Assembly (NCBI RefSeq): GCF_037975245.1
Contig: NC_092579.1
Coordinates: 29,287,666 to 29,351,665 of the forward strand
DNA length: 64,000 nt
Direction: 5' to 3'
Source: Apostichopus japonicus
Lineage: Eukaryota; Echinodermata; Holothuroidea; Aspidochirotida; Stichopodidae
The translations under genes and the position numbers were made by a program. This document shows positions 1 to 64,000 of the stretch, in pieces. How positions within the stretch are numbered: the stretch's first letter is position 1; each line of letters opens with the position of its first letter. The notes under the pieces are model-generated. The model was not told where the DNA came from. It searched no databases and saw only the letters and a list, made by a program, of their open reading frames with translations.

Positions 1-734
1 GGTTCCTGGTTCGTTTACAAGTCTTGTGTATTAAGTAGTCCTTCTCCCCCTGACTTCCCCACCCTAGGGAATTCACTATACAAAGAAATCCCAATCAGCT
101 AAAGGGTGTAATATATTTTGGATTCGTCTTCAAAAAGCGAGTACACATGTTTACAGCTGAAATGCGAGGCAAAGTTTATTTTCCTACAGCTAACGCTTTA
201 TCAAGACCTCGATCGGAGAACTACTTCCCTCATTCATCTTTTACCCTGACCTAACAGCTGCTCAAAATTCTCTTTCTTAGTTTTTCATGTGACGTCACCA
301 AATTTTCCCATCAACTTAAATATAGGCTTAAGGCTGTTTCCGTCACTTTCACTTATGGACGAGTTTTTGTATAGATATCTCCCTTTCTCTCTATAAATAA
401 AACCCTTTTAAGAATGACAGCAGAAGGATGCCATGTGACCTTGTATGAATGTACTGGAATCGAAAATATCGCCAAATTTGACTTGAAAGCAGCAACTTTT
501 GCGCGTTCAATTTAAAAAAGAAAAATTCAATATAGATTGTATATTGTAGTTCATTAGACCGACTATTTAAGTTTCATATTTAAAATGATAAAGAAAAAAA
601 GAAGAAAGAGAGAGAAAAAAACATAAATATTTCTGATTAGACTTTTGAATCTGACTTATATGCTAATTTATTAGAAGTGTCTGGCCGACGAAAATTGTAA
701 ACTTGAATTGCTGTTACGTTGTCAGAGTTTATCA
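1..734. other. Gene-free stretch
   Basis: I see no convincing open reading frame, RNA fold or repeat here. The sequence is AT-rich with a purine-rich run near 590-620. Confidence 0.5.
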
Positions 735-742
735 ATACTCAG
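735..742. repeat. Left target-site duplication of the U2-headed element
   Basis: ATACTCAG abuts the first base of the U2-like head and is repeated exactly at 944-951. Confidence 0.65.
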
Positions 743-943
743 ATCGCTTCTCGGCCTTTTGGCTAAGATCATGTGTAGTATATGTTCTCTTCCGAGGGGA
801 ATGGTGATGCACACCCGACGATGATCACACAGTCACAGTCCCGATGCAAGGGGACTGGGTACGTTGAGAGCGGATCAGTCGTTCGGTAGTTTGGTTTTCG
901 TTCCCAGGTTCTTTCTTGGGCGACTTTTTCTTAAAAAGTATCT
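743..943 (+). mobile_element. U2 snRNA-headed retroposon (SINE-like), 201 bp
   Basis: The first 46 bases (743-788) match the 5' end of spliceosomal U2 snRNA almost perfectly: they begin ATCGCTTCTCGGCCTTTTGG and keep the GTAGTA branch-point-pairing element. After GTTCT the sequence leaves U2 completely: there is no U2 stem II, canonical Sm site or 3' stem-loops. The body has its own hairpins, for example AGTCCC/GGGACT near 840-860, and ends with ACTTTTT-CTT-AAAAAGT. The octamer ATACTCAG lies directly before the U2 +1 base (735-742) and directly after the element (944-951), which looks like a target-site duplication. I infer reverse transcription and insertion of a chimeric RNA. SINEs with snRNA-derived heads are known in other animals; a one-off template-switch pseudogene is the alternative. 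It is not a functional U2 gene. Confidence 0.72.
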
Positions 944-951
944 ATACTCAG
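944..951. repeat. Right target-site duplication of the U2-headed element
   Basis: Second copy of ATACTCAG, directly after the tail that ends in a T-run/A-run hairpin. Confidence 0.65.
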
Positions 952-6856
<5,905 letters not shown>

Positions 6857-7520
6857 GGTAATAATAATAATAATAATAATAACAATAAGCAAATATTTTA
6901 TAGAGCGCTTTATGCAAAGGCCTCAAAGCGCTTAAACAAGTACACCAATATGCAAGTCAATTCACTGTAAATTTTTGGAATAAATGTGTTTTTAAGAGAC
7001 GCTTACAACAGTCAACCGATGGTGCATTGCGAATTGAAGATGGTAGATTGTTCCAGAGATGAGGTGCAGCAGAGATGAAGGCTCTTTCTCCATAAAACTT
7101 TGTGTTTGGGGTATGGCTGGTGGCAAGAAGACACTTTGTAGACGAGCGAAGTTGGCGTTGAGGATGATACTAAGGAATTAAATTTGTAATGTAACCAGGG
7201 GCAAGGGAGTGTTTTGATTTGTACGATAAGAGGAGGAGCTTATAAATTGACCGTTGTTTTACTGGAAGCCAATGGAGTGATTGAAGCACTGGAGATTATG
7301 TGATCATGACGCGATGAACATGATATTAACCGGGCAGCAGAATTCTGAACAGTTTAAAGTTTTTTCAGTGTAGAGTCAGGAAGGCCAAATAAAAGGGAGT
7401 TACAGTAGTCAAGCCTGTGCATTATCAAGGAACATACAAGTTTTGTAGTTATATCGTTGGTTAAAAACTTCCGTATCCGGCTGATCTTCCGTACGGCGTT
7501 GTATGATGATTTACAAATAA
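6857..7520 (-). mobile_element. 5'-truncated L2/CR1-type LINE tail
   Basis: Read on the minus strand, this encodes the C-terminal part of a non-LTR reverse transcriptase, with interruptions. Recognisable blocks in order are the thumb-like KISRIRKFLT, then HRLDYCNSLLFGLP, LHWLPVKQRSIYK, and a terminal APHLWNNLPSSIRNA block. The 3' UTR has AAGCGCTTTGAGGCC and AAGCGCTCTATAAA motifs and ends in an (ATT)n run at 6857-6885. The element is truncated upstream of the RT catalytic region, and in-frame stops mark it as dead. The 3' end resembles that of the L2 element at 63.5 kb and the SINE at 46.7 kb. Confidence 0.85.
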
Positions 7521-7928
7521 TTAACAAAAAATTGTCTTCTATTTAATAACAGCAATGTAATCAAGTGTTTTTTCTCCCTTTGTCCAGTTTGAAATATCAG
7601 AAAATTATTTGAAATGAAGAAATAGAAAGCAAAAAAAACAAAAAAAACATCGATAACTAATATCAGCGATATGAAGCAATAATGGAAGTCGTTGATGTTA
7701 AATCCAGAATTGTTGAAATCGATCAAATCCCCTAAAACATATACCAGATTGAACAACAGTTTCACACGAAATTTATGGTTTGCATAATTCTTAAATATGG
7801 TCAGGGGGTTCCTGTTATTTACACATAATTTCCTAGCCCAGTTCTGGTAGATTTATATAACAGGCATTGTGCGATTTCTCTTAATGGGTAAGACTAAGTA
7901 ACAGTCCCTCAACCTCTTCTCAGCGTCT

Positions 7929-7997
7929 TCCCTACCCTACCCTACCCTGCCCTACCCTGCCCTACCCTACCCTGCCCTACCCTGCCCTACCCTGCCC
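7929..7997. repeat. CCCTA/CCCTG pentanucleotide tandem repeat
   Basis: About 14 units of CCCTR. The period is five, not six, so it is not a canonical TTAGGG interstitial telomere tract, although it could derive from one. Confidence 0.9.
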
Positions 7998-7999
7998 AA

Positions 8000-9540
8000 C
8001 ACTTTTCTTTCTGCTGCTGGAAAAATATCTGAATAAAGAATGGTGTCTCGAGTAAGCTATATCAGAGCTGTGGTAATGATAATTAATATTGATGTCGAAC
8101 AAATAAAATCAACACCTAGACAAACTTACCAATTTTTGCGTTTATTGAGTTTATTTATTTAATTAATATTGAAGGGTATACTCATTTAGCGTAAAGCTAA
8201 GGCCCTGTATATATACATTACAGTCCAGTGGTGCATTTTGAAGTTGTTAATGAAATAAATGTTACGGTACAAATTGCCCGCGAAAGAAATGACAGCACTA
8301 TATCAAACATGAGGGTTGAAAGTTTTTATATTTGGTTTAAGCCTTTGATAAATCACTTATTATAAATCAATACTTCTCTCCAGAACGGACACAAGTTTCT
8401 GGTCAATGGTTCAAAGAACGGGATTGATAAAGTATACCGTTTGTATTAGAAACCATGCATTACTTCATCTAGCCAAGGATCTGAAGAACTATTAGTCTCC
8501 AGTAGTTCTTGATTCAGTGGTTCATATTCAATTCATGTTGAGTTTTCAGGAACTATTACCAGTTATGCAACGAGTCAGGACTAGAGTCACTAAATTTCAG
8601 AGAAATCAAGTAACTCAAACACAAGTTCATATACTGACAGTTTCCCCATAGATCTAGATAATGCAGTAACCCAAGTCCAAGATTCAACTCAAACGTAGGT
8701 TTCATAAAAAGTATTGAGTCCAACCAATGAAAGGTAACATAGTAAAGCAAGGTTCTTGTCACAACTAAACTAAAAGTTTATGTTGGTTATAGGAAACTAT
8801 AGGGGGAAAAAAGAGTTCGGTGGGGTGGGGGGGGGGGGGCAGTCCACACATCCCAAGGATTTATGCCTTAGGGGAAAAAAGTTTTTTAAGCTACAGAAAT
8901 CGAAAACACAAATGTGGGAGAAGCCCGCACAGGCTTATGGATCACAACTTACACTATGGGTGGCTTCCAATTCAACATTTTATATAAAATTTAGAAACTC
9001 ATTTCAGATGGGAAAACCGTAGACTGCTCTTGGATGATAAATCCACCTTACATAGAACCTCCTGATTGCCAAACTTCATTGCTTCAAATGCTATTGCCTT
9101 TATCCAATCGATCACAGCACCAGTGATTCATCCTAGATGAAACCTGGCAGAGGGAGGGGGGCACCTGGGGGGGGGGGGGTGAGGGGGCACCTAAGCTACA
9201 GTTACAGCAACTGAAGTAGATATAACTATTGATTCTATTAAAATTTACCAAACCTCTACTTTACCAAACCTCTACTTCAAGACATGCATAAGGAACAGAT
9301 GCTCTAGAACTCTGATGAAGATGCACAAAAGAGTAACACTGTACTTTAAGAACACTTTTGGATCACAGAAATGGGTTTAAAGTTCAGACAATTTATCTAA
9401 AAAATCTCAAATGTGACATTTTGTCACAAAATTCCAACAGTTTTTGCCAAAATTGGTTGTATCCGGAACTGTTCATGTAGCCTAGCTAAACAATTTTAGG
9501 CTGCCATGTTTATGTCAAAATTCGCCCCAAGAGTCCGGCC
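8000..9540. other. Gene-free stretch
   Basis: No supported gene. Two G-rich runs lie at about 8823-8839 and 9156-9187. Confidence 0.5.
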
Positions 9541-9629
9541 CCCTCAAAAAGTGTAAATTATTATCTTTACAATGTCTGACCCATGGATACGCCGGACCTA
9601 CACCCCCGCCCCCCCCCCCGAGTTGATCA

Positions 9630-10740
9630 TGACAGTAGGCCTACTCAGGCGCGGCGGAACGGAAAAATTATTGGGGGGGCTAATGTGTGGAGACCATCTA
9701 AGCGGAGCGCCACCATCGGTTGGCGCGGAGCGTACAAGAAAATTTTGGGTTTTTCAAACCCCCAGATGGCCGGAAACGGCACTTCCCGAGTGTTTTATGC
9801 TGCGAATACCTAGCCCTAAAACATGGGTCTCAAGCCTGCAATTTCTCAGATTGCACGTAAAGTCTGTAAAAACATTGTACTATGTATATTCGATGGTGTT
9901 TTAAGAGAGTAGCTATTACTCGTAGTGTACTCGCAAAGACGTTTTTGATTGTAGTAAGGGCAGTGGCGGAGCTAGGGGTATTGGTCAGGGGCCGGGGGGG
10001 GGGCAAGAATGGTCTGTAGGGGCGCTTTCGACACTATCTAAGAGGAGCGCCACCTCAGGTTGGCGCGGAGCGTACAGAAATTTTTTGAGTAAAGATACTC
10101 CCTAGATTGCAGGAAATGACCCTTTCTGGGCCTTGCTTATTTTCAGATAAACAGTGAATAAATAGGTGTCGTCTCCATTTTGTCGGAAAATTACACCAAC
10201 AGAATATGACAAATGTCAATAGGTATATGAGAGCGCAATAAAATAGTCAATAATCGCGAATAAGTAAAAAGTAGTGCTGAAAAGGGCGCCAGCAGTCCAT
10301 TTGAGTCCGTCGGGGGGGGGGGGCATCCGCCCCTGACTGTATATATGGACGCTCCGTCACCAAGTAAGGGGATGTTTGAGAACTGGCTGAAATGAGGCAA
10401 GTCATTGGCCTAAGACGAAGTTGTGTTACGCTTACCGGTACTCACACTCACTGCTTCCACTTTTCACGGGGCGTGAAGACGCGGTTGGGGTGACAATGTG
10501 GTCTATAGCCAGGGGACGGGCCGAGGGTCCCCCAGCATTTACTAAAATTATTACACCTATATAGTATACGTGTGCATCGGACAGATCGACAAATATGCAT
10601 TGAAAAATGGGCAGATGCACGTTTCGGAGCCTTGGTAAATATTGGGGGGGCTTATCATGCATTTGCCCCCTCAACTTTTTTATTGGGGGGCTGAGCCCCC
10701 CCAAGCCCCCCCCCCCCCCCGGTTCCGCCGCCACTGGGCC
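9630..10740. repeat. Clustered repeat copies bordered by GGCGGAACC-type motifs and G/C tracts
   Basis: Two diverged direct copies share the block GGAGCGCCACC..GGTTGGCGCGGAGCGTACA (about 9701-9735 and 10043-10073). They also share flanking motifs GCGGCGGAAC or GTGGCGGAGC followed by long G-tracts. An inverted border, CCGGTTCCGCCGCCACTG, sits near 10715-10735 next to a C-tract. This arrangement suggests several nested or adjacent non-autonomous transposon copies. I do not recognise a coding region; open frames here only translate the G/C runs. Confidence 0.6.
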
Positions 10741-13600
10741 TACTGCCCCGCCTATACCTAATACCAGACCAACCCATTCGGGTAATGCTATATTGATCAT
10801 TAAAGCAACTTTTGTGACGAGATTCGCAGCGAACTCAATAATTTATCTTGACCAACATGTTTAATGACGTTAGGCCTATGTTATGAGACCATTTGAATTG
10901 TGTCGTTGTAAATTTATTAATGTAATGATTTTAAATGAATATGCATCTAGCATGCCATTGCTAGTTTATCTTCGGTCAGCCGTACACGGTCGTGGTCAAA
11001 GGTTAAGCTAAGGAGCGCGAACTATGATCTGTATATAAAGCTCACGAAAGGTAAACGAGCAGTGCACTTCGCTTCCTGGCAGCCGTTGGCTAACATTTCA
11101 TACGTAATTGTATTTCGTAGCCTATTCTGTATGGGGAGTAACTGCCAAAGAATGTGAATGGCAGACATATTCACTAGCTCGAAGGTTGTTCATTAGTTTT
11201 GTGGAGCAAGTTATTACTTCACATTGTTTGAGTCAGCGAGCGTGAGAAATTAGGCTAGCCTATCATATAATAGTTTAGCTTAGGCCTAACGATAGGCTAG
11301 CTCACATAGGCACTGGCGTCTATAGTAAGTTGGAATGCTAACCTAGGCCCTAGGCCTAATATGATATTCACTAGACAATTTACGTAAGTAAAGTAAGTCA
11401 CTTTATATCTTCCGACAAAATACTAGACCTAGCTGGTTGGGCCTAATTACTTTCTGGTTAAGGCTAGTACAGTTAGACTAGGCATAACTTAATTGTCTTT
11501 AAATTCCTACCAGTACCAGAGTAGCCTACCATAGCCTAGGCTATGCCATCTAGCACTTAGACTTAACACTCAGTAACACATCCTCAAGAAACTAACTCGC
11601 AGCCCGACAAATCAGCTTAGGAAAAAAGCTCTCCTCTCTTTCCTTTTTTTTTCTCCATGATTTTCTCCATCATGACAGGCAAGGCCGGCTCCTGTTAGTG
11701 TTAGTTTCCGGACCGGAAAAACGTTGGTTTCCTCTCCAACTTCCAAGAATAAAACGTTAGTTTCCTCCCTAAAATTTTAGCAGAGGAAACCAATGTTTTT
11801 CAGGGGAAGAAAGAAAGATGGCTTGGCTGTGGAAAGAATTAATTTAGGTAGTGAAGCAACTGTACGTAGTAAATGTATCTTGTGATTTAGGAGAGTTTGG
11901 TGAAAGAAAGGAACCTATTTCAAAGGGACACTTGTAGTAATTGAAGAAACTGGTAAATGGGAAAACAAGGGGAGGAACCAAGGAAGGCATACCTATAGGC
12001 TAAATTTTCTATGTTATTTCATTCCCACAATGAATGCCATACTAGCAAACAACCCATTACCACTGAATTCCACGCATGTAAATTACCCCATGTTCGCATA
12101 CAATCATATGCAAAAATCCGGCCTATTCACAAACACTTGTTATCTTCCAATCACTGAACAGTTACACAAGTAAGGTACCTGGTCACATTTTTTATTTTCC
12201 TTCATACTATCACAACTTTCTTTAGCTTACTCTACAAAGAAAATATGCCGTCAGAGCCTACAGAACAACAGTCTACTCCCTTGAAAATAGTATGTTAGTT
12301 TCCTTAACCATGTTATTTTTCACCCATAATGTTACCTTTCTCCCTAAAATCTTTTCCTACAGTTATTCCAGTTACAACATCTATTCTTTCCACATAGCCT
12401 AGCCAATATGCCTCCCATGAAAAACCTTAGTTAACTCCCCTGAAAATGTTAGTTCCCCATGAAAACGTACTTGACTCCCCTATGATGTATGGGAGGTAAG
12501 TTACTCAACTTTTTAGTGGGAGGAAAATAATGTTGTTAGGGGAGGGAACAAATGGCCCCAGGCTAGGCCTACCACCAAATGAAAATGGGAAAACCTAGGC
12601 TAGCCTACCAAAGCGGAGGCTAGATAGAGATTAGGACGAACCTATTCTAGGCTTCTTATACAAGCAACGGTACTTTGTAAAATAAAATTCTCAAGCAATT
12701 AGGCCTGGCTCTGGTCTAATTGATGTTGGTGATGGTTCAGGTGTGGAGAAAACTCTCCATGCAAGCTGATGTTACCTAGCGTAGGCAACTAAATTGATAA
12801 ACATGTATTAATTTGATAAACTAGCATAACAGTATTGGTCCAACTCTCGACATATCTTCATCAGATCATAGACTTCTTTTGATGCCTAAGGCATGATTTT
12901 ATGGTCGGCAGAACTGTTTCACTGAAACTTCGATTATTATTAAACCGAATTTAAACTTTGCTAAGTCGATCTCTCATTGTTGAGTAATTGTCTTTAATTT
13001 GGTTTTTAATGTGAAAACATTGATTGAAAGTTGTGAGGAACACAACTCATGGTAAACACATATTAAGAGTATTGAGAGATAAGTACAATATATAGTATCT
13101 CTGTCCTTGTTGATATAGAATATTATTACACAGGTGCTAGAAGTCATGGAAGCACATGAGGGTTTACCATGAATATACCAATATGTTGTTGGTACTTGTG
13201 TAAGGCTGCAAAGCCAGTTTTCATCTTTGCTAAGTGTACACTCAAAATTGTTTGGCTGATGAAATGTTCTCAAAATTGTGTTTAATTCATTCCTTACTAT
13301 TGGCTTGAGCATTATAGTGAACAATGTACAATAACATCAAAGGAAGTTTTGGCATTTTATGAAGAACTCCAAAGGTTTGATAGCAATGTCTAGTAAGGTT
13401 CATTAATGAGTCATATTGCAAGTATTAAAATAAACAGGCACTTAGTAACAAAAAGAGGTACAGTTTATTCATGTTTGTAAACATTCATCGGAAAGGTATC
13501 TGCATACGCAAACTGGAAGATGATCTTATGTAAAACTACTTAAAAGAAACTACTGAAATTTATTTCACCATAGGTATATACATATTACTTTGATATTTGT
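10741..13600. other. Gene-free stretch rich in TAGGCCTA-like words
   Basis: No supported coding region. Palindromic TAGGCCTA occurs at 10871, 11281, 11351 and 12564, and related CTAGGC/GCCTAG words are dense between 11.25 and 12.65 kb. Short repeated phrases of the form GTTAGTTTCC recur at about 11702, 11757 and 12294. Confidence 0.5.
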
Positions 13601-14250
13601 CTTTACAGCATTGCATTGGCTACACTGATTCACAAGAAGACTCCATGAACTGTGACTAACATCCTGCTGGAGGTCTGAGACATTGAAGATTCTGTAATGC
13701 TTCCGTTTGGGTATGCACAATTTACTATATTAACACAGAAATATTTAAGCTCTGGTATTCGTTTTGTTTCTTTCTGCCATTAAACCACAATGATATACAT
13801 TTGTTTATACATAGTTATATCAATGAGGCAGCAGTCAGGGTTGTTTAGGTAGTTAGGGGGAGGGAGGGGAGGGGAGGAAGGGAGGGAGTGTATAAAAATG
13901 AGTCTAGTTGCAATGTCTACAGTATCTGTTTTCCAATATATGAAATCTTCTTATCTTTTACAATACTGTCTCAGGTGAAAGAATAAGATGAAGAAAATGG
14001 AAGGAAAATTGTGAGTCTTGGATGTCTGTAATGAAGCTGGATCAGGTTTAGAACAAGTGGTTGAAAGATAATAAACTCCACCAAATACAAGAAGATCCTT
14101 CAAGCCTGTCCTCTACAGAGAGATCTGGAAGTGCTATCTGGAGGTGATTTAACAGAAATTGGAGAAAAGTTAAGATTCAAGGGAAACATCAGTGTGAGCC
14201 AGTTTCGTGAACATCAGTCTTGTCCTCTCAACAGTTGATTGTTGTCAAGA
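13601..14250 (+). other. Possible upstream exon region, unproven
   Basis: A CTTTACAG acceptor-like site at about 13608 and a TTTGG|GTATGC donor-like site at about 13711 bracket roughly 100 bases containing an ATG. This could be a 5' exon of the plus-strand gene at 19.6 kb, but the phase (2) does not match the phase required there (1), so I cannot connect them. A GGGAGGG-type purine run lies at about 13856-13888. Confidence 0.15.
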
Positions 14251-14252
14251 TC

Positions 14253-14710
14253 AGTGCTAAATGTACGAGACACAGTGCCTTAGCCTGTTGGAACCAGTCG
14301 GTATTCGGTGTGGTCTGTTTTTGTGCTAAAGGTAGGAGACATTGTGGCTTAGTTTGGTAGAATGAGTAGCTATAGTGTGGTGTGCTTGTGCTTAATTGAA
14401 GAGGAGTGCTGTGATAATTTATTGGTAATTGGTGTGGTGTGTTTGTATTAAATTTATAAGTTTTGCCTTAGTTTATCGATATGAGTTGCTAACTAGTGTG
14501 GTCTATTTTGTGCTAAATTAATGAGACCCGTTGCCTTAGTTTGTTGGAATCATTTTGTAATTAGTAATTTGGTTGTCTTAAATTGATGATTGTTGCCTTA
14601 GATTGTTGGAAAGAGTTGTCAATTAGTGTGGTCTGGGTTGTGGTAAATTAAAAAGACAGTTGATTGTTGTCAAGATCAGAAAACTCAAAGATGAGCTGAT
14701 TTGATGAAAA
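14253..14710. repeat. Degenerate tandem repeat, period about 65-70 bp
   Basis: About seven diverged units, each containing GTGCTAAAT, then TTGCCTTAGTTTGTTGG, then TTAGTGTGGTCTGTTTTG. Unit starts fall near 14253, 14323, 14389, 14445, 14510, 14574 and 14640. A further diverged unit lies at about 14835-14890. The phrase ACAGTTGATTGTTGTCAAGA flanks the array at 14231 and 14655. Confidence 0.8.
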
Positions 14711-15230
14711 AACACCAGCTAAGCTGGAAAGCTGCAATATACAGTCAAGGTTAGTCATAAGAAAGAAAGGTTCCGAAAAATGTAATATATATTTACTTAT
14801 GTTTCCACCAGTAAAGTTTCAATCACAGCCTAAACTTTGTTGGAATTAGTTGCTAATTAGTGTTTAATGTTTTGTGCTAAATGTACGAGACTTACTTTGA
14901 AGAAAACTGGCTCATTTCTTTTGCATTCCTCTCCTTTCCTTAGGGTTCTGTGGACTATGTTGGTCAACAGTTAGCTTTTTGACATAGCGCCACCCCATCA
15001 TCCTTCACTCTATGACTTACCCACCATTTACAGAACGTACACGTCCTTGGATACCAACACAGCGCTACCGAGTACACTTTCGATTCATAGTGTGTCTCTT
15101 CAAAAGGAGTTCCTACTCTTTCCGTCTGCTGTCTTAGGCTAGAGACTAATTCTTTCTGGTAAGTGAAGTCTATGATCAATTTCATTGTATAGAAGCCATT
15201 TAAAACCCGTAGGGAGGGGCTGTTTTGCCA

Positions 15231-15977
15231 ATATGACGACCCCTTACCCACCTATAACTGCCCCACTAGTCGAAAACCTAACCCTCTCTGATTTCGACAT
15301 AGACATTAATGACTGGATCCCTGTACAAAAATAGCAGAAAAAGACAACGTCCAAACTCTGTTGAAATAAACCCATCTCCTAACTCCAAACCAACCACCAA
15401 AAAGTCCGCTCAAACAATCATTGTATCAGGAATTTTACCAGAACTATCAAAAAACCTAATAACCCTTGCTAAACTACTAACTGCTAACTGCCATGATCTC
15501 AAATATAAATGGTCTTCGTAGTAACGACATCCTAATCACCCCCATGACCCTAAATCTGCAAATGTCCTCCTGAAACCATGGACTCAAAAGACTAAACTAG
15601 GCAACCCCAAACCAAGAATCCCCAAAAAAGTAAGACAAAGAAACTTCTCTGTAGTAGCCTGTGGCATAAACCCTGAAATTCAAATCAAAGATATTGAACA
15701 AGAACTCAAAGACCAAGAATACACCCCAATACAACTAAAAGACTCATTAGTCACGCCACAAACAATCCAACTTGGAAAGTAAAAATAACATTTGAAGAAC
15801 AAGAACCTCAACAATCCCTAATCAAACAAGGTTTCTACTTAGGATACTCTAAACACAAAACAGAAGAATACCACGAACCCCCACCAAATCACTCAGTGCT
15901 TCAAATGTCAACTTTTTGGACACACCTACCATACTTGCAAAAATCAAACCAGATGTCTGAGATGTGGCGAAAACCAG
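15231..15977 (+). pseudogene. LINE ORF1 (gag-like) fragment with zinc knuckle
   Basis: The product starts MTTPYPPITAPLVENLTLSD and later shows a lysine-rich stretch, a central region, and the knuckle CFKCQLFGHTYHTC. A second knuckle follows, beginning CLRCGEN. In this family ORF1 binds RNA to form the retrotransposition particle. One in-frame stop with a frameshift near 15330, and others downstream, break it. The T-run and reading SFFFNCHRDNAQ at 15980-16015 suggest the second knuckle continues a few dozen bases before the LTR element begins. Confidence 0.7.
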
Positions 15978-16031
15978 AGTTTTTTTTTTAACTGTCACCG
16001 AGACAACGCTCAATGAAGCTGAACAGGTGGT

Positions 16032-16939
16032 TGTAGGTTTAAACCCATTTATTTACACGTGTGGTTTCAACAAGACCACAATGAAAACTAGAAAGTAAAG
16101 ATATCAAAACATCAATATACAAACATTAGTGAAATAAACACATGAATTGAACAAATAAATAATAACATAATAATGCATTATATTTCTCGTTATAAATAAT
16201 GCACAAAAGGAAGAAGTAAAACTTTAACATTTGGTAACATGAAACAAAACATAGAGAAAGATTGGCAACAATTACATACTTGATAATTATAACTTAACTT
16301 ACAATCGTTACCGGGCAAAACCAACAGCAGGACAAACTGCGGTGTACAGGGGTTTACATGGATTAACTGCGGCTTTCTGGGGTTAACAGCGGTTTTCTGG
16401 GGTTAACGGCGGCTTTCTGGGGTTAACGGCAGCTTTTGGGGTTAACAGCGGCTTTCTGGAGAATGTACAGAATACCAACCAAAAATAACCTCCGGCGAGA
16501 TATTCTACTCCAGATACTCTTACAAATATGCAAACAACAAATACACGAAAAAGGCAATCAAAATAACAGGCACAAGCATACAGCAAATCACATTAAAGGC
16601 AAATATCTATAATGCGATATTAAAAGAGATATACAATTACAATATCAAGCCCCATAATACTTATATATTGAGAATACTTACATACTAAGGAACAGTGCTA
16701 CAGGAACACATGCGACGCCTCTCTGAACCAGGAGAGGAATGAAGCATATGTACCTCACAAAATACGCAAGTATACATCGATTACGTAATTGTACATCGAT
16801 TACATAAGTATGCAAATCGAGGAGGTGGATATGAAAGGCAACCAGTAAATGGGCAGTTTTGACCTCTGCCCGACCTCGACCAAGTGGAAATTTCCCTTTG
16901 GTCACGCTAAGCAAATAGCACACATCCGCAAAGATGACA
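16032..16939 (-). repeat. BEL/Pao long terminal repeat
   Basis: On the minus strand the LTR begins TGTCATC at 16939, just after a polypurine tract GTGGGGGGAG (16940-16949), and ends with CCTACA at 16032. An alternative end at 15993 would give matching TGTCA/TGACA termini, but the LINE reading frame appears to continue past that point, so I prefer 16032. The LTR contains a 20-bp tandem repeat (GGTTAACGGCGGCTTTCTGG type) at about 16361-16460. No second LTR is visible. Confidence 0.65.
16361..16460. repeat. 20-bp minisatellite inside the LTR
   Basis: Four to five units of GGTTAACRGCGGCTTTCTGG, nearly identical, at 16361-16460. Confidence 0.85.
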
Positions 16940-17161
16940 CTCCCCCCACTGGAATACGTCATATTCAAGTATAACAATAAACCACCCCATCGATGTACAT
17001 TAAATTCCACAACAGCTTTTGCAATCAAAATTGTGACGTAAAGCTTCTAAACCAGGTTAATAACTATTAAACCTCACACACCTGACAGCTCAATAACGAA
17101 GATAAAACACATCAACTATATTTACATGGAATTTCAAGGATAATGCATTGCGTCCAAACAC

Positions 17162-17497
17162 TTAAGAAGATGAGAATGCCGATTCAAGTAAAACAATCTT
17201 AGTAATAGGACGAACCAGCTCGGTAGTCCTAGTCTTAACTCTTACCGACCTAACTAACCCATCTCTACTACAGTTAACACTAACAACCAGCGCCAAGGGC
17301 CAGAGTTTACGTGGAGTCATTTCATCTAAGATTAAAACCAAGTCACCGATTGGCAGATTATCTGTGACCCCGTCCACTTAGACCTCTTTTGCAATTCAGG
17401 TAGATATAATTTAACCACTTTCGCCAGAATTGGTTAGCTAGGTGCTGGACATGCCTCCAGCGGCGACGAAAACGGTCAACAGAGTTAGAGACTGTCC
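17162..17497 (-). pseudogene. BEL/Pao pol C-terminal fragment
   Basis: The minus strand encodes the end of a BEL/Pao polyprotein, downstream of the integrase core. Blocks are RRRWRHVQHLANQFWRKW, then EYLPELQKRSKW-like sequence in shifted frame, then DNLPIGDLVLILDEMTPRKL, and WPLALVV..RDGLVRSVRVKTRT..ELVRPITKIVLLE. This is the DUF5641-type region normally found just before the 3' LTR, and it sits in the correct order relative to the polypurine tract and LTR at 16.0-16.95 kb. At least two frameshifts disrupt it, and everything upstream in pol is missing. It lies antisense inside LINE copy 1. Confidence 0.85.
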
Positions 17498-17499
17498 CG

Positions 17500-19320
17500 A
17501 ACAAAAAGAAAACACAAAATCAAAATCAAAATAAAATCGACACTGAAGAAAAACTTAATATCGCAACCTTTGTAATTGAATTAGTACAATACACCTTCCA
17601 AAAAGCCGACATTAATTATAAATCCGACGACCTTGCCAGTTAACACCTAACACCTAAACTTAAATATCCCAGAAACTGTAATTATGGAACGTCTCTACCA
17701 ACCTTCAATATTTAGCCCTCCTCAATCACCTACATGACAAGCACACTCCCTCCTTCGATCAAGTTCCTCCACCTAAACATCAACAGTATCCTTTCAAAAT
17801 TAAGCCTCCTACTTAGTATATTCACCAACCACTCCCCGGATATCATTTTGTTATACGAAACTAAACTAAATACAAAATTCCCACCTTAGCATCCCTGGTT
17901 ACTAAACTTTCAGACACGATATCTCTTGCTCTATGGGAGGAGTACTTATTGCTGAAAGAAACAACCTCAAAGCCACCCTCCTCCCAAACTTGACCCAAAC
18001 AAACAATCTAACAATTGAAATTGGACTCGAAAGATATAATACACCTCTCCACATTATTAACTATTATAGTCCCCAAATGAGCCCATATCCACAATAAAAA
18101 AAAGTTCTAATAAAAATACAATAATACTAGGAGATCTAAATGCCCACCACATCATTTTTGGTAGCACCAAAATATCTGAAAAAGGCATATCCCTCTTAGA
18201 AATATGTGATAAAACTTAACAATAATTAACCAAAATACCAAAACTAGGATAAACCCAATAAACAATAATACTGAACTACTTGACTACGCCATAACCTCAA
18301 ACCACCTTGCAACTAAAACTCATTGGATTCAAATCCTAGAAGATGACCTAATCAGTGACCATTTTCCACTCCTTATTGAGCTAGACATAAACCTCAGTCG
18401 CATCCAAAATAACGTATAATTACAATTAAACAGACTAGACAGCATTTAAAGAGGAACTTGTAACTAATAACACTATCCCCAATTACAACAACCAAAACAA
18501 CGAGCTAAATTACATCAACAAATACTGTGACAGCATTGCCCAACATATTTTCAATACCTTCAATAAACATTGCCCCTTAAAAACAAAACAGAAATCGAAA
18601 ACTAAATAGGAATATTCTTACACTAATTAAACTCAGACGTCACCTACGAGATCCAACTCTAAAAACCCAAATTAACCAACTTAAAATACAAATAAATAGA
18701 CAAATATCGGCAGACGATCAAAACCGAGTCCAAAAATTGCGATTCAATCATTAATGACAAAAACCCGAAACACTTTTGGAAAAATTTAAAAAATATCATA
18801 AACCCCATTACACCCCCAAACACAGGTAATACAGACCAATGCCTTAGAGATAAAGTAGGTAACCTGATTACAAATACTCAAGACCAAATAAAGCTAATTG
18901 AATCATACTTTAAAAATATATTCATGGCCACCCATACAATAACAGATTCAATATCAGAAATGCAACCAGCTTTATCCCCAACCCCTTAGGATATATCAAC
19001 GAAAACATCCCCCTACTAGAAAAAAATTACCATTAAATTACCTAATGCTCAAAAATCCCTACCAATATTCATCCAACTTTCATATTATCCCTCTTTTTAA
19101 TAAACTACTTAGACGGGGCTATTTCCCAAATACGCCAAAATGATTCTAATACCAAAACCAAATAAAGACCACACCAAAATCCATCTTGAAAACTGGTGCT
19201 CAATGTGGAGAATTAAAATAAATCCCTCAAAATCTAACCTAGTCAATTTCTCCATAATAAACTCAAAATACTGTAACTATATTTCCAAAATTAATCATTT
19301 CAACATCTCAATCAGTGCTG
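17500..19320 (+). pseudogene. LINE ORF1 end and ORF2 endonuclease with truncated RT
   Basis: Continuation of LINE copy 1 beyond the LTR-element insertion. The APE-type endonuclease, which would nick target DNA, is recognisable from HLNINSI (asparagine motif), DIILLYETKL, a GDLNAHH block near 18135 and SDHFPLL near 18355. The basic linker (KLRRRLR-like in copy 3) and the region before RT are broken by stops. An internal deletion removes RT motifs 3-5. Confidence 0.75.
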
Positions 19321-19590
19321 TCAACAGGGCACATCTTGGGGCATCTACCTACCAAGTATGACATTGATTAATTTTGTTTGTTGAAATATTGTGTTTACAA
19401 GGTAGCCGTCACATGCGCAAACACCCACACCAGCATGATGGCATAGGCAATACCGTGCCTTCAGCATCATAACTTTTAAAACACACGAGTTCTTTGTTAG
19501 TATAAACTTTGTGATATTAAAATATTTCTATTTTGTTATCAGAAAGACATTGCATGTTAAAAGGCTGATTCTCTTGTAATTTCATTGCAG
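19321..19590. other. Intron sequence
   Basis: Short unannotated stretch between the LINE end and the first visible host exon; it ends in a TTCATTGCAG acceptor. Confidence 0.5.
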
Positions 19591-20544
19591 TTGTCACTTT
19601 CCTGTACGAGTTTCAGAAAAGTGGTTGCCTGGAAACCATTTTCCATGAACAATTACAGAGGGAGCCTGCTGTTACATTGATGTCATTTGTGCATCAATCC
19701 AGCTCTAGTGAGTTGGTGAGATGCCAGGTGTTAAAAGATGGTGCTGACAATCTTGCGGACAACATCCTTCTTCATCTATATGGCATGAATGCCAGCGGAG
19801 GTGTTCCATGGTCCAGGCGACTGCTTATGGCCCCCACCAACAGTAAAGGTGACCTGGCCACACTTTTGGCCAGAAGACTTTTCAAGAAATACACTAGTAA
19901 GTGAAAGCGTAAGATTAGAATCATAATATAAATAACCATGGGTGGGATATGATTTTGTGAAAGCAGGGGGGGTACCTGAACGAGGGGTGCAAGGGAAGCT
20001 GATGTCTCCACCCCTTGCCAGAACTGTGTTTGTTTTATTTCATAAAGCCCCTAGATGTAATATTTGAAGGTTTTTTTCCACGTACTATAGTTCTGTATTT
20101 GAAAATATAAGTATGCTTTTTGCATAAAAAGCTTAGCTCAGATTTATTAAGATACATAAAAGTAATAACTGGTCAAGCGGTGAAGCTGACTAATGAACAT
20201 GTGATCACTGTATTTTGACCACTGTTTACATCAAGGATCACAAAGATTGCCAAAATATCAAACAGTCTGCAACTTTGACCTATTGTCCCAGATAGATACA
20301 CTGGTGTAACCAGGCCCATAATCATATCACCCATTCAGTGGCATTCCTATTTTCCAGGGTCTCCAAATGTTGTTGTAGTTTCCCCATTACCACATAATGA
20401 AGACAAATGTTTTGTATGCTTTACAAACAAGGAATTGTTCATTTAATCTTCTTACAGTCTGGTGCCAAAGTATTATCCAGCAGATGATCAGGTAAATATC
20501 ATTTTGAATTCTACTGTAATGTGCCAAGTTGGAAAAAAAGAACA

Positions 20545-20611
<67 letters not shown>

Positions 20612-23600
20612 TATTCGGTGGTTATAGCCAATACCATAATAGTGTACAAGTTCAAACACATTTGAAACATTACATGTGCAAGAAACCCCCCACCGTCGAA
20701 GAACAAAGAAGAGAGAAATCAACAGGATTTAAAGAGGCTAGCTCCTCCCCCGACCCTCTTTTCCAATTTTCAAGTTACTTTCAAGTTCCTCAATTAGTTT
20801 TGACACAAACAAATAAATTAATCGTACATGTGATATGATATGATTCAGTTGAACGTTTTATTTATTTCCACATTTGTAGGCCGTGGCTATCCTCAGGAGA
20901 ATAGGTCATGGTGATGATGACCATGACAGTGACGATGATAATGATCATGGTGACAATGATGATGACGATAGTGGTGATGATGTTGATGGTACCAATGATG
21001 ATGATGATCATCAACAGAATAGCAAGGGATGTGACCCTGAGAAAAGGTACAATATTAAATTTGTCAAGTCTTTGAGTATTTATCTAATATAAACAGTGCC
21101 ACAGCTATAAGTTTTCTAATATTTTTTTCCATCTTCCATTACTAAGTAAAAAAAAAAAAAATAAAACAGCGGTCTGCAATATTGGTTTTGGGTAGACTGG
21201 TTTGCTTTCTCCAAATGCATGAATAGCAATAAAGAGATACGACTATATAGGTACGGTGCAGCCAATACAGGTAACCGAACTTTGTCATATTAAATAATCA
21301 ACTGGTCAGAAACGGTCTGTGTATTTGTTACGGCAGGTTTGCAGCAAACGGAGAAAAACACTTTTAGCTGTCAGAGAAGAATAAATTAATCAAACAGGAG
21401 GAATTAAAACTGGTGAATGTAGGGCTAAAGCTATGAAAAAGTTCTGAGCCCAGAACATGTGGAGGTCTTTGGTTTAATTATGTGTTTATGCAGGAGGAAT
21501 AAACAATAACATAATTAGTAAGTGCAATTAAGACATATTGTTTGGGCTCATCCTATTGATTCTGTTTCATTGCAGGTCCTGTTTGCCTTCTCATAACAAC
21601 GTACAAGTAAGTAATCAGTTGGCATGCCAACTAAATATGAAAAGCATTTTCAAACTGATTGCTTATGTAATCCTTTTATGAATTTTACGAAGTACTCAAT
21701 TCAGTGGTATTGCTGATAGGGGTGGGGGGAATTTTCTCTGCACCCCCCTTTCCCCCTTTTCCCCAAAACAGATCTGATACCTATCCAAACTATGTCGAGT
21801 TAGGCTAATGATTTGTATTAGAAACAGCTTCCGATGCAAATCCTTGATGTAAAAATTTGTAAAATGAGATATACCACCAGTTTATATCTGAGTTTTGTTA
21901 TTTAGGCAAGAATCCTGAAAATGATATATCAGTATTTATATTTTTTTCTCACAAAAAAAATATACCTTGCCCCTTAGAAGCTACCACAATTGCCTAAGCT
22001 TTAGAGGATCAGTATGGATAATAAGAAGCCAATCAGTGGTGATATACAACATGTAAAGCTGCATTTAATATAGTGTGCCAGCCAAAACACTCAGTGCAGG
22101 AATCTGCTTCGTTTAATTCAATAAGCATGTGTGTATGATCTCATTTGAGTTCTCATGGATTATTAGCAGTTGATGTAAAGGCACTTCAAAATATCGTAAT
22201 CCTCGGCAAGAGAGCAGTTTAAAACTCGGCTTAAAACTGTCAATTGCTCCATTGGAATGATATCATGTTGCTAGGTAATCCATTTAAAGATCCATACTGA
22301 AATGAATAGAAATCTGTACTTAAATCATAAAATGCAGGTTGTTAAAGGCATTGAAGACTCGCTCCAACAACACCCTATTTGTTAATGATTTGAACATCCC
22401 CCCTCTATCTAAATGCAACTATAGTCAGTACACTGACGACATAGCCATTTGGAGCACCAATAAAAATAATCATATGACGGAACTAAATATCAACAAAGCA
22501 ATTACACATCTTGAAAACTGGTGCTTGATGTGGAGAATAAAAATAAATCCCTCCAAATCTAACCTAGTCAATTTCTCAATAATAAACTCAAAATACTGTA
22601 ACAATATTTCCAAAATTAATCTTTTCAACACCTCAATCACTGCCTCTCCCAATGCAACCTTCCTCAGTACCACTTTCGATAGCAAAAAATCATTTAATCT
22701 ACATTGTAACAGAACTGCAGGACGCTGCTGGTTCCAACTGAAATCCATTCAAATCCTTTCACACAAATATAACTTCCCTCCGAAAACCATTATCCAAATC
22801 TATAAATCCAAAGTAAAACCGATTCTCAGTTACAGGAGCATCTCCCTGCTTACCATCTCTAATCCCAATAAACAAATTTAAAACAGAATCCACACCAGAG
22901 CATATCGACTCGCACTCAAAATCCCTAACTATATTGCTACTTTGTACGTTCTCCGTGCAGAAAACACAAAATCTACTTTCACCCGACTTGAAGAATTCAA
23001 CACCAAGTTATACAAAACCAACCTCGAGAACGACCCTTTGATTGAAGCCTCCCCCTGAAATACAAAGTAGCAACAACTCACTACCCGAAAACCAAACCTT
23101 TTCTGTATTCACAATTGTTACTACTTAAAGTCTCATTCCATTAAAAAAATCCTTTCCTAAATGGGTCTAGGCCCCCGACTCCAAGTATACTTATATATAC
23201 AGAACAAAACAAACAACTCCAACAATGACCGATTGATTAAAACATAAAGTAGCAATCACTCCCTTACCAAACAATCGAAACTTCAACCACTCCCTACCCA
23301 AACAATAGAAACCACTCCGTCTCCACAATCCTCAGTACTTAGAAATTCCTCTCCTTTAGAAATCCCTCCCTAATTGGCTCTTCGACTCTGACCTCGGGTA
23401 TGATTATGGCTATCCTGTCCAATGTAATTATATAAGACTTCATTTACCAGCAATTCCCTGACTGAACATAGACAACTATTCCAAGAAAAAAAAGGGAAAA
23501 AAATGTCTATTCTATAAAAACACACTTATTATCCCCTGTAGGACTTTTCGCCGGGTCGACCAGGGGTTAAACTCCTTTTGATTCGATATCAACAACAACA

Positions 23601-25341
23601 AAAAGGAAGATTTTACTCATATATGACATAGAAGGAGATAAGAAACAAAACTTGTGAAAGGAAGTGTACTAAAAAACCCTATAGGGCTTGTCGGGTAGTG
23701 ACACTCCCTAAAAAACTTAATGTGGAAGACGACATGATTAGATTTTGGTTTCATTTAATCGATAGGTAGAGGAATTGGACACTCTTGCACAAGATATCAA
23801 AGGTTTGAAGAACTCTGCTCAGGCGGCCTCCATTCTAGGTATGTACTTATATAATATAATAATAATCATAATAATAAAAATAATAATCAATTTACTGTGT
23901 TTGGAAAGAAACTTTTTGCTGCTTTGGATGAAGATTAAGGATTCTTGTTTTTCAAAAGGCAAAATGCAAGATGGACTATATATGAAAGGATGAATACCAA
24001 AAACTTAAGAAAAGAAATTGGGTGGGGGGAGGGGGGAATCAGGCAGAGACCATCATGCTACTACCCTGTTAATTTAGTGTAGGACCCTGGTTAATTTAAA
24101 AGGAAGAAATCCCTTTAGTACCCTTGAGTTTCTGAAAGGTTTCTTCTTTGGAATAACGGTGGAGAGACATATCGATGTTCTCTTTTGGGTCTGATCGTCA
24201 GGAAAATGCAGATTAAACTGCCATGTCCATTTGGAACCTGGGAATTGAACCCTGCTACTGGAACAAATGTATTCCATCAGAGCATAGACAATGATTCAGA
24301 GAAATATGGCATTTATATTAATAATCTGTTGTTTTCTTTCCCAAATTTTTCTCTTTGGTTAAAACAATGAGTGAAAAGATTCATTCGGTTGGATGCAGCA
24401 CCGCCCTTTTTCACCCTTTTTTTTGGGAGGGGTTGGGGGGAGACCTATTATCCCTTAGGGTCTGAAAACATTACAATAGGATTATTTTGGTGGACAGGAC
24501 AGACAACAGTTATTTTTGCTTGTAGCTGAATGTATGATGTCCAGGGATCACAAGGAAGTATCAGAAGCCCGATCAAAAATGCTGTATTTTTGTTCTATCA
24601 AAATTTTTCAGAATAAAGAAATTAAAAGCCAAAATATAAAGAGTTTATCTGGCCGTGTAGGCTGCGATTGAACCAGTCCCTGTCATCTACAAATAATAGA
24701 AAGTGGGTATCCATTTCTGTTTGTGACAGCAACAAAAAAAAATGACTGCAAATTAACAAGTTTTTGTAAACTTTCTCTATTCAGGGATTCGAATCTCTGC
24801 TCGAATATAACCCCCCTACTTATGAACTGTCACGTAGCTCAAGATGACAAACTTACGACAATGATGAGAAAAGGCCTTAGGTGGTTCCTAATTCAATGAC
24901 GTTTCTCATAATTAATTGAATTGACTTCCCCCACCCTCCAGACTACCCTCACCCATAGAAAATACCCTCCACCCAAGAATACTTGAAAAAAGAGGACATG
25001 GCTTACCAAGAACCTCTCTGCGTTCATTTTCAGATTCCAATGAACCTTCCATCAGCAAAGGAATGGCGCAACTCGGTCTGAAGGACAATCGACCGCTGGC
25101 AGAATGGCTTGACCGGTACAACGCCAACCAGCCGGACCTGAATGGGCTTGAACCAGTCTGTTACTTAATAGATTTACATTTCGAGTTGATTGCAATGCAG
25201 TATATGGATTCTTCCAATCATGACAAATTGAAATTTATTTTGTTCTTGCTGGAATGCGAGACAATTTTTATCATATCTGCACCTATTTGGAGTCCTTTAA
25301 AACATGATAGTTGGTACAAATCACTTTGCAAAGTCAGTTGA
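19591..25341 (+). CDS. Host gene of unknown function, six exons (5' end missing)
   Basis: Exons at 19591-19896, 20458-20491, 20897-21046, 21576-21606, 23766-23838 and 25034-25341 have GT/AG borders. Their phases match at every junction (1-1, 1-2, 2-2, 2-0, 0-1, 1-stop) with no internal stop, which is hard to explain by chance. The first visible exon opens VTFLYEFQKSGCLETIFHEQ and is entered in phase 1, so at least one exon lies upstream. Exon 3 encodes a strongly acidic Asp/His-rich low-complexity tract. Exon 5 encodes VEELDTLAQDIKGLKNSAQA, possibly a short helix. Exon 6 encodes GLKDNRPLAEWLDRYNANQ and runs to a TGA at 25339. The last part of exon 6 is AT-rich and may be intron read-through. 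I do not recognise the protein family. Confidence 0.68.
20547..20612. repeat. (AT)n microsatellite in an intron
   Basis: AT dinucleotide run with one TTT interruption, in the intron directly after exon 2 of the host gene. Confidence 0.95.
22330..23600 (+). mobile_element. Jockey-type LINE copy 2, 5'-truncated
   Basis: 3' portion of the same family as copy 1. It starts inside the RT palm (LFVNDLNIPPLSKCNYSQ) and keeps the catalytic motif as YTDDIAIWS. The LENWCLMWRIKINPSKSN block is nearly identical to copy 1 at 19185. The C-terminal thumb follows (IIQIYKSKVKPILSY, then after a stop RIHTRAYRLALKIPN). It ends with TTCGCCGGGTCGACCAGGGG and an ACAACAACAA-rich tail near 23590. The open frame is 180 codons (22339-22881), then broken. 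It sits in sense orientation in the intron between host exons 4 and 5. Confidence 0.85.
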
Positions 25342-26280
25342 GCTACATTTAATTCGATGTTCTAGTCTTTAACCTGAGCAGTCATCATTTAATTTATGCA
25401 AAAGACCATTCCCACAACCGCTCATGATCGTTGTTCGAAATATCACTATCATAGCATTTGGGGTGTGGTGTGGGGGGTGGGGGGATTGAGACGACAATGA
25501 AAGGGAGCAGCCTTTCCACATTTATGTTGTTTGTGCTTTGGTAGTACGGTTTCCTTTTTAAAACTGGAGGGCAAAACTGGGCTAAATTAGGAGTTATCTA
25601 ACACTAATTCAAAATCAGGTTTAGTTAATAAATGAAAGTTAAATAAAAGGATATTGATAATATCAGGGGTGCCATGGTATTGTAAACTGAATCATCAGGC
25701 AGCCATGGAAGGCCACCTCCTTTTTATTGGGAACTTTTTGTCAAGCAAACCTATGGATTCAAGCACTGTCTGGCTAAAGTAAGATGGGGTTTTTATTTTT
25801 ATCTAGGAGAAATCCATTCTTTTTCCCCTCATGTGAAAATGGTCTTCCAAATGTTTAAAAAAAATGTCCAAAAAGAGTCTACTGGTGTGAATTGGATAGC
25901 TACCTGGTGTGAAGTAAAAGGCCATAGGGCTTATCCCATATGTACATGTGACTGCTTAGTATCATTAAATAACTGCCCTCCCGGCTGATATTATAAATAA
26001 TAGAAACATTATACAAAATAACTGTCTGTTGTCACCCAACCATCTCAATAGTAGATGCAGGTATCACTAAGAATGTTTATGAAAGATGTATTGCATGTTT
26101 TGATTAGTATTTGCATAATAATTTGATAAGGAATAACCTGTTTCTGGACAGGTAGTTGAAGGGTATTAACTGTGGTGGGAGGGATGAAGAAACATCCTGT
26201 CCATGAACTGATTTGTCATTAAAAAAATAAAATTATTTCCAAGTATCACTCTTTTATAATTGTTTTTTTTTTTTTTTTTT
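25342..26280. other. Gene-free stretch
   Basis: No supported gene. A T-run at 26263-26282 precedes the tRNA-like sequence at 26.3 kb. Confidence 0.5.
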
Positions 26281-26318
26281 TTCCTTCTTTTACTGGAGTA
26301 TTGTAAAAGGAAAAGCAG

Positions 26319-26391
26319 AGGTTGAGTTTGAACCAGGGATCTTTAGATGCAAAAGCAAAAGCCTTTACCACTAGACCATTAGGTGGGCCTT
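26319..26391 (-). repeat. tRNA-like sequence (SINE head or tRNA pseudogene)
   Basis: On the minus strand there is an A-box-like TAATGGTCTAGTGGTAAAGG and a B-box GGTTCAAACTC at tRNA-like spacing. The stems are imperfect and no proper anticodon loop is evident. It resembles a tRNA-Glu-type head, but that assignment is tentative. Confidence 0.5.
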
Positions 26392-26496
26392 TGATTTTAG
26401 TAGCTTAACAAATATTTAAAGATCCTACTGTTTGGACTTAGTCTTTTTTTGTAAAACTTTTTCTCCACTACTCCCTCACCCCCCGATTAGCTAGTC

Positions 26497-26745
26497 AGGG
26501 GGGAGGGGTGGCGGCAAACTCACCTTGTCCGCGTTGAACCTTGTCAGGGGGAGGGGTGGCGGCGAACTCCACTTGTCCGCGCCTTTACCTTGTCAGGGGG
26601 AGGGGGCGGCGACCTCACCTTGTCCGCACCCTCTCACCTTCGCCCCCTCTCACCTTCTGTACTTACCTTGTCCACCTGTCAGGAGGAGGGGGACCGCCCG
26701 CCTTCGGGGTTCACCTTATCCACTTGTCAGAACTCCTTGTCAGGA
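26497..26745. repeat. GC-rich minisatellite, period about 47-51 bp
   Basis: Repeated GTCAGGGGGAGGGG..GGCG..CTCACCTTGTCCGCG units begin near 26497, 26544, 26595 and 26679. The base composition is sharply different from its surroundings and causes long chance reading frames. Confidence 0.75.
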
Positions 26746-26761
26746 CTCCTTTTGCAAATAC

Positions 26762-26842
26762 TCACCTGGGACTTGAACCGATGCAATCCAAACCAATCGC
26801 TTACTGAACGATGGAATAACCAATTACACCATTTCGGTTCCC
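26762..26842 (-). repeat. tRNA-like sequence
   Basis: On the minus strand there is an A-box-like ATGGTGTAATTGGTTA and a B-box GGTTCAAGTCCC about 45 bases downstream. The acceptor stem does not pair well. It is the first, diverged member of the tRNA-like cluster that follows. Confidence 0.5.
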
Positions 26843-26935
26843 TCTGGAAAAACTTCGTTTCTTATATTTATACTTCCACTCCCTCTAGAGAACAGAAAAG
26901 TAAAAGGCTCTGTCTGGACATGAACCTCAGACATG

Positions 26936-27025
26936 GTGCTCTGTCGGGGGATCGAACCGGAGACATGGAGTTTGTCTGTCTCTCTCAAGTCCAGAGCACT
27001 ACCAACTGCGCCACTAGAACTGTTG
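26936..27025 (-). repeat. tRNA-like array unit 1
   Basis: Minus strand: A-box TGGCGCAGTTGG, a CTCT..AGAG arm around GGACT, an extended variable region, and B-box GGTTCGATCCCC. Part of a tandem array of four good units with spacing of 163, 163 and 152 bp. Confidence 0.65.
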
Positions 27026-27098
27026 AGAATTAATGCTCGTTTCTAATATTTAAACTTCAGAGTCCAGAATGGAAGAAAGAAAAGAACAGAAAATCAAA

Positions 27099-27190
27099 AT
27101 GCTCTGTCTGGGAATCGAACCGGAGACATTGAGTTTGTCTGTCTCTCTCCAGTCCAGAGCACTACCAACTGCGCCACTAGAACTGTTGAG
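27099..27190 (-). repeat. tRNA-like array unit 2
   Basis: Minus strand: A-box TGGCGCAGTTGG and B-box GGTTCGATTCCC. The CTCT-GGACTGG-AGAG arm has a seven-base loop, and five of seven acceptor positions can pair (GTTCT with AGAGC). Position 33 of a true tRNA (U) is not U here. Confidence 0.65.
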
Positions 27191-27261
27191 AATTAATGCT
27201 CGTTTCTAATATTTAAACTTCAGGGTCTAGATTGGAATCAGTAAAAGAGCAAAATATCATA

Positions 27262-27340
27262 ATGCTCTGTCTGGGAATCGAACCGGGGACCATAGTCTCT
27301 GCAGTCCAGAGCACTACCAACTGCGCCACTAGAACTGTTG
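27262..27340 (-). repeat. tRNA-like array unit 3, short variable region
   Basis: Same A and B boxes as units 2 and 4, but about a dozen bases are missing from the region between the anticodon-like arm and the B-box. Confidence 0.65.
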
Positions 27341-27413
27341 AGAATTAATGCTCGTTTCTAATATTTAAACTTCAGGGTCCAGAATGGAATCAGTAAAAGA
27401 GCAAAAAATCATA

Positions 27414-27506
27414 ATGCTCTGTCTGGGAATCGAACCGGGGACCATAGAGTTTGTCTGTCTCTCTGCAGTCCAGAGCACTACCAACTGCGCCACTAGAACT
27501 GTTGAG
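27414..27506 (-). repeat. tRNA-like array unit 4
   Basis: Nearly identical to unit 2, including the GTTGAGAATT downstream context. The spacers between units contain the repeated phrase TTCTAATATTTAAACTTCAG. Confidence 0.65.
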
Positions 27507-27660
27507 AATTTATACTCGTTTTTAAAATTTAATCTTCACAACATTAGGAGGCAAATAAATAGAAAACCAAATGCATCCTCTGGTGTTGTCTCATTTTTTT
27601 CCAGTTTAATGACAATTTCATTGTACAAAACAATACTATATATGCAAAATTATACATCAT

Positions 27661-27835
27661 AACAACTGCGCCACAGTAACTGATAATTGAGAAATGATAG
27701 GCTTTCCTAATATTTTAACTTCAAAATGAGGAAAAGAAATACCAAATTAATACATCCTCCGGGAGTTGAATTCTAGACAAAGAGTTTGTCTTACTTTCTA
27801 AGTACATAGCACTAACCACTGTAACTGTTTAGAAA
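27661..27835 (-). repeat. Degenerate tRNA-like units 5-6
   Basis: Fragments such as AACTGCGCCAC near 27664 and a decayed B-box-like stretch near 27757 extend the array at lower identity, suggesting older copies at this edge. Confidence 0.45.
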
Positions 27836-27879
27836 TAAGTATTATTTATTTGATTTGATTTATTTCGTTTCTTCACGTG

Positions 27880-28925
27880 CAAATATCCACTCGTCTTTGA
27901 GCTACACATAAACCTCCACCGCATACAAAATAACGAATTGACGTGTAATTACAATAAAACAGACTCCCCAAATACAACAACCAAAACAACGAGCTAAATT
28001 ACATCGACAATTACTGTGACAGCGTTGCCCATCATATCTTCAATACTTTCAAAAGACACTGTCCCTTAAAAACAAAACAGAAAACGAAAACTAGATAAGA
28101 ATAGCCTTACACTTATGAAACTCAGACGTCGCCTACGTAGAACCTATATCATCTCCCGAGACCCAACTCTAAAAACTCAATTTTACCAACTCAAATAGCA
28201 ATAAACAGACAAATATTGGCGGATGAACAAAACCGCGTCCAAAACAAAGGCGATTCAATCATTAAAGATAAAAACCCGAAAAACTTTGGAAAATTAAAAT
28301 AAAAAAGCATTAACCCCATTACACCCCCAAACACAGGTAAAACAGACTAAGGCCTTAGAGATAACGTAAGTAACCTCATCACAAAAACTCAAGACCAAAT
28401 AAAGCTAATTGAATCGTACTTTAAAAGTATATTCAATATCTTCGATGGCCTCCCATACGATATCAGCGGCAAACACGAAATAGACCGTACAATTATCATT
28501 AATGAACCAGCTTTAACCCCAACCCCTTAGGATGTCTCAACGAAAACACCCCTCTATTAAAAAAAAATAGATATAAAAAATTGGTATAGTGCCACTAACA
28601 AAATGCATCCTCCACTGGTCTTGACAATATAAATGACCAAATGCTTAAAAACTCCCCTCCGATATTCATTAACTCTCATATTTTCCCACTATTTAACGAA
28701 CTCCTTAGACTGGGTTATTTTCCAACCCCATGGAAATCCGCCAAAAAGATTTTAATACCGAAACTAAGTAAAAACTATCGACCAATTAGTCTCCTCCCAG
28801 CCTTAGGTAAGATTTTAGAAAGAATTACAGATGACCGCACCAGAAACCACCTTGAGCAAATTAATCACCTTTCCCCGTATCAATCGGGCTAACTCCGCGC
28901 ACACAAATCTACAATAAACCAAACT
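27880..28925 (+). mobile_element. Jockey-type LINE copy 3, internal fragment
   Basis: It covers the end of the endonuclease to early RT. It starts with a diverged HLKELHINLHRIQ-like block matching copy 1 near 18380 and continues through the basic linker (MKLRRRLRRTYIISRDPTLK). It reaches RT motifs ILIPKLSKNYRPISLLPALG and LSPYQSG at 28641-28892. The sequence shares phrases such as CCCATTACACCCCCAAACAC with copy 1. It ends abruptly at about 28925, where a different element tail begins. Stops and frameshifts show it is inactive. Confidence 0.82.
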
Positions 28926-29090
28926 TTCTGCTTATCTTTTTTTTAGCCTCTGAAGAAGATCCTGCTAGGATCGAAACATCAGGCAAACTTATTTTTACAC
29001 ATTCTATTACACAGGCTCTCTAGTGGATAAGCAGTTTGCTAACAGTTTGATTTTATTTTCATTCTGCTATCTTTTAGGCAGAACAAAGGT
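28926..29090 (+). mobile_element. Probable Penelope-like element tail
   Basis: The sequence GCCTCTGAAGAAGATCC..GATCGAAACATCAGGC is the kind of motif found in terminal regions of Penelope-like elements, which carry hammerhead ribozyme motifs. No GIY-YIG/RT coding region is present, so only a terminal fragment would remain. Its borders are uncertain. Confidence 0.45.
28946..28984 (+). ncRNA. Hammerhead-ribozyme-like fold (minimal type I layout)
   Basis: Stem I is GCCT (28946-28949) with AGGC (28981-28984). Core CTGAAGA (28950-28956) fits CUGANGA. Stem II is GATCCT/AGGATC with a GCT loop (28958-28972), followed by GAAA (28973-28976) and then CATC, giving an AUC cleavage triplet before 28981. 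One extra A (28957) lies between the core and stem II. Stem III is reduced to about one pair, as in the minimal hammerheads of Penelope-like elements. The extra base may make it weak or inactive. Confidence 0.5.
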
Positions 29091-29332
29091 TTGAGAATCC
29101 TTTGTTCGTCCTAAGAGTTTTTCGGGTTTCTATTGTTCTTCTGAAGTTGCAAACTGACCAAAAAAGAGGCTAGTAGAGGGCGCTCGACGCATCTTGCCAG
29201 TCATATGTGATTTCAAAGCAGTCAAATCAAAACTTTCTTATTCATAATTGTTCTCCAGTTTTACGGTGCTGTTTCCTCGGAAGTTGTATGCTAAGCGATA
29301 GAAGTGTTCAATGTTTTAATCGTTATTTTTTT

Positions 29333-29877
29333 CTTCAAAAATGGAACGGAGGGTGATAAAATACTGCCTGATACTGTTGTTTTAAGTGGTTGTTGTATAT
29401 TAATAGTTTCAACCGCTCCCGCGACATGAGCTTTGCAGATTCAGGAAACGTTGCCTTGACCATTACTTTAGCAACTAGGCAATCAAAAGAATTAAGATCT
29501 TTTAAGGACTCAAATATGTAGAATTTATATTCCAAAATGTTTCAATACCCAGAGAGAACAGTCTTCCTATGCGAAATAAAAGACATACAGATGCTCTATG
29601 TATGAGCACATGGACATATTCTTTGATCAATTTGAGCAAGAAAAGCAGCTCTGCCACCCCTTTAATAATTAATGAGTTACATGACATTGTTTTATTTTCA
29701 CTATGAAACATTTTCACAAGTTACTAACCTAGAGTCATGTAGTATAAATCACTGAAAATAATGCCAATTTTGAGACCATTTGAAATATGAAGTTCAATAA
29801 AGGTGTTGCCTACGTTTTGAGTTATCCTGTTTACAAGTACAGCATTTTGAACATCACCCTCCGTTCCATTTTGAAGA
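29333..29877. mobile_element. Putative terminal-inverted-repeat element, 545 bp
   Basis: The left end CTTCAAAAATGGAACGGAGG and the right end (minus strand) CTTCAAAATGGAACGGAGGG are inverted copies of about 24 bp with one gap, both continuing GTGAT. No transposase is visible inside, so this would be a non-autonomous DNA transposon. Target duplication not identified. Confidence 0.6.
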
Positions 29878-30059
29878 CAAAATTAGCATTATTTCTCAAC
29901 AGTTGCTGTGACGCATGGGTTAGTGCTACTATATGTAACAACTGTGGATAAAATATCATAAAACGAGAACTGCTGCATGTCATTTGCACAATGCTGGATC
30001 CAACTGCGCCAAAGTTCAATACAGGGGAACTTGAAATGCAACTATTGGTCAAGACAAAT

Positions 30060-30131
30060 TGGTGGGGACACGGTATATCATATCCCCATTACCGAAAAAG
30101 TTGATGGGGACGCGTCCCGCTGTCCCCACCA
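30060..30131. repeat. 72-bp palindromic repeat with TGGTGGGGACA ends
   Basis: TGGTGGGGACA at 30060 is matched by its inverse TGTCCCCACCA at 30121-30131. The interior also contains partly complementary blocks (ATCCCCAT with GATGGGGA). It looks like a small fold-back element. Confidence 0.65.
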
Positions 30132-31018
30132 GGATCTGCGCCCATGGTTTGGAGGCTGTTCATCCTGGAACGCCATTTTCATGCTCACTGATATGATGTG
30201 ATATCTGCTGTTGGCCTAACAAATTCGAATAATTGAAATGAGACTGATATAAATAACTTTGATCTGTTTATTGTGCAATTCCCCACATTCTTTTCATTTC
30301 GAAAGACGCACAGTTTCAAGTTCAGTACACACTGAAGGTTTCGATTCTCTATCTGCCTACAGTTTAGGTAAGATCATGAGATTTTCATCCCTAGATATCG
30401 CTGGATATTGCTAGAAATCCATACAGTACAGTGTTCTTGGTATTTCTTGGGCCTGATCTTGGGAAATTGCAAAATCGGGGAGTGGTCACACTCCATTTAG
30501 GTCAGTGCACGACCTCTAGACGTCACTAATACACAGCCCGATCACTAGACTTGTTATCGATGAAGTGGTGTGTTGCCGGATTTTGTCAAGGTTTTGGTAC
30601 TACGGGCGAAGGTTATTAAGTTTTGTAAATCATCGGGAAGCGATAAGAGTGGTGGGGCGTAGGGGTTGTGGGGTGTTTTCATGCAGATTGGAACAATCTC
30701 AAGAAGCGACAGGTGCGTCCGCCTGCCCCCCCCCCCCATGCACTACATGATATTCACAGGAGATGTGCTCAATTCTCCAATCACATGCGGAACTTATTTT
30801 TTAGATTCATTGTATGAATTACGGTACTAGGTTTAGGGTAACAATTAGCATTCAGGTCGAAGTATAACATTTTATCTCTGGATGGCAGTGTTGCATCGAA
30901 GGACATATGTCTAGTGCAGTTCGCATATAGATCCTGGTCTAATACCCAAATGCGGCATCATGTTCCCGACGACTCGGTCGAGTTCGAGACCAGCCACAGT
31001 GGGTTTCATAACACAATT

Positions 31019-31055
<37 letters not shown>

Positions 31056-32421
31056 TTAGTGAAAGAGGAAATATGAAAACATCAAAATGGAGTTGTCGGT
31101 GTAAGAGGTGGGGTGAGGCGCACGCCCCTTTCAAAATCATTGATCCGTCACTGGCTACCCTATGTGTATAATAGGGATCAGCCCTCAATTATGTCTTTAT
31201 CTTCTACTTCCTCCTTTCTCCTTTTCCTCTATTTCTTCTTTTTCTTTTCCCTTCCTTCCTCCCCTTCTTTCCCCTCTTTTTCCCCTTTTTTTCCCCTTTT
31301 TTCTTCTCTTTTCTATTTTTCTCTCCTCTTTTTCTTACCCGGGGGGCGCGCGCCCCTAACCCCCCCCATGGATACGCGCCTGATCAAAGTGGTCAGAATT
31401 TGACCCTAAGTGACCTTTGGCCTCTTCATAGAACATTCAGTTCTTGTACATTTCTGAGCATGAGGATAATCGCAGCTTTGATTTTGAAGCTATGTTGACA
31501 AGGATTTCAGGCTTTCGGCAGCTGATGACTCCAATTTACATTTGACCTCTTAACAGAACTGCTCAAAGTGTAATGCTCAGTGAGGGGGACCTACCACCTA
31601 ATTATGACATTTTACCGATGCTACAGATGTTCACTAAACTCGACTACGAGGTTTTTGTATTTTGGCCGCTGATGACCTCAATTGACCTTTGACTCCGCTC
31701 AATAACTGGAGCAGTCAAAGAATTCAGTGCTGTTAATTTACATCCTAATTTTCCTGAAATTCATGCAAGATATGCTTGGTGAGTCATCCCGTTTACAAGT
31801 TGGAACATCACATATACATACGTTTACCTGCATACATACACGCCTAGATTCCCTTTTGCATTTTGGCTAGGAATCAATGAAACATTCCTGGCATAGGATA
31901 CTTATAAATTCCTCTCTTCTGAATTTACAGACTCTTTATGCATTTGATTATCCTTTAGCATCATCACATGACCATCCTTAACGAAAAACCTTTCATAATT
32001 TCCATCTGTAAATCTGAGAAAATTTTCAACATGATACCCTTGAGAAGAGCACTTTTGAAAACATGCAAGAGAGAAAAAAAAACCTGGTATTTTTAGGTGC
32101 AGGGCAGAGATGGTCTTATGGTATTGCAGAAGTATTCAAGACTATGCATGAAATAAAGATAGATTTCCCCAGAAAAAAGTTCTGCCAAACTGTTCCTTAA
32201 AATTTGGAAAAGCAGTTTTTCAAGTGTTTTAAGTACAGCTTTCATAACAGTATTCTCCATTTTATCTCTTGCTTTTTCAAGGAAAAAAAACTACATATCT
32301 TAGTGCTTCAATATTTACACACATGGTCATACAAAAAAAGTAGAAAAGCCCACATATATGTATATATATATAGTATATATATATATACATATATCTTTCA
32401 AGAAGCTGCAACATCGGTGGC
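30132..32421. other. Gene-free stretch with low-complexity sequence
   Basis: No supported gene. There is an (AT)n run at 31021-31050, a long pyrimidine tract (TTCTTTTTCTTTTCCC type) at about 31208-31340, and phrases of the TGACCTTTGAC type near 31380-31710 that recur near 36.4, 40.5 and 57.9 kb. An interrupted TATA-repeat lies at 32353-32397. Confidence 0.5.
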
Positions 32422-32861
32422 TCAAAAAGTTTGTGATCCTGAAAGTTCGAGACCTGCAGGACTATCTGGTAGCTGGATAGAATCACTTTCCAATTCTTCT
32501 TCAACTTTAGTCCTATTTCTAATCCCTTTCCATCAGCTTGTCTCTTTGGTTTGATGTAGCGTTCAGCACAGCGCCCAGAATTGGAACAAACTTTTCTGTC
32601 TTCTTCTGCCTTCAGGAGGTTATCGTCTGGTAAGACTTTCCTGATCTGGTCCGAGTTAGACAGTACTTTACTCGGAGATGACATGGAGGCTTTCATGTCC
32701 ATAATGAGACTAGAGAAGGGATCTGAATCGGCTACAGAGGGCTTGGGATTCCAATTTATTTTCTCTGTTTGATGTTTTGTCATCTTCCCAAGTATCTCCC
32801 AAATTTAAGTCTTCTGGAGGTCTCTTGGGGAGCTGTTCCATGGTGGACACCATAGGTGGTT

Positions 32862-35385
32862 CTGTCCATAAAAGAGTATGAAAGAAAATTACTAGATAGG
32901 AATACACAAGCCATGTAGACGAAAGTACTCTGCATAAAATGTAGATCATGCATGTTACATTTGAAGACTTGAATGACTTGACAATAGCCAATAATTTTAA
33001 GGGCGAACACGGATTACCTTGGGTGATGGGAGGGGGTGGGGGAGTAACACTTTCCTGGTGGGAGAGGGTCAGAGCCACAAACAGAGATGTAAGAACATTT
33101 AATGATCCCTAACTTATGTAATGTCAGAAATGTCAAATATATATATTTTTCTTTATAACCCATCTACTAGTAAAATGTCTAGTATTGTTGTATCAACTAC
33201 AGTAGTTACAGAATATTATTATAAAATGTAAAAAAAAAGGAATATATTACAACATGAAGGCCAAAAGTATTTGAGTTGCAATAGATTTACAATCTATATT
33301 ACAATGGAAAGACATGAAGGAAAACTTCATAATAAAGATGACTTTAGGAATAAACCTCAGTTAATTTGTGGTGAACCGTTGAAAAACAGTGCTATCAGGC
33401 CAGGCTGGATTTTTATGCCACTTTTAATTTTTGAGGGAACGACCCTTTAATTTGCCGAGGTTCATCGGTTTAGAGTGACAAGACTATTTAGTCTAATACT
33501 TTCACCAATTAGCTCAGTTCCTCAGATCCAACACACAAAAAGAGTTTTACCTGTCTCAAATGACATGTTTACAGTGGTAGTACAAATTTGTCAACTTTTG
33601 GACAGATGGTGTTTAATTTTCATTCAATGGGTGCAAGGGTGTTGTTGTTTTAATATCAAGTTAAAGGAACATGCTTTGGTTGAGTGAGTTATTAGAATTT
33701 ATGTAAAGCAATGGGTTAATATTAACATTAAAGCCAGTACTAGAAGAGCTGATAACATCATCAAGTTAGCCTTTAAAGGAACATCTCAAATTAACCTTGT
33801 TCTGGTGGACTACGACATTATTGTGTCTAAAATTCAGCATACATTTGTCATTTAGGTAGATACTGAGGAAGTGACGGAAATGAAGTCATGCTGTCGAGGA
33901 AGGAAACATTTCTTTTACAATTTTATTAATTCTTATTCTCATTTCATTATTTGACAATCACACGGATGGAGAAATGTACTACATCTCAAACCTGCCCATA
34001 ATCAGAAAGCAAATCCAGAATATTAAAGTGGAGGGTGGAGTGGAGGCAATAAGTAAGTGTTTACTATTTTGAATACATGTGCTGAAAGTTTCTACATTTT
34101 GTTTATCATTATATTGATGATGATACTAGAGTTTCTGTAAATGGATAAAAAAATGCCCAATATCTTTGCACTTGTGTAGCAAGTCAGTCAATTTCATAGC
34201 AAGATTCTCTCGGGTAAATAGAGCAACATAGGTCGGAGTGGGTTTAGTGGTACTGGATATGTGTTTTGGTGGGGTTACAGACAAAATCTAGGAGATGGGG
34301 AATCTAGGTCCCACCCCTGGCTGCATCCAAAACAGCAAAATACTAAGTAACTGGGTGTTCATTTACAAATAAACTACAGGTCTTTAATTGAGATGGAGAT
34401 CAACACACAATAACTGCAATGTCCCTAAATATTCCACCAAGACCCGCCCCCCCCCCCCCTGCCATCCTCCTCAACCAATTCTCTCCTAGTCTCATTACGT
34501 GTAGGGTTTCCAGAAAGATCTGACCCGACCCGACGTTAATATTCTTACACCCTTTTCAAGATATTCCTCTAAATTTTATTAGTATTTCTGTGATTATAGG
34601 AAAAAAAATTCACTGCACAGAACAAAGCCTTATTTGTCAAAACATACGTGACACAATGCACTTACAATTTAAGGGAACCCCCCCCCACCCTCCCAAAGAA
34701 ATAATGCACAGTTGCATATGGCAAAACTAATGGCAGGTATAATATTGTTGCCAATACACTAGTAACTGCACAGCTACTTTCATGATGGGTAAAAAGAGCA
34801 ATTTGCTTTGCGTAAATACTTATTCAGTTCTAGGGGAAAAGGGAACGAGCTTGTTATCCTTACAATATTCACCAAATGTACTTTACACTGAATCTGAGGA
34901 CGAAGGAAATAAACTTGATGTATATTTTAACATTCCGAAAATTCCACTCTCCTCAACTCTGTTGTACTCCATCGCCTTCGGTAAGACTGAATATTACTAA
35001 GTGATATTTCATCATGGTTAGGGATACTTCTTGGTATCAATTCCAAATTAGGTAGGTAACATCTTTGCTTGCGAACTACCATAAATTGAACATTTTAACC
35101 GAATTTAAATGTCCCTGATTTATGCTTGACACTCCTGCTAAATGAGCTCGGGTTTATTTAGCAGCGAAGTAAATCTTTGTACGCATGACAGACTCATTGG
35201 TTAGTTTTGAAATTCATTTCAACTTTCTTCGCAAATGACCATATCTGTGACCCACTCGCAAACAATAGTCTTACAACTCATTGTCTCCAGCATACTGCTA
35301 CCAATTCTTTTATACAATGCGAGCATCATATCCATCTTGTACTCTCAACGTACCAAACCCAAATGGAAAGAACTTGAAAATGTAC
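32862..35385. other. Intron sequence, gene-free
   Basis: Intron between the last two exons of the minus-strand coiled-coil gene. I see C-runs at about 34446-34459 and 34679-34686 but no other feature. Confidence 0.45.
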
Positions 35386-35513
35386 CTGGCTCTTCCTCCT
35401 TCTGTACGGCTTTATGAAATTGAACGACCCTTTGACCTAGCATCTTGATCTCGGCTACCAGTCTCTTCACGGAATCCTCTGAGTTTACTACGCTGTCCTT
35501 CAACGTCTAAGCA

Positions 35514-35605
35514 GAAAGATGGATTAATAATCAATCACGCAAAGATGGATTAATAATCAATCACGCAAAGATGGATTAGTAATCAATCACGCAAAGATAC
35601 ATTAA
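35514..35605. repeat. 26-bp tandem repeat, about 3.5 units
   Basis: Units of AAAGATGGATTAATAATCAA followed by TCACGC, with the last copy diverged. It sits directly upstream of the acceptor of the 35386-35506 exon. Confidence 0.9.
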
Positions 35606-38115
35606 TAATCATCATTGCTTACAGATTTCTCTTTTGTTATACAACCCACAGGTGAAATGAATTCCACCTCACCAAGATGGGGAATATTTTCACTTTCATT
35701 AAATGACATGTTAACTTCTTCCCCATAAGGTCTGTTCATACCACCGTCTCTTATGCTATTGTCACGTTACAAGAGCAGACGTCACTTACTCTCTTTGTTG
35801 GGATCTGGGTATGAGTTGAAATTTAAGCCCCAATGAATGAGCTGGAGCTTGCAGATTAAACACCAAATGTTTCATCACCTACAACAGTGGGTAGTTTCAC
35901 TCAGCATTCTATTAAACACGAAATTTAGTGTAAGCAATGAAACCTGAAATTTTCAACAGGTTGCATGATGTTGCATGTTAGTCGCAATGTAACCTTGCAT
36001 CTAATGATATTAAACACCAACAATGTTAGGACAGCCCTTGAACAAAGCAATTAAACTTACATTAAACTAATGAAACTATACTCAAATTGACAGTTTGAAT
36101 GATCCATTAATTAATAGTTTTGTCATCTCACCTTCATTCTGTCATGGATTGCTTTATTAGTCATCTAAATTCCTTGCATACCTTGAAGGTAGCCATCTTT
36201 ATCAATCATATCTTTCCTGTCGAGAAAAACAGAAACGAATGAAACTTGCCTAATAAACTCCCTTGTTATGGGATCTTAGCATCTATTACGATTAAAACAT
36301 AAGACAAGATGGCAATCCATGGCATCTCATCTCTTCAATGATGGAATGGATCTACAATGAACTTTGACTTTGACCCTTAACAACTGCATAAGTTCTAATT
36401 TAAAATTTGTTCCATTAGTCTACATATTTTGTGGTTTAATGACTTTTTCCAACATACCGATAAGCAGAAAATGGCTACAGTGTCTGGGTATTTGATCTTC
36501 CACCTATGACATTTATACCAATCACCCAAGATCAAGTTTACAGTACATTGTCAGGCACCTACCCACCAAGTATGAACCTGATCGAACTTACAGTCTAGGA
36601 GAAGTTCACAACACACTCTTTTGCACAATTTAGACCAATTTTGACCTTAACTTAATTGACCCGTTAACTACAAGCCTAAACAGCTAAATCTGTCTTGTTT
36701 TAAACTTTGTCTCTTCATTCTCTACATTTTATGTGGTTTAATGCCTTTGTCCAACAAGTTGGCATGCAGAAAATGGCTAAAAACCAATTTTTAGATTTCT
36801 TTACCTTTGACCTATTTGACGTCATCAATCACGCAGGCATGAGTTAACATGGTCAGGCACCCACCCACCAAGCTTGAACTTGACAGGACTTCGGGTCTAG
36901 GAGGAGTCTGCGACATACTTAATTTTGCTCACTCACTCACAAACACCCACCCATCCACACACCCGCCCACCCATACACCCACGCACTCACATTTCTGATG
37001 TGGGGTGAAGTACAATATCTCATCTCCCTATACATTACATGAAGGGAGATGAGATCAAAACAAACTCAACACAAAGTCACAAACAGTTCTGCTTTACAGC
37101 AAGAAATAGATAGTGGTCTACTTTAAAATGCACTGTGCAGTTTTCAGTACAGTCAACTGTTTAGAGTGTAAATTTAAAAATCATATCTTTACAAGCAACT
37201 TTAATATTTTAGCCGCCCCCCCCCCCATTCCACTCGACCCAACCCAAATCGACTTCTATTTACCTTCCCAATCCTTTACAACTTGAGATAGTTTAAAATG
37301 TTGTTACCAAGACACATCGTTACCTTTCAACCAGTTACATTTATGGTAAGTAAACATTCAGTTTGGGTTTATCCAATAACTTGTCTCAATAAAGAAATTG
37401 CATTTACTTTTCCCAGTCAGTTTCTATATTTTAGAATTTTTTTACAAAAGAATAAAACATAGATAATATGTTGCCAGCTGACAAAACCTTGGTTCAAATA
37501 AAACAAGTTTAGAGAGTGAAACTTACTTATGACTGGTTAAAATGTCCCTGTAACTATCGCTACCACTGGACTCCCATATCTAGCGATGAGCTGTGCTTGT
37601 ACTCGGACTGAGCCGTATCTCCTAAATTTTCTATAGCGACCTTTTGTGGGGAGAATAAACTGCAGCAGAAGATGAAAGAAAAGAGAACCAACAATGTAGA
37701 CAGACAGAGGGTGAAAGAAGAACAAACAAAATGCACTCAATGGACGTAAGAATATGTACGTCAGGAAGCAGGTCGATGGCAAAATACCTCTTGCAGTAAT
37801 GAGCTTAAAAATCATCCATCACTGATAGCAACAACTGCGGTATGCCCTTTAACCCTTTCAATGCCTTAGGTGCCCTCTTCATCACCCTACAACTTTATCA
37901 TCTAAGTCAGGGCTCTAAGACTGTCCAAAACTCCAGCCAAATTTGCGCCAAGGGCCAGTAAATATTGAGCAGCTGCGGGAAATGTTAAGGTTTACATCTG
38001 ATGGCCTGTAAATGACTATTTCACATCTAACAAAGAAAAGTTGACGGATTTGACCGAGTTTGTAAAGAAATAAAACTGTTTAAACATGAAGATATAACAA
38101 AATAAGTGATAAAAA

Positions 38116-38457
38116 GCACCCGATACTCATAGCTAGTACAGTAACTACTGTTCATGTTCCACCACCGTGCATCAGTAACTACTGGGCTGTGTTCGCAACA
38201 TGGTAACATGTGTTACAGTTTGCACAGTAATTACTGGAAAGCTGTTACACGTTGAAGTAGTCCGACAGGTGAAAATTTGCAGTAATTTAAAAGAAACTAA
38301 ATTTTAAATTGTATTTTTTAAATTTTTTAAATTTTAAATTTTTAAAATTTGCAGTAAGAAAAAACTTGCAGTAATTACTGTGCCACCTGTAACACATGTT
38401 ACCGTGTTGTGGTACATGTAACAGTAGTTATTGTACTAGTTATGAGTATTGGCTGTG
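38116..38457. mobile_element. MITE-like element with long terminal inverted repeats
   Basis: The left arm (about 38119-38236) and right arm (about 38368-38452) are inverted copies. Both contain ATACTCATA, CTAGTACA, TAACTACTGT, GGTAACATGTGTTACAG and GCACAGTAATTACTG. The centre is an A/T-rich AAATTTTAAATT tract. No coding capacity. Confidence 0.8.
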
Positions 38458-39511
38458 AAAAACTATTGAAAAATGCAAATGATAATTGTATGTTTCTTTT
38501 GAAAATGTATGGGGCAAATGCATAATCTTTTATTGTCTTGTGGAACACATGGATGCAGTTGCAGCATAAGACTACAATTTGCACCCAGAGGTATCAGAAG
38601 TTCATAACGAGGAGTATGACAAACTCAAACTAATTTGAAAGTGTTTAAAAAACACACCTACTACCAAAAATTAGAAGTAGTGATTAAAATAGTGCAAAAG
38701 ATTAATATGTTGTTTTCAATAACGTCTACTTATTGCCATTTAAACATGTTTGCAAGCTGTACAGTAAACAAAATTACTGGAGCACCAATAGTGCAGTAGC
38801 TCATACTACAATGTCTTTCCCACAGATTTTGTGTCGTTGAGTAGGCCACCCTCTAACTGGTATTCTTCCTTCTACGGCTACTTGAATAAGATGGAAACAG
38901 TGTCTTATTGTCTTGGTAGCTTTTTTTCTATAAATAGTTCTTGCATGTTTTTTTTTGGAAGATGGTCAATTAATTTAGAGGGTGGGCTATGAGCCAAAAA
39001 TTAGGGACTGGACAGGAGATGGTACATTAGATGCATATATGGGTAAGTTTCAGGGTTAAGAAAAGGACAATTTAGGGAACTTGAAAAAAACCTAATTGTA
39101 TAGCAAATATATTTGAGATAACAAATACTGGACAGCCCTTTTACAGGACTATACGAAATTTGGGTGGGTTGTTATTTAAGTGCAACAGCAGGGGTATAGA
39201 AATTTGAGACACACATGCGTGCATTGCTTCCAACATACAAAAACTGTAAATAACTTGACTAAACACACACCAGTCTTTTTTTTTAATTTTTGATGTTGTG
39301 ATCACTTAATGAGAACAGAAAGTTTTGTACAACATACTTCTTCATGCGAAGTGGACTGGTAAGCTTTCGTGCTGTCAGTTTCTATGGAAACGAAGTGAAG
39401 TAGTGCACGTTAATTTGAGGAAGATGTTACTGCTTCTTCAGTGCTGTAGAGGTGGATGTAGGCTTGATGGTTGAGGATGTTGAAGGCAATGTTGATGTCG
39501 GTGATCAGCTT
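38458..39511. other. Gene-free stretch
   Basis: No supported gene or RNA. It includes the 3' flank of the minus-strand gene ending at 39512. Confidence 0.5.
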
Positions 39512-42500
39512 TCAATGACTGAGCCTCTCACTGCAAAGACGTCTTGCTCTTCGCAATATATTCTCCAATGTTTCCTCAACTGATTTCCCCTTCAGCAGTG
39601 CTGCAGTTTGAGGTGGTGGCAAGGTATACTGTCCCAATGCACCATCGTCAGTCAAAATGGTGACCAAAAGGCTGTCGTTTTGGTCATCAATGCCGACTAT
39701 AGACCCTTTATTGTTGATGGCGGTAGCACGTGGATCTGCAGGAATTTGATAAAGTAGAAAAGAAATCTTAATTGAAGGACATTTGTGTAACATTATCAGC
39801 ATTGGTTTCACTGGATGGTACTTTAAGTATGAAGGAAGTTAGTTTCTGTTGATCAGTGTGATGGAGTTAACATATGTGTTGATGTGTTATGGAGTGAATT
39901 TCCGCTGTGTGTGTGTGTGTGTGATGCTTTTCAATTTACTGAGGAATATATACTTGTATAAAGATGACAATGGTGAGACAATATGGAAATGTCTATTTTA
40001 GGTGATACACATGAGGGTGCCTGGTCCGAATTGTGATTTCAGACTGATGGTGACATCATTGCAGTGGGTGAACACACCCTGATGTAACATACCAAGTTAA
40101 TAATACAATGCGGTTCTCGAACCTCTAGTCTTGCCTAGTTACGCAACAGTGGGTTTTTCCTTTGATCACCAACATGATTGGTGGTCATGTAAAGTTAACA
40201 TAATTAACACATTCTGTGTTAAACAAGCTACAGCATAAGTTATGCCAATTAGCTACATAATTAGCATATTTCATGCCTAAAATCTAATCAGTTCGAGAGC
40301 TCCTTATTGTGCACCCTTATAACAAGTTCCATCATCAGATCTTGTATGGTCCTCAAGATATGCTGTACACAAGGTTATTCTACTGAACAAGTGCAAACAG
40401 AAACATCTCGGTAGCTGAGGGCCGTATTGTATTCACGTTTATACAAGTTGCCATTAACAATCACTCCAATGTTTAAAAATATTCTGTGATTTGTTCTCAA
40501 GTGACCACTGGTGACCTCAAAATTACTCAAAAATTCAAGCGGTAAATGGTGACTCTATGAACCAATTTTCATGTAAATCCAACATTTTTTATCAGTTAGA
40601 CCTCAAATGACCTGTGATTAGCTGTGAATGTTGGCGATACTTCCTTAACTTCGAACATCATAGGTCTCGCTCTCTCTGGTCAGATTGAATATGAAAGAAA
40701 TTTTGCAGAAATGAAATAAGCAAATTAGGCTCATTAGCATGACCTGTTAATGACCTTTTGAATTTTTTTTTTGGCACCAAATGTGGACAATATATTTTGT
40801 AATTTGATCTCCAAATGACCTTCAAATTTTCAGCAGACGATGTACCAACTTGTAATTTGACCTATTAAATTATGCAAATTCCCTACCTGATTAGCATATT
40901 TCGTGCCCAGAATCTAATCAGTTAGAGAACGCCTTACCCACTTTCCTTTTACCAAGTTTAATCTTTGTAGCTGTTATGGTTCTTAAGATATGCTGTTCAC
41001 AAGTGGCTGTGACATACATACACACACACACACATACACTGTAATTTACTTTGAACAATAAATATTGATTTCATCAAGAAACACCCACACATAGCCTATT
41101 ATGTGTTAGCGATGGACAAAACACCGATTTTGAGTAATATGTAAATGCCAAGTTGTTTTTCTGTTTGGCTCCATGATGTTGTCAATATTGGTAATGCACA
41201 TGTCAATAACAAAAGGGATTGTCTAGAAGCTAATATGCCACCAACCCATGAGGTACATTGGTGATAATTCATTGTTAGTTGAGCAGACTGACCATACAAC
41301 ACAGTATTCCTGTAATAATGTTAAAGCCTGTCCTCTCATAAATATGCAGAGATGTGTTGGTCATTGGCAATGTAACACCATATCAAAGAAGAACTTTGAA
41401 CTTTCAGTTATTGAGATAAATGTCATCTGTGACCACAGTAAAGATGTTAATTTACAATTTGAAAATAGGGATTGTCTTGTCCATACATTAGGGCCATATA
41501 TCATTGATTTCTGGAATTATATTTACATACAAACCTGTATTAAAGCCTTAAACCTAACTATGATCTCCTACCTGAAATTATGAAGTTATACTTACGGTTA
41601 CAGTTGTATCAGTTGTGGTTGACAGAGCCAGTTTTCCTAAGTACTTGTCATTTCGGGGGTGACCCGTGCGAAATAGTGACTTTGTCACCGGTCTTTGCAG
41701 AATGACTGGAGGGCGACCGAGCATGTCGTCTCATCCTCCTTTAGTATGATGTTCCTGACTTCTTGTGCTGCTCGGCCCAAAACGTGAGTTGCTTCATCCT
41801 GAAAATGAAATGTAAAAGTTTATCATTCTATGTTTCTGAGAAAAGGTAAGTAGCTTTTTTTTATTACTCATAATGGCTGCTGGGGATAAAAGCTGAATTA
41901 AACATACAACATTGAAGCAGAGTATGTAGGAAAAGAATCATTTGGAGTGATCATAAAATGGCTGATATAGTCCATATACATGACACTGGACTGCAAATTT
42001 GTGATGACGATGCACCAGTGAGGCAAAATCTAAACACTGTTCCATAAAAGGTAATGAGAAGAAGCATTTTGAGTGATTTCATAAAACGGCTTATATATTG
42101 AACTTGATATTCCTCAATGTACCACTGCCATAGTACTTGTTCTATGTGACAAACCCTCAACAATGTACCATGTAATGTTTTGTTTATTTGCAGTGTTAGT
42201 AGTAATTGGGAGAAAAACAATGTTTCATACTTTTGATGGGAATTATGGGGCCATTGTTGTAAACCATGCGGTTCTCGGACGTCTAGTCTCACCAGGTTAT
42301 GCGACAGTGGGTTTTTGTTTCATCGTATTGAAATTGTAAGCCCTCGCATATTGTTTGAATACTTTAACAGTAAAGATTGAAGATGATTTCCTTAGGCTGT
42401 TATAGATTTCCAACTAGATTTAGCGCATATATTATGCAAATTATCCTTAATGACTCCTGGTAACCTCTAAGTGACTTGTTCTGTATTCATGTTTACTATA

Positions 42501-43902
42501 TATGTATGTAAGAAGTGTAAGCGTCCTTCAAAATTGTTTGCACTAAATGTTTACTACAGCATGCAAGTTTCAACATCATACCTCTTATAGATCTCCAAAT
42601 ACTGCACTTACTTGAATATTGCATAAATTAGGCAAATTAGCGTGAATTACCACAGTCTGCTAATCATTTCAAGAAACAATGATCTTGTCCTTCCAAATTT
42701 CTTCAACATAGCCCCTATGGTTCAAGATATATGGTGTTCACACAAATACGCACATAGCTCCTATGGTTCAAGATATATGGTGTTCACACAAAAACACATG
42801 CACACACATACTCTGTAATGTAATGATCACTAAGTCTCTTGTGAATGTAATTCAGGCAAGACAATATAAGTCTGTGCAGTATTGCGAAGTTGGGAACACT
42901 GCAAAGTTCCAAACACCTTCATTTTCATAATATTTCAGCGAGGAATATGTAATAAAAATCCTAAATGAATTTGATGTAAGGTCACACCATTTTACGATCT
43001 TTCCACAAAAAATGACATTTGAACAACATTTTCCTCAGGTACTGAACATTGTGTTAACTTGAATGGAATCACGCAAAACTCTTCTCAAAATCAACACTTT
43101 TACCAATCAACCACAATTTTCGGTGAAAATATTAAATATATATATGAATTGAAGGTAATAATTAGAGCAGTCTATTTCAAATATTCCATGCCTATGGACT
43201 TTTAGCGGCCACTTTAGTAGGCCGTTCGAACTTTCGGACATTGCCAACTTAGCCAATGTTTCCGATACAAAAAGTACAATATTTGCTGCAAATATTTGCC
43301 AAATTTTTTGAAACCCCCACAATTGATGTCTACCAAGCTGATCTAATAAAGGGTGCATTTTGTTTCATTCATACAAGTATTTATTCATTATAGTTGAAAA
43401 TCCCCTCTTATTCTCTTATGTGTCCAAACTTCGCAGGTCCATCATATTATATATGTTGACAAAATACGTTTCTTTACCTGAACTACTCCACCACAGACAG
43501 TCAACAATGGAGCCACTATGCCGGATAGTGGAAGAGTTATATCCTTCAGTGCCACAGGTGGAGGTGGACAAGTCACCAGGCACTTTGCTTGCTCCGAAAT
43601 ACTTGGGTGTATTTCCTTGAGTGGAGTTGAGGGTACGACTTGTGTTGTTTTGTTTACAATTAGGCATGATCTTCCCTTCTGAAAGTTCTGCAATAGGACA
43701 CTTTTGTGTTTTTTTGTTATGTGGGGACAAGTTCTTCTCCTAGCAGATTACTTTAATGGCACCAGTTGGATCAGCCAGTCCAATAACGACATTGTTCTCC
43801 TGTTCTTTAATATCTACCACGAGGACTCTTACTGCCCTTGGGTATCGTCCGTACGAATGAGGGGCCTCCGAGATGGATGTGATACTGTTTCCATCTGTGA
43901 AT
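39512..43902 (-). CDS. Tandem OB-fold (RPA1-like) ssDNA-binding protein gene, partial and possibly broken
   Basis: Minus-strand exons: 43902-43752, 43687-43478, 41798-41596 and a terminal exon 39735-39512. The first three join in phase (0-0, 0-0). Exon 1 shows an OB-fold-like strand pattern, RAVRVLVVDIKEQENNVVIG followed by LADPTGAIK, and exon 2 continues FQKGRSCLIVNKTTQVV. Exons 2-3 give a second OB-like unit: VALKDITLPLSGIVAPLL..GVVQDEATHVLGRAAQEVRNI, ILKEDETT, TGDKVTISHGSP, then GKLALSTTTDTTVT. This is the arrangement of RPA1-type ssDNA-binding domains. Exon 3 needs two single-base frame corrections. The last exon ends LENILRRARRLCSERLSH-stop, but its entry phase (1) does not match exon 3, so an exon may be missing. 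The first intron would be only 64 bases, and the stop just past exon 1 may instead be a mutated coding codon. Family assignment is from memory of patterns. Confidence 0.5.
40110..41080. repeat. Interspersed repeat copy A (CTCGAACCTCTAGTCTTGCC family)
   Basis: Starts with GGTTCTCGAACCTCTAGTC and GTTACGCAACAGTGGGTTTT, then has TTAGCATATTTCATGCC and AATCTAATCAGTTCGAGA. It ends with AAGATATGCTGT(A/T)CACAAG and a CA-rich run (about 41020-41040). Related copies lie at about 42265-42830 and 51255-51750. Non-coding; no terminal repeats found. Confidence 0.65.
42265..42830. repeat. Interspersed repeat copy B
   Basis: Shares GCGGTTCTCGGACGTCTAGTC and ATGCGACAGTGGGTTTTTG with copy A, and ends with CAAGATATATGGTGTTCACAC plus a CACA-rich stretch. 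An internal 47-bp direct duplication lies at about 42710-42790. Confidence 0.6.
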
Positions 43903-44831
43903 CTGAAAATTGTAATAAAAAGTGATAAGTATTGGAAATCATTTAAAGTAAGTGTACATAAAGATATAGACTATCAATGAATATGATAATTGATGAAACT
44001 GTGATTAGCTGTTTTCATTTAAGGGTTTTAAGGGATGAAGGAGTAAACGTTGTTGAATTTATTTTTTATATATAATAAATAACAGATATATTCATGTTTT
44101 CAAAGTTATAGTGTGTTGAAAAATTCAAGAGGAAAGAATTAAGAAGTAAAGAAATTTCATTGTATTTAAACACTAGGGATGGATGCTGGTCTCAAGTTCG
44201 GCCTTTCCTACGTTGTCCCTAATTTCAGATATATTTCTCATAGTGATGTAAATTGCCTCTGACTAGTGATCTTTCTTTTTCTCAAATATCTCTTTGTCTC
44301 AAATAAGCTGCAAGTAGTCACTAAGGGATGACAAACATGCAAGATCCCTTGTCCATTATTCGCCTTTTTATTTCAGTCTCTTAACTGGCCCTTTTGTCTT
44401 CCTGACAAAAGAGGCTATTGTGTATACATCTAGCAACGTGCTGCACACATAAGAAACAGTGTGAACTTACTCAGTTAATCCCTGGCTGTACTACTTTTGT
44501 TCTCCCCAGGATCCTAAGTGTCTAAAGTGTTCCTGATTTTAAGCCTCTCTCAAGGAAAATTAGCTTAGTTTTTTTGTTTTATGAAGAAGGGGTGTTGTTT
44601 TCACTTTGATGCAAAGTGTATCCTTTTTGATTTGTAGCTAAAATAATGTATGCAATGTTGGATATGCGGTGTGTGAGTGTGTAACATTGGTGTTTTGATC
44701 CTGAATAACTTGATAGCAGAGGGAATTTGTTTTTGTTGCACTTGGCATGTACGTTGTGAAGAACTCTATTGAAATTGCCATGGTTGAAGGTCCTATGAGG
44801 TGAGCAGAGGTTCAAATCAGAAGAAAAGGCT

Positions 44832-45056
44832 TTAACGATGTCTAAAGCAATCATTAAAAGACATTTTGATGCAGAGAATTGAAGTATTGGCAGAGTTTTC
44901 AAAACAACAACATTTGTTGGTCTTCAGCGATCGAACAGAGCACAAGTCTTGTACCTGGTTGATAATGTTTGCATCAAGATTAATCTTCTCAGGGTTAAGA
45001 TCAAGTATGTACATTCCATTAAGCGATGTAACTCTGCTCAATAATGTATGTGACAT
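44832..45056 (-). pseudogene. Helitron helicase C-terminal motif
   Basis: Reads HTLLSRVTSLNGMYILDLNP followed by EKI, matching the C-terminal helicase motif of Helitron/Pif1 proteins (usually VALSRV..L..LYI). It is in a separate frame from the preceding helicase pieces. Downstream (44579-44902) the frame SKCLLMIALDIVKAF may be the extreme end of the element's protein. Confidence 0.7.
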
Positions 45057-45226
45057 TGGGATCTACTACCTGACATATCTACCACTATCTACCTGACATA
45101 TCTACCACTATCTTCGTTAATGTATCTCCTTGACAGCGGTGGACTGTCTTTGCAGTTGCTGGTCTGAGGGGAAATTGTTTCCGTGTAACTTCTGCATTTT
45201 TGTTGCGACCGATCCTGAACTGTTGA

Positions 45227-45484
45227 CTACTTCTTGATATTGGTGTCCATGTTGAAGCAAGCTTTGAATAATAGTTCTCTTTTAGAGTGTGGACATGCTT
45301 TACCTACAGTAATGTCATCGAACTGTACCCATACAGTGTGAATGTTCTGATCATGTACATTCACTATATACTTGATGATACCAGTAGCACCATTAATCAT
45401 TCCATCTTCAACTGAAACATTGTGACAGAGGTCAATTCGTTGGTCAATGCCCAAGGATAGTTCAGTGAATAATCTCATTGTCAT
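45227..45484 (-). pseudogene. Helitron helicase middle fragment
   Basis: Contains LCHNVSVEDGMINGATGIIK, the N..VEDGLTNG-type motif preceding the last helicase motif in Pif1-like Helitron helicases. Confidence 0.75.
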
Positions 45485-45507
45485 TTGAGGATTGTTCGGT
45501 ATGCAAG

Positions 45508-45730
45508 TCAGTATTTTCTGTTTGGGACATCACCTACAACAACGTCTTGAGATCTAATTGTGAGCTTTAGAGTGTCTACTTTGGAAAAAACTTCATCTGA
45601 TAAACATGTGTAACATTTGTTGGAACATTGTCGACTGTAAACTGTCCTTGGACCATAATCATGAGTTAGATCACTAAATATCCATCTATCAAACACTGGC
45701 TTTCAGTTGAAAGAGATCACCAACAGCTAT
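45508..45730 (-). pseudogene. Helitron helicase fragment (Q/sensor region)
   Basis: Reads KPVFDRWIFSDLTHDYGP, similar to the FQLKPVFD..IF.DL region after the helicase DE-box; the DE-box itself lies upstream in a stop-ridden stretch (about 45760-45830). Confidence 0.65.
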
Positions 45731-45959
45731 AATTATAACACCTCTAAATATGTTCTTACTACCCATAATTTGTTGCAGTCTTTTATCTATGTATGTAAAC
45801 ATTCCATTACCAACCATAGATATTTAATCAATTGAAATGATTTTCAAATTTCGGAACTTCACTCGAAGCGAGTTCAGCTTGTCTGATGTAAATACCTTGT
45901 ACAGTAATAAAATCTTTGACTAGCTGGAATGAGTAGAGCACTGTGAATGGTACTGCCTT

Positions 45960-46237
45960 TAATACCATAAGCTGATTTGCCTGTTGGTGCCATTAGAAGA
46001 ATGTGAGTATCATCTGGATCACTTTCCAGGCTGGCTAGAATAGTATTTCAAAATCGCATCGAACAGAGCTTTCAATAATTGAGATTTTCCTACACCAGCT
46101 CCGCCAGTGAGAAATGTGTACATTGGCTCTTGTTTTGTTTTACACCAATGCAGTACATAGTAGAAGTCTTTCTGTTGTTTGTTGAGGCTGCGTACTAGAG
46201 TTCTATATTCAGAATCAGGCAAGCAAGGTTTTTGCAA
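45960..46237 (-). pseudogene. Helitron helicase Walker A fragment
   Basis: LNKQQKDFYYVLHWCKTK precedes a perfect Walker A, FLTGGAGVGKSQLLKAL, and the frame continues after a break with LMAPTGKSAYGIKGSTIHSA (motif Ia). ATP-driven DNA unwinding during rolling-circle transposition is the family role. The upstream Rep domain is absent. Confidence 0.85.
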
Positions 46238-46257
46238 TTCTTCTATGTTTGCACTAT

Positions 46258-46662
46258 TTACTGCAATATCCCAATGTCTTGTCCAATATCGTACAGTTCA
46301 GGTGATTCATTGGAAGGGATTTTTATCTGTTGTTTATCCTTTTTGTCTCGAAAATCCAAATTTGTTGTCGATAGAAGGATTGTGTTAAGCAATGCTGATT
46401 TTGCTGTTTTCTGTACAAAGCTAGTGACACTTTCTTTATACCATAACTGTTCACAACAGCAGCACACATATTCTGGACCTACTGAAATAGAGTTGAGAAA
46501 GCCTTGTTGCAATTGTTGAATTGATGAAGTGTTACAGCTGGTTCTCTTGTTGTATTTGGATTTGATTTCATTAACTGCAAACTGTGGATCTCTTCTAGCT
46601 TGTGCCATTCGTTCTTGATTCTTTTGTTTTTCTGGGACAGTGTACGTATCATTTTTGCGAAT
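46258..46662 (-). pseudogene. Helitron Cys-rich N-terminal domain
   Basis: Encodes FLNSISVGPEYVCCCCEQLW and KESVTSFVQKTA, the region with a GP.YVC..C motif that precedes the Rep domain in animal Helitrons. It ends with IPSNESPELYDIGQDIGILQ right at the border with the helicase fragment. Confidence 0.7.
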
Positions 46663-46978
46663 AATCATAATAATATTTGCTTATTATATAGCGCTTGATA
46701 CCAGCGATAGGTCTCAAAGCGCTTTACAGACGTTATATTACCCCTAGTCAATGAAAACCTGTCCCAGAGACAATCCCTCCAGTCCGCAGCAGTTATATAC
46801 TGCGCCCAATGACAAGTTACCTGACAGGTACCCATTTAACCCCTGGGTGGACAGAGGCAAGTGAGAAAAAGCATCTTGCCCAAGGACACAACGTAATAGA
46901 CTAGGCAGGAATCAAACCAGCAATCCTTGGATCACGAGTCCGATGCCTTAGCCAATTGGCCACCACGCTCTCACAAAC
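46663..46978 (-). mobile_element. tRNA-derived SINE with L2-like tail
   Basis: The minus-strand head (46978 downward) has an A-box-like TGGTGGCCAATTGGCTAAGG, an anticodon-arm-like ATCGGACTCGTGATCC and a B-box GGTTTGATTCC. The body is followed by a tail with AAAGCGCTTTGAGACC and AAGCGCTATATAATAAGCAA, ending in (ATT)n-like repeats at 46663-46675. The tail matches the 3' ends of the L2 elements at 6.9 kb and 63.5 kb, so L2 machinery probably mobilised it. It sits inside the Helitron. Confidence 0.82.
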
Positions 46979-47290
46979 AAATGAATAGCGTTCAATAGTT
47001 TGATGTTTTGTTTCTTTTCATTTTGAGAATACTCCTGATTCTGTCTTCTTTCTTTCCTTTGTTTCTTGTTTTGTATTTTTTCATTTTGAGAATATTCCAG
47101 TTTTTGTCTTGTGTGTTTCATTCGTTTCCTGTTTTGTATTGCTTCATTTTGAGAGTACTCCGGTTGTTGTCTGATATCTTTCATTCGCTTGGTATTTCTT
47201 GTTCTTTCATTTTGAGTGTACACACTATCTGTCCTCTTGGTTTTCATTCTTTTTATATTCTTTTGCATTTGTTCTTGACAGTACATTTTG
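46979..47290 (-). pseudogene. Helitron basic-repeat region
   Basis: Four copies of a roughly 24-residue motif of the type KRMKxxRQxxEYSQNExxQN encode a highly basic helical repeat. Similar repeats occur near the N-terminus of animal Helitron proteins. Function unknown. Confidence 0.65.
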
Positions 47291-47795
47291 TTTTGTCTTG
47301 TAGTTCTTTGGTAAATAATGTCTTTTTCCTTTCTTGTTCTCTGTATGCACTGTTTATAGTTGCTCTAAGTTTTTGCATTCGTTTAGTACTGTTGGAACAG
47401 CTACTACTTGGAAATAATTTAGTGATGTTCACTTTTTGTTTCTATTCATCTTTATTTTGTTGCCACAACTTTTTTGTCTGTTCAGTTCTTCTTGTAAACG
47501 ATCTCTTGTTGTTTTTTTGGGTTGTGCGCAGATTCAAGATTCTGTACTACAAGACAGAGATCAGTATTATTAAGTCCATACACAACATCAAAGTGACTTT
47601 ATTTGTGTTTTGTATGTAAATTGCACGTTTGTTTGTATCTATTCTTTCTGAGAGACTAACACATGCTGGAAATGGTAGCCATTACCATTCACTACCAGAT
47701 ACAGCATATGTATAAATGTCAGTTTGTAAAAGTTTTGCAGCAGTCATTATTTCCACTTCAGTAGCCCACACTGAATCATGTGACATATGGGATGT

Positions 47796-48184
47796 TTAAA
47801 TATAATCCTGAACAGATTTACTAGTAGATGGTAGGTCATATTCCAGAAGAGATTGCACTATCAAGCGTCTTAGGATATTATGATTATTTTCAGACTTTGT
47901 TAATATGAATGACAAAGATCTAAAGAAACAATTCCCATCACCTACTATTCTCCAAATATTACGTGGTGTTGCAGTATTAGTACACAATATTGGGAAATTT
48001 GGATAAGAACTGGCATGAATTTGTTCGTTTTTATAGCAATCTTTCCATCACGCCATAAGTCATCTGGAGGGAAGAAAGTAAACGTGTCATAAGTGTGTAT
48101 ACTTTGCAAGTTAATATCAGTTATTTTCGTTTGACCAACTGAATGTTGCTCTACTGTTTTTTTCAGAGAGAGTTTTATTAGCAT
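47796..48184 (-). pseudogene. OTU-type cysteine protease domain of the Helitron
   Basis: Contains WRIVGDGNCFFRSLSFIL, the OTU active-site block (D-G-N-C-F-F-R), with catalytic Asp and Cys present. The C-terminal His region is not recognisable because the frame ends at 47796. The preceding frame (47945-48184) contains TFTFFPPDDLWRDGKIAIKT and probably forms the linker before OTU. OTU domains are known in some animal Helitrons and may have deubiquitinase activity. Confidence 0.8.
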
Positions 48185-48736
48185 ATGTTTGTGACTGGCA
48201 TGTTTGGTTTGATGTTATATTTTGCTTTGATTTTCTTCTCGTCTTGTTTCGCTGTCTGTAACTTAATTTTTTTGTTCGTGGCATGACAGAATATTGTGGA
48301 CAATCTCTCCTTTTGGACAACAGTTTTTGTAGGATAGTAGTGTGCATATAGAGAGTGATTGACTGTAAATGCTGTTCTGGATTTTGGATATTTATCACAA
48401 GCACTTGATCAGAATGTGTGTTAAATTTTTGGGAATGTTTTTTATTGCAATGCTTGGAATTCAAGTACTTTTTGTATGCCTGTGAAATTCTTGTAAATAT
48501 TGTTAAGTCCTTTTTGAGTTCTTAAAATCGTTTTCTGTCAAAGTACTTGTTGAGTTGCCTAGAAATGATTTCAACAAGTGATAAGCATGTCTTTTCAACT
48601 GGGTTTTAATAACTGTCAAGTAGTGTGCGATTTTCTTTCAGAACTGTTTAAGAAATGCCTTCGAAATATATGTTTCAAAGTTTGCTTGTATTTATTATGA
48701 TTATTTGCACTATACTTTGTTCTGATTGTCAGTAGT

Positions 48737-50140
48737 TTTGAGCATTTTTCCAGGTTTTGGTGAGTATTTTATTTGGAGTATTTTCAGTGCTTTATGCTTT
48801 GTTAGTAATTTGTAGCGGTTCTTTTGCTTTTTTAGTACTTTTGATATTTTTAGCTCTTTTCACTGCTTTTCAGCAATTTTTAGCTCTTTTCAGCAATTCT
48901 TATGTTCTTCAGTACTTTGCAGCACTTTTTATGCATTAATTTTGAGCAGTTTTCCGGGTTTTGTGAGTATTTTATTTGGAGTATTTTCAGTGTTTTATAT
49001 TATGCTTTGTTAGTAATTTGTAGCGGTTCTTTTCCTTTTTTAGTACCTTTGATATTTTTAGCTCCTTTCAGCACATTTTAGCTCTTTTCAGCAATTTCTA
49101 TATGTTCTTCAGTACTTTGCAGCACTTTTTATGCATTAATTTTGAGCAGTTTTCCGGGTTTTGTGAGTATTTTATTTGGAGTATTTTCAGTGTTTTATAT
49201 TATGCTTTGTTAGTAATTTGTAGCGGTTCTTTTCCTTTTTTAGTACCTTTGATATTTTTAGCTCCTTTCAGCACATTTTAGCTCTTTTCAGCAATTTCTA
49301 TATGTTCTTCAGTACTTTGCAGCACTTTTTATGCATTAATTTTGAGCAGTTTTCCGGGTTTTGTGAGTATTTTATTTGGAGTATTTTCAGTGTTTTATAT
49401 TATGCTTTGTTAGTAATTTGTAGCGGTTCTTTTCCTCTTTTAGTACCTTTGATATTTTTAGCTACTTTCAGCACATTTTAGCTCTTTTCAGCAATTTCTA
49501 TATGTTCTTCAGTACTTTGCAGCACTTTTTATGCATTAATTTTGAGCAGTTTTCCGGGTTTTGTGAGTATTTTATTTGGAGTATTTTCAGTGTTTTATAT
49601 TATGCTTTGTTAGTAATTTGTAGCGGTTCTTTTCCTTTTTTATTACCTTTGATATTTTTAGCTCCTTTCAGCACATTTTAGCTCTTTTCAGCAATTTCTA
49701 TATGTTCTTCAGTACTTTGCAGCACTTTTTATGCATTAATTTTGAGCAGTTTTCCGGGTTTTGTGAGTATTTTATTTGGAGTATTTTCAGTGTTTTATAT
49801 TATGCTTTGTTAGTAATTTGCAGCGGTTCTTTTCCTTTTTTAGTACCGTTGATATTTTTAGCTACTTTCAGCACATTTTAGCTCTTTTCAGCAATTTCTA
49901 TATGTTCTTCAGTACTTTGCAGCACTTTTTATGCATTAATTTTGAGCAGTTTTCCGGGTTTTGTGAGTATTTTATTTGGAGTATTTTCAGTGTTTTATAT
50001 TATGCTTTGTTAGTAATTTGTAGCGGTTCTTTTCCTCTTTTAGTACCTTTGATATTTTTAGCTCCTTTCAGCACATTTTAGCTCTTTTCAGCAATTTCTA
50101 TATGTTCTTCAGTACTTTGCAGCACTTTTTTATGCATTTA
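48737..50140. repeat. Tandem array, 200-bp period, seven units
   Basis: Units start at 48737 (diverged, 204 bp) and then at 48941, 49141, 49341, 49541, 49741 and 49941, exactly 200 bp apart and differing at only a few bases. Each unit contains TTTTGAGCAGTTTTCCGGGT, TAGCGGTTCTTTTCC and repeated AGTAC/AGCAC + T-run sub-motifs. Weak readings such as the frame at 49776 are products of the array. Confidence 0.97.
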
Positions 50141-50200
50141 ACAGAACTTTTTTATGCTTCTTTAATGTACAGTACTTGTGGTACTTTTCTGCAGTACCTT
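50141..50200. repeat. Degenerate continuation of the array
   Basis: CAGTAC/T-run sub-motifs of the 200-bp unit persist here and again at 50510-50640 on the far side of a LINE tail, which suggests the LINE inserted into the array edge. Confidence 0.6.
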
Positions 50201-50510
50201 CATTCATTCATTCATTCATTTCTTTATTCCAGTATAAATTTACAGAGAAATTTATAAATAGGATAAAAATATAACAACATACAAAACATCAAAATACAGG
50301 TTAAGACATAAAAAGTTTATGAGACTAAGTTAATAGTGAAAACATAAAAAGCGTTACAAAAGTTATCAAAATTATCAGCTACAACAAAGGATCTAGGAAG
50401 CTGTCTTTACCAGTTTACAAAAAGGGCTGCTCTGTACATAAAACGAGTTCTTAAATTAAAGCGAGTTCTTCCAGTATTTGTTATGCGTTTTTGGTACAAT
50501 TTGGTCCTTA
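50201..50510 (-). mobile_element. 5'-truncated non-LTR retrotransposon tail with (ATGA)n end
   Basis: The minus strand encodes LRTRFMYRAALFVNW followed after a stop by RQLPRSFVVADNFDNF, the extreme C-terminus of a reverse transcriptase ORF. A TGGAATAAAGAAATGAATGA polyadenylation-like end and ATGA tetranucleotide tail (50201-50220) follow. It is a different family from the L2 and Jockey copies here. Confidence 0.7.
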
Positions 50511-50640
50511 ATGCTTGTCCAAGTACTTTGCAGTACTTGTTAATGCTTTTTTTTCAGTACTTTACAGAATTTTTTTGCTTTGTTCAGTACTTTCCATGTT
50601 TTTTTTCAGTACCCCTTTTTATGCTCATGTCTTTTGTAAT

Positions 50641-51729
50641 TTATAATTTGTAGTCCTGTAAATTTTGTGCTTCAATATTGTGGTTGCTTTTCCAGTATAT
50701 ATGTGTGGTTTGAATATGGTATTGTTTTGCAAAAATGTTGTATTGTCATTACTTTGCTTAATTTACTACTTTGAGATACTAGTTTTCAAGGATTTCTTTA
50801 TATTGTGACAACAATTCCAAAAACCTGTATAAAACCTATCATTTCCTTTCACCTGAACAGTTGATACTTACAATGCTGTATGACTGATGGATTGTTCAAG
50901 TTGAGGGTTCAGTTATAATGAGAGTAGTCAACTTCTTGTCCTGTTATCAGTGGGTCCAGCAAGAACTTGAAAAGAATGAAAAGAAAAACAGAAATATGAA
51001 TATTTGGATAGCAATTTTGTTTATGTGAAGGATTGGTTGGTTGTTCTAAATACAACCCACTACATGTAGGATAGGGTCTAGGGAAATAATAAGACTGTTC
51101 ACTAATTGGTTGTTGTCTGTATCAGAAATTAAATCAGTTTTCTTCAAGTTATCTAGTTCCTAAAATTATACTATCATACTGTTACTTAGAAGGTATAAGC
51201 CTAGCCACACCATGTATGCTGACATGAGTTTTTGTTTGAACATCTTGTTACCAACAAGGCCATTCCCCAACCTCTAGTCTTAACCTAGTTGTGTAACAGT
51301 GAGTGGATTTTTACTTTGATCGCCAACATGCTATGATGTGGTCATGTAAAGTTGGTGGTTAAAATGTCAACAGTACAATTTTTTTGCATTAAAACATTTC
51401 CAAATTGAATTTTTGATAGAGAAAAATTCCTATTGAGCGTAGAATTTTAAGTGAAAAAAATTTAGAGGGGAAAAATGTAGATTGGAATTTTTTAGAGCAA
51501 AATTTAACAGTGAAATTGTTGACATTGAAGCAAAATGAGAATGGAGGAAAAAAATTGCAATGGCAATTCATGAGAGAATTAATTAGCCTACTTAATTAGC
51601 AGATTTTGTGTTGGAAACTATAATCAGTTCGAGAACCCACAGACCTGTTACAACCAACCAATTTTGTCAGAACAGCTCAATATGCAAATTATTCAAAGTA
51701 GTGTCATTATTAGTTAGCACATTTTGTGT
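50641..51729. other. Gene-free stretch with repeat copy C
   Basis: Contains a third copy of the CCTCTAGTCTT.. repeat at about 51258-51355 (AACCTCTAGTCTTAACCTAG) and its ACTATAATCAGTTCGAGAAC parts near 51617. There is a TTGCATTAAAACATTTCC run of AT-rich DNA and no gene. Confidence 0.5.
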
Positions 51730-53427
51730 TGGACATCTGATCAGTTTGAGAAGACATTACCCTCCTGCATTCCAAAAGGACCACAGTAGCATATACTACT
51801 ACTAATGGCATGAACTTCTACTAATCCGATGCAGTGAATGTCAATACGCTTGTTGAATCCATTGCATCAGCACCACTACAGAAGCGAAGGATGTGCTGCA
51901 ATCTGAGCGTGTGACATGCTTCCATCGTCATGGACAACATCTTTACAACATGGACCCAGCTGTGTAAGGAATAAACATTTGAACATTGATGAAAAAAATT
52001 TCTGGCTGTTTGCCTAAGTGGTTTAATGAAAATACAAAAGCAATCAATGATGATAAAAACTAAAACAAAGATTATACAATGTTTTGTTGACTTCCTTTTG
52101 TGTACCATTGTCACATTGATAAAATTCCTCAACACCAATAATTGGGTTCATTGGGATATGCTTAAGTTTATTCTTTAAGGGATTCAGCCCAGCAACTTTT
52201 GTACCTGTCTTAAAATTAAGGTAATTGTAGCCAATGCCAAACATATTTAAAGATTTTAAATTTATTGTTATATCATTCAAATTTAATATTGTATTCCATG
52301 CTCATTACAACCTGTGTGGAATTTCAATTTACATGACTCTTATCATGTAGATATATCACCAAGGATGAACACAATCGATCTCTGTTTATTGCACTACATG
52401 AATAGTTAAATGCTAATACAGCCCAAAGGATGATCATGCATACCAGAATTAGAAAGGTCAATTCCTTGTGTAATCAGGAAACTGTTACTGGTAACAAAGG
52501 TACAAGCATCATGAAAATTCACAGCTAGATTACTTTAGTTTTTCACGCAGTAAACTTTCCCATACAGTAATAACTTATTTATGTTTGGAAAGAATATTAG
52601 GGATATCCATTATCAAAGTTGTGCATGTTTATGAGTTACTAATGTACAATTTTATGTTTGAATGGCATGTTAAACATTATGGCCAATGAATGTGTACCTG
52701 CGCATATCATCAAGAACTGTTCAGAACAGTAAATGGTATCTTCTTCCTGTTCCAAGGCTAGATTTCCCTCAGACCAACTTGGCTTGGACAAACTTCTTCA
52801 GATCCAAGAATTTTTGGACTTGGCGAGATGATGTGAATAAACAACGGAGAGGTCCAGGGTTTTCCACAACCATCCCTCAAAATCCACCAATGGCTTCCAA
52901 CCCTTGCTGGAACTGCTCAACTTCTGCTTTGCACCTGTGGACATAGTTTAATTACCAAAAGAAACTTTGATGATATGAGAATTAATTACAAAATGTAGGT
53001 TGAGACAATCTTACAACACTTTACAGCAGAGAATCTTGTGATTTTCATTCCCTGCTTGTTGTGACAAAAGATGTTCCTTGATCCATAATTTTAAAACACA
53101 GACAGGTGAGTTGTTTCAAACAAATATCTCTAATGGTGAAATGAAACATGGGGAACATGAAGTCTCCTATCTGCTGAAATGAATTCACTGGGTTTCTACA
53201 ATACGACCATATCCAGCACATGGATTAATATATGTTCATTCATACTTAGTAAAGATTCCTAAATCCTATTGGTCCATTCAGGTCAGCTGACGGTGGTTAA
53301 TCCTGTGAGTAACGCACGGTAAAATTACGGGGCATCACTTTAATAAATCTTTGGTTATATGTAACCAAAAATGTTTTGTTTTATGATTTTTCCCCCACAC
53401 AAATGGTAGTGTTATGAATGAACAGGG

Positions 53428-53585
53428 TTAATCAACGGTCTAGCATGCGTTACTCACATGATTAATGCACTCCGGGTGTTAATGCTATCGCTGGATGCAC
53501 TCGGGCTCCGCCCTCGTGCATCGCTTGCATTATCCCCCGATCGTGCATTAATCCTGTGAGTAATGCACGCTAGACCGTTGATTAA
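53428..53585. mobile_element. Fold-back (palindromic) MITE, 158 bp
   Basis: Arms of 43 bp at 53428-53470 and 53543-53585 match with three mismatches (TTAATCAACGGTCTAGC outer ends). The interior is itself palindromic (GATGCACTCGGGC with GCCCTCGTGCATC), so the whole element folds into one long hairpin. A related half-copy, GGTTAATCCTGTGAGTAACG, lies at about 53293. The element sits in an intron of the HECT gene. Confidence 0.85.
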
Positions 53586-54394
53586 CCCCTTAATATTTCT
53601 CTGGCTACAAGTTGAATGTACAGCTTAGACCATCATACCTGTAAAACAAATGCTGCTTGAGGAGGGTACATATTTTTCTTCGTTTGTCTGCAGTGTCATT
53701 GAATAGATACTACTGCATCCGTTGTTGGCTGCCCAGTCACCCATTGTTGCAATTGTAGCTGCAATTATGCTCTCAGAGGTGGTATTTTTAATCTGAAATG
53801 ATTTTTTTACATATATATTGTACAAATGGGGGAAAGTTTCGGAGGGGTAAACAGAATCACTCTCCAGGATTCTTTGAAAGCAATTTTCAGTGGGGGGGAA
53901 GGACACCTCCAAAAAAGAACCATGTTCATGGCATCATCTAGGCAGAGTGACCTTGTCAGTATGTAGATACACAGTGTTTCAATAATACAGCATGTCAATG
54001 AATTATTTTTAATAGAAGCAAATCAATTTGAATTAGCTTACATTGTATCATGATGTGTCTTGCAGTTAATGGCTCAATTAAATCATGTGCCAGGTATTAC
54101 CATGTTGAAACGAAACGACATCTTCGTCAATCACATGAATCTGTAGAATGTCATCCTCTGACTTTCTGCCGACCATCATGTCATACAGAGCTGCCTGGTC
54201 CTCCATGGAGTATACTCCATGCAACAATCTCCCTGTGAGTTTGTACTTTCCCTTCTCTAGGAAGTGTACGTCATGAGAAAATTATAAACGGCCCTCCTTC
54301 CTCTCAAAGACACCTAGGTTTGGTAACTGCGGTGTAAGTAGTCTAATATGGAAAAAGGACAGATGTACATTATTCTGTGCAGGTAGTTGAATAT

Positions 54395-54405
54395 AATATA
54401 TATAT

Positions 54406-54473
<68 letters not shown>

Positions 54474-54511
54474 GTATACATATATGTATACATATATATA
54501 TACATATATGA
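54395..54511. repeat. Interrupted (AT)n microsatellite
   Basis: AT and ATAC dinucleotide/tetranucleotide runs in an intron of the HECT gene. Confidence 0.95.
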
Positions 54512-55529
54512 AGTAGAATCTGAACTATTAATGCACAAATACAGGTACACAGATAACATACATATGTGGACTGCAAGACACAATACCATTTTGTGTAGCA
54601 TGGAAGAGGTTACCATCATTGAATGTGTTTTAGCATGCACATTTAATCTTCCAAACTGAAGATGTTAGAACATTTTATTATCTAACATAAGTGATCATAA
54701 CTAAAATCAAATTGAAGCTCATTCGAGCTAAAATAGTAAACCATTTCTAACTTCCATGTTTTTGTTTTGTCAATGTTATTGGCATGTTGTTGCTATTTTT
54801 CAATTTTCTGTTTGTTGTCACTATTGTTCTATTTCTTTCAAGTTTTTTTTTCCTTCTTCCATTCTTTATTTTGTACATTTTCCTTTTTTCTTTCTTTTGT
54901 CATTCCTGTTATTTTTGGGATTGATTGTATACAGCTCTAAGACATTGTTTTTGGCATTGCATTTATGCTTGCTTGTATCCTTCAATATATGATATTTACT
55001 GTCTTTTACATTGTCTTTGTTGTTATAGTGTCTTTCCCCTCTTCGGAGGATATATAAAGAATAACAGAAAGAAAGAGAATAACAATAGATGAGACATTAT
55101 ATGAATTAAGCCTAATTCCTGCAGCATATGCTGTAAATATAGGTAGAAATATTAAGACACATATATATCTGCACCACACATACGTAAAAAAAACCTTTTA
55201 GGTCCCCAGAGGTCCACTGCATCCTCCCCAGAGAATAAACCACTGGTTCCTTTAAGAAGAAAAATCCACTCTGATTGATAGCAACCTCTGAGGCACTTCG
55301 CAGAATCTTCTTCCTTCTTACCACCACAATCAATTTCTCTGACTCCCTCTTAGATTGAAACAATTCAATTATCTGGAGCATTTTTGCCTCCATGGCTCCA
55401 ATGTCACTGTAGACATAATCAAATTATGTTGAAGGCTTTATTAATAATTAATATAGTAGTTGCATACAAGGAAGACTTTAAACCATACTACAAAAGAAAG
55501 CTATTCAACTACTGGGTTGAGCTAGCCTA

Positions 55530-55791
55530 AAATGTGTGCAGCCCCCATTGTATTACATTATGTGACTTGATTTAAATGTGTGCAGACCCCATTGTATTAC
55601 ATTATGTGACTTCATTAAAATGTGTGCAGACCCCATTGTATCATATTATGTGACTTGATTTAAATGTGTGCATTCCCCATTGTATTACATTATGTGACTT
55701 CATTAAAATGTGTGCAGACCCCATTGTATCACATTATGTGACTTGATTTAAATGTGTGCAGCCCCCATTGTATCATATTATGTGACTTGAT
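55530..55791. repeat. 43-45 bp tandem repeat, six units
   Basis: Units of AAATGTGTGCAGACCCCATT followed by GTATTACATTATGTGACTT; alternate units vary between GACTTGATTT and GACTTCATT, hinting at a higher-order dimer. It lies in an intron of the HECT gene. Confidence 0.95.
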
Positions 55792-56816
55792 CTTTCACCA
55801 GCTATAATCGGATTTGGTATACCAAGTATGACCAGAGATGCCAACCTCTTGACACAAAAAAACAGACTGAATATCCTAAAATATCAGATTTTGGAGAGAA
55901 AATCAGATTTTCACGAAAACTTGACACTACCACTGGCCCGTTGGCCCCGGGCCAGTAGAATGTCAGAAAAATGTTTTACTGGTAAGAACGGGCAAGTAAA
56001 ATGTTTGCTTTTTCATTAACATTTAATGAGAAAATTGTAAAGCTGCCGATTCCGCATATTTCCCGCCAATGGAGGCTCGTTGTTCAACGTGTTTGTCAGG
56101 GTTTGGGGGGTTACTTTAACATGTTTCTATGCGATTCCGCTTCCTTTAAAAAAATTAAAAAATTTAAAAAATTGTTTTTTTGGGGGGAGAGAGATGAAAA
56201 ATTGTATTTTCAAGAGGCAATATCGTATTATCGTATTTCACTTGTTTTATAGTACTAAATACGATAAAATCGTACTGGTTGGCATCTCTGTATGATTTTC
56301 ATCCAAATGGTCTGCAATCTTGCAATATAAACAGATGGCATTTTACTTGAACTACTGAACTCTAAAATCAACCTTGTATTGTCCAGGTCCCTCAGACTCT
56401 CTTCAATGATGGCTTTCAGGTCCTCATCACTTGCATATGAATCATCTTCAGGCTCCATGATATCAATATAATCTGACATATATCTAGAATAAATGAGAAC
56501 CGAGAAAAACATGAACATTTTAGTAACTATTCACTGATAGACAAAGGTTTTTGCTTTCCCAACACTCACAAACAGTTAACTGGGTTTCCAAAATTCCATC
56601 GGAAAATATTCTTTAAAATAAGTTTGTAACATTGGGGGTCTTGCTAGATTTGTGCAATGGCCTACCTTTCTCTTTCCTTAGCCATATCACCATATGTTAG
56701 TTTGTTACGGATCATCATAACCAACCAACCTAGTTTGGAATTCTTACCTTAACATAGAGCTGTAGAACATGTTATAAGTATTCACAATAGAAATTGCAAA
56801 ATCCTCTCCTCCTGGT

Positions 56817-57003
56817 GGGGGGGGGGGAGGGGTGGCTGGCACAGAATTTTTGCATTGCTTCAGCTGGGACATTTTGTGAATTATTTCTGTGTGAGAGTAA
56901 ATACTCTGAAAGATACTCTGGATGGAGATCTGGAAAATGTGATATGTTTTGTATCAAAATGACCATTCCGTAAATTTGAGATTTCACCCCCCCCCCCCCT
57001 CCC
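56817..57003. other. Paired G-tract and C-tract
   Basis: A G-run at about 56817-56828 and a C-run at about 56988-57000 face each other 160 bp apart inside an intron, which could pair or mark the ends of a G-bordered repeat. Confidence 0.5.
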
Positions 57004-57839
57004 TAACATTTTCCTACCTATAAACTCCCACCATATCTAATATGGGTGTAATTAATGGACATGATTAGCCATTCAATATTTTAGTTAGCCACACCTTGCA
57101 CTATGATTAAAGATCACATAAGTGTCAGTCACCTCATGACTCTATCTCGCACCGCTCTACCAGATGTACATTACTTGGATTTATAGATGAGATAAAAGCA
57201 CAATATGTAGTCAAAGATTTAGACATGCACCTTTAATGTAGACCAGTGCATTAAGGATTCATTAGGTGTATCCATTAATTAGTAGTCAAACATCTTACAC
57301 TTTCAATCCTGGGCAATGTCAGTTTTATTTACTCAAATCTGGACTAGGAACCTTCAAGAGTTATTGCATCTACTTATTTAATAATACTTACTTGTCAGCA
57401 GAATTCACAGAAATCACTGATGAAGATGTGGATGTCCCTGGCATCTGGTTTCCTCCACTGTCAATTAATTTAAAGATATTTAAATTAGTCATATGATAGA
57501 TCTCAAATATCCCAGCCCCTTAAAAAGCCCACAGATATTGACAAACATTATTTAAACAACTTAAAATATTAAAGATGGTTTCATTCTTTCATTTCATATT
57601 CTTTTTACTATTTCTATAGTGCAATTACTACATTATGTACAATTAGTCCATGAACATACATGAGAATGTGAATTAATGAGGAAACTAATTCACAAATCAT
57701 GCCAAGGTTTATGCAATGCTACATCTGTTGACCTCAAGTGAACTTTTTGACTGCCAACAAAGAAAATGTTTTTTTCTAGTCAATGTGGGACATACATGTG
57801 CTACAAGGGAGGTCCATCACAATTACTATTCTTAAAATA

Positions 57840-58200
57840 AATGTTAACACTATTTGCAGACTTTTACCTCAAACGACCAAGACCTTCATGATGAACAATA
57901 CATATCTCCTAAATATGGTGCATCCATGTGTCAAAAATTGAAGCTATCATTCTTGAGATATCTTGTGTATAAGATTTTTGGGCCTTAACTCTGTTGACCA
58001 TAAATGCCCTTTGACCTCTACAGAAGCAGAATATTCTTCTAATAATAGTGCATCCACATGTCAAACATGAAAGAAGTAAAAGATTCCCTCCTTGAGATTT
58101 TTCTGCAATTTTGCAACCATATCAATGTACATATTTTGGAAGCTTTACAGTCAAAGAAAGAATAATAATAAAGAAATATATTGATTTCAAGACCTAAACA
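57840..58200. repeat. TGACCTTTGACC-family interspersed repeat
   Basis: Phrases such as CCCTTTGACCTCTACAG, GGTGCATCCATGTGTCAAA and TTGAGATATCTTGTGTATAA resemble the non-coding repeat stretches near 31.4, 36.4 and 40.5 kb. Confidence 0.5.
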
Positions 58201-58847
58201 TATTTAGGGTATCTTTATTCCAAGGTAGATTATATAACTCTGAAAAAAATGGTTGTTCCAATGAGACTGTTGCACCAGTGGGGGAAAATATGTGGCACCC
58301 AGGACCGTGTTAATGGAAAATGTCACGATGAACTAACTGTAAGCATACTAACAGCTGAAAGCAGAAAGATAAAACATGAAGCTTTTTTATAAAATGATGT
58401 ATCTCAATTCAATAACACGAAACTCACAAAGATTTGGCTGTTGAGGTAGTCATTGCAAAGGATGGCATAGAAACGAAGCTGTTGTTGGCTACACAGACAT
58501 CGCTGCTGGTGAAGAGGAACTAGAAGAGATAAGAATAGAACTTGTTGTTATAACTATTTGGTTACTCGGTCACTAGCTGAGATAACAGCCTGCTGGTTTT
58601 TTAGTGTCCTTCATATGTTAACCACACAGTCATGTTATTTATGTATTAATTTTGTACAAACATACAAGAAAAAAATTGAAATTGGAAAATTAAGGACAAT
58701 CAATGAAAAGCAAAATAAACAATGAAGTTATATATGAAATTATATATCTCAATTAAATAGCACAAAACTCACAAAGATTTGGCTGATGAGGTAGTAATTA
58801 CAAAAGATGGCATTGACAACAAAGCTGCTGTTGCTGACACAGACAGA

Positions 58848-59781
58848 CTAGAAGGTGAAGAATAGAACTTGTTGTTATAACAACACCTAAAACTACTTTT
58901 AAACCTTCCACATTTAGTTTGTTTGTTAGTAAATAATATGGGTAAAGTCCTGACTATGTCAGAGACCATCTGTAGAATTCAAACAATTCATCAGTCAGTC
59001 AAAATATTCAGAGAAATATGCCAATAGACTGGAATTATGACCCTAAATGGTCATCCTAAAAGCATGTATTACTATTCATCTTTTTACTTTTTTTAAAGAC
59101 AGTTTCCTCGTCTTCTTTCTTTTTTTACCAAACATTTCTTTCCTCCTTCAAATACAATATTTTGCAATGCAAATTTGGAGAAAATTACCGCTTCACCAAT
59201 TCACCACAGTCACTTTTGCATTCCATTTTGATGGTGGCAGAGCGAGCACTTCTCTTGCAGCTTATTCCCATCTGCCATTGGTGTCTGTTAAGTGAAATGA
59301 ACACAAATTGAATTCATCCTTTTTGGGTGTGACACGATAATAACATCATGGTATATGTGCAGTCAAGTGTGTACTGTTACTTGGATGGGATTGTCCTGAA
59401 CATAGCATAGTCAGTTAAGCATTGTGATGTTGGTATATCACTAAAATCACTTAAGTTTGTAAAGGAGCATCTGAAAATAGTTATCAATTCAGTCATTAAT
59501 CATATTGTTCAGATGCTAAGTGATCAAGTTTATATATGCGAAGTGGCAATGCATCAAATGTTTGACATATTTATGACTCTAACTTTATATTTAACATTTC
59601 TGTATGCAGCGCTATCTAATGGCAGCTCTACAAAAGTGCTCCTCATTGTTTTGGGAATACCTGTGTTATATTGTTTTGGAAAGTTGCTGTGTTTTTCAGT
59701 ATTTGTTGTGTTTGTTATTCTGTTAAATATGGACATATTTTTGTGACTTTTGTACTTGGATTTACCACTAAATATTTGTGA
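58848..59781. other. Gene-free stretch upstream of the L2 element
   Basis: No supported host gene. A hydrophobic 77-codon frame at 59513-59746 has no recognised domain; it may be chance or part of the L2 5' region. Confidence 0.4.
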
Positions 59782-61692
59782 GAAAATCTTGAACTCTCTC
59801 TCCTTACTAGTGTTAAGAAAATTCATGCAGTAACCATTAAACACACAAGAGAGTTTCTTCTTGCTGTAGAGAAATCTGTTAAGTCTTGTGTGGGCTTTCA
59901 GCCATGGAAAAGGACAATAGATGATTTAACTCCATTCAGGAGACCCACTCGCAGAGGAACAAAGGCTGGCATTAAATTCAGGAGATGCATACCAGTGCTT
60001 ATAAATAGAGATTGTGCTAAATGGAATAACAAAATCAATGAGGGTAAACAATCAGGGATAAATTTCAACAATCTAATCCAGCTACCTACCAACAATCTAA
60101 TTCAGCTACCTACAGGACTCAAAGAAACATACCATAATGATATGCAATATGAAATTCAAACTGTAATTAAACCAAGGCTTGTGAACCACGTTAGAACTAT
60201 CAAAATGCACCGCAATAATTTACATGTCATAAAAAGGGATCATAAACTTAAATTCAATAACCAGCATACCAAGCCGCTAATAGTGTTCTTACAAAATGTT
60301 CGCTCCATCAGCAATAAAGCAATATCTGTTTCTGACTTTGTTGTATCGAATGATATTGACATTTTAGCACTAACTGAAACATGGCTGGGAAATGTGACTG
60401 ACAGCTCTGTAATAGGTAACCTTGTCCCTATGGGTTATGAATTCGAGCATGTCCCCCGTTCCACCAGAAAGACTGGAGGAGGGGTTGGGTTGCTGTTTAA
60501 ATCTGGATTATCACTAAAGATTAACACCTCGACTAAGGATAATCTCTACACGCATTTTGAGCATATGGATTGCTGTATCAGCACTGGTGATTTACAATTT
60601 GCATTAAGTGTTATCTACTGACCCCCTCCCTCTTCTAAAAATGGATTCAAGAATTCTATATATTTTGATGAATGGGCACTTTATCTGGATCTGGAGTGAT
60701 ACTACTCAACTCCCCTAAAAGGGGTAAAACGAGTAGTTCTAGAAAGTATTACAGCCATGAAAGATCGTGTGACCATCGTTGGTGATTTGAACTTTCACCT
60801 GGATAACCCTAATGATGTTGATTCACAGAAGTTTTCTAGACTTTTAAATGTCCATGGTTTAAAACAACACGTCGTTGGTGCAACTCATCGTGCTGGACAT
60901 ACCCTGGATGTAGTGATAACCCGAGAACACAGTGACATACTGTATGGTTCACCATCTATTGTTGACGCATGTCTCGGTAATATGAATGGAAATTTGACTT
61001 GTGATCATTACGCTGTAAGTCTCAACATCAATACGCATAAACCAGATCACATTCGCAAAGTTACAACGTTCAGAAAGTTTCGTGATATCAATGTTCCTGA
61101 TTTTATCGATGACATCAAACATTGTAAAACCTTAATGAATGTCAATCAGTCGGTTGAGGAGCTAGTGGCTGCCTACATTAATCATTTGAGCAAGTTAGTT
61201 GATCGCCATGCACCAGAATGTACCAAGACAATTACTTTACGACCCAATACCCCATGGTACACAGACACACTCAGACATGCAAAACATGAAAGAAGAAAGG
61301 CTGAAAGAAAATGGAGGACGACTCGTCTTACTGTCCACTGGCAAATTTATAGAAACCAATGTAAAGTTGTTAATAAACTTCTAGTTCAAGAAAAACGGAA
61401 CTACTATTGCAACAAAATTGCGGAATGTGGCAGTGATCAAAGACGACTTTTCAGTCTAACCAAAGACTTAATGGGTGAACCAAATGATGCCACATTGCCA
61501 TCAAACACATGTGTTGAAAGTCTTGCTAATCAATTTGGTGAGTTCTTTATAAACAAGGTAGCAGCTATTCGTGAGGAATATGATACTTGTGATGCCACGG
61601 CCAGTGTAGACATAATGGCAGACGATAGAATTTTGGTGGTTGTCCTCTACAATCTTTCTCTCCTGCCACCAAAGAAGAGGTACGGAAGCTAA
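59782..61692 (+). pseudogene. L2 LINE ORF: N-terminal region and AP-type endonuclease
   Basis: The open frame runs back from an in-frame GTG at 59890 to about 59782 (EFLLAVEKSVKSC). Endonuclease motifs follow: VFLQNVRSISNKA, DIDILALTETWLG, STRKTGGGVGLLFKSG. The frame stops at TGA 60619 in VIY-stop-PPPSSK, where relatives have Arg, so a CGA to TGA transition is likely. After the palindrome it resumes in the same frame with TIVGDLNFHLDNP, GHTLDVVITRE, and the CDHYAVSLNI catalytic block, then an Arg/Lys linker (NTPWYTDTLRHAKHERRKAE). The enzyme nicks DNA to prime reverse transcription. Confidence 0.88.
60701..60737. repeat. 37-bp palindrome in the L2 ORF
   Basis: ACTACTC..CCCCT and its inverse AGGGG..GAGTAGT form a hairpin. 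It occupies the gap between YLDL and VLESITAMKDR, where the reading frame would otherwise continue. The frame on both sides is the same, so an insertion of about 42 bases is likely. Confidence 0.7.
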
Positions 61693-63224
61693 TTACAAGC
61701 TCCCCAACAAAGTCCTGCAACTTGGATCCTATAACTACCTGGCTATTGAAGCAATGTGTCGATGCACTCCTGCCAATTATAACCGCCATCATAAACCAAT
61801 CACTCATTGAATCAAAGGTGCCGTCTTGTTTTAAGCGTTCTATTGTTAAACCACTGCTCAAAAAGCCTGGTATGAATAAAGAAGTGTTTAAAAACTACCG
61901 ACTTGTATCAAATTTACCTTTTATATCCAAACTTTTAGAAAAAGTTGTTGCAATACGCCTTCAACATCACTTAAATGCCAATGCTTTGCATGATAATCTC
62001 CAATCTGCATATCGCCAGTACCATTCAACTGAGTCAGCTTTACTAAGAGTACATAACGATATTGCCGCAGCTCTTGACAAGAGGTCCCAAACAATGATGG
62101 TCATGTTGGACATATCGGCAGCCTTCGATCTTATTGATCATGAGATCTTATTTAATCGTCTCCAACATACTTTTGGAATTGCGTCAAACTCATTAAAATG
62201 GTTTTAGTCATATTTTAGGGACAGAATGCAATGTATACAATTGATAATGTTATATCTGATGAGAAACAGCTAAGATTTGGGGTGCCACAAGGATCTGTAC
62301 TTGGTCCTTTGATATATTGTATGTTTACCCGTCCAGTTGGAGAAATAATTCAGCGCCATAACATCAACCATCACTGTTATGCTGATGATACGCAATTGTA
62401 TTTGAATTTTGGTGCCCTTGAGTCCTGGAATGATGTATCTTTTAAGGTCCAAGCATGCCTTTCAGATATAGTCAGGTGGATGCGGGTTAATTGTTTGAAA
62501 CTTAACCAGGACAAAACTGAGTTCATTGTATTTTCACCAAAATTTCAGGGTAATGCTATTCAAGACTTGTATATAAATATGGGACCTAACACCATATTTT
62601 CAGTTCCTAAAGTAAAGAATTTAGGTGTATATCTTGATCACAATCTTACCATGGATAATCAAGTTGACTCTATCTGTAAGTCCTGTTATTGGCAGATCCG
62701 GAATATTGGCAAAATTAGAAGGTATATCTCAGATGATGCGTGTAAGACTTTAATCCATGCCCTTGTGACATCAAAACTGGATTACTGCAATGCCCTGCTA
62801 TATGGCCTGCCTCACAAGCTAACCGATCGCCTTCAGCGAGTTCAGAATTGCGCTGCACGGCTTGTAAGTCGCACTCGTAGACATGAGCATATTACACCCA
62901 TATTACGTGACTTACATTGGTTGCCGATTCATTGCAGGTTCAATTATATGTTATATACATATAAGTCACTTAATGGTTTAGCCCCTACAGTATCTACCTC
63001 TCTGAATTAATACATTAATACAAGCCTACTCGATCTCTACGCTCAGAATCCAAGTCCTTACTTACCAAACCTGTCATTAAAACTTCTACATACGGAAACA
63101 GGCGTTTCGATTACTCATCTGCGACATTATGGAACAGTTTATCGGAGGAAGCTAAGTGTGCCAAAAATATAGATGAATTTAAAAAACTAGTCAAAACCTT
63201 TCTATTTAGATCTGCATTCCATTA
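61632..63224 (+). pseudogene. L2 LINE reverse transcriptase
   Basis: RT blocks in order: SPATKEEVRKLITSSPTKSC (about 61640), FKNYRLVSNLPFISKLLEKV, MVMLDISAAFDLIDHEILF (motif A), [11 protein letters not shown] (motif B), [12 protein letters not shown] (motif C with YADD), then the thumb [14 protein letters not shown] and [13 protein letters not shown]. The TAG at about 62206 interrupts KWF-stop-SYFRDR, and a frameshift follows within 25 bases. After 63010 a further shift leads to LRSESKSLLTKPVIK and SATLWNSLSEEAKCA, then stop at 63224. Catalytic aspartates are present, but the protein cannot be made in one piece. Confidence 0.9.
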
Positions 63225-63556
63225 ATTGTGCTTTCTATACTATATATTGTCACATTATTACAACGCATTTTCCATTTTGCGTTTATAGCGTTTTTAAAAT
63301 TTAAAATTGTTCACATTTACATATATTTTAAATTTTAAGAATTTGTTTGTATAATTTTCACTTTTACATTTGCAGTTTTTATACAATTTATAGTCAGATG
63401 GTATTTAACAAATTTTCTACCCTTTTTATACCTTACATTATCGATTTATATATTTGTATATCATGATTGTTTGTATTTTACTGTAAAGCGCCTTAGAGCA
63501 ATTTCTGATTGGATAAGGCGCTATAGAAATTTTGTATAATAATAATAATAATATAG

Positions 63557-64000
63557 ACTTTAATCAGTTCGAGTCAGTATGCATCTTCAGAACATTTAGG
63601 GACACTAATGTTGTTCTTTTATACATTTGGGACAACAATTTCAGTCACAGTGTCCTTACTAACACTTTCCTCATATTTTAAACATCAGTTCTCTTCTTCA
63701 GTACATCAATGCCATTCAAGACTCTTAGCAATATACTCCTCCAAAACATACTCCAATATGTCTCCTGACCCTCGTAATAGCCCTTTACATTTCCACTTCA
63801 CTTTTTTCTCTGCATCAGTAATGGTTTTGCCTTGTCATTGCCTGCTTTCTAACTCTACTTCTAAAATTTGACCATTAAGCCACTGTTGTAAACTTCCTTA
63901 AACATTTTATTCTCAATTAAACTAATAAGACTGCGGCTTGTTTCCTATATCAGTTCACCCTTTGAATGTTATGTATGATATTGTGTACAGAAATTGCTCT
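63557..64000. other. Gene-free stretch at window end
   Basis: No supported gene. An ACTTTAATCAGTTCGAGTCA stretch at about 63560 resembles part of the repeat copies at 40.3 and 51.6 kb. Confidence 0.45.

Follow-up and report, generated by a model that had tools for sequence, protein, structure and literature searches.

A dispersed SINE family with a U2 snRNA head in the sea cucumber Apostichopus japonicus has members at a fixed site inside U2 genes

To our knowledge, the origin of the snRNA heads of SINEs is unsettled. The crocodilian SINEU elements of Kojima (2015) are reported to be short, dispersed, and headed by sequence from U1 or U2; they were reportedly mobilized by a Tx1-clade LINE, and their families reportedly prefer a Mariner repeat. 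Repbase lists SINEU as a class for snRNA-headed SINEs (PMC5753468). Keno and Utopia LINEs insert in U2 genes with the downstream U2 sequence beginning at nucleotide 39, and crocodilian Utopia copies outside U2 genes keep U2-like junctions (PMC4640811). Drosophila R2 SIDEs are described as short nonautonomous elements in the multicopy 28S genes that join an R2 5' ribozyme to an R2 3' end, are cotranscribed, and depend on the resident LINE's machinery to move (PMC3414825). Chimeric retropseudogenes combine a small-RNA part with an unrelated 3' part and arise by separate events (PMC2104539).

The element described here, from the sea cucumber Apostichopus japonicus, is about 195 nt long and noncoding and carries the 5' part of U2 along, whereas Keno and Utopia, which use the same U2 site, are autonomous LINEs. 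Its head begins at +1 (host U2 nucleotides 1-45), as SINEU heads reportedly do, but in contrast to crocodilian SINEU the sea cucumber family has members inside U2 genes at a fixed site. With the R2 SIDEs it has in common that it is short and resides in a multicopy RNA gene. It differs from them in that Rfam finds no ribozyme in the copy studied, the 5' sequence of the target is kept, and the spread is genome-wide; the cotranscription known for SIDEs would be shared (PMC3414825). It resembles the chimeric retropseudogenes in its two-part structure (PMC2104539), but here one junction has been amplified. Among the papers listed by searches of the literature, none is on such a SINE family in an echinoderm.

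The copy in question occupies positions 743-943 (plus strand) of the window, a 64-kb stretch of the host genome (C19:29287666-29351665) in which it is the only copy found. The Rfam U2 model (RF00004) matches 743-841 (+) with 52.5 bits against a gathering cutoff of 46 (E = 1.5e-7 over the window), and the high-posterior part of this alignment covers only about the first 46 bases. Because the copy passes this cutoff, others like it can be miscounted as U2 genes in automatic annotation. Both the model match and the comparison with the host's own U2 gene place the first base at U2 +1, where an initial annotation made from the window's sequence had put it. That annotation also counted 46 U2 bases including GTAGTA. 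The window copy does agree with the host gene at 45 of 46 bases, with the sole mismatch at U2 nucleotide 40, and the branch-site-pairing GTAGTA is kept; however, the boundary set from other copies gives a family head of 45 nucleotides (743-787, +). Base 788 (T) agrees with U2 nucleotide 46, but most other aligned copies have C here.

The body that follows (788-940, +) is common to family members and ends in AAAAAGTA, with the final GTA of the family closing at 940 in this copy. The stretch across the U2/body junction (775-804, +) corresponds to a diagnostic 30-mer, from which the window copy deviates at 3 of 30 positions. Near the 3' end, the sequence and predicted folds contain a CCCAGG..CTTGGG hairpin (903-920, +) and a terminal hairpin, ACTTTTT CTT AAAAAGT (923-939, +), that is also evident in the alignment and includes a run of five T's (925-929). 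The annotated contrast between the head and an unrelated, hairpin-bearing body holds for the non-U2 character of the body and for these 3' hairpins, but the fold of the whole 201-nt element is unexceptional (z = -1.34; 22 of 200 shuffles equally stable). A U2-like origin of the body, prompted by a TCCGAGG motif, was rejected: similarity to U2 from nucleotide 47 to its end is matched by 971 of 1000 shuffles (with the human U2 sequence), and the first 16, 20, 25, and 30 nt of the body score against U2 no better than 83, 254, 232, and 280 of 1000 shuffles, respectively. The element has 48% G+C, compared to 28-32% in its two 500-bp flanks.

An exact octamer, ATACTCAG, flanks the element at 735-742 and 944-951 (+) and has no other occurrence in the window. 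By itself this is modest evidence for a target-site duplication, since 274 of 9098 sampled positions (3%, a background inflated by tandem repeats in the window) repeat their upstream 8-mer 100-300 nt downstream. What settles the proposed duplication is that all eight family loci inspected, which are the best-scoring ones of a genome DNA search and include the window copy, have one: seven are exact (8-15 bp) and one is imperfect (8/10). Between the family 3' end and the downstream octamer lies TCT (941-943, +), identical to U2 nucleotides 39-41, which may either belong to the tail as additional bases or form part of an imperfect duplication that is longer than the octamer (13 bp, TATCWATACTCAG).

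The element is a member of a dispersed SINE family with a U2(1-45) head and a body of about 150 nt. In the host genome (671,581,487 bases, 35 contigs), the junction 30-mer of the window's subfamily has 1271 matches with up to three mismatches (636 and 635 on the two strands) and its reversed control has none on either strand; the window element is thus not a lone pseudogene, and the possibility that its junction is unique, on which the proposal of a U2-headed retroposon family hinged, is excluded. A 30-mer from the middle of the body has 1974 matches (control 0). The junction of a second, short-loop subfamily has 229, at least 100 of them exact (control 0), and among the 100 exact matches listed one falls in the U2 gene array. 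A whole-genome DNA search, with the best 40 of 2701 candidates scored, gives 42 matches of 84-100% identity that all span the junction, in both orientations and on many contigs. Twenty sampled 10-kb stretches (nhmmer, E up to 1) yield two matches, one with head and body (L014) and one with body only (L006). The many dispersed copies of one structure and their target-site duplications are the properties expected of a SINE. Viral contigs (two exact patterns) and collections of phages and plasmids have no match to the element. The A. japonicus assembly paper gives 159,644 bp of SINEs (PMC10344927). This is less than 1974 copies of about 195 nt would add up to, so that, provided the assembly is the same, a large part of the family probably went unclassified there.

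Some copies occur in clusters. Head-to-tail SINE clusters are found at L039 on contig C5, at C6:7149372-7149774, and at C2:21947718-21948849, and at nine places in the genome the end of one SINE is fused to the next SINE with the sequence AAAAAGTA|TCTGTTCC. These SINE-SINE joints look like the result of a second hit on the U2 target, either in the head or at the 3' joint. At C5:11042412-11066015, eight junction matches in one orientation are spaced 2.7-4.1 kb apart, which is probably a larger repeat unit that carries the SINE.

The host U2 genes detected with RF00004 form a 645-bp tandem array on contig C16, with four more genes on C15 (best 46 of 40,968 candidates scored). Nucleotide 30 of host U2 is a T, which the SINE head shares and where human U2 has A, and one SINE copy (L026) is identical to host U2 over nucleotides 1-45; the head therefore derives from the host's own U2. 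A predicted joint in which the SINE 3' end is fused to U2 nucleotide 39 (GTA|TCTG) has nine exact genome matches as a 19-mer, six of them in the U2 array. With up to two mismatches there are 78, compared to 28 for the reversed-pattern control. A second pattern finds 13 interrupted U2 3' halves, all on C16, of which six follow a SINE and seven a LINE of the type at L038; because this pattern passes over any end that has A at -15 or G at -8, the count does not include a second LINE type (L033, L040, L041, and L042).

Six resident SINE copies were read within U2 genes, one each at L040, L041, and L042 and three at L043. The L042 copy and two of those at L043 have the order promoter, U2 1-42 or 1-45, body, U2 39-193; since U2 35-38 is AGTA, like the end of the SINE, the corresponding BLAST pieces begin at U2 35. 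The third L043 copy is 5' truncated and preceded by U2 1-53, so that U2 39-53 (15 bp) is duplicated. A truncated copy at L041 is followed by a second joined via TCTGTTC, and the truncated copy at L040 lies behind a LINE end. The 3' joint is constant at U2 nucleotide 39 in all six while the 5' joints vary, a combination that is a mark of target-primed reverse transcription. With their different 5' joints, including truncations and the 15-bp U2 duplication, the resident copies look like separate insertions. Family members have thus inserted in U2 genes at one fixed site, which lies within one base of the site used by an APE-type LINE.

For five SINE-bearing U2 genes, the 400 bp upstream agree with those of an intact gene at 399-400 positions, and the 80 bp downstream of five resident copies are the same as in three intact units (80 of 80). 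Downstream of three SINE-bearing genes, only 42 of 80 positions agree with the unit at L033; given the perfect agreement with the three other intact units, L033 itself differs there. In comparison, the 200 bp upstream of eight dispersed copies have 43-60 of 200 ungapped matches to the U2 promoter, i.e., no resemblance. Identity between the resident copies and the two L039 copies in the alignment, which lie outside the array, is 97-99%. All six belong to the short-loop subfamily rather than to that of the window copy, and the tail mark of the latter, GGGCGACTTTTTC, is absent from all four loci that hold them (L040-L043). The U2 array could be partly misassembled.

The 3' ends of dispersed copies may bear a trace of the U2 target. 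From 100 listed of 230 exact tails with flank, collapsing near-identical ones leaves 85 distinct flanks, and these favor T, C, and T at positions +1 to +3 (53, 35, and 42 of 85; sample frequencies 0.30, 0.20, and 0.30). The flank pattern excludes G at +13, and at least one of the 85 flanks is the start of a neighboring SINE. Of 2000 random samples from the genome, none is as similar to TCTGTTC as these flanks are, whichever of four lengths is compared. This bias could be either residual target choice or a few U2 bases copied from read-through RNA, and the TCT between the GTA and the octamer of the window copy allows both readings.

L1-like APE LINEs occupy the same U2 site as the SINE. The LINE at L038 interrupts the array between U2 1-30 and U2 38-193, which is the 38/39 site within one base since the downstream U2 begins at nucleotide 38. 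It has open frames of 410 and 1157 amino acids, the second of which contains Exo_endo_phos (EEP endonuclease) and RVT_1 domains and has L1 ORF2p as its best PDB relative. The APE endonuclease, the reverse transcriptase, and the 38/39 site are those of a Keno-type LINE. A protein search with it (best 40 of 4586 candidates scored) gives six matches at 99-100% identity that are all in the U2 array, five full-length and one lacking the first 140 residues. Among the 40 scored there is also one 82% relict near the array on C16, and 33 belong to families elsewhere that are 39-41% identical. Many intact LINEs with about 40% protein identity occur outside the array on C17, C11, C16, and C7, mostly on C17 among the 40 scored. 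Another LINE type is visible at L041 near position 2119 of the reverse complement, where U2 1-25 is followed by TTTTATGCAGCG and an open frame.

The initial annotation proposed a comparison of the SINE body and tail with LINE 3' ends. A guess that the tail is the 3' end of the L038 LINE proved wrong, as the last 860 nt of this LINE align with it at a score of 16, below the shuffle mean of 18.3 and equaled or exceeded by 286 of 300 shuffles. For this one LINE, those 860 nt show no similarity that would point to an origin of the SINE from LINE sequence in the manner of SIDEs. The second LINE type (L033, L040, L041, and L042) shares with the SINE only a short A-rich AAAGTA|TCTG end, and the full SINE tail is in none of the LINE ends read within the array.

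We consider it probable that this SINE targets U2 genes, that its head represents the part of the target upstream of the insertion site, and that its transcripts, made from the U2 promoter, are moved by Keno-like LINEs. The presence of family members inside U2 genes suggests that the promoter of the invaded gene is borrowed, and we infer promoter use, the partner LINE, and the direction of flow from sequence comparisons. For the SINE itself, we lean slightly toward a promoterless element whose master copies sit in U2 genes, use the U2 promoter, and take the upstream half of the target as head. A resident copy would be transcribed from the untouched U2 promoter into an RNA that starts at U2 +1 and carries U2 1-45 and the body. 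A U2-targeting Keno-like LINE could then reverse-transcribe this RNA from the 3' end of the body, and new insertions would return to U2 genes or, where specificity is relaxed, enter other sites that keep the TCT preference. If the head comes from the transcript of a resident copy, then it would represent the SINE's own target upstream of the insertion point and not an internal Pol III promoter. The end of the head at nucleotide 45 is where a 7-bp duplication made on insertion at U2 38/39 would leave it, and the promoter is kept upstream of five resident copies while the eight dispersed copies compared are without it. Some observations count against this reading. The window's subfamily is the commoner one (1271 versus 229 junctions), yet it is unseen among the six residents read, although older resident copies may have been lost through array turnover. 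Read-through into the U2 3' half would be expected, yet dispersed copies end at or near AAAAAGTA. At L024 and L025 the head is separated from the 5' duplication by additional bases. Finally, the LINE ends read in the array lack the full SINE tail.

The same absence of the commoner subfamily from the U2 genes read would be natural if the head had been gained once by template switching from body RNA to U2 RNA, with the insertions in U2 genes being secondary, LINE-driven visits and not the source of copies. Such jumps to snRNA are documented, to U6 in chimeras (PMC2104539) and to U12 at R2 5' ends (PMC3414825). We nevertheless regard this origin as unlikely, because promoter-intact resident copies exist and because the head ends just 3' of the fixed 38/39 insertion point, as a 7-bp duplication leaves it. 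The family might instead be an ordinary SINE with an internal promoter in its head or body that is mobilized by any LINE and has the U2 head as a passenger. However, the best Pol III box scores of the window copy are 9/12 (A) and 8/11 (B), neither of which is convincing, and TTTTT, a Pol III stop, occurs near the 3' end in 11 of 13 aligned copies, with TTTT runs also inside the element. U2 genes, moreover, use an external promoter. We regard this alternative as improbable, even though the family's two thousand or more copies, approximately, imply an efficient source and Pol III promoter function is the usual role of SINE heads (PMC7245038).

Assembly error or gene conversion as the cause of the SINE copies in the array has in its favor that a 645-bp tandem repeat is hard to assemble. 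This explanation is very improbable, since the varied 5' junctions and truncations, together with one constant 3' junction at a LINE site, look like the products of target-primed reverse transcription. A single chimeric processed pseudogene would account for the anatomy of one copy, but the 1271 shared junctions against a control of zero refute it, and its probability is negligible.

The occurrence of one family both inside U2 genes and dispersed provides a concrete route by which an insertion into an snRNA gene would create a headed transcript. If this route is real, then the SINE relies on a Pol II snRNA promoter rather than on Pol III. It would also offer a general account of how snRNA heads are gained, as target-derived heads, and of how target-specific elements leak out as dispersed SINEs. 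A U2 head could additionally let the cDNA rejoin a U2 gene seamlessly.

The window contains several other repeats. A tRNA-headed SINE at 46600-46969 (-) has a central domain of the CCTTGGGCAAG type and ends 3' in GTAAAGCGCTTTGAG..GCGCTATATAA. The last 60 nt of the U2-headed SINE were compared with this element (CTTGGGC..CTTTTTCT) under three scorings, in which 16, 9, and 34 of 500 shuffles equal or exceed the observed similarity; the whole body gives 63, 105, and 139 of 500. Several tests were made, and a kinship of the two SINEs is not relied on. A tail match at 6428-6476 is taken as chance, since 2 of 60 shuffles of the last 60 nt and 7 of 60 of the body do equally well. At 59782-63555 (+) there is a non-LTR retrotransposon with reverse transcriptase and below-cutoff endonuclease domains in several frames and an (ATA)n end. 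It was rejected on comparison as the donor of the U2-headed SINE's 3' end; by eye, its own 3' end resembles that of the tRNA-headed SINE. ARAGORN predicts no tRNA in the window and Rfam gives one tRNA match. A tandem repeat of about 163 bp at 26937-27538 resembles, on its minus strand, a tRNA gene and includes a GGTTCGATTCCC box, and a 200-bp satellite at 48736-50138 has seven copies with 96% matches.
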